From the NCBI RefSeq assembly GCF_028330985.1, contig NZ_JAQMUE010000080.1, positions 124,001 through 188,000 of the forward strand: DNA of 64,000 nucleotides, read 5' to 3'. Both the position numbers and the translations under genes were made by a program. The notes under the pieces are model-generated. The model did not search any database, was not told where the DNA came from, and saw only the letters and a list, made by a program, of their open reading frames with translations. This DNA comes from Roseofilum reptotaenium CS-1145 (GTDB taxonomy: Bacteria; Cyanobacteriota; Cyanobacteriia; Cyanobacteriales; Desertifilaceae). Of the stretch, positions 1 through 64,000 are shown one piece after another (position 1 is the first letter of the stretch; every line of letters begins with the position of its first letter).

Positions 1-2690
1 CCAGCAACAACGATATCCGGGCCCCCTCTAGCATTGAACGTCTCATTCTGGTTGTCTCCCAGAAGAAGATCAAACGTATTGATTCCCGTGATAGTTACGC
101 TGGCTAAATTGGGCGAGGGGAAAGGAGGAGGATTATCCAAAGCTGCCACTACAGCAGCAACCTGTTCCGCATTCAGACTAATTTCAACCGTTCCATTCCC
201 AGGAGTCGGGGTTGGCGTTGGGGTGGGAGTCGGCGTAGGAGTCGGCGTTGGCGTTGGTGCAGACGCTCCTAGATTAAGACCAACAATTACGGGGTCGTGA
301 TCGGAGTTGCGGAAGGGAACTGATCCATCAAAAATACCAGTATTCCGACCAAAGTCCGTATTATAGTCGATCGCATCGGGTTCATCTGCATTGACGTGCC
401 ACTCCGTCGTTCCAGTCACCTGCGAGAGCAAGCTGGAATTCGCCAGAGCATAGTCTAGGGTTCCCGTTTGTCCGTCGAAGACGAACGAATAGGCATCAGA
501 GCCGAGAAACTGTTGGGCTAAATCTGTATATCCTGCGTTTTCCAGGTTAGTAATCGCATCTTCTTGAGCATAGGCGTTGAGATCGCCCAAAATCAAGAAA
601 TCACTATCGCCGCTATTGGTGGGGTCAGTATTGACCCAATTGGCCAGAGCAGTAGCCGCATCAGCACGGGTATCAGACCAAAACCCTTGACCATCCAACT
701 GGTCAAAATCTGGATTACTGGTATCAGTCAGGCCAGAACTGCCCTTAGACTTGAAGTGATTGACAACAGCGGTAAAGCTTTCCCCAGAAGTGGTTTCGGT
801 GAAGGTTTGGGCTAAAGCCGCACGGTTGCGGTTCTGTCCAGAATTGTTCGGGTCGAGGAAAGCGGCTGTATTTAAGATGCTGCTATTACCAGAGAGAGAC
901 ACTTGACTCGGTTTGTAGATGAATCCTACCGCGATCACATCATCCCCCACAAACTGAGTTCCCGGATTCACCCAATCATAGGTTCCGGCACCAACCGAGG
1001 CATTTAACTCATTCACCAGATTTTCAATCGCATTACCGCTACTTCCGGCTTGAAAGTCATTTTCAACCTCCACTAACCCAACAATATCAGCATCTAAAGT
1101 ACTTAACGCTGTAACCAGTTTTTCCGTTTGCCGAGTAAACTCTGTGGCATTATCTGCGCCACGAGGGTTATTACCATTAGCAGTGGTGTTGCTGCCTTCA
1201 TCTAGAGTAGTGAAGTAATTGAGAACATTGAAACCAGCGACTTTTAGGCTGCCACCAACAGCATTAGGCGTTGCCGGCCGGGGGTTAGTCGAGACGAACG
1301 TCGGTGCAACCGTGGGGTGAATGCGGTAGTTTTGGTCTCCAGAACCCCCACTCCCCCGACTAAAGTTGACTACTCCAGTCAAATTGGTTACGGTATCTCC
1401 CATGCGGAAGCCATCAGCAGTAGAGAGGCTACCATCAGGAAAGATAATGGGGTCAGGATTTTGAACCGTTTGACCGTCATCAATAACAATGTTACGCCGG
1501 GCAATATCTTGCTGGTGAGTAGCAAATCCGGCCACATTGGGAGCATTATTTTGCGTAAACTGTTCTAAGCGTCCGCCTTGGGAAACTCTTAGCTCTCCGA
1601 AGCGATCGAGCTGAAACATTTCCGTTACACTCAAGGTATCGGTAAAGCGGACTAACATCCCTTCGTATTGTTCCAGATCGGGGATGAGTTCGCCATCCGC
1701 ATTAGTTACCGTGGAAGCAACGGGAAGGGAGATATCCGTCGCAGTAGGTAAAGTATTTCCAGAAGAAACAACCGTAACGTTGCTGACGTTAGTTAGCTCC
1801 GTCAGACCAAAAAATTCCTCAACTTCTCCAGTCACTTGCACTTTATCGCCCACCTGGACATTAACCGCAGGACTGAAACCGTCAAAGACAAAAATTCCTT
1901 CTGAGGTGACGGCATTTCCATCAGCATCGGCATCTTCTTCTTGGACAAAAAAGCCATTGAGATCGCCATTGGTTCCAGCTCCAGCTCCGTCTTGGAAGTC
2001 GCCAACAACAATACCTTCAATCGTTACCGTATTGCCATCAAGGGCACTAGCCGCGCTGCTTCCCTGGATGTCGTGAATTGAGGTGATGGAGGGAGCAGGT
2101 GAAGGTGAGGGAGAGGGAGAACCACTAACAGTAAAGCTTCCAGAGAAGGTTTGAGCTGTACTATTACTACCCGTCCAATTGGCAGAATTATTGATAGCAG
2201 CGAGTAATTCAGCTTGAGTCCCAGATGTAGTGCCTACGTACTGGGCATTATCGATTTCAATCAAGGCTACAGCATTAGTGCCGTTGGTGAGTCCTTGAGG
2301 TAATGCTGAGGTATTACTACTAGTGGCATCAGCTTGCCATACTCCTGTCGTCCCTTCATTGTTAATAGCGGCGATAAAGTCAGATGCTCCCTGATAGGCG
2401 AGGATCTGGTCTCCACTGGTACTTAGTGCAGGTGTAGTTGCACTGAGTGTCCCGGAAGATGCTGTAGTTCCGGTAATGGTTACCACCGTTCCCGCAGTGA
2501 TGCCGCCAGCAGGGGGAGTCCAGGTAATAGTGTTTTCATTAGCACGAAAGGTGTTGTTAGATTGCCAACCGTTATCGGTGAAGAGAATAGATTCGCTATC
2601 GGCAATATTGACAAGAGCAACGAAAGCGAAGTTGTCTGGGTTATCGGCGTTGTATTGGACAAATGCGATGTCCCCTGGATTGAGTGCCAT
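1..2690 (-). CDS. Extracellular endonuclease/exonuclease/phosphatase-family nuclease with RTX-like tail (3' end off window)
   Basis: The reading frame runs uninterrupted from ATG at 2690 to the left edge, about 896 codons, with no stop, so the C-terminus is missing. Residues 1-190 form an N-terminal beta-rich domain beginning MALNPGDIAFVQY. Residues about 195-420 hold OB-like and lamin-tail-type segments (for example VQVGDKVQVTGEVEEF). Residues about 480-800 are an EEP nuclease domain, with LKVAGFNVLNYF, DIVGLVEVEND, LILGDLNAY and SDHDPVIVGL carrying the expected Asn, Glu, Asp-Asn and Asp-His residues. A Pro-Thr dipeptide linker follows, then the start of a glycine/aspartate motif resembling RTX calcium repeats. 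There is no N-terminal signal peptide, which fits type I secretion. This is the ExeM/NucH-like family of extracellular DNases. The role (phosphate scavenging or biofilm DNA turnover) is inferred. Confidence 0.88.
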   Translation of the reverse strand, partial: MALNPGDIAFVQYNADNPDNFAFVALVNIADSESILFTDNGWQSNNTFRANENTITWTPPAGGITAGTVVTITGTTASSGTLSATTPALSTSGDQILAYQGASDFIAAINNEGTTGVWQADATSSNTSALPQGLTNGTNAVALIEIDNAQYVGTTSGTQAELLAAINNSANWTGSNSTAQTFSGSFTVSGSPSPSPSPAPSITSIHDIQGSSAASALDGNTVTIEGIVVGDFQDGAGAGTNGDLNGFFVQEEDADADGNAVTSEGIFVFDGFSPAVNVQVGDKVQVTGEVEEFFGLTELTNVSNVTVVSSGNTLPTATDISLPVASTVTNADGELIPDLEQYEGMLVRFTDTLSVTEMFQLDRFGELRVSQGGRLEQFTQNNAPNVAGFATHQQDIARRNIVIDDGQTVQNPDPIIFPDGSLSTADGFRMGDTVTNLTGVVNFSRGSGGSGDQNYRIHPTVAPTFVSTNPRPATPNAVGGSLKVAGFNVLNYFTTLDEGSNTTANGNNPRGADNATEFTRQTEKLVTALSTLDADIVGLVEVENDFQAGSSGNAIENLVNELNASVGAGTYDWVNPGTQFVGDDVIAVGFIYKPSQVSLSGNSSILNTAAFLDPNNSGQNRNRAALAQTFTETTSGESFTAVVNHFKSKGSSGLTDTSNPDFDQLDGQGFWSDTRADAATALANWVNTDPTNSGDSDFLILGDLNAYAQEDAITNLENAGYTDLAQQFLGSDAYSFVFDGQTGTLDYALANSSLLSQVTGTTEWHVNADEPDAIDYNTDFGRNTGIFDGSVPFRNSDHDPVIVGLNLGASAPTPTPTPTPTPTPTPTPTPGNGTVEISLNAEQVAAVVAALDNPPPFPSPNLASVTITGINTFDLLLGDNQNETFNARGGPDIVVA
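202..258 (-). repeat. GT-rich hexanucleotide repeat coding for a Pro-Thr linker
   Basis: About nine units of GGAGTC/GGCGTT/GGGGTG type on the plus strand encode alternating Pro-Thr on the minus strand. The tract is in frame inside the nuclease gene and separates the catalytic domain from the RTX-like tail. Such tracts can vary in unit number. Confidence 0.85.
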
Positions 2691-2873
2691 TGTTTTTTAC
2701 TGTGCTTAGTTTGCTGTGATTGAGTAGATGGGTAAACGAATGGGTATCGCACTCTGGAGAAGTTCCGAAGGCGATTAATCCCGGCTTGACTTCTGAATCA
2801 TTTGTCTCTTAACTTGCGTCAGTACCCAAGACTAGGAGGAAGCCACACAGCTTTTTACAGTAAGGTGCGATCA

Positions 2874-2910
2874 TTTATATTTCATAAAGCTCTGGTCAAG
2901 TGTTGCTGAA
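2874..2910 (+). repeat. Imperfect 37-bp direct repeat, copy 1
   Basis: This matches 3371-3407 at 31 of 37 positions (core TTTATATTYCATAA, then GCTCTGGT). It lies upstream of the nuclease start, and together the copies bracket the decayed nuclease fragment. The rest of 2691-3109 shows no gene. Confidence 0.6.
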
Positions 2911-3109
2911 GACGAGATAAACTTTAGGTAAAGAATATCCCTCTTCTGTCACTTTGCTTTTAACTTGAATCGCCAGCCAAGAAGCAGTGAGTAACGATTC
3001 TTAACTCCCCCCTTCTGTTACATAACCGTCAAAGAGGAGGCAGTTGGGACAAATTCCTCTTCTTGAGAGCATTCTTTGGTTGACCTACTCCACTGGCTCA
3101 AGCCGAGTG

Positions 3110-3370
3110 TATTCTCCAAACATCACTGCTTTGGATGAGCGATCGAGCTGAAACAGTTCCATGACACTGAGCAAACGGTAAAGTTGGTAATGTTGCTTCA
3201 CTCTGTGAGACCAAACAATTGATCGACGACTCCCGTGACTTACACTTGGTCTCCCATCTGGACATTAATCCCAGAACTAGAACCATCAAAGACAAAAAGA
3301 GGTGGTGGCGTTCCCATCAGTCAATATCGGCATTCTCTTCTTGGACAAATAAAGCCATTCAGGTTACCCG
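3110..3370 (-). pseudogene. Decayed fragment of a second copy of the extracellular nuclease
   Basis: This stretch aligns at nucleotide level with about 1595-1960 inside the intact nuclease gene. Shared blocks include CGATCGAGCTGAAACA, CTGGACATTAA and TTCTTGGACAAA. About 110 bases of the intact gene (roughly 1660-1780) are missing here, and short indels break the frame. A 65-codon minus-strand frame keeps the block LMSRWETKCK, which matches LMSRWAIKCK from the same alternate frame of the intact gene. No start, stop or flanking gene parts remain, so it is a relic of duplication or recombination. Confidence 0.75.
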
Positions 3371-3407
3371 TTTATATTCCATAACGCTCTGGTAAAATGT
3401 TACGGAA
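3371..3407 (+). repeat. Imperfect 37-bp direct repeat, copy 2
   Basis: Second copy of the repeat at 2874-2910. It starts directly where homology of the pseudogene to the nuclease ends, and lies about 40 bases before the nucleotidyltransferase start, so it may carry part of that gene's upstream region. Confidence 0.6.
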
Positions 3408-3448
3408 ATTGTCAATCAATAGCTTGATAAATCTTACCACCGTAAACA

Positions 3449-4678
3449 ATGATTCAAGAACAAACAGAACATCACATAGGCTCTCAAATCGCCAGTCAGA
3501 ATCAAAGCGATTTAGCTGAAAAGAACTTGCTTTTGTGCTGTATTCGTTATCAATTAAATTCAGCTACTTCCTCTGATGTTTGCGGTTTACTCCGGACTAA
3601 TTTACACTGGGATATTCTGGTGCAAAATGCAGTTCAGAATAATGTCTTTATGATCCTGGTTCAAACTCTAAAAGCAACTCATCCAGAGGTCATTCCTTCA
3701 TCTGTATTGGAGAGAATAGAACTTAAAGTTCAACAACGAATGACCTATAATTTGTTTCTGACCAATAAACTGTTGCAAGTGCTGAACTTATTTGCAGAAC
3801 ATAATATTCAAGCCATTCCTTTTAAGGGGCCAATCTGGGCAAATTTGGCTTATGGTAATATGGTATTGAGAGAGTTTTCTGATTTGGATGTCTTAGTTCG
3901 TCCTCAAGATTTCTCTAAAGCTAAAGATGTGCTGATTGAGCAAGGGTATTATGACAAGAAATTTGGTGCAAATGAAGAGAGTCTTGGAGAAGCTCAGATG
4001 GTGTTACCCGATCGCCAAGTGAACATCGACGTACATTATAAGTTAGCGCCACAAGACTTTTATCTACAGATCGAGCCTGAACTCTTTTTTGAGGGCTTGC
4101 AAACTTTATCTTTTTTGGGGAAAGAAGTCGCCACATTCTCTCCAGAAAGTTGTATCGCTATTAGTTATCTTCAGGGAACAAAAGACAGTTGGAATACATT
4201 AAAAAGAATCTGTGATTTTGGAGCATTAATACAGACTTATCCAGAGGTGAATTGGCAGCAAGTTATGGCTCAATGTGGAACAGATGAGAGCGATCGCGTA
4301 TTTTTGCTGGGAGTTGCGATCGCCCAAACCTATCTACAGATTTCCCTTCCAGAGATATTTTCAGACAAGCTGAAGCAGTTTCCAGAAGTGGTGAAAGTTG
4401 CCAGACAACATAAAGAGTATATGTATCATAAAAACATGGAATATGGCTATATCTTCTTTATTATCAGTTTGTGGGAGAGAAGAGAAAACACTTTATGGAG
4501 TAGGTTGCAATATTTGCTAAAGATTATTTTTCGTGTGAATGCAAGCGATCGAGAATTATTTCCCCTGCCCGATCTTTTGTTTTTTGTCTATTATCCCCTG
4601 AGAATTGTCAGGTTAATCGGAAAGCATAAAATCACCAAAGAAAAAATATCGTCTCTCTGGAATTTATTCAAAGGTTGA
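3449..4678 (+). CDS. Nucleotidyltransferase-fold protein (NTP_transf_5 family), RiPP-locus type
   Basis: The 409-aa product has the family signature around residues 127-155: FKGPIWANLAYGN, then REFSDLDVLV, where the Asp-x-Asp pair would bind metal. A later VNIDVHYKL supplies a further acidic residue. PF14907-type proteins are recurrent members of lasso-peptide loci and are thought to add a nucleotide or act on the precursor; their exact job is not settled. The gene converges on the exporter gene with only 2 bases between the stops. The start is the first ATG and has no clear Shine-Dalgarno. The family call is firm; a role in peptide tailoring is inferred from context. Confidence 0.8.
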   Translation: MIQEQTEHHIGSQIASQNQSDLAEKNLLLCCIRYQLNSATSSDVCGLLRTNLHWDILVQNAVQNNVFMILVQTLKATHPEVIPSSVLERIELKVQQRMTYNLFLTNKLLQVLNLFAEHNIQAIPFKGPIWANLAYGNMVLREFSDLDVLVRPQDFSKAKDVLIEQGYYDKKFGANEESLGEAQMVLPDRQVNIDVHYKLAPQDFYLQIEPELFFEGLQTLSFLGKEVATFSPESCIAISYLQGTKDSWNTLKRICDFGALIQTYPEVNWQQVMAQCGTDESDRVFLLGVAIAQTYLQISLPEIFSDKLKQFPEVVKVARQHKEYMYHKNMEYGYIFFIISLWERRENTLWSRLQYLLKIIFRVNASDRELFPLPDLLFFVYYPLRIVRLIGKHKITKEKISSLWNLFKG

Positions 4679-4680
4679 TA

Positions 4681-6474
4681 TTATTGATAATACTTAGCTT
4701 GAATAGCAAACAAGCGAGCGTAAGTACCGCCTACTCCCAGCAATTCTTCGTGAGAGCCTGTTTCAACAATGCTACCATTTTCTAAAACAAAGATGCGATC
4801 GACCATCTTGACTGTAGACAGACGATGGCTGATGAGAATAGCGGTTTTTCCTTGAATCAGTTGACGGAATTGTTCAAATACTTCATATTCTGCCTCAGCA
4901 TCAAGTGCGCTGGTGGGTTCATCGAGAATCAGCAGTTGAGCTGGACGCAAAAATGCACGAGCGATCGCCACTTTTTGCCATTCGCCAATGCTCAATTCTT
5001 CTCCTTCTTCAAATTGCGTTCCTAACATGGTATCATAGCCTCTTGGCAGTCGAGAAATAATTCCTTCCGCTCCGGATTTTTGCGCGGCTTTGATGATATC
5101 TGGGTGATTATCAATATGGTCAATGTTCCCAAAGCCAATATTTTCTCGAACTGTTAAATTGTAGCGCACATAATCTTGAAACACGACACTTATGTTTCGT
5201 CGCCAATCGATAACAGAAAGTTCGCGCAAGTCAACGCCATCAATTGTAATTCGTCCATTTGTCGGATCGTAGAGACGACATAATAATTTAATTAACGTGG
5301 TTTTTCCTGCGCCATTTTCTCCCACTAACGCGACTGTTTCTCCTGCGGGAATCGTCAGATTAATGTCTTCGAGTAAGGGACGACGACTATGGGGATATTG
5401 GAAGGAAACATTTTCAAATCTTAAACCTTTTTGGAAAGGTTGAGGAAGCCATTGAGGATGGATCGGATTAGCAATAGTGGGTTTTAAGTCCAGGAATTCG
5501 TAAAGATGGGAGAGAAACAAACTATTTTCATATAAACTCGCTATATTAGACAGAAGCTGTCCTAAAAAGGCTTGACCTCGTTGAAAGCCTTGGTAATACA
5601 TGACCAAACTTCCGAGCGTGATTTCTCCTTGGATGGTTTGATAGGCAATAAAACTAAATACGGCAAAAATCGCGAGAATACCACTCAATTGAGTTAAAAA
5701 ATCGGCGATCGCCCGTTGCCGAGCCAGAGCTAATTTTTCTTGACGAATTTCCTGGCGTAGGTTATAATAACGTCGGCGAAATAGAGAGCCAAGATCGAAT
5801 AACCGGATTTCTTTGGCATAGGAATTCAGCGTCAGCATCCAATGGAAGTACCAAGCCATACGCTCTTTACCCGTCCAAGTTTTTTGCTGCCGGTACAGTA
5901 TTTTGCTCTGCTGTAAACGAACCAATAACACGGGAAGTGCTGCGGCTAATAAGACTAGACTAATTGACCAATGGAGGGAGAGCAGTAATGCGGCGATCGC
6001 CACCAGAGAAATTGCATTTTGAGCCAACTGTAGCAAACTATTGAGTAGGTTTTGCGGTCGATAGCTGGCTTCCTGTTGAGCGCGGTGGAGAGAATTATAA
6101 AAATTGGCATTTTCGTAATATTCCAGGTCAAGCTCAACGGATTTGCTGTGTAAAATATCATTGACAGAATCAGTAACAATTTGCGATTGAGCTTGGGTGG
6201 CATACCCAGATAAAGCCCGTAGTAGATTGGTAATCAGTGCCGTTATCCCCACCAGAATCACGATCGCCAGGACATCATAAAAGGCAGCCATCCCCTTGCC
6301 AATCCCCGCAGTCACCGTATCAATCAGTAACTTCATTAAATACAGTGAGGCTAACGGCAATAAACCTTGTAAGAAGACGAGGATAATCGTCAGAGTCGCC
6401 CAAAAGGGAGTGCTTTGCCAAACTAAAGCGATCGCTCTTTTCAGATTTTTGAGCAGTTGTAGTTGAGATTGCAT
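4681..6474 (-). CDS. ABC transporter, fused permease and ATPase (lasso-peptide exporter type, 'D' protein)
   Basis: A half-transporter of about 597 aa. Residues 20-310 hold the exporter-type transmembrane domain, with hydrophobic segments such as ATLTIILVFLQGLLPLASLY. The C-terminal 240 residues hold the nucleotide-binding domain: Walker A GENGAGKTT, Q-loop VVFQDYV, signature LSIGEWQK, Walker B LLILDEPTSALD and H-loop ISHRLSTV. There is no N-terminal C39 peptidase, unlike bacteriocin exporters that cut their own cargo. I chose ATG at 6474; a longer frame would begin with TTG at 6501 and overlap the oxygenase remnant. It is divergent from the cyclase gene and probably exports the mature peptide. 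Confidence 0.85.
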   Translation of the reverse strand: MQSQLQLLKNLKRAIALVWQSTPFWATLTIILVFLQGLLPLASLYLMKLLIDTVTAGIGKGMAAFYDVLAIVILVGITALITNLLRALSGYATQAQSQIVTDSVNDILHSKSVELDLEYYENANFYNSLHRAQQEASYRPQNLLNSLLQLAQNAISLVAIAALLLSLHWSISLVLLAAALPVLLVRLQQSKILYRQQKTWTGKERMAWYFHWMLTLNSYAKEIRLFDLGSLFRRRYYNLRQEIRQEKLALARQRAIADFLTQLSGILAIFAVFSFIAYQTIQGEITLGSLVMYYQGFQRGQAFLGQLLSNIASLYENSLFLSHLYEFLDLKPTIANPIHPQWLPQPFQKGLRFENVSFQYPHSRRPLLEDINLTIPAGETVALVGENGAGKTTLIKLLCRLYDPTNGRITIDGVDLRELSVIDWRRNISVVFQDYVRYNLTVRENIGFGNIDHIDNHPDIIKAAQKSGAEGIISRLPRGYDTMLGTQFEEGEELSIGEWQKVAIARAFLRPAQLLILDEPTSALDAEAEYEVFEQFRQLIQGKTAILISHRLSTVKMVDRIFVLENGSIVETGSHEELLGVGGTYARLFAIQAKYYQ

Positions 6475-6479
6475 CGGTG

Positions 6480-6617
6480 TTATTCTTCTCCCAAGAACCA
6501 ACTGACAATCGTCAATCGCTCCCCGGCCGTCACTGGCTTCACTTCATGCATCAGATCGCTCTCAAACAGGGTTAATTGATCGAACATTGACAGATTTTGG
6601 TTTAATTGAATAGCAAG
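6480..6617 (-). pseudogene. C-terminal remnant of a 2OG-Fe(II) oxygenase
   Basis: Reading the minus strand from about 6617 to the TAA at 6480-6482 gives roughly 45 codons ending a prolyl-4-hydroxylase/PKHD-type oxygenase. FESDLMHEVKPVTAGERLTI carries the distal iron-ligand His in LMHEV and the Arg of GERL that holds 2-oxoglutarate, then VSWFLGEE and stop. A TGA precedes the fragment, and the N-terminal two thirds, including the HxD motif, are absent. It sits in the divergent gap between the exporter and cyclase genes, so a tailoring oxygenase may once have belonged to this locus. Confidence 0.7.
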
Positions 6618-6638
6618 TCAAATGCAGTATATGACTTT

Positions 6639-8447
6639 ATGAGCGGTATTGTCGGTATTGTCAATGGGGACGGTCAACCCATTGATACCAATCTTTTACA
6701 GCAAATGACCGATTTAATGAGACCTCAAGCTCCTGATGCTAGGGATATATGGAGTGAGGGGTATGTGGGTTTCGGTCATGCTCTCTTGCGGACAACCTGG
6801 GAATCGGAAAATGAACAGCAACCTCTGGGTTTAAATGGGAAGATTTGGATTACCGGGGATATCCGCTTGGATCGCCGTCAGGAGCTAATTGAACGCTTGC
6901 GTGCTTCGGGATGCAATCTAGAGAACAATGCGCCTGATGTTGACTTGGTTTTACATGCCTATCAGGTTTGGGGAGACGCTTGTTTAGAACGACTGAGCGG
7001 GGATTTTGCTTTTGCCATTTGGGATAGCCACGAACAACGTTTATTTTGTGCCAGAGACCAGTTTGGCATTGTCCCCTTTTATTATGCACAAATGGGGCAA
7101 ACTCTGGTGTTTAGCAATCATCTCAATACCGTGCGCTTCCATCCTGGAGTATCCGATCGCCTGAATGAGAGCGCGATCGCCGATTTCCTCCTCTTTGGTA
7201 ACAACATGGATCGGGCGACCACCACCTTTGCCGATATCCAGAAATTGCCCCCCGCTCACACCCTAATTTACTCTGAAGGTAGAATTAACATTCAGCGTTA
7301 CTGGCAATTGCCCGAAGATGTGGAATACCTGAATTATCAACACCCGGAAGAATATGTCGAGCAGTTTCGGGAATTATTTGAACACTCAGTTGCAGACAGA
7401 CTGCGAACCCATATCGCTGGTAGCAATTTAAGCGGGGGAATGGACTCCACCAGTATTGCCGCTACTGCTTATAGGTTAATGAAGGCAAACCATTCCTCGG
7501 TAGACTTTCGAGCTTACACTATTATATATAAGCAACTGATTCCCGACGACGAAGGAGACTATGCCGCGCAAGTTGCTGAAATGGCAGGTTTTCCAATTGA
7601 GTATCTGGTAGCAGAAGACTACATCGGGCAAGCCCCTCCAGAACACCCAGATTATATATATCCCGAACCCCTATTAATTCCCACCCAAGTGGCTGAAGTC
7701 GATCTGACGCGGCGCGTAGCAGCATACAGTCGGGTGCGACTAGCTGGGTTTGGCGGCGATCCGGCATTCGAGCCAGTGCCCTCTTCCCAGGATAAGTTGC
7801 GACAGGATCGGAATAATATTTTGGGTTACATCGACTCCCTTCGCGCCCGAGTGAGGTTGCGAACCCGGTTGCACCAGTGGCTCAAAAGAGAGCCGCAAGA
7901 GCAACAAACGATTGATTTTCCTGACTGGTTTAACCCAGATTTCGCCGAACGAATGCAATTGAAAGCGCGACAGGAAGAAATATATGAAACATATAGGGTC
8001 TCGCCCCAGAGAGATCGCTACGGGATGGCGACTGCTCCCTTGTGGTCAAACATATTTTCTTGGTCCGATCCGGGCTTCACTGGTTTTCCTCTTAAAGCTC
8101 GCTTTCCCTTTTTCGATTTGCGCTTGGTATCATACTTGCTTTCTGTGCCGCCTACTCCCTGGTTTGAAAATAAATTCTTGCTCAGGGAAGCTATGAAAGG
8201 TCTGTTGCCCGAGTCCGTTCGCCAGCGACCTAAAACAACCCTGCAAGGGTTTCCTCATTACACTTTCATGCAGCAGCACGGACTTCAGCCCTGGATGGTG
8301 GAATTGATGACTGCACCAGAACTAACAAACTATGTCAACAGCGAGCTCCTGCTGCAAAAACTGCAATCGATTGGACAACTAACTCCTGCAAGCTATAATC
8401 AAGCTGGTCTAGTTCTGCACTTGGCATACTGGTTGCGTCACCAATAA
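6639..8447 (+). CDS. Asparagine-synthetase-like lasso cyclase ('C' protein)
   Basis: The 602-aa product has the class-B asparagine synthetase architecture. Residues 1-210 are a glutamine-amidotransferase domain, but it starts MSGIVGIV, with Ser where the glutaminase Cys2 should be, so ammonia release is unlikely. The synthetase domain carries the PP-loop SGGMDSTSIAATA near residue 264. This pairing is typical of lasso cyclases, which adenylate an Asp or Glu side chain so that the peptide N-terminus closes a macrolactam. I chose ATG 6639 because it aligns with family starts; an upstream TTG at 6606 would add 11 unrelated residues. The precursor gene follows after 60 bases. Confidence 0.87.
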   Translation: MSGIVGIVNGDGQPIDTNLLQQMTDLMRPQAPDARDIWSEGYVGFGHALLRTTWESENEQQPLGLNGKIWITGDIRLDRRQELIERLRASGCNLENNAPDVDLVLHAYQVWGDACLERLSGDFAFAIWDSHEQRLFCARDQFGIVPFYYAQMGQTLVFSNHLNTVRFHPGVSDRLNESAIADFLLFGNNMDRATTTFADIQKLPPAHTLIYSEGRINIQRYWQLPEDVEYLNYQHPEEYVEQFRELFEHSVADRLRTHIAGSNLSGGMDSTSIAATAYRLMKANHSSVDFRAYTIIYKQLIPDDEGDYAAQVAEMAGFPIEYLVAEDYIGQAPPEHPDYIYPEPLLIPTQVAEVDLTRRVAAYSRVRLAGFGGDPAFEPVPSSQDKLRQDRNNILGYIDSLRARVRLRTRLHQWLKREPQEQQTIDFPDWFNPDFAERMQLKARQEEIYETYRVSPQRDRYGMATAPLWSNIFSWSDPGFTGFPLKARFPFFDLRLVSYLLSVPPTPWFENKFLLREAMKGLLPESVRQRPKTTLQGFPHYTFMQQHGLQPWMVELMTAPELTNYVNSELLLQKLQSIGQLTPASYNQAGLVLHLAYWLRHQ

Positions 8448-8494
8448 CTGGCGTGAGTAAAGACCCAGACTAATGTTATCCCCGAATTGAACTT

Positions 8495-8500
8495 GAGGAG
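8495..8500 (+). promoter_or_regulatory. Ribosome binding site of the precursor gene
   Basis: GAGGAG lies 7 bases before ATG 8508. It favours this start over the in-frame TTG at 8487. Confidence 0.7.
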
Positions 8501-8507
8501 ATCTACC

Positions 8508-8669
8508 ATGCGACAAATAAATGAAAACCAAGGAAATACTGCCGAGCACAGGGAATACCGCACTCCCAAACTGCGGAAATTTGGCAGTGTGAGCGAGCTG
8601 ACTCTGACTCAGCCTCGTCCTGCCACCGGGAATGATGGCGGTTCATTCTTTAATCAGTATGGTTCCTAA
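8508..8669 (+). CDS. Lasso-type RiPP precursor peptide
   Basis: The 53-aa product has the leader signature Y17-x2-P20-x-L22-x3-G26-x4-L31-T32, which binds the RRE domain in known lasso systems. The following segment, TLTQPRPATGNDGGSFFNQY, then Gly-Ser, is the presumed core. D43 is the only acidic residue after the leader. A 7-, 8- or 9-residue macrolactam on D43 requires the core to start at R37, P36 or Q35. T34 would be the penultimate leader residue if the core begins at P36. F47, F48 and Y51 could act as plugs. The C-terminal Ser is a plausible target of the kinase encoded next. The class call is good; the cleavage site is uncertain. Confidence 0.78.
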   Translation: MRQINENQGNTAEHREYRTPKLRKFGSVSELTLTQPRPATGNDGGSFFNQYGS

Positions 8670-8810
8670 TTCCAACTTTCGAGTTTTTGACCTGACTTGA
8701 ATGTCGCGATGAATCAAGCACTGTTATCTGCCTTTTGGGCATGATGGCAGTGTTTGGTTAATCCCCAATCGATCGTCAACACTAGCAATCCCATAAGCAT
8801 TTTAGATAAA

Positions 8811-9794
8811 ATGGAGCAATCCTTTAGATATGCGACTTATGGCTTAACCTTAGAGGCGAACCAGCCTCTTCCCGGTCTAACGCCTGCGAGTGCTAATACG
8901 CCCGTAGATGTTTGGGTCGATCTGAATGGGATGTTGCGATCGCCGTTAACCGACGATCTTCCCTCTGGAATAGACTGGATAGAAAAAGCAGATGGCACCT
9001 ACTTACAGATCTGGTTTCGCGGAGACGGACGATACGGACACGTTAATTTCGAGATAGACTCTGATGCGACTCATATCAAAGCAACTTGGCCTCAGTCTCG
9101 TATCGAAGATGTGACAACGTTATTGGTAGGACAGGTTCTCGCTTGTGCCTTGCGCTTGCGAGGTATGCTCTGTCTTCATGCTTGCGTCGTAGAAACCGAC
9201 GGCCGGGCGATCGCGATCGTCGGGGAAACAGGAGCTGGAAAGTCAACGACGGCAGCCGCTTTGGCTAATCGAGGATACTCGATTCTAGCCGATGATATTG
9301 CAGTTCTCCAGGAGTGCGAAGAACATTTCCTGGTACAACCCGGATATCCTCGCCTGCGACTGTGGCCGCAAAGTGTGAATGCTCTCTACGGTTCGGAAGC
9401 TGACTTAACCAAGATTTTCCGATCTTCGGAGAAACGTTTTCTCGATTTAAGCGATAACAGTAAGTCTGACACCGCTTGGCAGTTTCAGAGCGAACCATTG
9501 CCCTTGGTGGCTATCTACATTCTTGGAGAACGGAAGCTGGGTTTAGAAGCGCCAAAGATAGAACCCATTCCTCCAGCAATAGCAGTGATGAAGTTGATGC
9601 AGCAGCGCTCTGTAAGTCATTTCAAATTAGATGCGGACAAGCAAGGGCGGGAGTTTGCTGGTTTTGGTCGCGTCGCCAGGCAAGTCCCCGTGCGCGCGAT
9701 CTCTCGCAAGGATAGCTTGGAGGCATTGCCCCAACTCTGCGATGCTATTTTGGCAGATTTGGCTGGTACAACTATCTCCGCAAGCTATAAATAA
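8811..9794 (+). CDS. HPr-kinase-like protein of the lasso locus
   Basis: The 327-aa product has a P-loop GETGAGKSTTAAALANRG near residue 143, followed by the ILADDIAVL motif seen in the C-terminal domain of HPr kinase/phosphorylase. The N-terminal 130 residues are a beta-rich domain without the HprK signature. Homologues in lasso clusters (paeninodin type) phosphorylate the C-terminal Ser of the precursor, and the precursor here ends in Gly-Ser, so that role is a reasonable inference. I chose ATG 8811; a TTG at 8754 would lengthen it by 19 residues with no visible ribosome site. It lies 141 bases after the precursor stop. Confidence 0.8.
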   Translation: MEQSFRYATYGLTLEANQPLPGLTPASANTPVDVWVDLNGMLRSPLTDDLPSGIDWIEKADGTYLQIWFRGDGRYGHVNFEIDSDATHIKATWPQSRIEDVTTLLVGQVLACALRLRGMLCLHACVVETDGRAIAIVGETGAGKSTTAAALANRGYSILADDIAVLQECEEHFLVQPGYPRLRLWPQSVNALYGSEADLTKIFRSSEKRFLDLSDNSKSDTAWQFQSEPLPLVAIYILGERKLGLEAPKIEPIPPAIAVMKLMQQRSVSHFKLDADKQGREFAGFGRVARQVPVRAISRKDSLEALPQLCDAILADLAGTTISASYK

Positions 9795-9815
9795 CGGATA
9801 GATCGTAACAGGATT

Positions 9816-10395
9816 GTGCCAGAAGTTTACATCATCGGCGGTTGTAACGGTTCCGGCAAAACAACTACCGCAATGAAATTGTTGCCAAACAGTTTAAAAT
9901 TGCTTGAGTACGTCAATGCTGATGAAATTGCGGCTGGACTCTCACCATTTAATCCTGAGTCTGTCGCCATCCAAGCTGGACGCTTGATGCTAGAACGGTT
10001 AAATTCACTATCCGATGCTGGAGCTGATTTTGCATTTGAAACCACCCTTGCCTCTCGCCATTATGTCCGATTCTTGCAACGCTGTAAAACTAAAGGGTAT
10101 GCGGTTAATTTAATTTATTTTTGGTTGGTCAGCCCGGAATTAGCGATCGCCCGCGTAGGCACGGGTGGCTAGTGGAGGGCATAATATTCCTGAAGCAACT
10201 ATCCGTCGTCGTTATGAAAGAGGCAGAAAAAATTTCAGCCAATTGTATTTGCCATTAAGCGATAGTTGTATTGTCTGCAACAATTCAGGGTTAGACATTC
10301 AATTAGTAGCTAGTTATAATAGCGAAGCCTCCAAGCCCATCGTTTATCAAGCGGAAATCTGGAGTTCAATTACTGGAGATATAGATGAACCCTAA
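9816..10395 (+). pseudogene. Zeta-toxin-family kinase, frameshifted
   Basis: Two adjacent frames together encode one zeta-toxin/AAA-like protein. The first (GTG 9816 to TAG 10172) has the P-loop GGCNGSGKTTTAMKLL, an Asn-Ala-Asp motif and FAFETTLASRHY. The second resumes near 10161 with VASGGHNIPEATIRRRYERG, a typical continuation. The break is in GTAGGCACGGGTGGCTAG, where a 2-base loss or 1-base gain would explain the shift. It could be an inactivated gene, a sequencing error or recoding. The family acts on UDP-sugars or other small substrates. The start is GTG, 21 bases after the kinase gene. Confidence 0.75.
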
Positions 10396-10567
10396 AAATC
10401 CTCCCCTTTCACCACTGCATCAAAAAATTTATGCGGGTGTGAAACAAGCTATTGCCGAGGCGATCGAGAGACATCGCAAACTGGGCCAATCAATTAGTAT
10501 TTGGCAAGATGGAAAGGTTGTTACTATCGAGAGCGACAAAATACCACCTCTGGAAAAAGATATATAG
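10385..10567 (+). CDS. Small protein paired with the zeta-toxin-family gene
   Basis: A 60-aa protein overlapping the end of the zeta-toxin-like frame by 11 bases. It begins MNPKNPPLSPLHQKIYAGVK and contains the helix IAEAIERHRKLGQSISIW. Short proteins of this kind commonly follow such P-loop genes in cyanobacteria and are candidate antitoxins. That role is inferred from position and size only. Confidence 0.6.
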   Translation: MNPKNPPLSPLHQKIYAGVKQAIAEAIERHRKLGQSISIWQDGKVVTIESDKIPPLEKDI

Positions 10568-10641
10568 TTTTTGCCAAACGGTAGAAGGAATCCGATTAAA
10601 GTAGAACCCTGAAAAAGGGCAAGGAATTTATTAGAAAATAA

Positions 10642-11898
10642 ATGATGGAATTCAATCCCAGAAATGCAGCATTTCGCGCCAATCCATATCCCGTCTACGA
10701 TCGCCTCCGCGCCACAGACCCCATCCATTACCGGCAGTCAACAGAAGATTGGATTTTGACGCGCTATGCTGATATTGTGACCCTTCTCAAAGATAATCGC
10801 ATCGATCCTCGCGATGGAGTAGAGCCACTGGGCGATCGAACCGAGCCACATCCGCAAGACCTGCAAACTCCTCAAGATAGACAAAACCCACTTCTCGATC
10901 GGTTTTTGCATTTGCGGGAAGAAAGCCAAAGGCTCAGACAACATTGGATTATTGTCACCAATCCACCGCAGCACGATCGCCTACAGAAGGTACTCAATCC
11001 AGGATTTACCCATCAAAAGATTAGCCGTCTCGAACCGCACCTGCAAATGATGGCCGATCGCGCTATTGATAAGGTACTGGCATCGGGAAATATGGACATC
11101 ATTGAAGATTTTGCTTATCCGCTTGTGGTCGAAGCTATCTCAGAACTTCTCGGAATCCCTGTAGAAGATCGCCAGCGCCTCGTGCCCCTTGCGCGGGAGA
11201 TCGCCCTATCCATCGATCTGAATAAATCCCAGACCACTTACGAACGGGGTCAATTCGCATTGACAAATCTGACACAATACTTTCGCAAATTAATTTCCCA
11301 ATTGCTCGAGGCTACAGAGCCACAGGACAATCTTATGGGCACAATGCTTCACGCACAAGCCCAAGGAGAACTGAGCGAAGACGAGCTGCTCGCGAACAGT
11401 ACATTTTTATTTTTTACGGGTCAAGGTTCCAATCACCATATTATCGGCAATGGGATGCTCGCCCTCCTGCGCCATCCCGAGCAATTGCGCTTGCTGCAAA
11501 ACAATTCAACTTTGATGAAAACGGCGATCGATGAATGCTTGCGCTACGACGGCCCGGGACAGTACATTATCAGGAGGCCCTTAGCCGATATTGAAATAGG
11601 CGGTCAAACCATTCGGAAAGGAGAGAAAATGATTTTGGTTATTGGTGCGGCGAACCGCGATCCAGAGCAATTTCTCGAACCCGATAAGTTTGATATTTGC
11701 CGCCAGCCTAACCCATATCTTACCTTTGGTTATGGGATGCGTTCCTGCATGGGGTCGAGGCTGGCTAAGTTAGTCGCGCGGATAGGGGTAGGAACATTGA
11801 TCAGTCGCTTACCGAAAATTACCTTGGCTAATGAAAACCCAGAATGGGAAGAATCTTATAAGGCTCACGGACTAAAATCCTTACAAGTATTGTTCTAG
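10642..11898 (+). CDS. Cytochrome P450 (first of two)
   Basis: The 418-aa soluble P450 has no membrane anchor. The heme-ligand motif is FGYGMRSCMG near residue 362 with Cys as thiolate. The ExxR helix shows as DECLRY, and RRPLADIEIGG matches the conserved beta region. The I-helix reads FFTGQGSNHHIIGNG, where most P450s have AGxET or AGxDT, so the acid-alcohol pair that delivers protons to bound oxygen is absent. It opens a cassette with 4 bases to the next gene. Its N-terminus FNPRNAAFRANPYPVYDRLR is closely matched by the second P450, so the two are paralogues. Substrate unknown. Confidence 0.93.
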   Translation: MMEFNPRNAAFRANPYPVYDRLRATDPIHYRQSTEDWILTRYADIVTLLKDNRIDPRDGVEPLGDRTEPHPQDLQTPQDRQNPLLDRFLHLREESQRLRQHWIIVTNPPQHDRLQKVLNPGFTHQKISRLEPHLQMMADRAIDKVLASGNMDIIEDFAYPLVVEAISELLGIPVEDRQRLVPLAREIALSIDLNKSQTTYERGQFALTNLTQYFRKLISQLLEATEPQDNLMGTMLHAQAQGELSEDELLANSTFLFFTGQGSNHHIIGNGMLALLRHPEQLRLLQNNSTLMKTAIDECLRYDGPGQYIIRRPLADIEIGGQTIRKGEKMILVIGAANRDPEQFLEPDKFDICRQPNPYLTFGYGMRSCMGSRLAKLVARIGVGTLISRLPKITLANENPEWEESYKAHGLKSLQVLF

Positions 11899-11902
11899 CC
11901 CA

Positions 11903-12973
11903 ATGAACTCCACTCTCAGAGAGTCCATCGATCTCCTTTTGCCCCATCTGATGCCAACATTAGTGAACCCTGATGCGGCATTGGGGTTAAAAGCATTAGC
12001 GAGCAATCTAGCCCCCATTCTGCGGGGTGGCTTTGAATGCCGCCTCAGTACCAACTCCTCCCCAGTCGATTTCCAGCAGTGCGTTGTACCCGACGAGAGT
12101 GAGTGGACTGTGCTGGAAGAACACATTTCTGCTGTTGTTACTTCAACTAACAGCATATCGGTAGATCCAAGAGCGTCCCAATTGCAAGATTTCTTGGCTC
12201 AATGGCAGTTATCCCTTCAGTCAATTTCGGAAATTTGGTTAGAGTATGATATTGATGATTCATCAGTTTTTCTGCCCCTCCCCGCCATTTTCTTCGGATT
12301 GCCACAAGAGGTATCGCCAGCCATTGAAACCTATGCTATTGCTACCCAATCCCTGGATTTACTTCTAGGTTCTTTGGGTTGGCACGAGTGGCAGGATAAT
12401 CTGGAGCAATGCTTTAGGGCTTGTCCTGATGGGGTATTTATTAGTCATATCGGTGTGATGCTCTCTCGAAACTCACCCGCTTTGCGAGTTAATGTTAAAC
12501 GTTTGCAACCCGATTTGTTAATTCCCTATTTGCAAGAAATTGGCTGGCAGGAGGAAACTGAGGAACTCGAAGCTTTGATGATACAATTATTCGGGTTAGT
12601 CGATCGCCTAACGGTATGTCTGGATGTCGGTCAGATCGTTTATCCCCAAATTGGCTTAGAATGTATTTTCCTCCAACAGCCTCCAGACGAAACCCGTTGG
12701 GCTATTTTCTTAGATTATTTAGTAGAACGAGGGTTATGCTTGCCTGACAAGCCAGAGGCTTTATTAAGCTGGCCAGGTCAAACGAATCCTCTAAATGCTA
12801 AAGTATCTTGGCCGAGTGACTTAATTGCCGCTTCTCTTTTGCAGCCTAGGGATCGTTTTACGATATTCGATCGCCGCTTAAGTCATATTAAGGTGGTTTG
12901 GCGATCGCCAGATTCCTTAGAAGCCAAAGCTTATCTGTGGTTTGAACATCAGTGGTTATCTGGGAAAAGTTAA
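11903..12973 (+). CDS. Protein of unknown function in the P450 cassette
   Basis: I do not recognise the family of this 356-aa protein. It has no signal peptide or membrane segment. Visible features are alternating hydrophobic strands such as ISEIWLEYDID, ALRVNVKRLQPDLLIPYL, DRLTVCLDVGQIVYPQIGLE and FDRRLSHIKVVWRS, and repeated tryptophans, suggesting a mixed alpha/beta soluble enzyme or barrel. Length and strand pattern would allow an ABBA-type prenyltransferase fold, but no diagnostic motif supports that. It lies 4 bases after the first P450 and 2 bases before the methyltransferase start, so it is almost certainly co-translated with them. Confidence 0.7.
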   Translation: MNSTLRESIDLLLPHLMPTLVNPDAALGLKALASNLAPILRGGFECRLSTNSSPVDFQQCVVPDESEWTVLEEHISAVVTSTNSISVDPRASQLQDFLAQWQLSLQSISEIWLEYDIDDSSVFLPLPAIFFGLPQEVSPAIETYAIATQSLDLLLGSLGWHEWQDNLEQCFRACPDGVFISHIGVMLSRNSPALRVNVKRLQPDLLIPYLQEIGWQEETEELEALMIQLFGLVDRLTVCLDVGQIVYPQIGLECIFLQQPPDETRWAIFLDYLVERGLCLPDKPEALLSWPGQTNPLNAKVSWPSDLIAASLLQPRDRFTIFDRRLSHIKVVWRSPDSLEAKAYLWFEHQWLSGKS

Positions 12974-12975
12974 CA

Positions 12976-13749
12976 ATGAATACCCGTTCCGAAACAAATT
13001 GCGATTTAGATCGGTTTTATTCTGCCGAATCGGTTAGTGAATGGCAAGAAATTATTGGTGGAGATCTACATTACCATTTTGGCTATTTTCGCGGTTCCGA
13101 AGATTTAGAAACGGGTTTAAAGCAAACCGTGAGAAATTTTTATCCTTATATCCCTGCTGGCACACGGGTTTTAGATATTGGCTGCGGTTGGGGAGGACCG
13201 GCCAAAATGCTAATTAGCGATCGCAATTGCTCGGTAACCGGAATATCATTGAGTAGCACCCAAGTCGAGTATTGCCAGAGCCTGGGTTTAAATGTTTGGC
13301 AGCAAGACTTGGAGCTAGAAACAGAGGAAATCAGAGGGGAATACGATCTAATATTTTGCCTGGAAATGATGTCTCATATCAGAAACAAAGCTAGACTGCT
13401 GGAGCGGCTGCGATCGTTAGCCCCACGCCTGCTCCTTTCAGTCAACTGTATTACAGATAACTATTGGGGAGAAAGGACGACTTTTGGCGAATCAATGGAA
13501 CTTTGTACGGTTTCAGAATTGACCCAATATCTGGAGCAAGCAGGCTGGCAAATTAATTATATCAAAAACAAGCGATTTCAATCATTGCGGACGATCGCAC
13601 TGTGGAAAGAAAATCTAGATCGCGTTTATGGCGATCGCCAGCCTCCCGGACAGCTTGCTATCCTTCGTGCTCTTGTAGATGCAGCACTGCGAGATCCAGT
13701 GGGCTGGTGCCAGTCATTTCCCCTAATCGACATTGTGGCAGAAAGATGA
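12976..13749 (+). CDS. SAM-dependent methyltransferase of the P450 cassette
   Basis: The 257-aa class I methyltransferase has motif I VLDIGCGWGGPAKML near residue 65 and a motif IV region YDLIFCLEMMSHI. The N-terminal GGDLHYHFGYFRG resembles enzymes of the GPP-methyltransferase and cyclopropane-fatty-acid-synthase-like group. I chose ATG 12976, just after the preceding stop, over an in-frame GTG at 12952. Its stop overlaps the start of the second P450 (ATGA), showing translational coupling. The methyl acceptor is unknown and is probably a product or substrate of the P450s. Confidence 0.88.
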   Translation: MNTRSETNCDLDRFYSAESVSEWQEIIGGDLHYHFGYFRGSEDLETGLKQTVRNFYPYIPAGTRVLDIGCGWGGPAKMLISDRNCSVTGISLSSTQVEYCQSLGLNVWQQDLELETEEIRGEYDLIFCLEMMSHIRNKARLLERLRSLAPRLLLSVNCITDNYWGERTTFGESMELCTVSELTQYLEQAGWQINYIKNKRFQSLRTIALWKENLDRVYGDRQPPGQLAILRALVDAALRDPVGWCQSFPLIDIVAER

Positions 13750-14981
13750 GTGAAAAAATACCTTTACCCTTTAATCCGCGATCGCCAGAATTTCGCGCCA
13801 ACCCCTATCCTACCTATGATTACCTGCGAACTCACCATCCGATCTACTATCGACCGGAACGAAACGATTGGGTGCTGACGCGCTACGCTGATATTGTGGA
13901 AGCTCTGACCAACCCTAGCTTTGGGAGATCGGAATCGGGGCTAGCAGGAGTGACAACCGCTAACCAAGAGGCAATTCACCATTTTTTGTCTTTGCGTCAG
14001 GATAGTCAAAGACTGATGGCGCTGTGGTTGGTGCTTCGCAATCCGCCAGATCATACGAGAATCCGTCAATCGTTAGTGGCTCCTTTCAGTCCAACACGAA
14101 TTAAAACATGGCGATCGCGCATTCAGGAGAAAGTTGACGACCTCATTGAGCGCGCGAAAGAGCGGGGCATAATGGATATTATCAAGGATTTCGCTTATCC
14201 GCTTACCCTTGATGTAAATTGTGAGATATTGGGAATTCCAAAATCAGAATGGCATCCGCGCTTTCAACAATGGTCAGAGGGCTTGTCTGCAGTGGGAGAC
14301 TTGGACGCAACTGCGATCGCTAACGAGAAAGGTTTGCTGGCGATCGCTGGTTTGGCCCAATATTTCCGCAGCTTAATTGCTAAACACTACAGCGATCGCC
14401 AACCGCAAGAGAATCTAATTAGCACCCTAGTTCAAGCACAAGCTGAGGGTCAATTGAGCGAAGAAGAACTGATTGCCAATTGCATCCTCCTATTTTTTGC
14501 TGGAGATTCAACAACTAAGCATTTAATTGGCAACAGCATCTTAACTTTGCTCGATCATCCCCAGCAGCTAAGACAGCTACAAGCAAATCCGTCTTTAATA
14601 GAAACGACTATATCTGAAGTTTTGCGCTATGAAGGCCCGTTTCAAGTCGTCTCGCGCACGGCACTGTCCGATATTCAACTCTCAAATACAACCATTCATC
14701 GGGGTGAAATCGTCAATTGCATGTTAGCTGCTGGTAATCGAGACCCTGCCAAGTTTCCCAACCCAGAGAAGTTTGATATTCAGCGCCAACCCAATCCCTA
14801 TCTTTCTTTCGGTCGAGGAATTCATATTTGTCTGGGGAGGCATTTGGGTAAATTATTGGCAGAAATTGCCGTGGGTACGCTGGTAAACCGCTTGCCTGAA
14901 TTATCCATAGCAACCGAATCCCTTGAATGGGAAGATACTTTTCTAGCACGCGGTTTGAAATCATTACCCGTCGTCTTTTGA
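13746..14981 (+). CDS. Cytochrome P450 (second of two)
   Basis: The 411-aa soluble P450 has heme motif FGRGIHICLG near residue 352, ExxR helix SEVLRY and I-helix FFAGDSTTKHLIGN. Unlike the first P450 it keeps the Thr-Thr of the I-helix, although the acidic position is Ser. The start ATG overlaps the methyltransferase stop by 4 bases; a longer frame from 13602 would overlap the methyltransferase gene throughout and is rejected. The last 18 bases overlap the end of the convergent Nif11-type gene. The pair probably arose by duplication and then diverged in catalysis. Confidence 0.93.
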   Translation: MSEKIPLPFNPRSPEFRANPYPTYDYLRTHHPIYYRPERNDWVLTRYADIVEALTNPSFGRSESGLAGVTTANQEAIHHFLSLRQDSQRLMALWLVLRNPPDHTRIRQSLVAPFSPTRIKTWRSRIQEKVDDLIERAKERGIMDIIKDFAYPLTLDVNCEILGIPKSEWHPRFQQWSEGLSAVGDLDATAIANEKGLLAIAGLAQYFRSLIAKHYSDRQPQENLISTLVQAQAEGQLSEEELIANCILLFFAGDSTTKHLIGNSILTLLDHPQQLRQLQANPSLIETTISEVLRYEGPFQVVSRTALSDIQLSNTTIHRGEIVNCMLAAGNRDPAKFPNPEKFDIQRQPNPYLSFGRGIHICLGRHLGKLLAEIAVGTLVNRLPELSIATESLEWEDTFLARGLKSLPVVF

Positions 14982-15179
14982 ATACAGCAACCCGCGCATT
15001 GCCCAGTCATGTTTGTGCGCTTCATTCAGTTCAGCCACGGTGAAATGGAGTCCCAGTTCAGAACCGAGTTGAACAAAGCCTTCTAAGTTCGGGTTTTTAT
15101 TGAGGGCTAAAAGTCGAGTTTTGAATTGTTCATCTGCACGAAATTGCTCGATAAAGTGTAATGCTACTTGGACAGACAT
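14964..15179 (-). CDS. Nif11-domain small protein
   Basis: The 71-aa product begins MSVQVALHFIEQFRADEQFK and shows the helical Nif11 layout, with ELGLHFTVAELNEA at the second helix. The domain serves as the leader of many RiPP precursors, but here no Gly-Gly cleavage motif or Cys/Ser/Thr-rich core follows; the protein ends LLYSKDDG. It may be a stand-alone Nif11 protein or a precursor that lost its core. Its 3' end overlaps the second P450 gene by 18 bases in convergent orientation. Confidence 0.75.
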   Translation of the reverse strand: MSVQVALHFIEQFRADEQFKTRLLALNKNPNLEGFVQLGSELGLHFTVAELNEAHKHDWAMRGLLYSKDDG

Positions 15180-15304
15180 GAGTTTTATCTTATCCCTCTT
15201 CTATCACTCTTGGAAATTGTGAGAACGGTCCGTCATTGCAGCCCACGATAATCATAACTATAGTCGATGATTAGTCTATTGTAGGGGCAAGTTTCAAACC
15301 CCCT

Positions 15305-16498
15305 CTAAAACAATGTCTCATGGTTAATCGAATTCACTATAAATGGAGATAGCAGAGGATCGGGAGTACCGGTTAACTGACGGGCAAACCGGGGGGCGAT
15401 CGCCGGAACTAAGGTAATAGGAGCAGTAAACCCGGAAAAAACATATAATCCGTCTCGTTTGGGTATCGCCCCCATAATGGCAAAATTCTGATGCACAAAT
15501 GCCACTAAACAAGAATGCCAGGTTCCCGGTTCTTGAGCTAAAGAGGGTAAGATTTGGCCAACTTTTTGGCGAATTTCGTTCTCACTCCTTTGGGGATTAA
15601 TCTGAGCCTGGGGATCGGTTACCGTGCGGCTTAATTGTCCTAATAATAATCGTCCCCCTAGAAACTGTACCGCACTGGTATCAACAATGGCAGGGGCTAA
15701 CTCGTGTCCCGGTTCATCCCAAAGGAATTCCAATTCTGGACGACTTGAATAGGTTTCAAGCTGATAGAGTTGGGTTTGGGAAGGGATGACAAAACTAGAT
15801 AAACGCTTGTCAGTCTCGACAATTTCTACCAATTCTGCATGGGTAAAATAAATAGGAATATCAATTCCAGCTTGTTTGAGCAGTTTTCGAGTCCATCCAC
15901 CGGCACAAACCACTACGTTTTTCGACTGATAGGAGGCTTCAGAAGTCCTGATGTGATAGGACTGATCCAGCTCCTTTCGTAATTCCAGGACTTCCCCAAT
16001 TTCCATGACTCCCCCTTGACGGATCGTCGCCTGTTGATAGGCTTGATTGAGGAGAATGGGGTTAACCTGAGCTTGCTGTAAGATAAAGGCACTAACGATC
16101 GCCTCTGGATTGAGCAAAGGTTCGATTTCACAGGCTTCTTGGGGGGTTAACATCTGAAATGGATCGCTCATCTGCTGGTAAGCGGCGATTGTGTGTGCCA
16201 CATCTTGCCCTGGATCGACGGTAAACAGAAACTCTACCGCTCGAAACTCGGTATCCATGCCTAATTCATTGGATAATTGCTCGTGTCTGGCTTTTCCTTC
16301 ATGGAACAATCTTCCTATGTCTCCTGAAGTGCCATACCAATGAATGCCTCCATAACTATAGCGGGTGGCGCGATCGCCATCAGCGCTTTGATCTAAAAGA
16401 AGTATCTCTAATCCTAGCTTACTGAGTTCATAGGCTAGAGCGCTACCGGTAATGCCTGCCCCAATTACGATCCAATCGTAAATTTTCGTCATACTCAT
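15305..16498 (-). CDS. FAD-dependent amino-acid-oxidase-like oxidoreductase (DAO family)
   Basis: The 397-aa product has the FAD-binding Rossmann motif VIGAGITGSALAYELSKLG near residue 12, an acidic end of the second strand (LLLDQ), and NVVVCAGGWTRKLLKQAG typical of DAO/glycine-oxidase-like enzymes. It oxidises an amine substrate not identifiable from sequence. Its ATG overlaps the stop of the upstream cobyrinate synthase gene (ATGA), so the two are translated together, although no functional link is evident. Confidence 0.85.
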   Translation of the reverse strand: MSMTKIYDWIVIGAGITGSALAYELSKLGLEILLLDQSADGDRATRYSYGGIHWYGTSGDIGRLFHEGKARHEQLSNELGMDTEFRAVEFLFTVDPGQDVAHTIAAYQQMSDPFQMLTPQEACEIEPLLNPEAIVSAFILQQAQVNPILLNQAYQQATIRQGGVMEIGEVLELRKELDQSYHIRTSEASYQSKNVVVCAGGWTRKLLKQAGIDIPIYFTHAELVEIVETDKRLSSFVIPSQTQLYQLETYSSRPELEFLWDEPGHELAPAIVDTSAVQFLGGRLLLGQLSRTVTDPQAQINPQRSENEIRQKVGQILPSLAQEPGTWHSCLVAFVHQNFAIMGAIPKRDGLYVFSGFTAPITLVPAIAPRFARQLTGTPDPLLSPFIVNSINHETLF

Positions 16499-17910
16499 CT
16501 AATCCCCTCCCTAATTGCTAACATATTTTGCACAAAACGCCGAGGAATGTCTGGGCGATCGCCCCAGTGTAAATGCAAGTATGATGCATGAAGATTATAA
16601 ATTTGCCATCCTTCGCTTACCGAGAGTGTATGGCGATCGTAGCCTTTTAATTGAAATAAGGGAAGGGCTTGGTCTTCTGGGGTGGGGAAAGGAGGACTGA
16701 GTTGGGAGCGATGAAACTCATGGCCTTGAAGGGTTGTACCGGCTGCCACCAGGGGACTATCATGGAGAGTGCTGGCTTTTCGATAGCCGAGGGTGAGCTT
16801 TTTCTCCATCGTGACGTGGGAGGGTAAAATTCCCACCATCTCCCAAGTTTTCCCTTCAAATGTGGTAAGACTTTGGCACAATACCATTAAACCGCCACAT
16901 TCGGCATAGGTGGGCAGTCCGGCTACAATCGCTTGGTGTATGGCTTGGCGAGCGGGTTGATTTTCTGTTAATTGCTCGGCGAACATTTCTGGAAATCCTC
17001 CCCCGAAGTAGAGTCCGTCAATAGCAGGGGGAAGGGTGCGATCGCCCAGCGGACTCCAGGGAACGAGTTCTACGCCTAGGTTTTGCAGGATATCTAAGTT
17101 ATCGGCATAGTAGAAGCTGAAGGCTGGATCTTGGGCGATCGCTAATCGGAGCTTATCGCTAGGGGATGGGGGGATAGGGGGATGGGGGGATGGGGAGATG
17201 GGGAGACACAGTGACGCTGGGACTTTGAGAAATTGCTGCAACTTTTGCCAGTTAAAATGATGTTTGCCTAAGTGGGCTAATCGGTCTAAAATCTCGTTCA
17301 ACTGCGGTAATTCAGCCGTGGGAATTAGCCCTAGATGGCGGTCTGGGATGGTAATTTGAGTTTGACGGGGAAATACGCCTAAAATGGGCAGATTGAGGGG
17401 TTCTAGCGCCGCTTCCAGGTATTCTTGATGGCGATCGCTCCCCACCCGATTGAGGATAATTCCGGCTAAGTTGAGGCTGGGGTCGAAGGTTTGGAAGCCA
17501 TGGGCGATCGCGGCGACAGAATTGGACATCCGCCCGCAATCTAATACCAGCATCACCGGTAAGTTTAGCAGTTTGGCTACATGGGCGGTAGAGCCGAAAT
17601 GGCGATCGTCCGGGTGGCAATTATAGGGCAAGCCATCAAACAGTCCCATCACCCCTTCTACCACGGCACAATCTGCGGTTTGCCCATGGTGCAGATAACA
17701 GGTTTGCACCCATTCTGGAGAGGTTAACACCGGATCTAAATTGCGGCAAGGGCGACCCGTAATATAACTATGAAACATGGGATCGATATAATCTGGCCCC
17801 ACTTTAAATGATTGCACCGATACCCCTTGTTCTCGTAAGCTGGCCAATAGCGCTAACGTGATGGTCGTCTTCCCCACTCCAGAGCGATCGCCCGCAATTA
17901 TTAATCCCAT
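16495..17910 (-). CDS. cobB/cbiA: Cobyrinate a,c-diamide synthase
   Basis: The protein of about 471 aa amidates the a and c side chains of cobyrinic acid in cobalamin synthesis. The N-terminal ATP-binding domain starts MGLIIAGDRSGVGKTT. The C-terminal class I glutamine-amidotransferase domain has FGGGFPEMFAEQL and the nucleophile Cys in YAECGGLMVL. A Pro-Ser-rich insert (PISPSPHPPIPPSPSDK, about residues 235-252) joins the domains and is coded by a heptad-type repeat. The start is ATG 17910, not TTG 17916. Its stop overlaps the next gene. CbiT of the same pathway is at 53 kb. Confidence 0.93.
   Translation of the reverse strand: MGLIIAGDRSGVGKTTITLALLASLREQGVSVQSFKVGPDYIDPMFHSYITGRPCRNLDPVLTSPEWVQTCYLHHGQTADCAVVEGVMGLFDGLPYNCHPDDRHFGSTAHVAKLLNLPVMLVLDCGRMSNSVAAIAHGFQTFDPSLNLAGIILNRVGSDRHQEYLEAALEPLNLPILGVFPRQTQITIPDRHLGLIPTAELPQLNEILDRLAHLGKHHFNWQKLQQFLKVPASLCLPISPSPHPPIPPSPSDKLRLAIAQDPAFSFYYADNLDILQNLGVELVPWSPLGDRTLPPAIDGLYFGGGFPEMFAEQLTENQPARQAIHQAIVAGLPTYAECGGLMVLCQSLTTFEGKTWEMVGILPSHVTMEKKLTLGYRKASTLHDSPLVAAGTTLQGHEFHRSQLSPPFPTPEDQALPLFQLKGYDRHTLSVSEGWQIYNLHASYLHLHWGDRPDIPRRFVQNMLAIREGIR
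17161..17208 (+). repeat. GGGGATN heptad-type repeat inside cobB/cbiA
   Basis: Consecutive GGGGATG/GGGGATA-like units lie in frame within a coding region and encode the Pro-Ser linker. The same unit type recurs between genes at 23460-23518, 31281-31322 and 49050-49078. Confidence 0.75.
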
Positions 17911-17968
17911 GATCAATTAAAAACTAAAATTTCTAGATTTCCATAAGTCCTCAAAGTTAATCTTTAAT

Positions 17969-19900
17969 TTAGTCATTTCTACAGTAGAGAAAACCCGTCA
18001 TTACCCTGCCATCGGGCATCGTTGTATTGTGCAGAACTATCTCGTCGCCATCACAGTCAAATGCTTTGGTCGGCTCTAACTCATAATCTTCAGGCCAATC
18101 GTCTAACGTCGCTCCTAATAAGTTGGCATCAGTTAAGATCGTACCGGCTAAGATTGTTTCCGTCAGATCAGCATAACTCAAGTTTGCTTTCTCTAAAGTT
18201 GCATATTGCAGATTGGCATAAGACAACTTTGCCCGGCTCAGATGGGCACCGGTTAAATTAGCATATCTTAGATTGGTACCTCTTAAATTAGCCCGACTCA
18301 GATCGGCATCGGTTAAAACCGCCCGACTAAAATCTGCACTGGTTAAATTAGCCCGATTCAGATGGGCACCGGTTACATCAACACAACCAAAGCACCTTTC
18401 TCCAAATGCATATTGGCGTAATAATTCGCGACCATCCATTGAGCGAATTTCAGTTTGGAGACTTCCATCCGGCATCCTTACACCACAATACCAAATGTCT
18501 TCTAATATGAGTTTATTAGATTCAACTAGACTCAAATCAACATCCGTTAATTTAGCTTGAGTCAAATCCACATTATCTAAATCATAATCATAAAAATAAA
18601 AATCTTGATTTTTTAACTTAGCTTGTCGTAAATTAACATTTTTGATTTCGCCATTCCTATCTAATGACACATACAATGTTGCACCTTCTAAATTAATATT
18701 GGTTAGATGATATTCACTATCTAGACTTGAAAATATTCTGGAATTAGATAAGTTCACATTATCTAATGTAATATTGTTCAGCTTGATAGAAATTATGGAA
18801 TTTTGTAAATTTATTCTTTCGGCTGTATTGTCGCTTAAATATAGATTGGATACATGTGAATAGCTCAGGTCAATTTCACTTAAACATGCCTGACTAAAAG
18901 AAGTATGGTTAATCGAAGAACAACTTAGACTGACTCCCCTAAGATTAGCGAGATCGAAGTAACTACGCAGAAAGGTAGTAAAATAACGACCGCGCTTGAG
19001 ATAGGCATAAGCATAAGTAGATAATGTCACTCCTTGAAAATTAGCTCCTTCTAAGTTTGCCCCCTGAAAGTTAACTCCTCTCAAATCTGCCCCCTGAAAG
19101 TTTGCTCCTCTCAAATCTGCCTCTATAAATTTAGTTCCCTGCAATTTCACTCCGGCTAAATTCACGTCTCTCAAATTAGCCTGGCTTAAGTTTGACCAAC
19201 TTAAATCAATCGAACAGGTTTGGCTCTCTTCTCCTTCAGAATCACTTAAATTGAAACCCTGTAAATTGAAACCCTGCAAATTCTCTCCACTCAAGTCTAA
19301 TACCGAAAAGTTACGCTCTCCATTTCTATAGTCTTCTAACAATTGTTGGGCGCTCATTCTCAATGAGAAACTCGATGGCTTTTCCATAAAAAAGCTTTCC
19401 TCATCAGGAGGTATAGTATTCCAGAACAAAGCTCTGTCATGTTTAATCGTCTCCCATTGTTCTTCACTCACATTTTGAAAGTTCGTCCCGGTCAAATTTG
19501 CTCTTCTGAGATCCAGTCCTGATAGGGTTGAAGAGCTGAGATCAGCACACGCTAAATTGCTTCCACTTAGATCGGCTTCGGTAAAGTCAGCCTTATGAGC
19601 TATAGCTTTGCTTAAATTAACATGTCTGAGGGTTGCTCTCACTAATTTCGCGTCACTCAAGTTAATTTCTTGCAAACTGGCTCCCCAGAAATTGCTACGA
19701 TTGAGATTGGCTTTCTGTAAATTGGCTTTAGCCAATGCAGCATATTGTTTCCTTTCGCTCTCACTCATCTGTTCCAACTCTTCCTGAGTCCCTTGAAAGT
19801 CGTTCAAATTAGCTCCACTCAAATCGAATCCACTCAAATTTTCTCCCGAAAAGTCCCTCTCTCCAGCATTGTAGAGCGCCCAAAATTGTTCGATATCCAT
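17969..19900 (-). CDS. Pentapeptide-repeat protein with three header modules
   Basis: The 643-aa product is built mainly of A(D/N)LxX pentapeptides that form a right-handed quadrilateral beta-helix, for example LSGANLNDF, ADLRGANFQGADLRGVNFQG and LTSADFSRAVLTDADLSRAN. Three similar alpha-helical headers begin new coils: FWALYNAGERDFSGENLSG (residue 5), LLEDYRNGERNFSVLDLSG (about 187) and LLRQYAFGERCFGCVDVTG (about 492). No signal peptide or membrane segment is seen. Such proteins are scaffold or gyrase-mimic-like; the function here is unknown. It lies 42 bases after the antitoxin-NTase gene on the same strand. Confidence 0.88.
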   Translation of the reverse strand: MDIEQFWALYNAGERDFSGENLSGFDLSGANLNDFQGTQEELEQMSESERKQYAALAKANLQKANLNRSNFWGASLQEINLSDAKLVRATLRHVNLSKAIAHKADFTEADLSGSNLACADLSSSTLSGLDLRRANLTGTNFQNVSEEQWETIKHDRALFWNTIPPDEESFFMEKPSSFSLRMSAQQLLEDYRNGERNFSVLDLSGENLQGFNLQGFNLSDSEGEESQTCSIDLSWSNLSQANLRDVNLAGVKLQGTKFIEADLRGANFQGADLRGVNFQGANLEGANFQGVTLSTYAYAYLKRGRYFTTFLRSYFDLANLRGVSLSCSSINHTSFSQACLSEIDLSYSHVSNLYLSDNTAERINLQNSIISIKLNNITLDNVNLSNSRIFSSLDSEYHLTNINLEGATLYVSLDRNGEIKNVNLRQAKLKNQDFYFYDYDLDNVDLTQAKLTDVDLSLVESNKLILEDIWYCGVRMPDGSLQTEIRSMDGRELLRQYAFGERCFGCVDVTGAHLNRANLTSADFSRAVLTDADLSRANLRGTNLRYANLTGAHLSRAKLSYANLQYATLEKANLSYADLTETILAGTILTDANLLGATLDDWPEDYELEPTKAFDCDGDEIVLHNTTMPDGRVMTGFLYCRND

Positions 19901-19942
19901 AGTCTTAACCGTTAACGACTAATGAGATTATACTTCTTATCC

Positions 19943-20416
19943 CTAAGTGAGACAGACATACTCCACCTCCTGGAGAATCTGGTTGCCAAAGTGAGGACTC
20001 AGGGATTCTGGCGTGACCAAATTTATCCTGCGCCCAAACAAATCTTCTAGAAAGAAACAGAGATCCATAAAATTCCGAAAGGTTTTTTGTTCTGGCTCAA
20101 ACACCACAAAAACATCCACATCACTCTCGTCATCTGCCTCCCCACGCTGAAACGATCCAAACACACCAAAACTTCTGACTCCATAAGTTTTAATCGTCTC
20201 ACGGTGTGCCAAGATGGAGGACATGAGGTCTTGCTTCGTTCGTAGTGGTTTGATAGGATCATCTCCAGTTTTTCCTAAAGATGAACGTTCAAAAATCGGC
20301 TCCGTAACTTCTTCTAACCGGTCTTCAAAATCAGTGAGATCGTGTGTATCCCAGAACTCGGCTAACTCTTTAAGAGAGTCTGTTTGAACAATTATAGTCT
20401 TATCTTTTTCATGCAT
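19943..20416 (-). CDS. Antitoxin-like segment fused to a minimal nucleotidyltransferase
   Basis: The 157-aa product has two parts. Residues 1-45 (with LKELAEFWDTHDLTDFED, then EEVTEPIFER) match the usual N-terminus of short CopG-type cyanobacterial antitoxins. Residues about 62-157 are a minimal nucleotidyltransferase: FGVFGSFQRGEADDESDVDV contains the GS...DxD metal-binding motif, and ending segments INLVTPESLSPH fit MNT-domain proteins. MNT antitoxins modify HEPN toxins, but no HEPN gene is adjacent. The fusion is visible directly; its role in a toxin-antitoxin system is inferred. It sits 16 bases after the DUF1350 gene. Confidence 0.75.
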   Translation of the reverse strand: MHEKDKTIIVQTDSLKELAEFWDTHDLTDFEDRLEEVTEPIFERSSLGKTGDDPIKPLRTKQDLMSSILAHRETIKTYGVRSFGVFGSFQRGEADDESDVDVFVVFEPEQKTFRNFMDLCFFLEDLFGRRINLVTPESLSPHFGNQILQEVEYVCLT

Positions 20417-20432
20417 ATCTAGAACCTCTTCA

Positions 20433-21209
20433 TTATCTACTAAAGCCTGGATTCAGCCATCGCAAAATTTCGGCTTTTAACCGAGTAATATCTTTGTAAA
20501 TAAACTCCTGTTTGACCCATTGTCCCATGGCATCTAAAGGACTAAATTCCCGTCCAGCTTGCCAATTAATATCTTGTCCCGTGGGCGTTAAATGATTACC
20601 GGGAAGTCTTTGTAAAGTCACCATATTGGCAAATCTGGCTCGTAAAATTTCAATTAATCGGGAACTTTGATCGATGTTATCGTTCTGAAAGCGAATTAAC
20701 AGATTGCGCCGGATCTGATAGTCTTTCTCGATCAAAACTTCTGTTTGTTCTGGAGAGGGGGTGAATTCCAATTGGAACATGGTGGCCAGATTGAGTTCTT
20801 GACCCAGGGGAATGGATTGATTCACGGGATAATTATTGTAGGCAATGAAAATATTTCCAGCATGATTAATTTTGGGGAAACTTCCGATGATCAGGTGCAG
20901 TTTACAGCCCATACTATGGCCTAAACCGTAAAGGGGTAAATAGCGCCGTCGCAGTTTTCCTAAACGCTCTAATTGAGTTAAGGTCTGATTGAATTGCTCT
21001 AGAACCGATCGTGCAATCTGATAATGATCGAAGGTATTGATAAAGGGCGTGGTGACGATAATATAGCCTTGAGTAGCGATCGCCTCCAATAACCAACGAT
21101 AGGTCACATGGGGCGCTGCGCCTATAAATGCCCCCCCCAAAAAATGAACGATCGCGATCGGTCTTGGGGGCACTAATACCCAATTTTCATCAATCTCTAA
21201 CCAGTCCAT
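20433..21209 (-). CDS. DUF1350 family protein (alpha/beta-hydrolase-like)
   Basis: The 258-aa product has the family opening VPPRPIAIVHFLGGAFIGAA and a later LPLYGLGHSMGCKLHLIIG resembling a nucleophile-elbow GHSMG. DUF1350 proteins occur in cyanobacteria and plastids and have an alpha/beta-hydrolase-like layout; their substrate is unknown. It is the first gene of the minus-strand run continuing into the antitoxin-NTase gene. Confidence 0.82.
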   Translation of the reverse strand: MDWLEIDENWVLVPPRPIAIVHFLGGAFIGAAPHVTYRWLLEAIATQGYIIVTTPFINTFDHYQIARSVLEQFNQTLTQLERLGKLRRRYLPLYGLGHSMGCKLHLIIGSFPKINHAGNIFIAYNNYPVNQSIPLGQELNLATMFQLEFTPSPEQTEVLIEKDYQIRRNLLIRFQNDNIDQSSRLIEILRARFANMVTLQRLPGNHLTPTGQDINWQAGREFSPLDAMGQWVKQEFIYKDITRLKAEILRWLNPGFSR

Positions 21210-21426
21210 GATTTTATTTTTTACTATAGATGAACAGGGCAGATTCGGGTTGGGAACATCTAGAACCTGGCATTCTCAGCAGTGACCTGGGATGAGATCA
21301 CCTTAAGAGCCAAAGGCAAGGTGTTAAGCTAGATGGGGCGTTCTCTGAATGCCCAGAACTCATAGGTTTTAGGGTCGGCATCAGGTACCATTAACTCTAA
21401 TTTAAACGACGCAAGGAAGATTACCG

Positions 21427-22455
21427 ATGACACAACGCAAGCGATCGCTGATTACAGGAATTACCGGTCAAGATGGTTCTTATTTGAGTGAATTATTACT
21501 CGAGAAGGGGTATGAGGTTCACGGAATCATTCGCCGCAGTTCCACCTTCAATACCGATCGCATCGACCATATTTACATCGATCCCCATGAAGAACAAGCC
21601 CGATTTTTCCTGCACTACGGCGATCTCACCGACGGCACAACCCTCCGCCGGATCTTAGAAGAAATTCAACCTCATGAGGTCTACAATTTGGGCGCTCAAT
21701 CCCACGTGCGCGTCAGTTTCGACTCCCCCGAATATACCGTTGATACTGTCGCCATGGGAACCCTACGGCTCTTAGAAGCCATTCGAGACTACCAACAGCG
21801 TACCGGCAATCAGGTCAGATTCTATCAAGCCGGATCGTCCGAGATGTTTGGGAAAGTCCAAGAAGTACCTCAAAAAGAAACCACCCCCTTCTATCCCAGA
21901 AGTCCTTACTCCTGCGCTAAAGTCTATGCCCATTGGCAAACCATTAACTACCGGGAATCCTACAAATTATTTGCCTGTAATGGCATCCTGTTTAACCATG
22001 AATCCCCTCGTCGAGGTGAAACCTTTGTAACGCGTAAAATCACCCGTGCAGTGGCTCGGATTAAAGCTGGACTGCAAAAGAAACTCTATTTAGGAAACTT
22101 GGATGCCAAACGGGATTGGGGATATGCCAAAGACTATGTACGTGCTATGTGGCTCATGCTTCAGCAAGATGAACCGGATGATTATGTCGTCGCCACCAAT
22201 GAAACCCACTCCATTCGCGAATTTCTTGATATTGCCTTTACCCATGTGGGTTTAAGCTGGCAAGATTATGTGGAGTTTGACGAGCGCTATTTACGTCCTG
22301 CGGAAGTGGATTTACTCATTGGTGACCCGAGCAAAGCTAAAGAAAAGCTGGGTTGGGAACCCTCCGTTACCTTCGAGGAGCTAGTAAAATTGATGGTGGA
22401 CTCCGATCGAGAAGTGCTGGAAAAAGCCAAACAGTTGGGCAATGGATTTGACTAA
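21427..22455 (+). CDS. gmd: GDP-mannose 4,6-dehydratase
   Basis: The 342-aa extended SDR enzyme makes GDP-4-keto-6-deoxymannose. It has the NAD-binding motif [20 protein letters not shown], the specific [14 protein letters not shown], and the catalytic Tyr-Lys in [13 protein letters not shown] site resembling AAGGAAG precedes ATG. It is followed after 19 bases by the fucose synthase gene, and the pair supplies GDP-L-fucose, presumably for surface glycans such as those coded at 54-64 kb. Confidence 0.96.
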
Positions 22456-22474
22456 GGCAGATTGAGGAAAAAAG

Positions 22475-23425
22475 ATGACCACCATAGAATTGCAAGATAA
22501 GCGGATTTTGGTCACGGGAGGCGCGGGTTTTCTCGGTCGTCAGGTGATTGAGCAGCTTGAGGGGGCAGGAGCAAACCGAAATCATATTACCATTGTGCGA
22601 TCGCGCGAATACGATCTTCGGCAAATGGCTGCCTGCGAGCAAGTTGTCCAAAATCAAGATATCATCATCCACCTGGCTGCCCATGTGGGAGGAATCGGTC
22701 TCAACCGGGAGAAACCGGCAGAACTGTTTTACGATAACTTGATGATGGGAACCCAGCTTATCCATGCGGCTTACCAAGCGGGTATCGAAAAATTTGTCTG
22801 TGTTGGAACCATTTGCGCCTATCCGAAATTTACCCCTGTTCCTTTCAAAGAAGAAGACCTCTGGAACGGCTACCCGGAAGAAACCAATGCTCCCTATGGC
22901 ATTGCCAAAAAAGCGCTCCTGGTTCAGCTCCAATCCTATCGGCAACAATATGGGTTGAATGGCATTTTCCTCTTGCCAGTAAACTTATATGGGCCAGAAG
23001 ATAACTTCGATCCGAGTAGTTCCCATGTGATTCCCGCCTTAATTCGCAAAGTCTACGAAGCTCAACAGCGGGGAGATACAACCCTTCCTGCTTGGGGAGA
23101 TGGATCGCCGAGTCGTGAGTTTCTCTATTCCACCGATGCCGCACGGGGCATCGTGATGGCCACTCAGAAGTACAATGACTCTGAACCCGTGAACTTAGGA
23201 ACTGGTTACGAAATTACCATCCGCGATCTAGTTGAACTCATTTGTGAGTTAATGGAATTTAAGGGCGAAATTGTCTGGCAAACGGATAAACCCAATGGTC
23301 AACCCCGCCGATGCTTAGATACCCAACGGGCAAAAGACTGGTTTGGGTTTACAGCGAATATGGAGTTTCGCGAAGGGCTGAAACGAACCATTGACTGGTA
23401 TCGCACTCATGGAGAGGCGGCATAG
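22475..23425 (+). CDS. fcl: GDP-L-fucose synthase
   Basis: The 316-aa SDR epimerase/reductase acts directly after Gmd. It shows the Rossmann motif [31 protein letters not shown] typical of the family, and the catalytic Tyr-Lys in [12 protein letters not shown]. It is in one operon with gmd. Confidence 0.95.
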
Positions 23426-23459
23426 TGTCGTGACCACCTAAAATGGTGCTTTAGAAAAA

Positions 23460-23518
23460 GATGGGGGAAAGGGGGAAAAGGGGGCAATACAGAAAGCCCA
23501 CTATCCCCCCATCCCCTA
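23460..23518 (+). repeat. Short G-rich and C-rich heptad-type repeats
   Basis: GATGGGGGAAAGGGGGAAAAGGGGG is followed by a C-rich arm TATCCCCCCATCCCC, so the segment could fold back. It is part of the dispersed repeat family also present in cobB/cbiA, and lies downstream of the fucose synthase gene. Confidence 0.55.
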
Positions 23519-23545
23519 TCGTTTTGATGTTTAGGAATAATACGA

Positions 23546-23911
23546 ATGAATCCTTTCTTAAAAAATATAGTTACTTTGACCGCTCTGGCAGCCGTTGTTG
23601 ATGGTTCTGCCAATGCTGAAGAAAAGGAATTGATTGTCGATCGTCTGGCCCATAAACTAGAAGTGTCTCCCGATCTGGTTTATGAGGAGCTGGATCGGGC
23701 GATCTCTAAGGTGCAAGAAGCAGCTAATAACCCCACTATGGCACTCCAGTTAGCCTATAAAGCCTTACGCACGCTCCCCTTCCATCAACAAACATTTGCC
23801 TTTGATGTGGCCAAAGAAGTCATTGATGTCAATGGCATAGAACCCGATGAAAGCACGTTTATTTGGGCCTTATTTCGGTTAGTTTTCCCCGAATCATCAG
23901 GAGAAGCATAG
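23546..23911 (+). CDS. Conserved small helical protein, function unknown
   Basis: The 121-aa product is predicted mainly helical. It has segments such as LTALAAVVDGSANAEEKELI and MALQLAYKALRTLPFHQQTF, giving an acidic, all-alpha layout broadly like TerB/tellurite-resistance-type folds. That resemblance is weak. No signal peptide is seen. It stands alone between fcl and the folate gene. Confidence 0.6.
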   Translation: MNPFLKNIVTLTALAAVVDGSANAEEKELIVDRLAHKLEVSPDLVYEELDRAISKVQEAANNPTMALQLAYKALRTLPFHQQTFAFDVAKEVIDVNGIEPDESTFIWALFRLVFPESSGEA

Positions 23912-23952
23912 ACGGATTATGAAGGATAAACTTCTTGCAGAAGGTGAGGGAA

Positions 23953-24049
23953 TAGGGAATAGAGATACAGTGCTTTGCTTGCGTTATGGAGTACAAGACC
24001 GAATCCCCAAAGCCATATACCACAATCCTATTCCCTAGCACAAAGCACT
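23953..24049 (+). repeat. Two interleaved inverted repeats (possible pseudoknot)
   Basis: TAGGGAATAG (23953-23962) pairs with CTATTCCCTA (24028-24037), and AGTGCTTTG (23969-23977) pairs with CAAAGCACT (24041-24049). The arms occur in the order A, B, A', B', so they cannot nest as one hairpin. The region 23912-24154 otherwise holds no gene. It is downstream of the small helical protein and could be a terminator or mobile palindrome. Confidence 0.5.
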
Positions 24050-24154
24050 ATAAGAATACAGGATTACTCTATTCCTCTTCATGTTCTACCCACTTATGCA
24101 AGAAGTCTAATGAATAATGAATCAATGGTTAATGATTAATGGTTAATAGATTGA

Positions 24155-24712
24155 ATGGATAAACGCCAACTTCGTAAACAGCTCCTCATTGCTCGCGAGT
24201 CCCTATCTTTAGAAGACTGGAAAACGAAAAGCGATCGCCTCTGCCAAACCCTGAAACAGGCTCCCCTGTTTCAGCACGCTCAAACCATTCTCGCCTATTG
24301 GAGTCATCGCCGAGAAGCCGATCTGAGTGTTTTGTGGGGCGAACGGCAAGTTTGGGGATTACCTCGAACTGTGGGAAAATCCCTCTCCTGGCATGTCTGG
24401 AAGCCTTCAGAACCCCTGCAAGCGGGAAAATATGGCATTTTTGAACCTCATCCGGATTCCCCCGTGCTACAGCCCCAGGATGTAGATTTAATTTTGGTTC
24501 CCGCCGTGGGCTGCGATCGCCAGGGATATCGTTTAGGCTATGGGGGTGGATACTATGACCGGTTACTGAGTTCAGAGGATTGGCAGTCTATTCCCACGAT
24601 GGGTATTCTCTTTGATTTTGCTTGGGTTGAGCAACTGCCCGTCGATCATTGGGATATCGCCTTAAAAGGGGTTTGTAGCGATCGGCGATTTTGGCAAAAA
24701 ACCGATTCTTGA
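24155..24712 (+). CDS. 5-formyltetrahydrofolate cyclo-ligase
   Basis: The 185-aa enzyme converts 5-formyl-THF to 5,10-methenyl-THF with ATP. It opens MDKRQLRKQLLIARESLS, with basic residues of the family's ATP/folate site, and carries the signature GYRLGYGGGYYDRLL near residue 125. Length matches the family. Confidence 0.93.
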   Translation: MDKRQLRKQLLIARESLSLEDWKTKSDRLCQTLKQAPLFQHAQTILAYWSHRREADLSVLWGERQVWGLPRTVGKSLSWHVWKPSEPLQAGKYGIFEPHPDSPVLQPQDVDLILVPAVGCDRQGYRLGYGGGYYDRLLSSEDWQSIPTMGILFDFAWVEQLPVDHWDIALKGVCSDRRFWQKTDS

Positions 24713-24814
24713 ATCTTCACCCGGCGCTGTTGCCAAATTTTTCCCTCTTTGATATCGAGATCGATGAGCTTCAATGAGATAATAGATTCCACAGATAAAA
24801 CTTGAACGGTAACC

Positions 24815-25183
24815 ATGACCCAGATTTACACCATTAAAATTCATAATCGCCACACTGACCAATACCACACTCTGGAAGTCCCCGATGACCGCTATATTCT
24901 CCACAATTGCGAAACTCAAGGGGTGGATTTACCGTTTTCCTGTCGCAATGGTGCTTGTACAACCTGCGCGGTGCGTATCCTCTCTGGAGAAATCTATCAA
25001 CCGGAAGCCATGGGACTCTCTCCTGACTTACAAAAACAAGGTTATGCTCTCTTGTGTGTCAGTTATGCCAGATCCGATTTAGAAGTGGAAACTCAGGATG
25101 AAGATGAAGTATATGAACTGCAATTTGGGCGCTATTTTGGCAAAGGAAAAATAGAAATCGGCTTACCTCTAGAAGATGATTAA
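24815..25183 (+). CDS. Plant-type [2Fe-2S] ferredoxin with C-terminal extension (FdC2-like)
   Basis: The 122-aa ferredoxin has cluster ligands in CRNGACTTC and a fourth Cys in LLCVSYARSD, with standard spacing. It is about 20 residues longer than photosynthetic PetF. The extension, DEVYELQFGRYFGKGKIE, resembles the C-terminal tail of plant and cyanobacterial FdC2 proteins. FdC2 is an essential variant with altered redox role; assignment here rests on this tail. Confidence 0.85.
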   Translation: MTQIYTIKIHNRHTDQYHTLEVPDDRYILHNCETQGVDLPFSCRNGACTTCAVRILSGEIYQPEAMGLSPDLQKQGYALLCVSYARSDLEVETQDEDEVYELQFGRYFGKGKIEIGLPLEDD

Positions 25184-25196
25184 ACCCTAAAAAAGA

Positions 25197-25946
25197 TTAT
25201 TTCTGGCATTCAATTAATCGCATGGGGGGATGATCTAAGAAATCCTGCCAATACTCTTGACCCCATTTTTCAATTCCTTCAGGCGAAACCATGGGTTTAT
25301 ACCAGTTCACTCGCTTAAATCCGACTTCTTGGAATGCCCATTCATAAGTTTCTTGACTCAAATAACAGTCATCAATTACAACCTGTTCTCCATTCACTTC
25401 AAAAGCCAAGCTAGGAATGGGCATTCCTTCTTCAAAATCACCAAGATCTTTGTTCCTGTAATAGCCGTATTTTTCCAGGCACTCATAGGATTCTGGAGAT
25501 AAGCCAAGATTATTGTTGAGCGCCACAAACTGGCCCCCTGGTTTTAAGTTGTCATAGATAGTTTGGCACATTTGGCGCAGGTGCTCTTTGGTTTGTGCGT
25601 GGTTAATGGAAAAAGCTGCAGCAACTACATCAAAAGCATCTATTTTGCCCAGTTCGCACATATCGCTAAGGATATATTCTATTCCCAGGGGTTCTTTGGC
25701 TTCTTCTGCCCTAGCTAACTCGAGCATTTGGGTGGATATATCGACTCCAACGACTCGTGAGGCACCTTTTTTTTTAAAGTTGCGGCTGTGTATCCCGTCT
25801 CCACAACCAAGATCGAGAATGGATTTGCCGGATAGATCTCCTAATTGGCTCAAATAAGTATAGGTCTCAACATAATAATAGATGTCGTAGATTAGGTTTT
25901 CGCGAAATTCTTTGTATTGCGTTGCGATGGGATCATAAACTTCCAT
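25197..25946 (-). CDS. Class I SAM-dependent methyltransferase
   Basis: The 249-aa product has motif I ILDLGCGDGIHSRNF near residue 42, acidic loop VVGVDISTQML, and motif IV FDVVAAAFSINHAQ. It belongs to the small-molecule methyltransferase fold; the substrate cannot be told. It converges on the ferredoxin gene with 13 bases between the stops. Confidence 0.85.
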   Translation of the reverse strand: MEVYDPIATQYKEFRENLIYDIYYYVETYTYLSQLGDLSGKSILDLGCGDGIHSRNFKKKGASRVVGVDISTQMLELARAEEAKEPLGIEYILSDMCELGKIDAFDVVAAAFSINHAQTKEHLRQMCQTIYDNLKPGGQFVALNNNLGLSPESYECLEKYGYYRNKDLGDFEEGMPIPSLAFEVNGEQVVIDDCYLSQETYEWAFQEVGFKRVNWYKPMVSPEGIEKWGQEYWQDFLDHPPMRLIECQK

Positions 25947-26004
25947 ATTTTAGTTTGATGGTATCGGTTGAAACTCAATTAGTCTATTGTAGATCAATTT
26001 GTCC

Positions 26005-26508
26005 ATGAATATTAAAAAACGGATTATACTAGTGTGCAGTATTATTTCTCTCTGGGGCTGTCACTCTTCTCCTCTGGAGGGAGAAATGGTAACTGTGGTG
26101 AGAATTGTCAGTGGAAATACCTTAGAAGTAATCGGCGATCGTTCCACTTCTAAAACCATAAGACTGATTGGGATTAGTGCCCCATCCGTAGAACAGAAAC
26201 CTTGGGGAATAGAGGCGAAGGAATATCTAAAAAATCGTGTTGAAAAACAAGCTGTAATCTTAGAAGGGGATCGAGAAATTGAAGATAAATATGGGCGTAC
26301 CTTGGGCTATATTTGGCAGGATGGAGACTTGATTAACGAAGAATTGGTCAAAGAAGGGTATGCTTTAGCTCAGGAATGGTTTCCCAATACCCAATATAGT
26401 CAACGTCTCCAGTATGCCGAACAAAGAGCAAGAACTCTGGAGCTTGGTATTTGGAATCGAGAAAACCCGATGCGGTTGACTCCCAGTGAGTTCCGTTATC
26501 AACAGTAG
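26005..26508 (+). CDS. Thermonuclease-like (SNase) lipoprotein
   Basis: The 167-aa product starts MNIKKRIILVCSIISLWGC, a lipoprotein signal with lipobox LWGC. The SNase fold follows: VVRIVSGNTLEV, IRLIGISAPS (first Arg of the active site), then EDKYGRTLGYIWQDG and IWNRENPMRLTPSEFR. In SNase the Asp-Arg-Glu-Arg set is catalytic. Here the first motif reads SGNTLEV where active enzymes usually have DGDT, so calcium binding may be weakened. It is likely anchored at the membrane. ATG 26005 is preferred to TTG 25999. Confidence 0.82.
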   Translation: MNIKKRIILVCSIISLWGCHSSPLEGEMVTVVRIVSGNTLEVIGDRSTSKTIRLIGISAPSVEQKPWGIEAKEYLKNRVEKQAVILEGDREIEDKYGRTLGYIWQDGDLINEELVKEGYALAQEWFPNTQYSQRLQYAEQRARTLELGIWNRENPMRLTPSEFRYQQ

Positions 26509-26553
26509 GAGCGAAAAAAATTGCCCCACCCATTATCCATTACTCATTGATCC

Positions 26554-27387
26554 ATGACCGACAATTTACAAACCTACTTAGAGATTGCCACAGAAGCCGC
26601 TTTAGCTGGTGGTGCGGTGGTGATGTCTTACCAAGGAAAATTAACAGATATCCGGGAAAAAGGCCGGCCGGGAGATATTGTCACGGAAGCAGATAAGGCT
26701 TCGGAAGTCGTGATTTTAGAGATATTGCAGCGTCATTTTCCCGACCATAATATTTTAGCGGAAGAGTCGGGAAAGCTGGGCGATCGCCAAAGTCGATATC
26801 TGTGGGCGATCGATCCCCTTGATGGGACAACCAACTACTCCCATGGCTATCCCAATTTCTCCGTTTCCATAGGCTTATTAATCGATGGAGTGCCCCAAGT
26901 GGGGGTCGTCTTCGATCCATCCCGTCAAGAACTCTTTCGCGCCGCACAAGGCTTAGGAGCGACCCTAAACCGCCAGGCGATCGCCGTTTCCACAACTCCC
27001 ACCCTAGCGGATAGCCTCCTCGTTACCGGTTTCGCCTACGATCGCCGAGAAACCGACGATAATAACTATGCCCAATTCTGCCATTTTACCCATCTTACCC
27101 AAGGAGTTCGCCGGGGAGGTTCCGCCGCTATTGACCTGGCCTACGTTGCCTGTGGACGTTTAGATGGCTACTGGGAAAGGGGGTTGTCCCCCTGGGATAT
27201 TACCGCTGGTACGGTTCTGGTCAAAGAAGCGGGAGGGAAAGTGAGCGCCTATGATGGCAGTAGATTCGATATAACAACCGGTCGGATTTTAGCCACCAAT
27301 GGGCATCTTCATGACCCCATGATTCAGGTCCTCTCGCAAATTTCCCCTTTCCCCCCTCAATGGAGAGAATTTATAACAATTAGCTAA
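26554..27387 (+). CDS. suhB: Inositol-monophosphatase-family phosphatase
   Basis: The 277-aa product has the metal-binding motifs ILAEESG, WAIDPLDGTTNYSHGYPNFS and LSPWDITAGTVLVKEAGG, in the usual order and spacing. The family removes phosphate from inositol-1-phosphate and similar sugars; in cyanobacteria some members also act on fructose-1,6-bisphosphate-like or histidinol-phosphate substrates. Substrate not resolved. Confidence 0.9.
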   Translation: MTDNLQTYLEIATEAALAGGAVVMSYQGKLTDIREKGRPGDIVTEADKASEVVILEILQRHFPDHNILAEESGKLGDRQSRYLWAIDPLDGTTNYSHGYPNFSVSIGLLIDGVPQVGVVFDPSRQELFRAAQGLGATLNRQAIAVSTTPTLADSLLVTGFAYDRRETDDNNYAQFCHFTHLTQGVRRGGSAAIDLAYVACGRLDGYWERGLSPWDITAGTVLVKEAGGKVSAYDGSRFDITTGRILATNGHLHDPMIQVLSQISPFPPQWREFITIS

Positions 27388-27436
27388 GAGTACACTAAAA
27401 TGAGAAATCATCCCTTGGCACAGTCAAACAGCAAGT

Positions 27437-28357
27437 ATGTCTTTTAACATTAATCAAGGTCTGTTTCAACTTGACTTCACCGACTTTCACGCCATCCTAG
27501 GAGTTCCCATCCAGGCAGACAGTCGGCAAATTCGCAAGCGCTATATGCGCATTGCAAAAAACCTCCATCCAGACAGTAGTTCCACGGGAACCCCAGAAGA
27601 AAAACAACAAGCCAGCCAAATCCTCTCCAAACTGGTGAACCCAGCCTATGAAAAACTTTCCCAGGAGAAAGAATACAAAGAATATATGGTAATGTTGCGC
27701 CTGAAAGGCCAACAAGCGACTCAGCAAAACAGGAGTGAAACCTTACAAAGTGAGGCAGCAAAAAAACTTGCCCAAGCGAAGGACGTGGAAGTTGAGTATA
27801 AAAAAGCAATGGAGGATTTGGCGACTCAACAATACCAATCCTTAGATGACTTCAGTAAAATTACTGGGGAAATTAGCGAATTGAATATGGTTTACCTGAT
27901 GCAGGTAGGGAGTTCAGGCGCAAAAGCAGCAAGTAAAACGAAAGCAGCTACTCCTCCCCCTCCTAAACCTGGAAACCCACCGCCTCCTCCTGCACCGAAG
28001 CCTGAGAAAAAATCACCGATTGACGGCTATTATGGGCGAGCGAAGGAACTGGTTGAAAAAGGGAACTTCCCGAAAGCAATCCTAGAATTGCGGGATGCTC
28101 TGAAGTTAGAACCAACCAATAGTGATTGCCATAGCTTAATGGGTCTGATTTACCTCAAACAAGGGCAGAAAACCATGGCTAAAGTCCATCTCAACAAAGC
28201 TCTCGAAGGCGATCCCAAACATGCGGAAGCTCTAGAATCCCAGAAAAAACTAGAAGCGTTGATGAAAAAACGCACGGATGCGAGCAAAACCGATCAAAAA
28301 GCCAGTCAAGGGATTAAGATATTCGGGATTACGATTGGTGGTGGAAAGAAAAAGTAA
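27437..28357 (+). CDS. J-domain protein with TPR repeats
   Basis: The 306-aa protein has an N-terminal J-domain (residues about 12-80) with the HPD motif in AKNLHPDSSS, which stimulates Hsp70 ATPase. A coiled, charged middle, a Pro-rich linker (PPPPKPGNPPPPPAPKPEKK) and C-terminal TPR-like helices (AILELRDALKLEPTNSDCHS) follow. It is probably a client-delivering DnaK partner. Its stop overlaps the hisZ start by one base (TAATG), implying coupled translation. Confidence 0.87.
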   Translation: MSFNINQGLFQLDFTDFHAILGVPIQADSRQIRKRYMRIAKNLHPDSSSTGTPEEKQQASQILSKLVNPAYEKLSQEKEYKEYMVMLRLKGQQATQQNRSETLQSEAAKKLAQAKDVEVEYKKAMEDLATQQYQSLDDFSKITGEISELNMVYLMQVGSSGAKAASKTKAATPPPPKPGNPPPPPAPKPEKKSPIDGYYGRAKELVEKGNFPKAILELRDALKLEPTNSDCHSLMGLIYLKQGQKTMAKVHLNKALEGDPKHAEALESQKKLEALMKKRTDASKTDQKASQGIKIFGITIGGGKKK

Positions 28358-29592
28358 TGGTTTATCAGTCTGCTCCAGGGGCTAGGGATTTACTTCCCCT
28401 GGACGTTGCCCAAAAAAACTGGATTGAAGACCGTCTGTATCAAGTGTTTCATCAGTGGGGTTACCATCGGATTATTACCTCAACGTTGGAGAGATTGGAT
28501 ACATTGATGGCAGGAGGCGCGATTAATCGCTCTACTGTGATTCAACTTCAGCAGGGTCAAGAAGAGTTAGGTTTGAGGCCGGAAGTGACGGCCTCCATTG
28601 CCCGGACTGCGGCAACTCGTAAATATTTTAACCGGGTGACTAATCCCAAGCGATTTTATTATAGTGCTAATGTTTTCGTGCGATCGCCGAAAGGAGACTA
28701 TGGTCAGCAGCAGGAATTCTATCAAGCCGGAGTAGAATTGTTGGGTGCTGGTGGAGTAGCGGCTGATGCTGAGATCTTATTATTACTGGCGGATTGCCTA
28801 CAAGCCCTAGAATTCAGTTTAGATCAATGGGTTTGGGTGATTGGAGAAGCCGGATTAACCCAGTCTCTGTTATCCTCATTCCCAGCAGAATATCAAAAAC
28901 CGATCCGAGAGGCGATCTCCAGTCTAGATTATATTGCCTTACAACAGCTCGATCTCCCTGAAGACTTACAGCAACGGGCACAACTACTTTTCAACCTTCG
29001 AGGAGAACCCTCCCAAGTCTTCCAGAAATTAACCGCTCTCGATCTGACTCCAGAAGAACAGAGTAAATTAGAAAACTTAAAAACCTTAATCGACCTGCTA
29101 CAAGAGAGTCGCCCCAATCAACCCCCTTTACCGATTATTGTGGATTTGAGTTTAATTCGCACCTTTGATTATTACAGTGGCATTGTCTTTGAAGTGGCCA
29201 GTCGCCAGGGTACAGAGGTAAAAATCCTCGGTCAAGGGGGACGCTACGATCAATTGGTAGCTGTGTATCATCCTCAACATGAAAGCTTGCCCGGTATTGG
29301 CTTTTGTCTGAATATCGAAGCCTTGCAACAAGTGCTTCAAGGGGGCGATCGCCTGCCGACCGAAATTCCCGCCAGCGACTGCCTCGTGGTTCCCTTAACT
29401 CATCGAGCGTTGGGCGCTGCATTCACCTATGCCGAAACCTTGCGCTCTCAAACGCCCAGTATTCGAGTCCAGGTAAACTTACTAGAATGGGAAACTCAAG
29501 AAGCGGTTAAAAACTATGCCAAAGAGCGGCGGATTCACCAAATTGCTTGGATAGATGCCCAAGGTAACCCCCAGATTGAATCGATTTCCTAG
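28357..29592 (+). CDS. hisZ: ATP phosphoribosyltransferase regulatory subunit
   Basis: The 411-aa histidyl-tRNA-synthetase-like protein forms the first enzyme of histidine synthesis with a short HisG. It opens YQSAPGARDLLPLDVAQKNW and shows LGLRPEVTASIARTAATR and IGEAGLTQSL, as in HisZ, while lacking the tRNA-synthetase anticodon domain. The start overlaps the preceding J-protein stop. Confidence 0.93.
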   Translation: MVYQSAPGARDLLPLDVAQKNWIEDRLYQVFHQWGYHRIITSTLERLDTLMAGGAINRSTVIQLQQGQEELGLRPEVTASIARTAATRKYFNRVTNPKRFYYSANVFVRSPKGDYGQQQEFYQAGVELLGAGGVAADAEILLLLADCLQALEFSLDQWVWVIGEAGLTQSLLSSFPAEYQKPIREAISSLDYIALQQLDLPEDLQQRAQLLFNLRGEPSQVFQKLTALDLTPEEQSKLENLKTLIDLLQESRPNQPPLPIIVDLSLIRTFDYYSGIVFEVASRQGTEVKILGQGGRYDQLVAVYHPQHESLPGIGFCLNIEALQQVLQGGDRLPTEIPASDCLVVPLTHRALGAAFTYAETLRSQTPSIRVQVNLLEWETQEAVKNYAKERRIHQIAWIDAQGNPQIESIS

Positions 29593-29593
29593 A

Positions 29594-29621
29594 GTAGGGG
29601 CGAAACATTTTTTACCCCTAC
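29594..29621 (+). terminator. Inverted repeat after hisZ
   Basis: GTAGGGG (29594-29600) pairs perfectly with CCCCTAC (29615-29621) across a 14-base A/T-rich loop, starting just after the hisZ stop. There is no clear U-run, so it may be a weak terminator or a dispersed palindrome. Confidence 0.45.
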
Positions 29622-29759
29622 CATACCTTCGCCTTTTTGCAGTAGGTTAGCTTTCACTGGGCTGAACAAGGGAGAACCCGTCCCTTGCCTTCTAAAGATT
29701 GGCGAAGGTATTGCCCGACTCACCCTATTGATGAACCTTACCCGATCGACAGAAACACC

Positions 29760-29990
29760 ATGCCTCATACCATTGTTACTAATATTTGTGAAGGAGTCGC
29801 CGACTGTGTAGAAGCGTGTCCCGTGGCTTGCATTCACCCCGGCCCGGGTAAAAATACGAAAGGAACGGATTGGTTTTGGATTGACTTCGATACTTGTATT
29901 GACTGTGGAATTTGTTTAGAAGTTTGCCCAGTAGAAGGGGCAATTCTGGATGAAGAAAAGCCAGAATTGCAAAAAACGCCCTCTCTCTGA
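29760..29990 (+). CDS. Bacterial-type 4Fe-4S ferredoxin
   Basis: The 76-aa protein has two Cys motifs: CEGVADCVEACPVACIHPGP (the first cluster is CxDCxxxCP-like) and CIDCGICLEVCPVEGAI. Together these give two clusters. I chose ATG 29760, matching the usual MPHTIVTNICEG start; upstream codons to 29685 are not conserved-looking. It serves as a low-potential electron carrier. Confidence 0.9.
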   Translation: MPHTIVTNICEGVADCVEACPVACIHPGPGKNTKGTDWFWIDFDTCIDCGICLEVCPVEGAILDEEKPELQKTPSL

Positions 29991-30049
29991 TGAGGAGATA
30001 GGGAATTACCCATTGCCTACTGCCTGTTGCCTACTGCCTATTGCCTCAT

Positions 30050-31141
30050 ATGACTCTTGCCCAATTTTGTCAAAATTTAGGAGATCCGAAAGTCTATTAT
30101 TCCCAAGTGGCGACGGCTACGGGTGGGGTGGTGGCTAGTATTTTGGCTTGGCATATTCTACAACGACAGGGCGATCGCTCTGACAACTGGATCAGAATCA
30201 ATGGTCAAGACCTCACAGCTCAAACGGGCTTAACTGAGGCAGAACAGCAACTAGCTCGCCAACAGTTAGCCCAAAAAGGATTGCTCGAAGAGCGTCTTGT
30301 ACCGGGTAGAGGGGATATAGTCGATATGCGCCTTAACCTGGAACAGCTAGAAATGGCTCTTCAGCCTGGAGAAACGCGTGCTTCTTCACCTCCTGCTGAC
30401 CCTTATTTTCCGGCAAAACGCCAGCCGATCGCAGTTAGTGTCACTCCCCATTACCAATTTACCGGCCCTTGGACTTCTCAAGAACAATTTGAAGCTTTTC
30501 AGTCCCAACTTCTAGAGTATGCCAAACAAAAAGGCTTAGACAATCCATCGGGATGGATGTTTAAGATTGTCGATGGACTCACCAAAGGCATGATTTCACC
30601 CTTTTGGGAGGAGTTTATCAGCGATCGCCCCTTGGGGTCGAGTCAGCAAGTCAAACGGGATTGGGAAATTGAACCGGGAGTGCCTTATCCTGCCTTTGAA
30701 GAAGAACGGATTCAATATTATGTCCAGAAGAGAGAACCCCTAGAAGTCGCTGTTTCCAAAGCACGAGCTGACTTAAGAAAACCCGTATTGGCTCAAGATT
30801 TATGGGCAGGATTTCTGCGAAAGTGCGATCGCCTCGCCGATCGAGCGCTGAAAGCCAAACAACAAGGCTTAAGCACGCCCTATCTACCTCCTTCGTTTAC
30901 TCAACGACCCGAAATTACCAAAGAACAGGTGATGGAGAAATTATTACAAGTTTCTGCCCCGAGCGCCTTACCTGAATCTGAACCTTCTGGCGATCAAGAC
31001 AGTTCCCCGTCCCTAGAGCAATTGCAAAAAGCCTATCAAAGTCCCCTGGGACGCAGTTGGGTCAAACAGCAACTCCAGCAACATCCCGAATGGGGATATG
31101 AGATTATTGATAATCAAGTGCAACCCTCGTTGCCCTTTTAG
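30050..31141 (+). CDS. Conserved cyanobacterial protein, function unknown
   Basis: The 363-aa protein starts MTLAQFCQNLGDPKVYYSQV; an upstream TTG at 30041 is less likely. Residues 30-105 contain helix-turn-helix-like text (LTAQTGLTEAEQQLARQQL, then KGLLEERLVPG), suggesting a winged helix for DNA binding. A middle region YQFTGPWTSQEQFEAFQSQL and a C-terminal tail HPEWGYEIIDNQV follow. The tail recurs in the next gene. It may be a DNA-binding or primosome-like factor; not certain. Confidence 0.65.
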   Translation: MTLAQFCQNLGDPKVYYSQVATATGGVVASILAWHILQRQGDRSDNWIRINGQDLTAQTGLTEAEQQLARQQLAQKGLLEERLVPGRGDIVDMRLNLEQLEMALQPGETRASSPPADPYFPAKRQPIAVSVTPHYQFTGPWTSQEQFEAFQSQLLEYAKQKGLDNPSGWMFKIVDGLTKGMISPFWEEFISDRPLGSSQQVKRDWEIEPGVPYPAFEEERIQYYVQKREPLEVAVSKARADLRKPVLAQDLWAGFLRKCDRLADRALKAKQQGLSTPYLPPSFTQRPEITKEQVMEKLLQVSAPSALPESEPSGDQDSSPSLEQLQKAYQSPLGRSWVKQQLQQHPEWGYEIIDNQVQPSLPF

Positions 31142-31280
31142 GGGAATTAAGGATGTTCCCTTCGACTCCGCTCAGGGAGCAGTGGGGTTTCATGCGTCAT
31201 TTTTGGCGATCGCTCAAAGTCTCGTGGAGAGAGGATTTTATCCTTTTTTCAAAAGTTAACTTTTAATAATACGATCAAAC

Positions 31281-31322
31281 CCCCCTATCTCCCTATTCCC
31301 CATCCCCCCATCCCCCATTCCC
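31281..31322 (+). repeat. C-rich heptad-type repeat (CCCCATC/CCCATTC units)
   Basis: Units such as CCCTATCTCCCTATTCCCC and CATCCCCCCATCCCCC run up to the start codon of the 80-aa gene. It has the same unit type as the other dispersed repeats in the window. Confidence 0.65.
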
Positions 31323-31323
31323 C

Positions 31324-31566
31324 ATGGAACCGTTACATCAAATCGATTCCCTACTTCCAGGAAGACCCAAAATCGGCCCTGAGCAGCGTCAAAAACAGGC
31401 TCAGGAGCGTCGAGAGCTGGAAAAACAAGAAGGATATCAAAAGCTGATCGACTTGTGCGCGATCGCCGAACCAGAAGCCGCTCAACGACTGGCAGCCGCT
31501 AATTCCCATTGGGGATATAAAATTATCAATGGTTGGGTGCATAACCAGACTGAGGACGTAGAATAG
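31324..31566 (+). CDS. Small protein sharing its tail motif with the preceding gene
   Basis: The 80-aa, highly charged protein (GPEQRQKQAQERRELEKQEG forms a helix) ends with ANSHWGYKIINGWVHNQ, similar to HPEWGYEIIDNQV at the C-terminus of the gene ending at 31141. Function unknown; the shared tail suggests a common binding partner or partial duplication. Its ATG directly follows the C-rich repeat. Confidence 0.6.
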   Translation: MEPLHQIDSLLPGRPKIGPEQRQKQAQERRELEKQEGYQKLIDLCAIAEPEAAQRLAAANSHWGYKIINGWVHNQTEDVE

Positions 31567-31732
31567 TCGCTTCAGGAGAATCCAGTGTGTTTTACAATAG
31601 AGAAAACCTGAATTTAAGTTGACTTTTCTCAGATACTCCCTTCAAGAGAGATAAAATTATAAAATTACTCTTGGATAACTGTGGCGATCGCTGGCTCCAT
31701 AATCTAGCCTTCACTCGTACAACCGCTCCTGA

Positions 31733-33694
31733 ATGTTGTTCTCGTCTTCTTCCGTGTCTAGATCGTATGCATCTGCCAATGAACAAATGGATCAGATTCA
31801 ATTATCTTTGCCCCTCGGAAATATCTTACTGGTCGATCGCCAATCCCAAGGATTTGAGGATTTAGCTCACCGATTCAGTCAAGAAGGATATACGCTGCGC
31901 CATATTCCTAATCCTCTGATGGCGCTAATGATTGCCCGATCCACTCAGCCGGATTTGATTATTCTTAAAGTGAGCGAGATTCAATCGGAAGATCGCGATC
32001 TGTGTTTAAAACTGAAAGAAAATATCAAAACCTGTGAAATTCCGGTCGTTTTAATTGCCGATCATCGGCTAGAGGTTCAATCCGAAACCTTGATTGCTAT
32101 GGGGGTTTTTGATTGTATTTTTAGTGGCTATAATGAACCCGAAACGATTATTCGATTGAAAACCCAGCTTAAAATCCAGAGCTTAAGTAAAAAGATTAAA
32201 CAGCAACAAGCGTGTTTGCAGCAAGAAATCCGCGATCGCCAAGCGGCCCAAGCCCAAGTCGAACAACTCAACCTGGAACTAGAACGACGGGTGCAAGAGC
32301 GGACTGCACGACTAGAGGAAGCCAATCAGGAACTGAAAAAGGAAATTATTGAACGTCACAAAGTTCAGAAACGCCTCCATCATCAAGCCTATTATAGTAA
32401 CTTGACGGGATTGCCCAATCGGACGTTATTCTTAGAGCGATTGGAAGATGCCGTCAGCCGGCAAAACCATCAACCTGATTATCGATTTGCTGTCTTGTTT
32501 ATTGATGGCGATCGCTTCAAAGTCATCAATGACTCTTTAGGTCACGCGATCGGGGATCAATTGATTGTTGCCATGGCTCGCCGCTTGGAAAGCTTAACCC
32601 GTCTAATCGATACGTTAGCCCATTTAGGGGGAGATGAATTTGCAATCTTACTCGAAGAAATTCGCAACTTAGAAGAAGTTACCGATATTGCCCAACAAAT
32701 TCATCAAGAATTCTTGGCTGCCTTGCATGTGGATCAACACACAGTCTACCTTAATATCAGTACTGGGATTACCTTCTATATTGGAGAAGAACGCCCTCCT
32801 CAAGAGATTCTCCGAGATGCAGAAACGGCGATGTACCGGGCAAAAGTTTTAAAGCAAGGAAGCTATCAGATTTTTGACTCAGCCATGCACGCCAATGCTG
32901 TATCTTTGCTGCGGCTAGAAATGGATTTACGGCAAGCCCTAAAATGCCATGAGTTTTACCTGCAATATCAGCCGATTGTTTCCTTGAAAACGGGTAGAAT
33001 AACCGGTTTTGAAGCCCTCGTGCGCTGGCAACATCCAGAGCAAGGATTTAGACCTCCCAATGAATTTATTCCAGCGGCTGAAGAAACCGGGTTAATTGTC
33101 CCCATAGGCCGTTGGATCTTAAAAGAAGCCTGTCAACAACTGAGAATTTGGCAAGAGCGTTATCTCCAATATTTTCCCATCACAATTAGCATTAACCTTT
33201 CCACCAAGCAATTCTTACAGGCAGACTTGGTTGAGCAACTCGATAAGATATTGCAAGGGGTGGAAATTGATGGCAACTTAATCAAGCTGGAAATTACGGA
33301 AAGTGTGATTATGGAAAATGATAAATCAGAAGGGTTGATTGAACAGTTTCAAGACCGCCAAATTCGCGTATGCTTAGATGATTTTGGCACGGGTTATTCT
33401 TCTCTGAGCTATCTTCAGCGCTTAAAAGTAGATACCTTGAAAATTGACCGCTCGTTTATTCGAGATTTGGATGAAAATGAAGATAATTTGAAAATTGTCG
33501 AAGCAATTATTACCCTAGCTCATCAATTGGGTATGGATGTGACGGCTGAAGGGGTGGAAACCATAGAGCAAATCAAACAATTACAAGTTCTAGGGTGTGA
33601 AATGGCTCAAGGGTACTTTTTTGCCAAACCCTTGGATCATGAGCGCGCTGCACAGCTTATTGTTAACCCTCCCCAATGGTTGCAGGAGGAGTAA
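31733..33694 (+). CDS. GGDEF-EAL signalling protein with degenerate receiver
   Basis: The 653-aa protein has a receiver-like region at residues 28-145 ([20 protein letters not shown]) lacking the usual Asp-Asp pair. Next come a coiled coil (about 150-215), a GGDEF domain with intact [13 protein letters not shown], and an EAL domain with [13 protein letters not shown] and [19 protein letters not shown]. Both active motifs look complete, so it may make and degrade cyclic di-GMP. Its stop overlaps the ligase gene start (TAATG). Confidence 0.92.
33684..33689 (+). promoter_or_regulatory. Ribosome binding site of the ligase gene
   Basis: AGGAGG lies 4 bases before ATG 33694 and is embedded in the end of the GGDEF-EAL gene. 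It decides this start over the earlier in-frame ATG at 33676. Confidence 0.7.
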
Positions 33695-35262
33695 TGGTGA
33701 ATATTGCCTATCGCCTGCAAGAACAGTGTCGTCAGTCTGGGGATTATCCGGCTATTATTACCCAGAAACAGTCGATTTCTTTTTCTGAATTGGATATCGC
33801 TTCGAGTCGTGCGGCGGCTTATTTGCAAGAGTTGGGGTTAAAAGCAGGGGAGCGGCTTCTGGTATTTTTGCCCATGTCTATCGATCTCTACATTGCCCTA
33901 CTTGCGCTCTTCAAACTGGGCATTATTGCTATGTTTCTCGATCCTAGCGCTGGTCAAACTCATCTGGAACAATGTTGTCAGATAGCCCCTCCTCAAGGAC
34001 TGCTGGCAACGCCAAAAGCTAGCTTGCTGCTGTTAAAATCTCCTGCTCTACGGCAGATCCCTCTGAAACTGGTTCCCCATATTTTTCTTCCGGGGCTTAA
34101 AAATTGGCAGCGTTGGCGGAGTTATCCTCCTTCACCAACTGTGCATCCAGCGATGGCTGAAACGGCTGCCTTGTTAACGTTTACCAGTGGTAGCACGGGG
34201 AAACCGAAAGCGGCTTTGCGTACCCATGGTTTTCTGCTCACCCAGCATCAAGTGTTAGCGCATCATCTGCATCATCAACCCGGAGCGATCGATTTGACAA
34301 CCCTGCCGATCTTTATTTTGGCGAATCTGGCTTCTGGAGTCACGAGTCTTATTCCTGCGGGGGACTTGAGAAAACCGGGATTTGTTCATCCTGCTCCCAT
34401 TTTGCGGCAAATTCAAACTCATCAACCCACAAGTACGGTTGCTTCTCCGGCATTTCTAGAGCGTCTGGTGAGCTACTGCGGACAGCACAAGATGAGATTG
34501 GAGAGTTTCCAGCGTATTTTTACAGGGGGCGCTCCGGTTTTTCCTCAATTGTGCGATCGCCTGCAAAAATGTGCCAAAAGTGCCCAAATTATCCCCATGT
34601 ATGGCTCCACGGAAGCCGAACCCATCGCCCATACTTCGACTTCGCTCAGTAACCATACTTCTTCTCCTTGCTCCCTAGGAGGACTATACGCAGGTCATCC
34701 TATACCGGAAATCAACCTAAAAATTATCCCCGACTCCTGGGGAACACCCATTGCGCCCCTGACTCCTGAAGCCTTTGCTGACTATACGTTACCGCCCCTG
34801 ACTCCGGGAGAAATTGTGGTCAGTGGAGATCATGTTTTACCCGGTTATGTCAACGGAGAGGGGGATTTAGAAACCAAATTTTGTGTTGGTGATACCCCTT
34901 GGCATCGTACTGGAGATGCGGGGTATCTCGACGCTGAGGGGAATTTATGGCTGCTCGGCCGCACCCGTGCCAAGATTGAGGACGATAAAGGGATACTCTA
35001 TCCTTTAAGTGTAGAGGCGATCGCCCATCAATTCCCGGCGATCCAACGCGCCGCCCTAGTTAAGTATCACAACCAACGCTGGCTAATTTTAGAATTAAAT
35101 CCCCTACACCCGGCTGATGAACATCAATTCTCCCAGCTCAAATCAGCCCTAGAATTTGCCCAAATCGATGAAATCAAAATTGTATCTAAAATCCCCGTTG
35201 ATGCCCGTCACAACGCCAAAATCAATTATCCTGCCTTGGAAAAAATCCTAGCTAAACTCTAG
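33694..35262 (+). CDS. AMP-forming acyl-CoA-ligase-like enzyme (ANL superfamily)
   Basis: The 522-aa product has the P-loop-like LLTFTSGSTGKPKAALRTHG, the YGSTEAEPI motif that positions AMP, and TGDAGYLDAEGNLWLLGRT, where the Asp binds ribose. The C-terminal hinge is present. The acyl substrate is unknown; OleC-like and fatty-acid-ligase families are alternatives. The start is ATG 33694, overlapping the preceding stop. Confidence 0.85.
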   Translation: MVNIAYRLQEQCRQSGDYPAIITQKQSISFSELDIASSRAAAYLQELGLKAGERLLVFLPMSIDLYIALLALFKLGIIAMFLDPSAGQTHLEQCCQIAPPQGLLATPKASLLLLKSPALRQIPLKLVPHIFLPGLKNWQRWRSYPPSPTVHPAMAETAALLTFTSGSTGKPKAALRTHGFLLTQHQVLAHHLHHQPGAIDLTTLPIFILANLASGVTSLIPAGDLRKPGFVHPAPILRQIQTHQPTSTVASPAFLERLVSYCGQHKMRLESFQRIFTGGAPVFPQLCDRLQKCAKSAQIIPMYGSTEAEPIAHTSTSLSNHTSSPCSLGGLYAGHPIPEINLKIIPDSWGTPIAPLTPEAFADYTLPPLTPGEIVVSGDHVLPGYVNGEGDLETKFCVGDTPWHRTGDAGYLDAEGNLWLLGRTRAKIEDDKGILYPLSVEAIAHQFPAIQRAALVKYHNQRWLILELNPLHPADEHQFSQLKSALEFAQIDEIKIVSKIPVDARHNAKINYPALEKILAKL

Positions 35263-35348
35263 GCAAGCCTGAATGAGCACAAACTGTTAACCCATGATTT
35301 AGAATCGCTATAGTTAAATCAATTGTCGTTCCATAGCTCCTTACTTCT

Positions 35349-35904
35349 ATGACAAACGTTCAAATTCCCTGGACATCAGCCGATTTAGAACTGTTGCCCA
35401 ATAACAATAACCGCTATGAAATTATCAATGGAGAATTGTACATAACCCACGCCCCCATTGGAAACATCAAAAAACTATAGGTAAAATTTGCACAGTCCTA
35501 GAAAACTGGATAGCAACAACAGGAACAGGTGAATAATATTCAATCCAGGGCTAATCTTTACTGAGACCGATAATGTTATCCCCGATCTAGTTTGGATGAC
35601 GAATGAGAGGTTAAACAAATCTGTTGATGAATCGGGTCATTTTATCGCGGCTCCAGAGTTAGTGGTTGAAGTGTTATCGGAAAGTAAAGCTGATGTTCGT
35701 CGGGATAAAGAAAGCAAGTTTAAATTGTATTCTAATCAGGGCGTTCGGGAATATTGGATTGTGGACTGGCAATTAAAGACGGTAGAGGTTTATCGACGGG
35801 AACGAGCGAAGTTGGAATTAGTGATGATCTTATTAGAGGAAGATGAGATAACGTCTCCTTTGCTTCCGGATTTTTCTTGCAACGTCAATGCCTTTTTTAC
35901 CTAA
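35349..35904 (+). pseudogene. Uma2-family nuclease gene, broken by two frameshifts
   Basis: The first 40 codons (IPWTSADLELLPNNNNRYEI) and the last 103 (FIAAPELVVEVLSESKADVR, then REYWIVDWQLKTVEVYRRE) are typical Uma2 (PD-(D/E)XK). Between them the frame shifts twice: at the C-run GCCCCCAT near 35455, and at GGTGAATAATATTC near 35532. The middle frame reads HWKHQKTIGKICTVLENW. An intact relative lies at 42810. Uma2 proteins are common, loosely understood cyanobacterial nucleases. Confidence 0.82.
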
Positions 35905-35923
35905 GCGATCGCAATTCAAGTCA

Positions 35924-35961
35924 ACTAGATGACAGCCAATCGACTAGATGACAGCCAATCG
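35924..35961 (+). repeat. Perfect tandem 19-bp repeat (two units)
   Basis: ACTAGATGACAGCCAATCG occurs twice head to tail, followed by ACT of a third unit. The second unit contains the ATG of the DUF6883-like remnant, so the duplication copies its start region. It lies 20 bases after the broken Uma2 gene. Confidence 0.85.
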
Positions 35962-36064
35962 ACTGCCCAACCCTGAAAGTGCCATTATTGAAGATGCAAA
36001 ACTGGCTAGCTATTGTCTTAATCCTAATCATGTAGATGGAAACCCTAAAATATTCCTCGTTTAG
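35948..36064 (+). pseudogene. Truncated DUF6883-like coding remnant
   Basis: From ATG 35948 the frame reads MTANRLPNPESAIIEDAKLA, then SYCLNPNHVDGNPKIF, and stops at TAG 36062-36064 after 38 codons. This resembles the start of DUF6883 proteins (about 110 aa). Downstream, SGLTQTFEECDRL in another frame may be the next piece. The intergenic stretch to 36244 contains no other gene. Toxin-locus association of DUF6883 is my inference. Confidence 0.5.
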
Positions 36065-36244
36065 TGACTTGCTATATTCTGTAATGGAGCATAGACATAG
36101 CTGTTTAGAGCGATCGATTCTTGTCTGGATTAACACAAACATTTGAAGAGTGCGATCGCTTGACCATCCCCATCTGCTATTTGCTCGATGGAGATGCTAC
36201 AATAAAGAATCATTGTCGTACAGTATTATTCCTACGAAAAGAGT

Positions 36245-36499
36245 ATGACTCACTTAAATCTAACCCTGCCAGAGTCTATCAATAACTTTGTTTGCCAGCA
36301 ATCTACAAAAGAAGGTTACTCAAACGCCAATGACTATATCTTGAGCTTAATTACTCAAGCACAGAAACAAGCGGAACAACGGTATTTAGAGCAACTCTTA
36401 CTGGAAGGATTGAATAGCGGTACACCCATTGAAGTTACAGACGAATGGTGGGAAGAGAAAAGAAGTCAGTTAGTCGATAAAATCAATAATTTGTCCTAG
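36245..36499 (+). CDS. parD: ParD-type antitoxin
   Basis: The 84-aa protein has an N-terminal ribbon-helix-helix (LNLTLPESINNFVCQQS, then SNANDYILSLI) and a C-terminal segment (EVTDEWWEEKRSQLVDKIN) that would wrap the toxin. It lies 9 bases before the toxin gene. Antitoxins of this kind repress their own operon. Confidence 0.88.
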   Translation: MTHLNLTLPESINNFVCQQSTKEGYSNANDYILSLITQAQKQAEQRYLEQLLLEGLNSGTPIEVTDEWWEEKRSQLVDKINNLS

Positions 36500-36508
36500 T
36501 TACGTTGT

Positions 36509-36826
36509 ATGGCTTCAAAGATTGCGATCGCACCACAAGCAAATCTCGATTTAGAGCAACACTTTGAGTATATCGCCATTAACGATGCTGACTCGGCTAT
36601 GCGCTTTTTTGATGCGGTGCGATCGACTTTTTCACAATTAGCTAAGAATCCAGGTATTGGGCGGATATATGAAGTCAAAAATCCTAACTTACAAGGATTG
36701 AGAAAATGGAGAGTTACGGGATTTGAAAAATATCTAATCTTTTATCAGTATTCTGAAGAGACATTAACTATTATTAGACTGATTCATGGGTCTAGAGATA
36801 TTGCTTCTATTTTAGTAGAAGAGTAA
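36509..36826 (+). CDS. parE: ParE/RelE-superfamily toxin
   Basis: The 105-aa toxin has the family fold: two N-terminal helices (ANLDLEQHFEYIAINDADSA), then LAKNPGIGRIYEV, LRKWRVTGFEKYLIFYQYSE and IIRLIHGSRDI. The family acts on gyrase or on mRNA; the sequence alone does not say which. It is paired with the ParD gene. Confidence 0.88.
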   Translation: MASKIAIAPQANLDLEQHFEYIAINDADSAMRFFDAVRSTFSQLAKNPGIGRIYEVKNPNLQGLRKWRVTGFEKYLIFYQYSEETLTIIRLIHGSRDIASILVEE

Positions 36827-36859
36827 GCTGATTTTGTCTTTGAGAAGATGCGATCGCCT

Positions 36860-36921
36860 TTAGGGGCGGGTTCGCCAACGATTTATAATACCAACCCATA
36901 ACCTCTGTCAACCCGCCCTAA
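36860..36921 (+). repeat. Inverted repeat TTAGGGGCGGGTT / AACCCGCCCTAA
   Basis: The arms at 36860-36872 and 36910-36921 pair apart from one bulged G, across a 37-base spacer. It resembles dispersed GGGCGGGTT-type palindromes of filamentous cyanobacteria and lies between the ParDE pair and the CHAT gene end, so it could act as a bidirectional terminator. Confidence 0.5.
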
Positions 36922-36998
36922 CCACACCAAACAGCGATCGGGCAGGTTTACAATATTAATTGAAATTAATTGAAGATACGTCTGACTAATTTCTATCG

Positions 36999-39980
36999 TT
37001 ACCGCCTCATTAGACGGATAACTATTTTACGTTTTACTTTAGATTTTTTTCTATAAAAAACAACTTTTAGCCAATTTATGCCTGCTCCTCCATACCCCAA
37101 TAACCACTCTCCATAACTCATTACAAAACCAGGCCTTTTCCATCGAGTGTACGAAAGAGCTGGTAATTCTCCAATCGCTGCTTTTTCTCTATCAAAGCTT
37201 AAGTCCTCATATCTTTTCCATTCACTTCCATCATGCCATTGTATCTGTTTGCAGAAATTTTTCCAAGTTTCTGAGGCTGCATCAGGATGTCCACCTAAAG
37301 TCTTCCAAATGTGTTTCTGTATGCTAAATCCAAATTGTCCATCGCTGTATTGCACCCACAATATATCAATATCATTAAAGTTATCGCTGGGAATTCTGCG
37401 GTAAAGATCATAAAAATCATCAAACCCATCTAATACCATAACTTGATAAAAAATCCAAGATGTCTCTTCATCGGCTTCTCTCCACTTTTCTTGCTGTAAT
37501 AAAGTTTCTAATTCCTGGCACAATCCATCTCTTGTAAGTTCAGATTTAAATTTCCTCAATTCCTTCTCAAAACCTTGATCTGCTGCTGTATTGTACTGAA
37601 CAGATAGCATTTGCTTGAACCCTTCTCTAAATCGTTCTGGATTTCCTTTATCGGCAAACTTTAATCGAAATATCTCTTGCCATTGCTCTTGATTTTTCTT
37701 GCCTCGATTTGCCCACAATTCAGTTAACGCACTCCAAGCTTTTTGGTATAGAGGATAAAGTTTATCTGTGTCTTCTAGTAACCGGACTGCTGAAAAAATC
37801 TGGGATAAATTCTGTGAAACTCGATACTCGCGCTGGTCTTCTTCCAGGTGATAGCTAATTTCAATTAATCCCAAAGCCATCGCTCGCTCAATTTGTTCTC
37901 GTTCCTCTTCTCTACTGGACAATTGTCCTTGGCAAACTGCCTCTAAAGCCGCCATCGGGACGTGAATTCGGTACACCAAACAGGCACTGAGAATTTTGGC
38001 TAGAGGCTCGTCGATGAGGGGATTCAAATCTTCCCAAATCACTTTGTACTTCCAGGTTTCTGGGTTAGTTTCCCATTGGGTCAGCCGTTCCTCGGCATTG
38101 TCTTGCACGAGAACTTCATCGTTGATTTTTTTCAATAAACGAGGATTGCCACTGGCTAGGGTTAGGGCGCGGGGAATTAATGCCTGGTTCTCATCTGAGT
38201 TAAAATGGGGCAAGCGCTGCAAGATTTTCAACAGGTCGGCATGATGAAAACTTTCTAAGGGCTGGATAAAAAATCCCTCTAAAAGATCTGATTGAAACTG
38301 ATAGCGACAGGTAATAATCATCCGATGTCCGGCATTAGTCCTCTGCATAGCCCAGACTAATGCTCTTAAAACTCTGGCGGTCTCTGGCTTGAGTCTATAC
38401 TGTCCGGAAATGAGTTCCAAGTTCTGCTCAAAATCATCCAACACCAATAAAAATGGCTGAGAGTCAGATGCAGCAAATAGATTTCGCAGTCGATATTTGA
38501 GTTCTTCTTGTCCCTGGAGCAGTTGGCGTTCTGTTGCATCCTCCAGCTCATCGCTTAATTTCTTAACAATGCTCTGTTCGTTGATGGGTTGTTCTTGCCA
38601 AGTCCAAACTATGGGTTCCTTAAACCAAGGTAATAGGCGCTGGCATAATCGAGCAGCAATGGCACTTTTCCCCCAACCTCCCATTCCGGTTAAGAGAACT
38701 CCTACCTTATCCTCATCCGTTTTCAGACTGCGTAAACAATTTTGTAACTGGCGACGACGACCGACAAACTCTTTGGGGCCGAGGGGAAGTTCTTGCTCTC
38801 GCGTGGGAATAAAATCTTTAATGTTGCGCGGGGGTGCTGGTTGTCGCCGTTGCCTTCGACTGTTACGTTTGGTCACCAAAACACCAGGCAAAGAGGTAGC
38901 ATACAGCCGCAATAGGTGCCATTGGCGATACTCACCTTGACCCGATTCCAGATCCCAAGTAACAAGATTAACCATACCTTCGCCCTCTAATAGGCGCTGA
39001 TAGGTTAGTCCCAAGGCCTGCACCAGGGTTTGGCCGGCCGATAATTCTCGATACAAGGTGGCCGCAATGGCGGAAGCTTCCTTATCTTGAACTCGGTCTC
39101 CCCAACTTAAAACGGCTGGCGCTCCCTCAAGGACTAATTCTTCCGCCATCGAGAGTACTAGTTGGCCTGCTGAAGATCTTGAATATCCTGTTTGACACCC
39201 AGACAAAAAGACTAACTTGGGATAATTCAGTTGTAAGGTTTTAGCAATATCTGCCGCACTGCTTTTCTGACAATACCCATATTCGTCTTCCGTGAGAAAA
39301 TAAGGTTGCTCACCGTCTATGGTTCCATGACCGGTTAAATGAACCACATCAAATGGGTCTTCTTCGGAATTAAAAATATCTTGAAATTCCTCCAGGCATC
39401 CGCTTTCTTCAACAGTTAAGCACAGGTCTTTGGTAATCCCTTTGGTTGCCATTAAGATCTGGCCTTCTTCTGCCTCAAAATCCAGCACGGGTTGCACATC
39501 TTGGGGAGAACAAGCCATAAATACCATATTCAAAAAACGGGGTTTGGCTTCTTCCTTCACCGTCAATTGCTCACCATCTAACCCTTCTGTTACCCAGCGA
39601 ACGGGAACAATCGGCGGTTTTTGCTCCACGAGGAATTGTTTGCCGTTGTGCAAAATCTCCCAAGGAAGATTGGCCAATCTCCCTGATGTGGAAATCGCCA
39701 GGACAATTTGCTCGCCTCTGTGCTTTTTTCGGGATTCATTTAGCGCAGATTGCAACAGTCGGTCGGTTCCATCAAGCCAGTTAAACAGTTCTTCTCCCAT
39801 CTCTGCATAGGACACGGGAAGTAATGTGTAATAATCTGTCTCGCTTATTTGGAGTAATTCCTCAATCTCGCTCAGAGCTAGAAACCGTGGCTCAAATTGG
39901 TTGGGATTATCCCAGAAAAACTGAAACCTAGCCTGGTCTTTCCCTACAGGGGTCAATTGAATGTGTAGAATCCGAACCAT
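36999..39980 (-). CDS. CHAT protease - STAND NTPase - GUN4 fusion protein
   Basis: The 993-aa protein (ATG 39980; TTG 40001 would add 7 residues) joins three modules. Residues about 85-350 are a CHAT caspase-like domain with His218 in VVHLTGHG and Cys262 in LSGCQTG. Residues about 395-700 are an AAA/STAND NTPase with Walker A GMGGWGKS (432-439), Walker B LLVLDD and ITCRYQ sensor text. Residues about 823-955 are a GUN4 domain: LLQQEKWREADEETSW, FNDIDILWVQYSDGQFGF, SIQKHIW. GUN4 binds Mg-porphyrins in chlorophyll synthesis. The gene lies 42 bases after the EACC1-like partner. I infer a self-assembling conflict effector whose sensor is the GUN4 fold. Confidence 0.87.
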   Translation of the reverse strand: MVRILHIQLTPVGKDQARFQFFWDNPNQFEPRFLALSEIEELLQISETDYYTLLPVSYAEMGEELFNWLDGTDRLLQSALNESRKKHRGEQIVLAISTSGRLANLPWEILHNGKQFLVEQKPPIVPVRWVTEGLDGEQLTVKEEAKPRFLNMVFMACSPQDVQPVLDFEAEEGQILMATKGITKDLCLTVEESGCLEEFQDIFNSEEDPFDVVHLTGHGTIDGEQPYFLTEDEYGYCQKSSAADIAKTLQLNYPKLVFLSGCQTGYSRSSAGQLVLSMAEELVLEGAPAVLSWGDRVQDKEASAIAATLYRELSAGQTLVQALGLTYQRLLEGEGMVNLVTWDLESGQGEYRQWHLLRLYATSLPGVLVTKRNSRRQRRQPAPPRNIKDFIPTREQELPLGPKEFVGRRRQLQNCLRSLKTDEDKVGVLLTGMGGWGKSAIAARLCQRLLPWFKEPIVWTWQEQPINEQSIVKKLSDELEDATERQLLQGQEELKYRLRNLFAASDSQPFLLVLDDFEQNLELISGQYRLKPETARVLRALVWAMQRTNAGHRMIITCRYQFQSDLLEGFFIQPLESFHHADLLKILQRLPHFNSDENQALIPRALTLASGNPRLLKKINDEVLVQDNAEERLTQWETNPETWKYKVIWEDLNPLIDEPLAKILSACLVYRIHVPMAALEAVCQGQLSSREEEREQIERAMALGLIEISYHLEEDQREYRVSQNLSQIFSAVRLLEDTDKLYPLYQKAWSALTELWANRGKKNQEQWQEIFRLKFADKGNPERFREGFKQMLSVQYNTAADQGFEKELRKFKSELTRDGLCQELETLLQQEKWREADEETSWIFYQVMVLDGFDDFYDLYRRIPSDNFNDIDILWVQYSDGQFGFSIQKHIWKTLGGHPDAASETWKNFCKQIQWHDGSEWKRYEDLSFDREKAAIGELPALSYTRWKRPGFVMSYGEWLLGYGGAGINWLKVVFYRKKSKVKRKIVIRLMRR

Positions 39981-40022
39981 GGGAAAATTAACAATTAACA
40001 ATTAATAATCAACAATTTTTAT

Positions 40023-40334
40023 TTACTCCAAGAGTTCTTTAATCTGCTCGATTGTAGCATCTTTGAGCAGTAAACGCCGCCCGTCATCGGTGACAATCAT
40101 CACTTTCTCCAGCTTGCGTCCTGAGTCTTTCTTCTGGGATTTCTGATACCATTCGTAAAGTTGATTGGCGATCGCCATCGTACCTCCCACAATACCCACA
40201 ATAGTGGCGATCATCGTTAATACCTCGGCTCTCTGGGGTTCATTCAGGGTTTCATAAGTCCCCTCAATTCCGGTAATCCTCAGTAGCTCTTCGGTTGCGG
40301 CTTCTGCGTCTTGACCAACAATTTCAATCTTCAT
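40023..40334 (-). CDS. EACC1-like small partner of the CHAT protein
   Basis: The 103-aa protein has a beta-strand start (MKIEIVGQDAEAATEELL), a central hydrophobic helix (VLTMIATIVGIVGGTMAIAN) that looks membrane-inserted, a basic stretch (YQKSQKKDSGRK) and a C-terminal strand-turn (VMIVTDDGRRLLLKDATIEQ). This layout fits the effector-associated constant component 1 family, found next to caspase-like/NTPase conflict genes. The family call is by layout; operon position supports it. Confidence 0.7.
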   Translation of the reverse strand: MKIEIVGQDAEAATEELLRITGIEGTYETLNEPQRAEVLTMIATIVGIVGGTMAIANQLYEWYQKSQKKDSGRKLEKVMIVTDDGRRLLLKDATIEQIKELLE

Positions 40335-40502
40335 GGGTTAACTCCGACTCATCTCTCTAGTTAAGTATTTTCTCTCCATTTTAGAAGCGATAGAAGAAGC
40401 TAGGAACATTTACCACTGAAGCGTTCAGATTCCCCGATCAGAATTAAAAATCTTGCGCTAAAATCAAGCGACTGCGATCGACAACCGCCCAACTCAATAG
40501 CC

Positions 40503-41660
40503 ATGATGACTTCAGAATATCAACATCCCGTTTTACCGAAAGCGACCCATGATGAAAGGGCGCGTCAAGAATTTGTCATGAGCTTCAAAGGCTATTTGCA
40601 GCACAAGATCTTTCCTAGCATTAAAACCCTGTACGAGCAAGAAATAGAGCCAGAATTAACCGCCCAGAACCCCAATCCTCAGCCTTGGGAAATTCGTCGC
40701 TTCATGAAAAACCAACCACGCTACCAGTGGATGGGTGCCTTAAAACGGCTGAATCAGGAAATGCTTTGGCAGTCAGTGAGTACCAGCGTTGAGCGACAAC
40801 TGCCAGAATTGATTGAGCGGTCTAAACCCAAACATCCCTCCCTCGGTTCTTTGAGCCTAGACCCCAAATTTATTATGCCTTCCCATCAAACCCAGGTGGA
40901 TATTCACTGTATGCCCGGGGGATATCATACGGAAGACCAAGACGATGATGTCACCGCAGGCGCTATTTATGACCATGGGGTTTATCTCTATGGGTTAGGA
41001 TGGCTGGGTTCTCTGAATGATGACTTAGGACAGAGCCTCATTCATCACTATCTGAAAGCCGAATATCCACAGTTTCAACCCCAGAATATTCTCGATTTAG
41101 GTTGTTCGGTTGGTCACAGTACCCTCCCCTATGTAGAAGCTTATCCAGAAGCAGAAGTACATGGGGTAGATCTGAGCGCTCCCTTGTTGCGGTATGGTCA
41201 TGGTCGAGCAGAAGCCTTAAACCGCAAGGTTCATTTCCATCAACAGAATGCGGAGTCCATGACGTTTGCAGATGGCTCCTTTGATTTAATTGTCAGTCAC
41301 ATTTTATTCCACGAAATCCCGGTTTCGGCCATTCGGCGGGTGTTGAAAGAGTGCGATCGCCTCCTGCGTCCCGGTGGTATGATGGTTCACCTAGAATCTC
41401 CTCCCTATTCCTATCTGACTCCCTATCAAGCTTTCTTATTTGATTGGGAAACAGCGAATAATAATGAACCCTATTGGAGCGCGATGAAAATGCAAGACCT
41501 GGCAGCATTGACTACTGAAGCTGGGTTTGAACCGGACCGCATTACCCAACAGTTTATCCCCAGTTGGTTGAGAACTCAACAATTAACGGTCAATAAAGGA
41601 GCATTAGCCAGCCGAGGGACTTGGTTTATCTTAGCAGCAACTAAAGATAAAGGTGAATAA
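40503..41660 (+). CDS. SAM-dependent methyltransferase with long N-terminal extension
   Basis: In the 385-aa product the methyltransferase domain starts near residue 195 with ILDLGCSVGHSTLPYVEAYP, then VHGVDLSAPLL and FDLIVSHILFHEI. Residues 1-180 are a helical extension. The fold is of the UbiE/COQ5 type, with an LKECDRLLRPGGMMVHLE segment. The substrate is unknown. A second ATG at 40506 is an equal choice. Confidence 0.85.
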   Translation: MMTSEYQHPVLPKATHDERARQEFVMSFKGYLQHKIFPSIKTLYEQEIEPELTAQNPNPQPWEIRRFMKNQPRYQWMGALKRLNQEMLWQSVSTSVERQLPELIERSKPKHPSLGSLSLDPKFIMPSHQTQVDIHCMPGGYHTEDQDDDVTAGAIYDHGVYLYGLGWLGSLNDDLGQSLIHHYLKAEYPQFQPQNILDLGCSVGHSTLPYVEAYPEAEVHGVDLSAPLLRYGHGRAEALNRKVHFHQQNAESMTFADGSFDLIVSHILFHEIPVSAIRRVLKECDRLLRPGGMMVHLESPPYSYLTPYQAFLFDWETANNNEPYWSAMKMQDLAALTTEAGFEPDRITQQFIPSWLRTQQLTVNKGALASRGTWFILAATKDKGE

Positions 41661-41686
41661 AAAATCTCAAGTTTAGTGTTTAAAGA

Positions 41687-42295
41687 ATGAATGAGGACGC
41701 TAAAGCTATTCTAGAAAAAAAAAGAAGAACACAACAAACATTTATTTTTGAACTCAGAGAAATTGATGGCGAGGTGCGAAGATGTTGTAAAGTCGATTAT
41801 CTTGCTTTTCTACAGTTCAATTCGAGAGCGGAAAATGCTGTTGTGCAAGTCAAGCAGCTTATTGCAGAATATCAAGACTATGAAATATTGGATAATTTAA
41901 TCATTATTTTTGAGGACTATAATTGGCGACCTCATTTAGTCGCTTGTGTAATTCTTCTACTGCTGGATGATGTTGAACTCTATTTAGAGTTACTGTGGTC
42001 TCGAATCAAACACGGCAGTTGGGTTGCACCGCAACTTGTTGCCACAGCCCTATTAATGGATCGCGACTTCACTGCAAAAGCCGAGCGCTTGTTAGAAGAT
42101 AGTGGAACTTCTAATAGATCTGTGTGTGCAATAGCGGCAATCTTCGAGCAACTATATCCCCACAAGGAATTACCACCAATCGAATTAAAATTTATCAGCG
42201 ATGAACAAACTCTTTTAAGTAAGAAAATTACTATACGTTGGTTGTCTAGAGTCTGTTCTATCATGGAGATCGGCAATCCTTTGATTAAAGATTAA
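41687..42295 (+). CDS. Hypothetical helical protein
   Basis: I do not recognise this 202-aa protein. It is acidic and helical, with text like ENAVVQVKQLIAEYQDYEIL and NWRPHLVACVILLLLDDVEL that resembles HEAT-like pairs. It is 26 bases after the methyltransferase gene and on the same strand, within a conflict-gene region, where such proteins are sometimes immunity or regulatory partners. That is only a possibility. Confidence 0.55.
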   Translation: MNEDAKAILEKKRRTQQTFIFELREIDGEVRRCCKVDYLAFLQFNSRAENAVVQVKQLIAEYQDYEILDNLIIIFEDYNWRPHLVACVILLLLDDVELYLELLWSRIKHGSWVAPQLVATALLMDRDFTAKAERLLEDSGTSNRSVCAIAAIFEQLYPHKELPPIELKFISDEQTLLSKKITIRWLSRVCSIMEIGNPLIKD

Positions 42296-42311
42296 AGTGA
42301 TTTTATGACTC

Positions 42312-42632
42312 TTACCACCTATAAATGGATGTTCTTTGTAGAGATTCAATGAGTTTTAAGGATTCTTTTTGTTCGCATTCGTCATCCAACTCAGACCAAG
42401 AGGCAAACATCTCTTGTAATCTTTGCTGTTTGAGCTGTTTGTCTTGACGATCTCCACTATTAAGACGAACCATCGCATCATTCCAATTCTGCACGGGATT
42501 GGTTTGAACAGTCTGTTGACGAAGGCAACGAACCAGTTCTAGCAAACCGGGGATATCTTCTTCTGGAATTTGCTCAATTTCTTGAAGTAGAGCGAGTTTT
42601 TGATTGTTGGACATCTTTGATGGGTTATTCAT
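42312..42632 (-). CDS. Small protein, antitoxin-like, function unknown
   Basis: The 106-aa product begins MNNPSKMSNNQKLALLQEIE at ATG 42632; a second ATG at 42614 is possible. It has helix EDIPGLLELVRCLRQQ and ends ESLQRTSIYRW. The helix-rich start followed by a charged tail resembles short antitoxins, but no toxin is adjacent on this strand. It is divergent from the Uma2 gene. Confidence 0.5.
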   Translation of the reverse strand: MNNPSKMSNNQKLALLQEIEQIPEEDIPGLLELVRCLRQQTVQTNPVQNWNDAMVRLNSGDRQDKQLKQQRLQEMFASWSELDDECEQKESLKLIESLQRTSIYRW

Positions 42633-42809
42633 AGTTTTGGAGGATAGTGGAGATCGCACTCTAGCTTCACTATATCCTATTAGCCCATTCTCGAACTGGA
42701 CTGCGATCGCTCTGCTGTATCGAGGGACTAGCAAGCGCACGATCGAGCTAAAATTGAATTACCATGGCTTCAGACAGACGGGTGAGAATGTCAACAAGGA
42801 GAGAAAACC

Positions 42810-43385
42810 ATGACAGCATTCATTTTAAACAATCCAGAAAGTGCCTCGATTACCGAGGAACAATTTTATCAACTTTGTGTTGCCAACCGCGACTTAAGAT
42901 TAGAACGAACGGCTCGAGGAGACCTAATTATTATGCCAACGACAGGGGGAGAAACGGGAAACCGGAATTTTAAGATCGCTCAACAATTAGCCAATTGGAC
43001 GGATACAGACGGAACCGGAATAGGGTTTGATTCTTCCACTTGTTTTAAGCTTCCTCAAGGGGCGGATTATTCCCCCGATGCGTCTTGGATACCCTTAGCC
43101 AAATGGGAAGCCTTAACCGCAGAGCAGAAAAAGAAGTTCCCGCCCTTGTGTCCCGATTTTGTCATCGAGCTGCGATCGCCTAGCGATTCCTTGACACTCC
43201 TACAAAATAAAATGCTCGAATATATGGATAATGGCACTCGGTTAGGTTGGCTGATCGACCCGAAAAACCGTCAAGTTGAAATTTATCGTCAGGGACAAGA
43301 AAAACAAACGTTAGACAATCCAACCACCTTATCCGGAGAAGATGTTTTACCCGGTTTCAGTTTAAATCTTAACTTAATTTGGTAA
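42810..43385 (+). CDS. Uma2-family PD-(D/E)XK nuclease
   Basis: The 191-aa product has family features: RLERTARGDLIIMPTTGGET, GADYSPDASWI (Asp), and VIELRSPSDSL (Glu) followed by KMLEYMDNGTRLGWLIDP. A good ribosome site (AAGGAGAG) precedes ATG. Many such copies occur in cyanobacteria and their biological role is unclear. It is the intact counterpart of the broken copy at 35.4 kb, though not a recent duplicate. Confidence 0.88.
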   Translation: MTAFILNNPESASITEEQFYQLCVANRDLRLERTARGDLIIMPTTGGETGNRNFKIAQQLANWTDTDGTGIGFDSSTCFKLPQGADYSPDASWIPLAKWEALTAEQKKKFPPLCPDFVIELRSPSDSLTLLQNKMLEYMDNGTRLGWLIDPKNRQVEIYRQGQEKQTLDNPTTLSGEDVLPGFSLNLNLIW

Positions 43386-43553
43386 ATTCTTATTGCAGGA
43401 AGATTATGACCAAAATGTGAATGAGTAGAATAGGGTTCGCAGACAACGGGTAATATCAAATCCAGAAAAGTTTGCATCAATTGATCCTTGGGAGGCAATT
43501 GGCTCTAAGCCCCTTGTGAGTGTGCATGTATATAGAGAAATGATATAACTACC

Positions 43554-46500
43554 ATGAATCGTCTTTGGTTTGCCTTCTGGTTAACAGTGCTGGTTACCAC
43601 TGAATCTGTGGCGATCGCCCCGAAACCTAACCCAGAATCTATTCTCACCCAGAATTCTTGTCTCGTTTTGGCTCAAGACTTGGTGGAGAAAGGCGAGCGC
43701 TTAAGCAAGCAGCAAACCTTGACGGCTCAATTACCGGCGATCGCCCAGTGGGAAGAAGCCCGTTACCTATGGCACAGGGCGGGGAATTCCGAGCAGGAAG
43801 CAGCAGCTTTAATTAAACTTGGCTCCATCTACCAATATTGGGGAGCCACTACCCCAGCGCGGGAGCGTTACCGTGATGCTTTAGCTTTGGCTCAACAGCT
43901 TGGCGATCGCCTCCAAGAAGCCTTGATTTTAGGGCAACTGGGGAGAATTCACGACATGGATGCCGATCGATGGCAGAAAGAATGGCAATTTGCGAGCGAT
44001 CGCGGTTTTACATCAGTTACCTCTCGTCGCTCAGATATTTTAAACCAACAACGTCACAGTGATTCGGATAAAGCTGCCCAATTCTTTCATCAAGCCTTAG
44101 CCATTTATGAAGTGTTCAACCAATCTCCTCAAACCGCAACCTTTGCCTCGCGACAGGGGGAAGCACAGTTGCTCAACTGGCTGGCAGAATCCAAAACCGA
44201 TACCAGCGAACGATACGAATTGTTCCAGCAAGCGTTGAGAATTTATGAGGAGATTGGCGATCGCAAAGGCGAAGCGGTTATTCTGAACAATTTAACTCGA
44301 TTACGCTTATTTGAATGGTTTGACGAGCAAGCCGGATTGGACATATTCGATCGCTCTCGATCCATTTACCAAGAAATTGGTGCATCGTCTTCAGAAGATA
44401 GCCATTGGGCAAAAAAACAGAACGTTCGGCTCTTAAATACAATGGTTCGCTACTGGTGGAGCGAGAATCAAGCCAGAGCGTTAGAGTTTCACCAGCAAGC
44501 TTTGAGTCTGGCTCGTGAGATAGATGATTTCGATGGCGAAGCCTTAACCCTGGAAATTTTGGGCGATCGCTATCTTTCCTCCGATAATCTGCAACAGGGA
44601 TTAGCGTTTTATCAACAAGCCTTAACCCTATACGAAAATCTGGGAAATGGGGTTAAGCAAGGGGAAATGTTGAATCATTTAGGGAATATCTATAGCGATC
44701 TGGGAGAAACGGCTAAAGCGCTAGAGTACTATTCCCAAGAACTGGATCTATTGGTAGGAATGAGTCATTTTTATCGTCAACTTGGGGATACAAATAAAGC
44801 ATTAGATTTCCAATATCGCCAACCCATAGTTTTGGGTCATTTAGGTCAAATTTACGATCGCTTAGAAGAACCAGCAGCCGCCTTAGAGCAGTATAACAAA
44901 GCACGAGACGTGTATCAAGCGGTCAACGATCTGCAAGGGGAAGCCACGTTTTTGCTGGCGATCGCCGAACGATATGGCGATCGCGATCGTCAGGAAGACA
45001 TGCTAACCTTCTTAAATCAAGCTGTTCAAGTGTATCAACAGGCTGGTGATAGAGAGGGAGAAGCCCAAATTTTAGAGAAAATTGCCACCATCCATGTCCA
45101 TCGATTCGGAGAGTGGGAGCAGGGATTAGAAGCCCTCGATCGGATGTTAAACCTTTATCGGAGTCTTGGCGATCGCCCTGGAGAAGCCAGAACCCTTTAC
45201 CGGATTGCGTCCCTCTACGAAAATGAGTTGGAAGAGAAAGAAGAAGCCTTAGATTTTTATCGCCAAAGAGTTGCGATCGACCGCGAATTAGGGGACAGTG
45301 TTAGTGAAGTCTTTCATCTGAGAACAATTGCCAAAATCGACTACGAACTCGGCAATTATTACCCTGCACGAGAGTCCTTCAAGCAAGCAGCACAGGTTTA
45401 CCGAGAAAAAGGAAATTTAGAGCGAGAAGCGAGAACATTAATTGAAATTGGTGATGACTATATCAAATTCGGAGAACAGGAAAGTGCGTTAGAGTTTTAC
45501 CAGCAAGCCACTCCCATTTATCAACAGTTAGGAGACTATAAAAAAGAAGCCGTAAACCTCAGACGGATGGCTGAACTTCATTACGAGTTAGAGCAGGTAC
45601 CACAAGCTATCCTTCTATTTTCTCAAGCGCGGCAAGTTTACCAAGACAATGGCGATCATTCTGGGGAAGCCTGGACGCTGTACCGGACGGGAATAACGTA
45701 CACGACTCTGGGAGATTTGGAAAATGCTTTAGCCTCTTATAACCAAGCTTTGGAACTTTACGAACAAGAACCCGATGCATCGTTTCGAGAAGAACGAACC
45801 CTGGATATGTTGCTCCGGATTGGTCGAATTTATGCCTATTCGGGAGAACAAAAGAAAGCCATAGAGTTTTGCGATCGCGCCGTCAGTTCCGCTCAAGAAT
45901 TCCTTGAATCTAAACCGATGAAAAGCGCCGAAGTTTTTCGAGAAATTGGGAAGGCTTGCTATCAAATTGGCAATCCACAGAAGGCATGGAAAGCCTTTAA
46001 TGCCTATCGACAACAGTATCAAAACATTGGCACAGATGAAGCAGTCACGGGCTTGATGCGTGTGGGAGAAGATTATGTAGAACTGGGAGATATCGAACAG
46101 GCGTTATATTTTTTTGTGCAAGCTAGAAGGATGTATCAAGAACGTAATTTTCCCGAAGGAGAGGTCAATACCTTAACTTGGATAGCTAACCTCTATTTTC
46201 GTTCGGGAGACTATCCGGAAGCTTTTGGGTTTTATCGCGAAGCCTTGCGGTTGACTCAAACGATTAACAATCCTAAAAAAGAAGCTGGAATATGGTCAAA
46301 ACTGGGAGGCATTTATCTAGAGTTAGGAGATCGAGAAAAAGCGATCGCCTCCTATGAGCAAGCGTTGCAAATTTACCGCAACCTGGGAAATGCCAGGAGA
46401 GAAGGAGAAACCTTGGAGGATTTAGGGACAGTTTACGAACAATTGAAAGAGACAGAAAAAGCGCTGGAGTTTTATGACGACTCTCTAACTCTTTTTGAAG

Positions 46501-48449
46501 CAGGGGGTTTGCGATGGAAACTAGGTGCGAGTTTGCGAAAAATTGGTCAACTTCACTTTGAATTGGGGAATTTAGAACCGGCTTTGAGGTTCTTTAACCA
46601 GTCATTAATTGTTGCCGATAGACGGTATGATTTCCTTTATGTTGAATTAGGCAAGGTTCATACTGAGTTAGGCCATTTGGAACAAGCTTGGGATGCGTTC
46701 AACACTGCTCTGAAATTAGATCCCGTTCCGGAAACTAAGGCAGATACCCTCTTGGGGATGGCACGAATAGAACGCCAGCGCGGGAACCTTAACATGGCTT
46801 TGAATCGCATTGAAGCGGCGATCGCCCTCATCGAAGAAGTACGCGCTCGAAAAAATTCCCCGGAAGAACGACAAACCTTTTTTGCTGCTAAACAGCTCTA
46901 TTACGAGTTCTACATCGACCTATTAATGGAGTTGCATCAACACCATCCAACTAAAGGTTATGATGCGCAAGCGCTGAATATTAACGAACGCTCTCGCGCT
47001 AGAAGCCTCCTAGAACTCCTTGCGGAAGCGAATACCGATATTCGCAAAGGAGTCGATCCGGATTTAGTGCTTCAGGAACGCCGCTTACAGCAACAATTAG
47101 ATGCCCTCGATCGCCGGGAAGTTGCCCTGTATCAGGAAGAATTTACTCAAGAACAAGTCGTTAACCTCAAACAAGAACGGCAATATCTCTTGAATCAATA
47201 CAAGGCTCTACAAAGGAAAATCCGAGAAGTAAGTCCGAGCTATGCCGCCCTGACTCAACCTGAACCTGTGACTTTAGAAGAAATTCAGCAAAATATTCTC
47301 GATCGCGATACTTTAGTTCTGCAATATGCTCTGGGTGAAGAGGGCAGTTTTCTCTGGGCAATTACCCAAGACCGTTTAATCTCTTATATCCTTCCTTCTC
47401 GTCAAGACATTGAGCAAAAAGCTAGACAATTTCGTGGCGATATCGGTCATCCTCGCTCTCGTCATCAACCCCAAAAAGCGATCGCCTCTGGTGAAGCATT
47501 AAATTCCCTCATTCTCCAACCTCTCAGAGAACACAGCGATAAAAAACGTCTGGCGATCGTTGCTGATGGAGCCTTACACTACATTCCCTTCAGCGCTCTC
47601 CCCAATCCCCATGCTAGAGAAAACAACTTGAGTTCGTTAGTCGAAGCTTATGAACTCGTCCATCTTCCTTCCCTGTCTACCCTAGCCATTTTGCGTCAAG
47701 ATTTTTCCCAACGCCAAAGCGCACCTCAGCAATTGGCGATCGTTGCCGATCCAGTGTTTAGTCGAGATGACGAACGGTTAGAGAATCATCCTTCTTCCTC
47801 AACGTCTAATTCTGTGTCCTTACTTCCCCGTGCCACCACAGATATAGGTGTTCAACTCCAACGACTGCCCGGTACTCGGCAAGAAGCTGAGGCGATCGCC
47901 TCCCTTATCCCGGAATCCCAACGGATTCAAGCCTTTGACTTTGAAGCCAACTACGCTTTTGCCACCCATACTCCATTAAACCAGTATCGCACGGTGCATT
48001 TTGCCACCCACGGCATTCTCAACAGCGTCAATCCCGAACTGTCGGGGTTAGTGCTGTCCTTAATCGACGAACAAGGTAATCCCAGCAATGGATTTTTGCG
48101 TCTCCACGACATTTACAACTTAGATTTATCTGCTGATTTGGTGGTTCTCAGTGCTTGCCAAACGGGACTAGGGAAAGAAATTCAAGGAGAAGGCTTAATC
48201 GGATTAACCCGAGGGTTTATGTATGCGGGTACGCCTAGGGTACTCGTCAGTTTATGGAATGTTGATGATGCCGCCACCGCAGAGATGATGACTCGTTTTT
48301 ATCGTCTGATGTGGCAAGAACAATTATCGCCCACAAAAGCCTTGCAAGAGGCACAACTGGAGATGCAAACCGAGACTCAATGGAGAGCGCCGTTTTATTG
48401 GGCAGGGTTTACTCTGCAAGGAGAATGGGAGGAAATAAAGGAAGAATAG
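43554..48449 (+). CDS. Giant TPR-CHAT protein
   Basis: The 1631-aa protein starts with a hydrophobic signal-like segment (MNRLWFAFWLTVLVTTESVA), suggesting export or membrane insertion. Residues about 60-1130 are tetratricopeptide repeats (for example ALEYYSQELDL, ASYEQALQIYRNLGN). Residues about 1130-1270 are a charged helical connector. A C-terminal CHAT domain follows with His1486 in VHFATHGIL and Cys1535 in SACQTG. CHAT proteases of this type are separase/caspase-like; the TPR array would hold a substrate or partner. Context: second CHAT gene within 10 kb. Confidence 0.92.
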   Translation: MNRLWFAFWLTVLVTTESVAIAPKPNPESILTQNSCLVLAQDLVEKGERLSKQQTLTAQLPAIAQWEEARYLWHRAGNSEQEAAALIKLGSIYQYWGATTPARERYRDALALAQQLGDRLQEALILGQLGRIHDMDADRWQKEWQFASDRGFTSVTSRRSDILNQQRHSDSDKAAQFFHQALAIYEVFNQSPQTATFASRQGEAQLLNWLAESKTDTSERYELFQQALRIYEEIGDRKGEAVILNNLTRLRLFEWFDEQAGLDIFDRSRSIYQEIGASSSEDSHWAKKQNVRLLNTMVRYWWSENQARALEFHQQALSLAREIDDFDGEALTLEILGDRYLSSDNLQQGLAFYQQALTLYENLGNGVKQGEMLNHLGNIYSDLGETAKALEYYSQELDLLVGMSHFYRQLGDTNKALDFQYRQPIVLGHLGQIYDRLEEPAAALEQYNKARDVYQAVNDLQGEATFLLAIAERYGDRDRQEDMLTFLNQAVQVYQQAGDREGEAQILEKIATIHVHRFGEWEQGLEALDRMLNLYRSLGDRPGEARTLYRIASLYENELEEKEEALDFYRQRVAIDRELGDSVSEVFHLRTIAKIDYELGNYYPARESFKQAAQVYREKGNLEREARTLIEIGDDYIKFGEQESALEFYQQATPIYQQLGDYKKEAVNLRRMAELHYELEQVPQAILLFSQARQVYQDNGDHSGEAWTLYRTGITYTTLGDLENALASYNQALELYEQEPDASFREERTLDMLLRIGRIYAYSGEQKKAIEFCDRAVSSAQEFLESKPMKSAEVFREIGKACYQIGNPQKAWKAFNAYRQQYQNIGTDEAVTGLMRVGEDYVELGDIEQALYFFVQARRMYQERNFPEGEVNTLTWIANLYFRSGDYPEAFGFYREALRLTQTINNPKKEAGIWSKLGGIYLELGDREKAIASYEQALQIYRNLGNARREGETLEDLGTVYEQLKETEKALEFYDDSLTLFEAGGLRWKLGASLRKIGQLHFELGNLEPALRFFNQSLIVADRRYDFLYVELGKVHTELGHLEQAWDAFNTALKLDPVPETKADTLLGMARIERQRGNLNMALNRIEAAIALIEEVRARKNSPEERQTFFAAKQLYYEFYIDLLMELHQHHPTKGYDAQALNINERSRARSLLELLAEANTDIRKGVDPDLVLQERRLQQQLDALDRREVALYQEEFTQEQVVNLKQERQYLLNQYKALQRKIREVSPSYAALTQPEPVTLEEIQQNILDRDTLVLQYALGEEGSFLWAITQDRLISYILPSRQDIEQKARQFRGDIGHPRSRHQPQKAIASGEALNSLILQPLREHSDKKRLAIVADGALHYIPFSALPNPHARENNLSSLVEAYELVHLPSLSTLAILRQDFSQRQSAPQQLAIVADPVFSRDDERLENHPSSSTSNSVSLLPRATTDIGVQLQRLPGTRQEAEAIASLIPESQRIQAFDFEANYAFATHTPLNQYRTVHFATHGILNSVNPELSGLVLSLIDEQGNPSNGFLRLHDIYNLDLSADLVVLSACQTGLGKEIQGEGLIGLTRGFMYAGTPRVLVSLWNVDDAATAEMMTRFYRLMWQEQLSPTKALQEAQLEMQTETQWRAPFYWAGFTLQGEWEEIKEE

Positions 48450-48516
48450 ACTTTTGATATAGCGATTCTGGCTAGGCAATAGGCAATAGCTTGTATGGCT
48501 TAGGATCTAAACATAA

Positions 48517-49047
48517 TTACTTTTTCTTCGGTCGAAAGACTTGAATCACGTCCGAATTACACTCTAGATAGGGTGCGCCAATCAAGTCTAAGCAGTAGGG
48601 AATGGCAGGAAATACAGCATCTAAACATTCTCGAATGGATTTCGGTTTACCAGGAAGATTGACAATGAGGGCGCTGCCGCGAATGCCTGCGGTTTGTCGC
48701 GATAAGATGGCTGTGGGAACATATTGTAGGGATACGGAACGCATGAGTTCCCCAAATCCCGGCAGCATTTTGTCACAGACTTCTTCCGTGGCTTCCGGGG
48801 TTACGTCCCTGGGAGCGGGGCCGGTTCCTCCAGTGGTGACAACGAGGGAGCAGTGGCGATCATCAATGAGGGAAATAAGGGTAGTTTTAATTGTGTCATA
48901 GTCATCTGGGATAACCTCATAGACGGATTCCCAGGGACTGGTGAGATATTCTTGGAGGCGATCGATAATGGCTTTTCCAGAGAGGTCTTCATAGACTCCT
49001 GCGCTGGCTCGGTCTGAGGCGGTTACGATTCCAATACGGGTATTCAT
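48517..49047 (-). CDS. mogA: Molybdopterin adenylyltransferase
   Basis: The 176-aa MogA/MoaB-type protein activates molybdopterin for Mo insertion. It shows the Rossmann-like IGIVTASDRASAGVYEDLSG and the substrate-binding TTGGTGPAPRDVTPEAT near residue 70. Length is typical of MogA. It is followed by no obvious cofactor partner here. Confidence 0.92.
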   Translation of the reverse strand: MNTRIGIVTASDRASAGVYEDLSGKAIIDRLQEYLTSPWESVYEVIPDDYDTIKTTLISLIDDRHCSLVVTTGGTGPAPRDVTPEATEEVCDKMLPGFGELMRSVSLQYVPTAILSRQTAGIRGSALIVNLPGKPKSIRECLDAVFPAIPYCLDLIGAPYLECNSDVIQVFRPKKK

Positions 49048-49049
49048 CG

Positions 49050-49078
49050 AGAATGGGGAATGGGGAATGGGGAATAGG
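49050..49078 (+). repeat. GGGGAAT heptad repeat upstream of mogA
   Basis: AATGGGGAATGGGGAATGGGG plus variant units ends in GGGAATAGGG. It is immediately upstream of the mogA start (on the minus strand) and matches the dispersed family. Confidence 0.75.
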
Positions 49079-49144
49079 GAATAGGATGATGGGTGCTAGG
49101 CTTGAGCATTAAAAAAGTCCTAACTCCCCAGTTTTCTTGCATTT

Positions 49145-49576
49145 CTATTGCGTACTAGCGGCGATCGCCTTTTTTTTCATCGTCTCAAAGATATTGTAAA
49201 ATCCATTAGCCCGAGACGGCGTTAAGTTTACGCATAATCCGGTCTCTTGGATGAAGTCTCCAGAGAGAGTGGCGACTTCTTCAGGGCTTAATCCATCTAA
49301 TCCTCTGACGAGTAATGCCACTAGGCCCTTGGTCAACTGGGCATCAGAATCGGCTTGATAGTGTAGTTTCCCGTCTTCTAGAGTCGCTGTGACATAGACT
49401 TGGGAGACACAACCGGGGACTTTATTTTCTTCGACTTTATCTGTGTCTGGAAAGGGAGGTAATTTCTTGGCGTAGTCAATGAGTTGCTCGATGCGACGCT
49501 TTGGGTCTTGAGAGCGTTGAAAACGTTTGACAATTTTATCTAAGTTAGGGGGTAGGGTTTGAGTTGTTTCGGTCAT
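49145..49576 (-). CDS. sufE: SufE-family sulfur acceptor
   Basis: The 143-aa product has the active-site Cys in KVPGCVSQVYVTA and the family opening LPPNLDKIVKRFQRSQDPKR. SufE takes sulfur from the cysteine desulfurase SufS for Fe-S cluster assembly. Confidence 0.93.
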   Translation of the reverse strand: MTETTQTLPPNLDKIVKRFQRSQDPKRRIEQLIDYAKKLPPFPDTDKVEENKVPGCVSQVYVTATLEDGKLHYQADSDAQLTKGLVALLVRGLDGLSPEEVATLSGDFIQETGLCVNLTPSRANGFYNIFETMKKKAIAASTQ

Positions 49577-49693
49577 AGTGCGATCGCCACCGATATCGTT
49601 AATCCATTGTTGTCATCCTGGATTCTAATGGATCGATCGGCTTAACTTACCCAGACTTAAGATATTTTTCCTGTTAGTTAAATTCTTCAAGAA

Positions 49694-49802
49694 AAAGGAA
49701 AAGCGCCTGGGAGTCTGGCCGTGTTTCGACCCCAAACGCGTTTTCCTTTCACTTTACTCCTCACCACCAACCACAGTTTATCACGTTTTGATCATCTGTC
49801 AA
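49694..49802 (-). ncRNA. Possible small RNA or terminator between the Pro-rich protein gene and sufE
   Basis: On the minus strand TTGACA (49802-49797) and TAAACT (49780-49775) are spaced by 16 bases, like a sigma-70 promoter. Downstream lies a stem of 9 perfect pairs (AAAGGAAAA / TTTTCCTTT, 49741-49749 and 49694-49702), lengthened by CGC/GCG with a bulge, ending in TTTTTCTT. That would give a transcript of about 75-80 bases, or simply terminate the upstream gene. No known RNA family was recognised. Confidence 0.4.
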
Positions 49803-49805
49803 GGG

Positions 49806-50234
49806 TTAAGACGATTTTTCTAATAAATCAGCCCGAACACACCCAACTTCAAAGGCAGCGTACCAGTGGCCGGCGGTTTCATAAAAGTGGCTAATCTCTA
49901 CACTTTTACCGCTATAGGGCAGAACAATCTGATCGCCTGCTTTGCGTCCCCCATATTCGGGTACGGGTTCCGGTTGTTCCACTTTTGGCAATCGGGGAGC
50001 ATCATGAACTTTACGGGGTTTAGGGACTTTAGAGGCTCGTTCGGGTTTCGCCTCAGGTTTCGCCTCAGGTTTCGCCTCGGATTTCGCTGGAGGCGTAGCT
50101 TGAGGTCTTCGAGGTCTTTGAACAATTTCGGGCGGTTTGGGCCGTTGAACTTTAGGGGGAGTTAAGGAGAGTTCTGGCTTGGGTTCCGGTTGAGACTCGG
50201 GGGGCTGGCGATCGCTAGAATTGGATTTGGTCAT
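49806..50234 (-). CDS. Proline-rich conserved cyanobacterial protein, function unknown
   Basis: The 142-aa product (ATG 50234) has a Pro/Lys-rich N-terminal 90 residues, containing a KPEA repeat (AKSEAKPEAKPEAKPERA) coded by repeats of GCCTCAGGTTTC. A compact C-terminal domain follows: KAGDQIVLPYSGKSVEISHF and WYAAFEVGCVRADLL. The domain is small, possibly SH3-like. No function is known to me. Confidence 0.7.
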   Translation of the reverse strand: MTKSNSSDRQPPESQPEPKPELSLTPPKVQRPKPPEIVQRPRRPQATPPAKSEAKPEAKPEAKPERASKVPKPRKVHDAPRLPKVEQPEPVPEYGGRKAGDQIVLPYSGKSVEISHFYETAGHWYAAFEVGCVRADLLEKSS

Positions 50235-50341
50235 CTTTAAAAACGGGGAACATGCAAAACAAGCATACATTTGATCTATCTTAGAAGATTTGTTCAACCC
50301 CCCTGAGCCAATTTCCGCACTCCTCACTCCCCACTTCTCAC

Positions 50342-51433
50342 TTAAACATTAAACCGGAATAACATCACATCCCCTTCTTGCACTACATACTCTTTACCCT
50401 CACTGCGTACCAGTCCTTTTTCCTTAGCTGCATTCATAGAACCATGACTAACCAAATCCTGGTACGCAATAGTTTCAGCCCGAATAAATCCCCGCTCAAA
50501 ATCCGAATGAATTACGCCCGCAGCTTGGGGAGCTGTCATCCCGGCTTGAATCGTCCAAGCGCGGGTTTCCTTGGGCCCAGTGGTCAAGTACGTACGTAAT
50601 CCCAACAGGGTATAAGTGGCACGAATCAACGATTGTAGACCGCCCTCCTCTACGCCTAAACTGGCCAGAAAATCGTCCCGGTCTTCTGGAGGCAGTTCAA
50701 TTAACTCTGACTCCACCTGGGCGGAAATGGTCACCACTTGGGCCGTTTCTTGGGCCGCCATTTGTTTGACCACCTCTACCCATTCATTACCTTCAGCTAA
50801 ATCATCTTCAGATACATTCGCGGCATAAATAATCGGTTTAGCCGTTAACAGACCCAAACCTTGAATACTGTCGAGTTCTTCCTCATTCAAAGACGCTAAA
50901 CGGGCAGATTTTCCTTCATTCAAGACAGGAAGTAGTTTTTCCAGGGCACTCACTTCGACCAGACCGTCCTTATTCCCTCTGGCTTGCTTACGAGCGCGGT
51001 CTAATCGCCGTTCAACTTGACTCAAGTCAGCTAGGGCCAACTCTAGATTAATCACCTCAATATCCCGACTCGGATCGACAGAACCGGAAACATGAATGAT
51101 ATCATCATTTTCAAAGCATCGAACCACATGCACAATGGCATCTACTTCTCGAATATTGGCTAAAAACTGGTTACCAAGGCCTTCACCTTGACTGGCTCCT
51201 TGGACTAAACCAGCAATATCAACAAATTCAATCCGCGTGGGAACGATTTGTTCAGATTGGGAAATTTTAGCCAATACGGACAGGCGTTCATCAGGGACGG
51301 CAACCACCCCAACATTGGGTTCAATTGTACAAAATGGAAAATTAGCCGCTTGTGCTTTAGCATTGGCGACTAAGGCGTTAAATAACGTTGATTTGCCCAC
51401 ATTGGGCAGTCCAACAATTCCAGCTCTGAGCAT
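50342..51433 (-). CDS. ychF: Redox-regulated ATPase YchF
   Basis: The 363-aa Obg-like ATPase has P-loop [19 protein letters not shown]3 motif [20 protein letters not shown], and a C-terminal TGS-domain stretch [20 protein letters not shown]. YchF/OLA1 uses ATP in place of GTP and binds ribosomes and catalase-type redox partners. Confidence 0.96.
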
Positions 51434-51528
51434 TAGTGGAGTTTGTTAATGAAGTTTCAGGTTGTCAAGTTGATTGGGTGTGTACCGATCGCCAACTGGG
51501 TTGATTGAAAGTTATAGGATTTACCAAA

Positions 51529-53013
51529 GTGTCTCAAGCCAAAACCCCCATTTTAGATGCGCTTCGCCACTATGTGACCCACCCTCACGCTCCGTTTTAT
51601 ACTCCTGGCCATAAGCGGGGAGTCGGTATTTCTCGCCCTTTGGCTGATTTATTTGGGAGTTTGGTCTTTCAAGCGGATTTATCGGAATTGCCCGATCTGG
51701 ATAATTTGTATGCTCCAGATGGGGCGATCCGAGAAGCCCAAGATTTGGCAGCTCAAGCGTTTGGTGCAAATCGAACCTGGTTTTTGGTTAATGGTTCGAC
51801 AGTCGGTGTGATGGCTGCGATTTTGGCAACTTGCACCAGTGGCGAGAAGATTATTTTACCCCGAAATATTCATAGTTCAGCGATTTCTGGATTAATTCTC
51901 TCTGGAGCGATGCCCATTTTTGTTAATCCTGAGTACGATCCGGATTGGGATATGGTCAATAGTGTTACGCCGATGTCGATCCAGAAGGCGTTGAGCAAAC
52001 ATCCAGATGCGAAGGCAGTGATGATGGTTTATCCAACGTATCAGGGGGTTTGTGGAGATGTGGAGGCGATCGCTCAATTATGCCATGACTCTCATATTCC
52101 CTTGATTGTAGATGAAGCCCATGGCCCCCATTTTCACTTCCATCCCGATTTACCTCCTTCAGCTCTATCTTGTGGCGCGGATGTGGCGATTCAATCGAGT
52201 CATAAGGTTTTGGGGGCGATGACACAAGCCTCGATGCTACATTTGAAAGGGTCGCGGATCGATCCGGAAGCCATTCGGCGATCGCTCCAACTGCTCCAAT
52301 CAACCAGCCCCAGTTATTTACTGCTCGCCTCTTTAGACGCTGCTCGTCAGCAAATGGCTCTGCAAGGAGAGAGCTTGATTTTCCAAACCTTACAGTTAGC
52401 AGAACGGGCACAACAAAGCCTAAAAACACTTCCCAAATTAAACGTTTTAGAGACCAAAATCAGCAAGGGTTTTCTTGCTTTAGATCCCACTCGCTTAAAT
52501 GTTAAAGTCACCTCTTGCGGCTTAACCGGTTATCAAGCCGATCGACTTTTACACGATCGCCACGGAGTTATTGCTGAATTACCCTCTGCCCAATCTTTAA
52601 CCTTTATTATTAGTCTGGGCAACACTCAGGCTGATATCGATCAATTAGTCCAAGGATTAGCCCAAATTTGCCCAACCCAAGGGACTCATGAGTGTTCCTC
52701 CGATCCAACAGTACTACAACGATGGCAAGAAGAATGTTTATTTGTCCATCCATCCTCATTTTTAATTAGTCCTGCCCTTTCTCCTCGTCAAGCCTTTTTC
52801 TCTCCAACAGAAACCTTACCTTTAGAACAAACAGATGAGCGTATTTGTGCAGAAATCATTTGTCCCTATCCTCCCGGCATTCCCGCAATCATGCCAGGTG
52901 AAATGATTAATATGTCAGCGTTGGATTATCTACAACAGGTGTTATCCCTAGGAGGGACGATCGCCGGGTGTAGCGATCCCACCCTGAAAACTTTAAAAGT
53001 TGTTAGGCAATAG
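51529..53013 (+). CDS. Orn/Lys/Arg-decarboxylase-family PLP enzyme
   Basis: The product of about 494 aa starts at GTG 51529 (SQAKTPILDALRHY); a TTG at 51505 is also possible. It shows FYTPGHKRGVGIS of the fold-III-like group, AHGPHFHFHPDLPPSALSCG and the PLP-lysine motif QSSHKVLGAM. Its length is shorter than E. coli-type inducible decarboxylases, as is common for cyanobacterial lysine/arginine decarboxylase-like proteins. Substrate unresolved. Confidence 0.88.
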   Translation: MSQAKTPILDALRHYVTHPHAPFYTPGHKRGVGISRPLADLFGSLVFQADLSELPDLDNLYAPDGAIREAQDLAAQAFGANRTWFLVNGSTVGVMAAILATCTSGEKIILPRNIHSSAISGLILSGAMPIFVNPEYDPDWDMVNSVTPMSIQKALSKHPDAKAVMMVYPTYQGVCGDVEAIAQLCHDSHIPLIVDEAHGPHFHFHPDLPPSALSCGADVAIQSSHKVLGAMTQASMLHLKGSRIDPEAIRRSLQLLQSTSPSYLLLASLDAARQQMALQGESLIFQTLQLAERAQQSLKTLPKLNVLETKISKGFLALDPTRLNVKVTSCGLTGYQADRLLHDRHGVIAELPSAQSLTFIISLGNTQADIDQLVQGLAQICPTQGTHECSSDPTVLQRWQEECLFVHPSSFLISPALSPRQAFFSPTETLPLEQTDERICAEIICPYPPGIPAIMPGEMINMSALDYLQQVLSLGGTIAGCSDPTLKTLKVVRQ

Positions 53014-53081
53014 TAAAGAGGGGAGAATCCAGTACGATAAAATTTGCTTTAGCTTTCTCTCTGATGGTAGGATCACCTTTT

Positions 53082-53678
53082 ATGTCGCTTTGGCCCTTTG
53101 TTTCTCCTGGTATCCCTGATGATCTATTTGAGCGGTTACCTGGTATTCCCTTGAGTAAACGGGAGATCCGATTATTATTGATTTCTGCTCTGCGATTGCG
53201 TAAGGATTCAATTTTGTGGGACATTGGTGCAGGAACCGGTACAATTCCGGTAGAGACTGGGTTATTGTGCCCTGAAGGACGGATTTTTGCCGTCGAGCGA
53301 GACGACGAGGTGGTCAGCTTAATTCGTCGAAACTGCGATCGCTTTGACGTTAATAATGTAGAAATTATTGAAGGGAATGCCCCCGAATGTTTAGAAAACA
53401 TTCCTCTGCGCCCCCATCGAGTTTGTATGGAAGGCGGACGCTCAGTTAAACAGATTTTAGAAGCCGTCTGGAATTTGTTACTCCCAGAAGGACGGATTGT
53501 GGCAACTGCCGGATCGTTAGAAAGTTTATACGCTTTATCTGAAGGGTTTGCCCAGCTACAAGTGAGACATATAGAAGTCGTTCAATCTGGGGTTAATCGT
53601 TTGGAAAAACGGGGAATGTATCAAGTTTTTGCCGCCGTCGATCCAGTGTTTATTATTAGTGGGGAAAAACTTGGTTAA
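53082..53678 (+). CDS. cbiT: Precorrin-8 C15-methyltransferase/decarboxylase subunit CbiT
   Basis: The 198-aa product (ATG 53082, MSLWPFVSPGIPDDL; ATG 53064 adds 6 residues) has motif I ILWDIGAGTGTIPVETGLL, VERDDEVV and GGRSVKQILEAVW. It methylates at C15 and decarboxylates the acetate at C12 in cobalamin synthesis, completing steps beside CbiE. A second cobalamin gene (cobB/cbiA) is at 16.5 kb. Confidence 0.9.
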   Translation: MSLWPFVSPGIPDDLFERLPGIPLSKREIRLLLISALRLRKDSILWDIGAGTGTIPVETGLLCPEGRIFAVERDDEVVSLIRRNCDRFDVNNVEIIEGNAPECLENIPLRPHRVCMEGGRSVKQILEAVWNLLLPEGRIVATAGSLESLYALSEGFAQLQVRHIEVVQSGVNRLEKRGMYQVFAAVDPVFIISGEKLG

Positions 53679-53769
53679 TGGATATCAGGAAATGTCAACC
53701 AACAGGATTTCCGGAATTTAAGAACATTATTTCATAAGAAGACAAGGGGCTAAGGTCCCCTAGCCTCGA

Positions 53770-54720
53770 TTAACTATAAAGTTCCTGCACCCATTCCCAC
53801 TCCTGAGTTAAGCCTTCTTCTAAAGAGACTTGGGGCTGGTATCCCAGCAATTTCTTGGCTTTGGAAACATCAGCGCTGGTATGACGAGCATCACCCATGG
53901 CGCGATCGATGTGGTTTCTACGGATAGGCTGACCAACGATTTTTTCCATCGTATCCAGCACATCCGTCAGTACAACCCGACTCCCTCCACCAATATTAAA
54001 AACCTCTCCAACTGCATCAGGAGCTGTTGCAGCCCCTAGATTAGCAGCTACAGCATCTTGAATAAAGGTGAAATCCCTCGTTTGTTGACCATCGCCATAG
54101 ATATCAATCGCCCGGTCTTCCAACACCGCTTTGTAAAATTTATGGAATGCCATATCTGGCCGTTGACGGGGACCATATACCGTAAAATACCGTAGAGCCG
54201 TAAACGGAACCTGAAAATTTTGGTGATATAGCACACATAACCGTTCCGCCGCCAATTTTGTGATCCCATAGGGAGAAACCGGTTGGGGAGCAATGAGTTC
54301 TGAAGTCGGAAAAGTTTCCGCATTTCCATACACTGATGAGGTCGAAGCATAAACAAATCGCTTCAACGTCCTGGAATTTTTGGCCGCTTCCAGCATAATC
54401 TGAGTCGCATTGATATTCCGTTCCGTATAGGAGCGAAACCCTTGCCCCCAACTCGCACGCACTCCCGCTTGCGCCGCTTGGTGATAAACTACTTCTACAT
54501 CAGTGAATAAGGAATTCCAATCTAAGGTTTGAATATCTCCTTCTACAAGGGTAAACTGAGGATGAGTTTGAAAACGACTAACATTCCGGCGTTTCAGTGT
54601 TGGGTCATAATAATCGTTAAATTGATCGACACCAATGACTTCTTGACCTTGATTGAGTAAGGTTTCGGCTAAGGTGGAACCAATAAAACCGGCTACGCCA
54701 GTTACAATTACTTTAGTCAT
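53770..54720 (-). CDS. NAD-dependent nucleotide-sugar epimerase
   Basis: The 316-aa SDR (ATG 54720) resembles UDP-glucuronate/UDP-glucose 4-epimerases. It has VTGVAGFIGSTLAETLLNQG, catalytic Ser-Thr in YASTSSVYGNAE and Tyr-Lys in SPYGITKLAAERL. It probably feeds the glycan locus with a C4 epimer. It is the last gene of a minus-strand operon containing two glycosyltransferases. Confidence 0.9.
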   Translation of the reverse strand: MTKVIVTGVAGFIGSTLAETLLNQGQEVIGVDQFNDYYDPTLKRRNVSRFQTHPQFTLVEGDIQTLDWNSLFTDVEVVYHQAAQAGVRASWGQGFRSYTERNINATQIMLEAAKNSRTLKRFVYASTSSVYGNAETFPTSELIAPQPVSPYGITKLAAERLCVLYHQNFQVPFTALRYFTVYGPRQRPDMAFHKFYKAVLEDRAIDIYGDGQQTRDFTFIQDAVAANLGAATAPDAVGEVFNIGGGSRVVLTDVLDTMEKIVGQPIRRNHIDRAMGDARHTSADVSKAKKLLGYQPQVSLEEGLTQEWEWVQELYS

Positions 54721-54769
54721 TACCAAGATAATTTTTTGTTCTTATTCCTGCACAATTATAGGAGATGAA

Positions 54770-55684
54770 CTAACCGAGGATCGTTTTCTTAAGGTTTCTC
54801 AGTTTCTGTCTCCATTGCGGTTCAGCTTTAGGCGCTGGAGGGTCAGCCGGAGGATTGGGATCGCCGAGATAACGGTAGTATCTCCATAACTCTCTATAAG
54901 GACCACCCTGTCTCATGGGACTTCCCGCCCAATGAAGATACATTAATCGCTTCCCTTTATCATATAAAATATGGTCTTTTTCTTCAAAATGTGCCGATCC
55001 TGCCCAACTTCCCGGTACTCCTTCTGGTAGCTTCACCAAGTTTAAACGTTTGGGAATTGATTTTAGAACCAGGTAGTTGAGAATGGGTTGGTCCGTGACT
55101 TGGGAGGAAAAATCAAAGTATTCTCGATGTTGGCTACACTCTTGCAGGAGTCTATACATCTGCTCTTGAGAAATGGCGGTTTTTTTAGAGGCCCAAAACC
55201 CACTATTGAACACATCTTGTAATTCTTCACCCGTAAAGATCTTGTTGTCTTTAACTAAGGGCGAGAAAATATCATTTAATCCTCGACCAGAGTGATGATA
55301 ATCACAACAAATAAATCCATATTTTGGTAGGTAAGATAGGATATCAGACATCCTTTCAAAGACAATGATATCAGTATCGATATACAGAAAGTCATCTAGG
55401 GGGCCGAACCAGGCGACGAGCTTTCGCATTTTATTGGGTAATGCCAGAAAATCGCGATCGAATATCTCAGAAATTTTTATTGTAAATTCTTGTACAAGAT
55501 TTAAATCAGGAAAAACGCGAACATTATGTTTCTCTGCAAGGATTTGCGCGGTTTCCTGATAATCTTCATTGAAGGGGATCATGTAAACAGTAATACTAGA
55601 ATCGTACATGCGAATACTGTTTAAGAGGGCGATCGCATTCTCTTTCACTTTATTATTCGCTACAATATAAATTCCTTGGTTCAT
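54770..55684 (-). CDS. GT-A glycosyltransferase-like protein (Npun_R2821-type)
   Basis: The 304-aa product starts MNQGIYIVANNKVKENAIAL and has the metal-binding DxD in DFLYIDTDIIVFERM. The remainder shows a helix-rich acceptor side with GRGLNDIFSP and LMYLHWAG. It is similar in order and length to the next gene, so the two are relatives. Donor sugar unknown. It lies 3 bases after the upstream gene. Confidence 0.75.
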   Translation of the reverse strand: MNQGIYIVANNKVKENAIALLNSIRMYDSSITVYMIPFNEDYQETAQILAEKHNVRVFPDLNLVQEFTIKISEIFDRDFLALPNKMRKLVAWFGPLDDFLYIDTDIIVFERMSDILSYLPKYGFICCDYHHSGRGLNDIFSPLVKDNKIFTGEELQDVFNSGFWASKKTAISQEQMYRLLQECSQHREYFDFSSQVTDQPILNYLVLKSIPKRLNLVKLPEGVPGSWAGSAHFEEKDHILYDKGKRLMYLHWAGSPMRQGGPYRELWRYYRYLGDPNPPADPPAPKAEPQWRQKLRNLKKTILG

Positions 55685-55686
55685 AA

Positions 55687-56784
55687 TTATTTCCTAGATT
55701 TTTTAAGTCCTAATTTACGAAATACTTTCTGCATAAATGTGGGAGGGGGGTTATAGGGTTTAGGTTTACCAACAAACTGTGGTCGATTTTCAGGTTCGTG
55801 CAAATAGCGATAGTGTAAGAATAGTTCTCGATAGGGAAAATCTAAGTTTTCCCCAGCACACAGACGAGTAAATACCTTAGAAGAAAGCCCAATATAGTGC
55901 AGGTATGTTAACTGTGCCTCTTTATCATAGAGCAAATGATCCCGTTCCATAAAGTGAGGAGAAGTGACGGAACATCCGGTGATCTGTTCTTTCGGGAGGT
56001 GTAGGGAAAAGTTGTAAATGTCCAAACCCGATCGCATGGTCATATAATTAAGAACAGATTGATTAGGGGCTGATGGGTATAAAATTTCAGCTTCTCCAGC
56101 TTGCAGGTAAGTAACCAGTTCATTTCTTTGCTCAACCGATAATAATCCTCGTTTGGATCCATAAAATCCAGCACAGAAAATCTCTCGATGAATTCGTTCT
56201 TGGGGGAAGATTTGAAATAGTTTGGAACTCTCTACATTATAAATATGAGAGGGGTCTTTATACTGGAAATCATAGACAACAAAATCATGATGATTAAGTT
56301 CCTCAAAGACGAAATCTAGGGAGTTGAGAACCAATACATCAGCATCAAAGTAGACAAATTTTTCAAACGGACTTTTTGGGTCAAACGCACAGTAGCGACG
56401 GTTCATTCCGATACGACGAACTCCCTGAATGCCCTGGGATTCCCACTGTTGTAGGACATTAGGATGAGCTTTCCAGACCTCGTAGGAAAATTCTTCCCAA
56501 GGAGCAAAGATATCTGGATCGTTGAGTAATTCTACATTTTTTCTTCGACTAATTTCTGCTTTGACGCGATCTAGGCGATCGTCATAAGCAATAACACAGA
56601 CGGGTGTATCAGCACCAACATTGACTTCTATACTGTTTAGCAGTGCAACCAGTTGATCGTAAACTACATCATTAGCAGATGTATAGATTCCATGAGTCAT
56701 AGGATTGAATATACAAGGACATACTAGAGATCCGGCGACCAAAACATTAAGTTTGTCTGGTTTCTTTTGTTTATTGTCACTCAT
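55687..56784 (-). CDS. GT8-like glycosyltransferase
   Basis: The product of about 365 aa (ATG 56784; TTG 56802 possible) has DxD motif KFVYFDADVLVLNSLDFV and an NHHDFVVYDFQYKD segment. Its N-terminal CPCIFNPMTHGIYTSANDVV and C-terminal YFPYRELFLHYR-like ending (DFPYRELFLHYRYL) match the pattern seen in the neighbouring gene (GGPYRELWRYYRYL), so these are paralogous enzymes. Likely a surface-glycan transferase. Confidence 0.75.
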   Translation of the reverse strand: MSDNKQKKPDKLNVLVAGSLVCPCIFNPMTHGIYTSANDVVYDQLVALLNSIEVNVGADTPVCVIAYDDRLDRVKAEISRRKNVELLNDPDIFAPWEEFSYEVWKAHPNVLQQWESQGIQGVRRIGMNRRYCAFDPKSPFEKFVYFDADVLVLNSLDFVFEELNHHDFVVYDFQYKDPSHIYNVESSKLFQIFPQERIHREIFCAGFYGSKRGLLSVEQRNELVTYLQAGEAEILYPSAPNQSVLNYMTMRSGLDIYNFSLHLPKEQITGCSVTSPHFMERDHLLYDKEAQLTYLHYIGLSSKVFTRLCAGENLDFPYRELFLHYRYLHEPENRPQFVGKPKPYNPPPTFMQKVFRKLGLKKSRK

Positions 56785-56905
56785 CGAAGATAGTTTTGAC
56801 AACTATTAACTAGAGTAATTTTGAAAGATCTTAATGGGTGGTTACTTCTTGACAATCGTCTGAATTTATGACATCATTTAATATGGGAATGTCATATACC
56901 AATTC

Positions 56906-57814
56906 ATGAAAAAGAAAGTTATCTTCATAATGGGCATTGGTCGTTCAGGATCAACCCTAGTGGAACTAATGCTTGGCAGCCATCCTAAAGCTTTCTCATT
57001 AGGTGAAATTAGTAAATTACCTGAAATTCTAGGAAAAACACAACAAAACTGGGCTTGGGCTTCACCAGGTAGCACCTTTTGGCAAGATAAATTCACTGAA
57101 ACGGAATTAAGGCAGTTAGCATCTGGATTATCAGATCACCGATTACATCAGTATCTCCCTTTGAAAGTTGAGAGAACAGTTCGAGAATGGCTAGGTAACG
57201 ATCAAATACTGAATCCCTACACTATACTCTTTTCTAAAACAAAAGCTGACATTCTAACTGATTCTAGTAAAACGGTTCATTGGATATCTAATAAACTTAA
57301 AGCGAGAGAATTTAGACAGCAGGAGATTGACGCTTATTTGGTATATAATGTTCGTGATGGCCGAGCCGTGCTGAATTCTTATCTACGACTCAAAAAAGAT
57401 ACAGTAGAAGAAATAAGTAACAGATGGGTTACGCTTTTGAAGGAATACCACGAGTTTTATAATCAGTTTCCAGAGAATAAGAAAGTAACCGTTCGCTATG
57501 AAGAACTAGTAAGTAATCCCCAAGAAGTTATCAAATCGCTCTGTGATTGGCTAAACCTTGAATTTAGTCCAGATATGGTTGAATATTGGAAGCACGATCA
57601 TCATCATATTGTGGGAAGTCGGGGCACAAGTGCTTTAATTGCTAAGTATAGAGGACAAACCTCACGAAACCTAGATAGTCATGGCGATTATTATCAAGAT
57701 CCGGAATTCAGAATCAAATTAGATTTGCGTTGGAAAAATGAATTATCTCCAGAAAATTTGCAAGTATTTAATGCTATTGCTGGAAATTTGAATAAACCCT
57801 ATGAGTGGGATTAG
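56906..57814 (+). CDS. Sulfotransferase (tandem copy 1)
   Basis: The 302-aa product has the PAPS 5'-phosphosulfate loop IGRSGSTLVELMLGSHP at residue 11 and a 3'-phosphate motif VRDGRAVLNSYLRLKK. It transfers sulfate from PAPS to an alcohol or sugar acceptor. It is paired head to tail with the next gene (35 bases apart) and is one of three sulfotransferases in this glycan locus. Confidence 0.87.
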   Translation: MKKKVIFIMGIGRSGSTLVELMLGSHPKAFSLGEISKLPEILGKTQQNWAWASPGSTFWQDKFTETELRQLASGLSDHRLHQYLPLKVERTVREWLGNDQILNPYTILFSKTKADILTDSSKTVHWISNKLKAREFRQQEIDAYLVYNVRDGRAVLNSYLRLKKDTVEEISNRWVTLLKEYHEFYNQFPENKKVTVRYEELVSNPQEVIKSLCDWLNLEFSPDMVEYWKHDHHHIVGSRGTSALIAKYRGQTSRNLDSHGDYYQDPEFRIKLDLRWKNELSPENLQVFNAIAGNLNKPYEWD

Positions 57815-57849
57815 TGAATTGCTGTTGATGAAAAATAATGGGTTGAAAA

Positions 57850-58767
57850 ATGAGTAAGAGAAAAGTTTTATTTATTATTGGAGCCGGTCACTGTGGTTCC
57901 AGTCTACTTGCTCTTATATTAGGGAGTCATCCTCAATGCTTTTCGGCTGGAGAGTTAGGTAACTTGCCGAATCGTTACAGAAAAGGACTGTATCTTGATT
58001 GTGTGAACTGTAATTCTGATTTTTGGGATCGAACATTTGGAGACTCAGGTCTGAAACAGTTATCCATTGGATTGGGTGATACTCGCGTCACTCCTTATAT
58101 CCCCCTAAAGTTAGAGAAAAATATTCGTGAGTTCTTAGGGACAGATCGAGTGTTTAAGCCGTACACCTTCATGTTGGCGCAATTGGGTAAAGAAGTCATT
58201 ATCGATGCTAGTAAATATTGGGTTTGGGTAGATAGAAAGACGAAAGCCAAAGAGTTTACAGTAGGTGAAGTTGAAGCATACTTGTTAAATTTAGTCAGAG
58301 ATGGCCGCGCTATTGTCAATTCATATCTAAGGAAATATCCTCAAAGAGACATGGCTACTTTCACTCAAAATTGGATGGACAAAACAAAACGGAGACAAGA
58401 GTTTTACCAATCTTTTGACCGAGGGAAGAAAATTGAAGTGGCTTATGAACAGTTAGCAAGCGATCCTCACGTAACAGTCCAGAAGATTTGTGAGTTTCTG
58501 GAGATAGAGTTTACGCCAGATATGATTGAATATTGGAAATACGATCATCATGACATTTCCGGGAATGATGGAACTTACTCTCTAGTGAGGCGTTATCAAC
58601 AGCAAGAAATGCTAGATAAGGTGAAAGAGACTCATGGTGAGTATTATGAAAAGATTGATTTAGGAATCAAATTGGATTTGCGATGGAAAAAAGAGTTGTC
58701 AAAAGAAAAACTCGATATTTTTAATTCAATTGCTGGTGAATTCAATCAACCCTATGTATGGGATTAG
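57850..58767 (+). CDS. Sulfotransferase (tandem copy 2)
   Basis: The 305-aa paralogue of the preceding gene has loop GAGHCGSSLLALILGSHPQC and the 3'-phosphate motif VRDGRAIVNSYLRKYP. Shared ends (LKLDLRWKKELS against IKLDLRWKNELS) show duplication, while the PAPS loop has diverged (GHCGSS). Its last 4 bases overlap the convergent glycosyltransferase gene. Confidence 0.85.
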   Translation: MSKRKVLFIIGAGHCGSSLLALILGSHPQCFSAGELGNLPNRYRKGLYLDCVNCNSDFWDRTFGDSGLKQLSIGLGDTRVTPYIPLKLEKNIREFLGTDRVFKPYTFMLAQLGKEVIIDASKYWVWVDRKTKAKEFTVGEVEAYLLNLVRDGRAIVNSYLRKYPQRDMATFTQNWMDKTKRRQEFYQSFDRGKKIEVAYEQLASDPHVTVQKICEFLEIEFTPDMIEYWKYDHHDISGNDGTYSLVRRYQQQEMLDKVKETHGEYYEKIDLGIKLDLRWKKELSKEKLDIFNSIAGEFNQPYVWD

Positions 58768-59756
58768 AAAGTTAAAGACTGTAACCGTTTCTTCATCGCT
58801 TCTGCTTTAATCAACCAATAGTGTTGTTGAATGTACATCCATTTGAACAGATTAGGGGATTCTATCCAGCGTTGATAGGTAGGAGTCGCAATATCAGTGA
58901 GGAATGCTTTCCAAGAGGAGAGAATGGTTTCAATGCGGGTACTTTGAGCGCGATCGCAACCATTAGCAATCATATCTTTCCGCAACTGTGGATTATCTTT
59001 CAAAGTTTTAATGGCAGCGATCGCCTCCTCTAGAGATTTAACCTCAATATAGTCCAGATCGCTGCGCCGTTCTGCTTGAAATGCTGATTCAGCTCCCAAA
59101 ATGACGGGAACCTCTGCACGCCAAGAGTTATAGAGTTTAGTTGCCGGTTTCCACAGATAGGTTTCAGTTGCTTCAAAGGTACGGACTGCAATTACAGCAT
59201 CTACATTACTGTAATCATGCCATCGCTCTTTGGGTACAATGTTCCACTGTAGACCCATCTCTGCAAGACTTTGAGACCAGGAGGGATCTTTTAATTCTGG
59301 AGCTAAGTTATAACTGATACCAAAATAAGCAATGTTTTCAAAGCGATCGCCGCGATCTCGATCACGAGGAATTAATCCAGGTTGAGACCAAAGCGGAATA
59401 TAATGGCTATTTTTAACCACTTCAGTCTCCTGTGGATTTTGAACCACATGCATTTGTGCATAAGGATGAGCTGCTTGATCGGCTTTCATACAGACCATCA
59501 AGACTTTTGGAATTGGTCTCAATTTATACTTAAAAGAATCTCGATGAGCTAACACAATACCTTCATCTGGAATCGATCCTACTAAGCTACAAGGAAATCC
59601 ATCGGACTTAAGATGTAAATAAGTTTGCAAAGTCCAACAGTAAATTCCACGGCCAAACCCTTCCCAATAACTCTTAGCATTATTTGGCATATCTTCTAGC
59701 CAGTCTGCTTGAGGAAGGTAAAAATAGATGGGAGGTAAGTTATCATAGTTGCTCAT
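58764..59756 (-). CDS. Glycosyltransferase-like protein (GT-B type)
   Basis: The 330-aa product (ATG 59756, MSNYDNLPPIYFYLPQADWL; a longer frame from 59804 would overlap the upstream gene). It has KLYNSWRAEVPVILGAESAF and DYIEVKSLEEAIAAIKTL, typical of the C-terminal half of GT4/GT-B enzymes. It lacks a clear N-terminal donor motif, so the call is moderate. It follows the sulfotransferase gene by 13 bases. Confidence 0.65.
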   Translation of the reverse strand: MSNYDNLPPIYFYLPQADWLEDMPNNAKSYWEGFGRGIYCWTLQTYLHLKSDGFPCSLVGSIPDEGIVLAHRDSFKYKLRPIPKVLMVCMKADQAAHPYAQMHVVQNPQETEVVKNSHYIPLWSQPGLIPRDRDRGDRFENIAYFGISYNLAPELKDPSWSQSLAEMGLQWNIVPKERWHDYSNVDAVIAVRTFEATETYLWKPATKLYNSWRAEVPVILGAESAFQAERRSDLDYIEVKSLEEAIAAIKTLKDNPQLRKDMIANGCDRAQSTRIETILSSWKAFLTDIATPTYQRWIESPNLFKWMYIQQHYWLIKAEAMKKRLQSLTF

Positions 59757-59769
59757 GTTCGCTAACTCC

Positions 59770-60681
59770 TCAACCCTCCAACCACTTCGATAAATCTCGT
59801 CCAATCAACTCTTGAAGCTTCAGAATATCCTCCCGATACTCTTCTGTTAGTTCCTTGCGTAGCTTGGGAGATAATTTAGGCTTCCCTAAATTTTGCTGTT
59901 TCAGCCTATCAGCAATGCTTTTACGAAACTTCATCGGTAACAGGGTTTTGACTACTGCTTTAACAGGATTCGGTCGATTCAGCAGAGTATTAACTGTCTG
60001 ATTCTTGGGAACACGAGTAGGGTTATGTTTCTTGCTCACATTAGGAACAAAATTATCATCTACTTCTAAAAATTGGAAAACCTCTTTCATCAGTCCAGTT
60101 GGATCTGCAATCAAATCGTCATACAGATACACTCGAATTTGCTTCGCATCGAAAGTATCGAAGTATCGCTTCAACTGAACATAGTAAAATCCCCGGCGTT
60201 TATGATGCCATTGAAAGCTCCAATTTTTGGCAATCCTATCCTCTTCTTCTTTCAGAGTTTTAACAAAATCTGGAACCGGTTCTCTCCCATTACTCAAAGA
60301 AAATAAAAAATGTGAAAATGCTCGTTCTGCTGGCTGGCGGAGAATTGCAATTAACTTGGCATCAGGAATATAATGATGAATTCTTTGAACTGCTTTTTCA
60401 CTGTAAATATATGACGTAGATGCTTCTCCTATAGCTTTCTCATCGGTTACCCCTGCAAACAACTCTTGATAGCTGTCCAAATCAGTAATAGCATTCGTCA
60501 TCACATGATTGCCATTGGGGCCAATACGATTAATATCTTCTCCTTCTAGAGTAAAAAAATCAGGTTCTTTTTGATCCCTAGACGCTGGCATATAGACTTG
60601 TGGATGCTGCTTAAGGTAGTAATATAAAGAAGATGTTCCTGATTTAGCTGCGCCAATCAATAAAAAGTTAGGTAGGGTCAT
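59770..60681 (-). CDS. Sulfotransferase (Sulfotransfer_1 type)
   Basis: The 303-aa product has the PAPS loop IGAAKSGTSSLYYYLKQHP at residue 8 and 3'-phosphate motif AILRQPAERAFSHFLF. This is closer to heparan/glycan sulfotransferases than the two tandem genes. It lies between two glycosyltransferase genes on the same strand, fitting sulfation of the polysaccharide made here. Confidence 0.88.
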   Translation of the reverse strand: MTLPNFLLIGAAKSGTSSLYYYLKQHPQVYMPASRDQKEPDFFTLEGEDINRIGPNGNHVMTNAITDLDSYQELFAGVTDEKAIGEASTSYIYSEKAVQRIHHYIPDAKLIAILRQPAERAFSHFLFSLSNGREPVPDFVKTLKEEEDRIAKNWSFQWHHKRRGFYYVQLKRYFDTFDAKQIRVYLYDDLIADPTGLMKEVFQFLEVDDNFVPNVSKKHNPTRVPKNQTVNTLLNRPNPVKAVVKTLLPMKFRKSIADRLKQQNLGKPKLSPKLRKELTEEYREDILKLQELIGRDLSKWLEG

Positions 60682-60699
60682 GGTTTTATCTCTAAATTT

Positions 60700-61815
60700 C
60701 TATTGTTCATTTAACCAGAATTGGGCAACTTGTTCCCAAGTCTCATTTTTAACTAGATCGGAAAACCGTTCGCGGATCTCTTGCAGTTCTGAAGGATTTC
60801 GCATCAGTTCTATAATTTTCCAAGCTACTGCTTCTTGGGTTTCTTTCGTATAAGGATTACCTGGTACTTTAACACAATATTCTTTATCTTTCAGTCCAGC
60901 ATAATCCGTCGTTACGGGGACAGCACCCACTAGGGCCGATTCTCGCACTGTATTACAATCAAGCTCTTCAAAAGTACATCCATAATAATTAATATTAGAA
61001 GTAGCTTTCTCGGCCATAAGCTGTTCGCGACCTACCTTTCCATGTTCAATTACGCCCGGTTGTTGCATCAATGTTTCCATTTTCTGTTTCCAATCTTCTT
61101 TGATTTGTCTCGGCCAACCGTAGTAAATATGAAGTTTGGCTTCAGGAATTTCTTGGTGAATTAAGGGCCAGCCGAATTCTAACATTCTTTCTAGACCTCG
61201 GATATAATTGGATGCGTAGATGATTTTATAGGGATCTTTGAGTTGTCCACAAAATTTAAGGAAGGAAGAATCGAATCCATTGGGGACAATCGCAATTTGG
61301 CGATCTGGAATTTCTGGTAATAAGGATCGATGGAATAAATTTTTACAGAATACTTTATCATAGCCTTTTAGTTTTTCATAGGTCACTTCTTCTGGTAAGA
61401 GAACAGAACCTAAATCGAGCCAAACCCGTTTTGCTTTGATCGGGAATTTAATTCGCCAGGCAAACTGCCACATAATGAGTGTATCAAAAGAATCGCAAGG
61501 ATTGAATTGAGTGTGGTGATAATACTGGACTCCATCATACAATCCTTGTTGAGATCCACAATTATTATAGACAGTAACAGAATAACCTAATTTAATCCAT
61601 TCACGAGATAAATAGACAATGCGGGCATCTGCACCTCCTAATCCCGTTTTTAGACTTTCTGGAGACCATTCATAATTAGTATCTCCCGTATAGTATACAA
61701 TAGACTTATCTGGCCATAGTTTAGATTTTAAGCCCTGGTTTATGAGTTTTATTTGTGACTTTACTTTCCCAAGTATTTTTTGATAGATGTTCATGAAACT
61801 CATACTTGAATACAT
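60700..61815 (-). CDS. GT4-like glycosyltransferase (divergent paralogue 1)
   Basis: The 371-aa product has GT-B text: TGLGGADARIVYLSREWIKL (N-terminal sugar-site loop), VPNGFDSSFLKF, and a C-terminal ESALVGAVPVTTDYAGL. It resembles the divergent neighbour at 61982 throughout. ATG 61794 may be the true start, since MNIYQKILGKVK aligns with the neighbour's MKKIKAWVKQTL. The 166-base gap between the pair holds the promoters. Confidence 0.82.
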   Translation of the reverse strand: MYSSMSFMNIYQKILGKVKSQIKLINQGLKSKLWPDKSIVYYTGDTNYEWSPESLKTGLGGADARIVYLSREWIKLGYSVTVYNNCGSQQGLYDGVQYYHHTQFNPCDSFDTLIMWQFAWRIKFPIKAKRVWLDLGSVLLPEEVTYEKLKGYDKVFCKNLFHRSLLPEIPDRQIAIVPNGFDSSFLKFCGQLKDPYKIIYASNYIRGLERMLEFGWPLIHQEIPEAKLHIYYGWPRQIKEDWKQKMETLMQQPGVIEHGKVGREQLMAEKATSNINYYGCTFEELDCNTVRESALVGAVPVTTDYAGLKDKEYCVKVPGNPYTKETQEAVAWKIIELMRNPSELQEIRERFSDLVKNETWEQVAQFWLNEQ

Positions 61816-61981
61816 CCGTTATGATATAGTTGTAATACTACCAAGTTTTGGTTAGACTCTCCGAAATGATTAAATGTTTTGATCATCCCTTAATTATCCA
61901 TGCTCATCATAGACCACCCGTTTAGACTAGAGACAGAAAATAAAGAAATCTTCACTATCTCCATGACATAAAGTACGGCCA

Positions 61982-63094
61982 ATGAAAAAAATCAAAGCAT
62001 GGGTTAAGCAAACACTCCCTAATCTTCAGACTCTTTATAAGAAGATAACTGCTAAAACATGGTCTCCTCATTCAATTGTTTATTATACCGGAAACCACCA
62101 TGAGGGATTAACTCCAAATAGCTTGAAAACTGGCGCAAGTGGTTCTCATGCGGCTGTTATTTATCTGGCCAGAGAATGGGTGAAGTTAGGACATCAAGTC
62201 AGGGTGTATAGCAATTGTGGAGATCAAGAGGGACTTTATGATGGGGTAGAATATGTCAACTATTATAAATTCAATTGGTGCGATCGCTTTGATACTGTGA
62301 TTATTTGGAGACATTCTACCTTACTACAGTATCCCATTAACGCCAAGAACCTTTGGTTAGATTGGCATGATACTCTAGGCCCAGCCAAAGCTTTTACAAC
62401 AGAACGATTAGAACCCTTTGATAAAATATTTTCTAAGAGCCATTATCAACGCCGATTATTGCCCCAGTTTAATGATGATAAATTTGTGGTCATTAACAAT
62501 GGAGTGAGTGAAGAAATTAGCCCGTTATACAATACGCCTAAAACCCCCTATAAATTAATCTATGGCTCGCGCTACTATCGAGGACTAGAGTATATGCTAA
62601 CTTACGGATGGCCGATTATTAAACAAGAAATCCCTGAAGCAGAACTTCACCTATTCTATGGATTTACCAAGCGAGATAATCACCCTAAACACTCAGAGTG
62701 GAGAAAAAAAATGATCGATCTAATAAATCAGCCTGGTGTGTTTGATCGTGGCCGTGTTTCTCAAGATAAGATTCTAGAGGAAAAAGCAAAATCATTGATT
62801 CATTATTATGGTTGTACCTATCCAGAAATTGATTGTATTTCTGTTCGTGAATCAGCAATGGTGGGCTGTATTCCAGTCATGACTGATTTAGCGGCTTTAG
62901 GTGAAAAACCTTATGGCATAAAGGTTTCTGGAGATCCAGAATCTCAGGAAACGCAAGAAGCAATAGCCTATCAAGTAATTGATTTAATGCGGGCAGACCC
63001 GGAAAAATTGCAGTTAATTCGCGAACAGTTTCAGCAATTGGCTCAAGAAGAGACCTGGGCAAAAGTTGCGCCTATTTGGTTGAAAAATCAGTAG
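61982..63094 (+). CDS. GT4-like glycosyltransferase (divergent paralogue 2)
   Basis: The 370-aa product has SLKTGASGSHAAVIYLAREW, VINNGVSEEISPLY and ESAMVGCIPVMTDLAALGEK. It is an obvious paralogue of the preceding gene, and both read away from a shared intergenic region. The enzyme presumably extends a surface glycan; donor unknown. Confidence 0.82.
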   Translation: MKKIKAWVKQTLPNLQTLYKKITAKTWSPHSIVYYTGNHHEGLTPNSLKTGASGSHAAVIYLAREWVKLGHQVRVYSNCGDQEGLYDGVEYVNYYKFNWCDRFDTVIIWRHSTLLQYPINAKNLWLDWHDTLGPAKAFTTERLEPFDKIFSKSHYQRRLLPQFNDDKFVVINNGVSEEISPLYNTPKTPYKLIYGSRYYRGLEYMLTYGWPIIKQEIPEAELHLFYGFTKRDNHPKHSEWRKKMIDLINQPGVFDRGRVSQDKILEEKAKSLIHYYGCTYPEIDCISVRESAMVGCIPVMTDLAALGEKPYGIKVSGDPESQETQEAIAYQVIDLMRADPEKLQLIREQFQQLAQEETWAKVAPIWLKNQ

Positions 63095-63126
63095 AATTAA
63101 GTTTAATATTGGATTTTTTTATAGAT

Positions 63127-64000
63127 ATGGCTCACTCAACTAGGATGAAATTAATTATCCCCATTGAATATTATAGATCGGGTGGTGTCGAGCGAGTAAT
63201 TATCTCTCTTATTGAGGAATTTTCTAAGAACATAGAACAAATTATTATCGTTTTACCTAAAAAAGATATTTATTACTTTCAGAAAATACTGCCCTCTTCT
63301 GAGTCCATAGTTTACGAATCTTTTGTCCCAACAAAAAATATGCTTTTATCTTTTTTAAGAATTTTAATTTCAGGATCAAAGATATTTAAAATTAAACAAT
63401 TAGAGAAAAAAATAAAGAAATTCAGAAACCAGCAGTCCAAACATAATGCCCTCAATGGATTAATTGAAAAGTATCAAGCGACCCATTGTTTATATGTTTT
63501 AACCAATCGATTAACGCCACCTAACCTCAAAATCCCTTTGGGAATGATCGCTCATGATGTGTTTTGGCGGTTTGCCCCCATGACCTATCCAGAAGATTAT
63601 GTGAGAGAGTACGATCAAAGTTTGTTAGTATGGCTCAAAAAATCTGATCTTGTTTTTACGGTTTCTGAGAAGACAAAGACTGATATAATATCAGTTTTTC
63701 CTGGTTTTTCGTCCAAAATTAAACCCATTCCTAATGCTGGGGTAGCCATTCGTAAGACGGAACGTGATAGAGAGACAACTGTTAACTCTAGCCATCTCAT
63801 TACATTTTATTTTCCTTCTTCATTTGGAATTTATAAGGATCACTTAACGTTACTGAGAAGCGGGATAAGAGTTGCTCAGAAAAAACTTCAGTTCCAGGTT
63901 GTACTTACCGGTAAGGAAACAGATGCTTTAGTCAATGGACGTTTAAGTCTGTCCCAGCAAAGTAGTACTCAAGAATATTCTAATTATTTAAATCAATGCC
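63127..64000 (+). CDS. Glycosyltransferase (3' end off window)
   Basis: From ATG 63127 the frame runs open to the right edge, at least 291 codons. The start MKLIIPIEYYRSGGVERVII (ATG 63145 possible) is the GT4 opening in which the GGVER loop binds the donor. It continues MIAHDVFWRFAPMTYPEDY and SDLVFTVSEKTKTDI. The nucleotide-binding half begins near the edge (LITFYFPSSFGIYKDHLTLL). Confidence 0.82.
   Translation, partial: MAHSTRMKLIIPIEYYRSGGVERVIISLIEEFSKNIEQIIIVLPKKDIYYFQKILPSSESIVYESFVPTKNMLLSFLRILISGSKIFKIKQLEKKIKKFRNQQSKHNALNGLIEKYQATHCLYVLTNRLTPPNLKIPLGMIAHDVFWRFAPMTYPEDYVREYDQSLLVWLKKSDLVFTVSEKTKTDIISVFPGFSSKIKPIPNAGVAIRKTERDRETTVNSSHLITFYFPSSFGIYKDHLTLLRSGIRVAQKKLQFQVVLTGKETDALVNGRLSLSQQSSTQEYSNYLNQC

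What the first reader, a model, noticed from the sequence alone, without database searches (positions are those of the whole stretch)
10642..14981. Compact P450 - unknown - methyltransferase - P450 cassette
Four genes are spaced by 4, 2 and -4 bases. Two paralogous P450s flank a protein I cannot classify and a methyltransferase. No backbone synthase is present, so they likely modify a product made elsewhere, possibly the neighbouring RiPP. No such cassette is known to me.
Basis: partly seen in the sequence, partly recalled or inferred. Interest (0 to 1): 0.65.

Follow-up and report, generated by a model that had tools for sequence, protein, structure and literature searches.

The report
Prenylation cassette beside a lasso peptide
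In a cyanobacterium, a four-gene cassette next to a lasso-peptide gene cluster most likely decorates that small knotted peptide with an isoprenoid, methyl and oxygen groups; its 'unknown' protein looks like a peptide prenyltransferase, and a small leader-like protein travels with the cassette.

Summary
The four genes and their 4, 2 and -4 base spacings are real. The 356-aa protein matches no Pfam or NCBIfam model. It belongs to a RiPP-linked family whose members are fused elsewhere to a 2OG oxygenase, to methyltransferases and to an MstE-like terpene cyclase. The last is the architecture of the published αββα prenyltransferase NctPC. One of two low-confidence fold models also points to ABBA prenyltransferases (10 of 10 top rows; the other model 0 of 50 rows). 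I read it as a peptide prenyltransferase.

The cassette belongs to a lasso cluster. P450B orthologues were found in 7 of 388 order genomes and a 71-aa Nif11-domain protein convergent with them in the same 7 (of 376). P450A is the exception: a 44% paralogue found only here. The conserved unit is prenyltransferase-methyltransferase-P450B plus Nif11.

All 6 cassette precursors read have a core Tyr near the C-terminus and a terminal Ser; of 25 non-cassette lasso precursors 2 have a core Tyr, 2 a terminal Ser, and 0 end in Y-x-S. Best reading: Tyr prenylation plus oxidation and methylation. Main doubt: lasso peptide or Nif11 tail as substrate.

The parts
10642..11898 (+). P450A, lineage-specific paralogue
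   Evidence: PF00067 83.7 bits; heme FGYGMRSCMG, ExxR present, I-helix TGQGSN without the usual acid; no orthologue above 47% in 388 genomes
11903..12973 (+). 356-aa protein, probable ABBA-type peptide prenyltransferase
   Evidence: no Pfam/NCBIfam match; family fused to an MstE-like cyclase, 2OG oxygenase and methyltransferases; invariant E45, W112, E114, G184, G251, E253, P304, K330, K342, Y344 in 19 sequences
12976..13749 (+). SAM methyltransferase, CMAS/Methyltransf_23-like
   Evidence: PF02353 5.5e-14; nearest solved chain 6bqc 1.4e-9
13746..14981 (+). P450B, the conserved P450 of the cassette
   Evidence: PF00067 99.5 bits; orthologues of 62-95% identity in six other genomes
14964..15179 (-). 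Nif11-domain-only protein (71 aa), convergent with P450B
   Evidence: PF07862 2.3e-7; the same seven genomes as P450B; TIGR03798 below its cut-off
8508..8669 (+). lasso precursor (53 aa from the ATG), core ending NQYGS
   Evidence: leader YRTPKLRKFGSVSELTLT, homologous ORF in the five other neighbourhoods
6639..8447 (+). lasso macrolactam synthetase (C)
   Evidence: Asn_synthase 1.6e-34; best NCBIfam match NF033535, 376.8 bits, below its cut-off of 525
8754..9794 (+). HPr-kinase-like protein, probable lasso kinase
   Evidence: Hpr_kinase_C 32.7 bits against a cut-off of 33.3; HprK_rel_A best NCBIfam match, below cut-off
4681..6501 (-). ABC transporter (D)
   Evidence: ABC_tran 4.2e-37
3449..4678 (+). 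nucleotidyltransferase
   Evidence: NTP_transf_5 1.3e-45

Best explanation
The four genes are the tailoring part of a cyanobacterial lasso-peptide cluster. Shown here: the 356-aa protein belongs to a RiPP-linked family that also forms a fusion with an MstE-type terpene cyclase; the unit of this protein, methyltransferase and P450B, with a Nif11-domain protein, goes with one clade of lasso cyclase and precursor. Inferred: the 356-aa protein is an ABBA-type peptide prenyltransferase that puts an isoprenoid on an aromatic residue, most likely the conserved Tyr near the C-terminus of the lasso core (NQYGS here). P450B, and in this genome P450A, oxidise the isoprenoid or the aromatic ring. The methyltransferase methylates the product, possibly the isoprenoid itself. 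The HPr-kinase-like protein phosphorylates the terminal Ser and the nucleotidyltransferase may add to it. The Nif11 protein is a dedicated helper, perhaps a docking partner for a prenyltransferase whose relatives work on Nif11-leader precursors.
For: Family members carry an MstE-like cyclase domain (L109: PDB 6sbf E 2e-116; its N-terminal domain is 31.5% identical to the window protein), the architecture described for the αββα enzyme NctPC (passage of PMC13290415). Nif11 precursors next to the family end in Trp, Tyr or Phe in 42 of 56 cases, against 1 of 13 Nif11 hits in genomes without the family. One model's first ten Foldseek rows are all ABBA prenyltransferases and 46 of 50 rows on realignment. 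Lasso link: same seven genomes in two searches; cassette cyclases are 69% or more identical to the window's, all others 50% or less; cassette precursors have core Tyr and terminal Ser in 6 of 6, non-cassette precursors in 2 and 2 of 25, and none of the 25 ends in Y-x-S. The lasso-type proteins form one clade at 100/100.
Against: No activity is shown. NctPC and MppC sequences were not in hand, so kinship to them rests on architecture and setting. Both fold models are poor (pLDDT 37 and 40); the second fold search gave 0 of 50 ABBA rows, no Foldseek hit reached E 0.001 and the Z-scores (up to 6.9) are in the range the tool calls common. hhalign against LynF is not significant (E 0.071) and one of the 20 control families scores slightly better (E 0.043). 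The family otherwise goes with Nif11 and NHLP precursors, so the Nif11 protein could be the substrate. MppC did not work with its leader supplied in trans (PMC12715784), which speaks against a trans-acting Nif11 helper. B1 and B2 are missing from this locus.
Confidence: 0.6

Rival explanations
1. The cassette modifies the Nif11-domain protein itself: its conserved tail (AHKHDWAMRGLLYSKDDG here) is a core peptide, and the lasso cluster is a neighbour with its own product or a partner product.
For: The family goes with Nif11-type precursors in 31 of 55 neighbourhoods, including GG-less Nif11 proteins ending in Tyr beside methyltransferase fusions (L101, L103). The tail is the most conserved part of the seven Nif11 proteins: 9 of 13 positions invariant at 54-66 against 18 of 53 before. 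In L026 the methyltransferase is truncated and the tail Tyr is His.
Against: No GG site and no peptidase-type transporter seen in the locus; the gene is contiguous with lasso B2-B1 on one strand in L024, L026 and L144. It does not explain why precursor and cyclase differ between cassette and non-cassette lasso clusters.
Confidence: 0.25
2. The 356-aa protein is not an enzyme but a peptide-binding adaptor that brings tailoring enzymes to RiPP precursors.
For: It is fused to three different kinds of enzyme domain and the common factor is a leader-bearing precursor.
Against: Ten invariant residues in 19 sequences, among them two Glu, two Lys and a Tyr, in strand-like segments, and the NctPC-like fusion, suggest an active site.
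Confidence: 0.06
3. The cassette serves an unrelated small molecule and only sits beside the lasso genes.
For: P450s and methyltransferase are generic; two genes of other kinds (zeta-like remnant, 60-aa ORF) lie between kinase and cassette.
Against: Same order in six lasso neighbourhoods and same seven genomes in two searches.
Confidence: 0.04
4. In this genome the cluster is decaying: it has lost B1, B2 and the 2OG oxygenase, so the cassette may have no product here although relatives use it.
For: No B1 or B2 in the locus; a 35-codon oxygenase remnant at 6480-6587.
Against: All four cassette frames, cyclase, precursor and Nif11 are open, and prenyltransferase, MT and P450B are 86-95% identical to L023. 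The genome has one PqqD-type and one Transglut_core3-type gene elsewhere that could serve in trans. This rival can hold together with the main reading of the enzymes.
Confidence: 0.15

Closest known systems
NctPC (Hubrich et al. 2024, not held; seen in a passage of the review PMC13290415)
   Same: αββα prenyltransferase with low similarity to cyanobactin enzymes; its P domain is fused to an MstE-like cyclase, as in family members L108/L109; acts on a RiPP.
   Different: The window protein is a single domain, about 32% identical to the L109 domain, sits in a lasso cluster and has a Tyr, not Trp, as candidate site. NctPC's own sequence was not compared.
MppC of Moorena producens (PMC12715784, main text read)
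   Same: Cyanobacterial αββα prenyltransferase tied to a Nif11 leader, acting on an aromatic residue of the core.
   Different: MppC acts on a macrocyclised lanthipeptide with the leader in cis and failed with the leader in trans; here the Nif11 domain is a separate protein and the main candidate is a lasso peptide.
Collinodin and other prenylated lasso peptides (titles in reference lists and one sentence each of PMC12715784 and PMC13352647; papers not held)
   Same: Lasso peptides with prenylation; collinodin's title also names iterative oxidation.
   Different: The enzyme families there could not be compared; PMC13352647 speaks of Trp prenylation; no Nif11 protein is mentioned in what I saw.
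Paeninodin/pseudomycoidin lasso clusters (passages of PMC9266682)
   Same: HPr-kinase-like gene and nucleotidyltransferase, phosphorylation of a C-terminal Ser.
   Different: In the passages seen these have no prenyltransferase, P450 or Nif11 gene.
AgeMTPT, bifunctional methyltransferase-prenyltransferase (recalled; title only in a reference list)
   Same: A methyltransferase joined to a peptide prenyltransferase, as in L101 and L103.
   Different: As recalled, AgeMTPT is a cyanobactin enzyme; the window protein does not match the cyanobactin model TIGR04445.

Membership tests
ABBA (αββα) peptide prenyltransferase, NctPC kind | sequence kinship to a prenyltransferase domain that is fused to an MstE-like cyclase | tested here: met
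   N-terminal domain of L109, 31.5% identity, blastp 1e-38; its C-terminal domain is MstE-like, E 2e-116.
ABBA (αββα) peptide prenyltransferase, NctPC kind | αββα barrel fold | tested here: inconclusive
   Models with pLDDT 37 and 40; one gives 10 of 10 ABBA top rows, the other 0 of 50.
ABBA (αββα) peptide prenyltransferase, NctPC kind | prenyl transfer to a peptide | not testable with these tools
   Needs an assay.
Cyanobactin prenyltransferase (TIGR04445, LynF/TruF) | match to the family model | tested here: not met
   No NCBIfam match at E <= 1 for the window protein, and TIGR04445 not among the families matched by 19 members; hhalign E 0.071.
Lasso-peptide cluster | precursor with a YxxPxLxxxG-type leader, Asn-synthase-type cyclase and ABC exporter | tested here: met
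   The cyclase is below the cut-off of the cyanobacterial lasso model NF033535.
Lasso-peptide cluster | B1 (PqqD-type) and B2 (Transglut_core3) in the locus | tested here: not met
   Not in this locus; single matches elsewhere in the genome. Present beside P450B in L024, L026 and L144.
Nif11-type RiPP precursor (the 71-aa protein) | Nif11 domain | tested here: met
   PF07862 31.4 bits against a cut-off of 23.8.
Nif11-type RiPP precursor (the 71-aa protein) | GG-type site followed by a core; match to the precursor model TIGR03798 | tested here: not met
   No GG; TIGR03798 23.8 bits against a cut-off of 32.3.
Cytochrome P450 (both) | heme-ligand motif with Cys and ExxR | tested here: met
   Alignment.
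Cytochrome P450 (both) | I-helix acid-alcohol pair | tested here: not met
   Acid replaced by Ser in seven P450B and by Gly in P450A; it is also absent in 3 of 13 other cyanobacterial P450s aligned.
PadeK/PsmK-type lasso kinase | HPr-kinase-like domain and a terminal Ser on the precursor | tested here: inconclusive
   Hpr_kinase_C 32.7 bits against 33.3; terminal Ser in 6 of 6 cassette precursors.

The most novel reading that the evidence does not exclude
The Nif11-only protein is a leader working in trans: a stand-alone docking protein, encoded together with lasso B1-B2 in three relatives, that lets a prenyltransferase from a leader-dependent lineage act on a lasso peptide that lacks that leader. 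The product would be a prenylated, methylated, P450-oxidised and phosphorylated lasso peptide.
Probability: 0.22. Interest if true: 0.8.

Novelty: new variant of a known kind. Interest (0 to 1): 0.62.

Why it matters
It gives a probable chemistry to a protein without domain annotation and to its RiPP-linked family (53 of 388 genomes of the order sample). It predicts cyanobacterial lasso peptides with an isoprenoid and oxidative tailoring at a conserved Tyr. It also offers a natural test of how RiPP enzymes move between precursor classes, because a free Nif11 leader-like protein was found in the same seven genomes as the cassette P450.

Tried and rejected
Sequence searches of the 356-aa protein: no Pfam or NCBIfam match at E <= 1; PDB matches were chance level (best E 0.48 and, with a profile, 0.47); members scanned one by one gave only single weak matches. 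Profile-profile comparison with LynF/TruF was not significant and one control family scored slightly better; comparison of the supposed five repeats with each other was also inconclusive. A LynF profile finds only its own family in the PDB, so these misses say little. Structure prediction with three close sequences was poor twice; one model's fold hits were scattered, 0 of 50 ABBA, and I count that against the fold claim. PalQ was considered because it prenylates C-terminal Trp, but it is an isoprene-synthase-type enzyme (part 1 of 4 of PMC10853753 read). The P450s match the CDPS-associated model TIGR04538 best, far below its cut-off (175.2 and 206.1 against 500). One scan of viral contigs gave no relative. 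Plasmid records gave four relatives, one in Azospirillum. A second control set of Nif11 precursors from plasmids was too small to use (3 records).

Limits of the counts. The order and phylum samples are drawn evenly from larger groups and the search scores only a few candidates per genome (four, five), so 'found only in' means in these samples. The control is small: 13 Nif11 hits from 7 of 12 genomes, of which 5 look like GG-type precursors (1 of 5 aromatic); the 56 and 20 members on the other side are not independent of each other. Precursors were found in 23 of 26 non-cassette loci searched. Loci L086 and L089 were left out as duplicates of L023 and L024 (inferred from equal contig lengths and positions). 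L120 is among the 55 neighbourhoods but its family gene was not called there (54 of 55). One spurious ORF in L025 met the leader pattern and is not in the 25. In one search the true/false column for Tyr in the cassette rows is a script slip (it looked for the letters 'Tyr'); I used the printed Tyr positions. The core boundary pattern there stopped one or two residues later in the cassette rows; the Tyr, ending and terminal-Ser counts do not depend on it.
Full report
Observation. The four frames and spacings are as stated: P450A 10642-11898, unknown 11903-12973, methyltransferase 12976-13749, P450B 13746-14981. The held genome (5.67 Mb, 113 contigs, cyanobacterial by its relatives) has no other P450 match at E <= 0.001. 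Upstream on the same strand lie a lasso cyclase, a short lasso precursor (8508-8669) and an HPr-kinase-like gene; an ABC exporter lies on the other strand, and a nucleotidyltransferase beyond it on the + strand.

Conserved unit. Close relatives of the unknown protein (57-86% identity) lie in five other genomes. In all five the order is ABC, cyclase, precursor, HPr kinase, unknown, methyltransferase, P450B, with the nucleotidyltransferase beyond the ABC gene in four; small other genes lie between kinase and unknown in some and between methyltransferase and P450B in two. In L026 the methyltransferase is cut to about its first 68 residues. A further genome (G418) has P450B and Nif11 at a contig end and a shortened cyclase on another contig. 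P450A was not found in any of them: outside this genome its best matches in 388 genomes are the P450B orthologues at 45-47%, then 41% and less. In a tree of 21 P450s, P450A and the seven P450B form one clade at 100/100, with P450A outside the P450B clade (100/99). So P450A is an old paralogue kept, or acquired, only here. In L023, whose cassette proteins are 86-95% identical, about 20 bases stand where the window has P450A.

A partner not in the finding. Convergent with P450B lies a 71-aa protein with a Nif11 domain (PF07862, E 2.3e-7) and no GG site. Searched in 376 genomes of the order it is found at E <= 1e-8 in seven, the same seven genomes that carry P450B orthologues, each time next to P450B. 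In L024, L026 and L144 it is contiguous with lasso B2 and B1 on one strand.

What the unknown is. It has relatives in 16 of 386 phylum genomes and, with a profile, in 53 of 388 order genomes. Of 55 neighbourhoods read, 31 hold a Nif11-type precursor family, 12 an NHLP-type family, 14 a LanM-like family and 6 a lasso cyclase (one representative of each of the first three checked by Pfam). Nine of 57 family proteins are longer than 480 residues. Those checked are fused to a 2OG-Fe(II) oxygenase domain (L032), to methyltransferase domains (L101, L103) and to an MstE-like terpene cyclase (L109, PDB 6sbf E 2e-116). The last is the architecture reported for NctPC, an αββα prenyltransferase that puts geranylgeranyl on Trp (passage of PMC13290415). 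MppC, another cyanobacterial αββα enzyme, prenylates a Trp of a Nif11-leader lanthipeptide, needs that leader and failed when it was supplied in trans (main text of PMC12715784). Precursors next to the family fit such a role: 42 of 56 Nif11 members (in 22 of 31 loci) and 8 of 20 NHLP members end in Trp, Tyr or Phe, against 1 of 13 Nif11 hits in genomes where the family was not found (hits in seven of twelve such genomes). The lasso-type proteins are one clade at 100/100 within the family. Fold evidence is mixed: one poor model has ABBA prenyltransferases as its first ten Foldseek rows, best E 0.13, and as 46 of 50 realigned rows; the other model has none in 50.

What it acts on. All six cassette precursors share LRKFG or LKKFG in the leader, DGG in the core, a Tyr three residues from the end (six in L025) and a terminal Ser. 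Of 25 precursors of other cyanobacterial lasso clusters, two have a core Tyr, none ends in Y-x-S and two end in Ser. Cassette cyclases are 69% or more identical to the window's; the other cyclases found are at 50% or below. Precursor, cyclase and cassette thus differ together from other clusters, which favours the lasso peptide as substrate. The family's usual setting with Nif11 precursors, and the conserved Nif11 tail (9 of 13 positions invariant against 18 of 53 before it), keep the Nif11 protein open as substrate or helper.

P450s and methyltransferase. Both P450s keep the heme and ExxR motifs but lack the usual I-helix acid (Ser in all seven P450B, Gly in P450A); 3 of 13 other cyanobacterial P450s in the alignment lack it too. 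The best solved match of both is the P450-like enzyme of biotin biosynthesis, 3ejb. From general knowledge of P450s, hydroxylation and oxidative coupling both stay open. The methyltransferase is cyclopropane-synthase-like with only weak solved relatives, so O-, N- and C-methylation remain possible; the fused domain in L101 also scores against a geranyl-diphosphate C-methyltransferase model, far below its cut-off.

Verdict. A real, conserved RiPP tailoring module. I put the prenyltransferase assignment at about 0.85 and the whole reading, with the lasso peptide as target, at 0.6. Known kinds of parts stand in a combination, with a free Nif11 partner, that I did not find described in the searches made; the papers on NctPC and collinodin were not held.

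Noticed in passing
6480-6587 (-): A 35-codon ORF joins the first and last parts of a 2OG-Fe(II) oxygenase that is intact in L023 (212 aa, PF13640 2.8e-13) and L024; the middle is missing here, and L025 also has only remnants.
   Followed up: partly
9816-10567 (+): A zeta-toxin-like ORF (118 aa, PF06414 8.3e-11) stops and a further stretch continues in another frame (10159-10395), followed by a 60-aa ORF (10385-10567) with relatives in L023 and L025.
   Followed up: partly
8508-8669: Ring size is odd: counted after the second T of LTLT the conserved Asp is at core position 8 or 9 but Pro would be residue 1 in 4 of 6 precursors; counted from the first T it is at position 10 or 11 (my count on the sequences).
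   Followed up: no
G000:C79 (loci L043, L044): The only PqqD-type match of the genome sits in a second lasso cluster (cyclase 42% identical) and the only Transglut_core3 match stands about 127 kb away, so B1 and B2 are split.
   Followed up: partly
L037 10190-14771, L095, L102: Family loci with a tryptophan halogenase (PF04820 1.6e-143 in L037) have Nif11 precursors ending in Trp (CSQW), as if the same residue were halogenated and prenylated.
   Followed up: no
L032 and L034 precursor arrays: Six Nif11 precursors in a row in each, with variable cores that all end in KW, beside the fused prenyltransferase/2OG protein.
   Followed up: no
NC_013855.1 (L148, 9001-10050): A relative of the 356-aa protein (28.4%, E 2e-25) on a plasmid of Azospirillum sp. 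B510, outside cyanobacteria; the record has no annotation.
   Followed up: no
G000:C68:45915-46667 (L052): The same genome also has a LynF/TruF-type cyanobactin prenyltransferase (E 8.4e-85).
   Followed up: no
1770-1958 and 3174-3359: Two stretches about 75% alike, upstream of the nucleotidyltransferase gene.
   Followed up: no
L026 7116-8811: The methyltransferase is cut to about its first 68 residues, the tail Tyr of the Nif11 protein is His, and the prenyltransferase homologue carries an insertion of about 55 residues.
   Followed up: no
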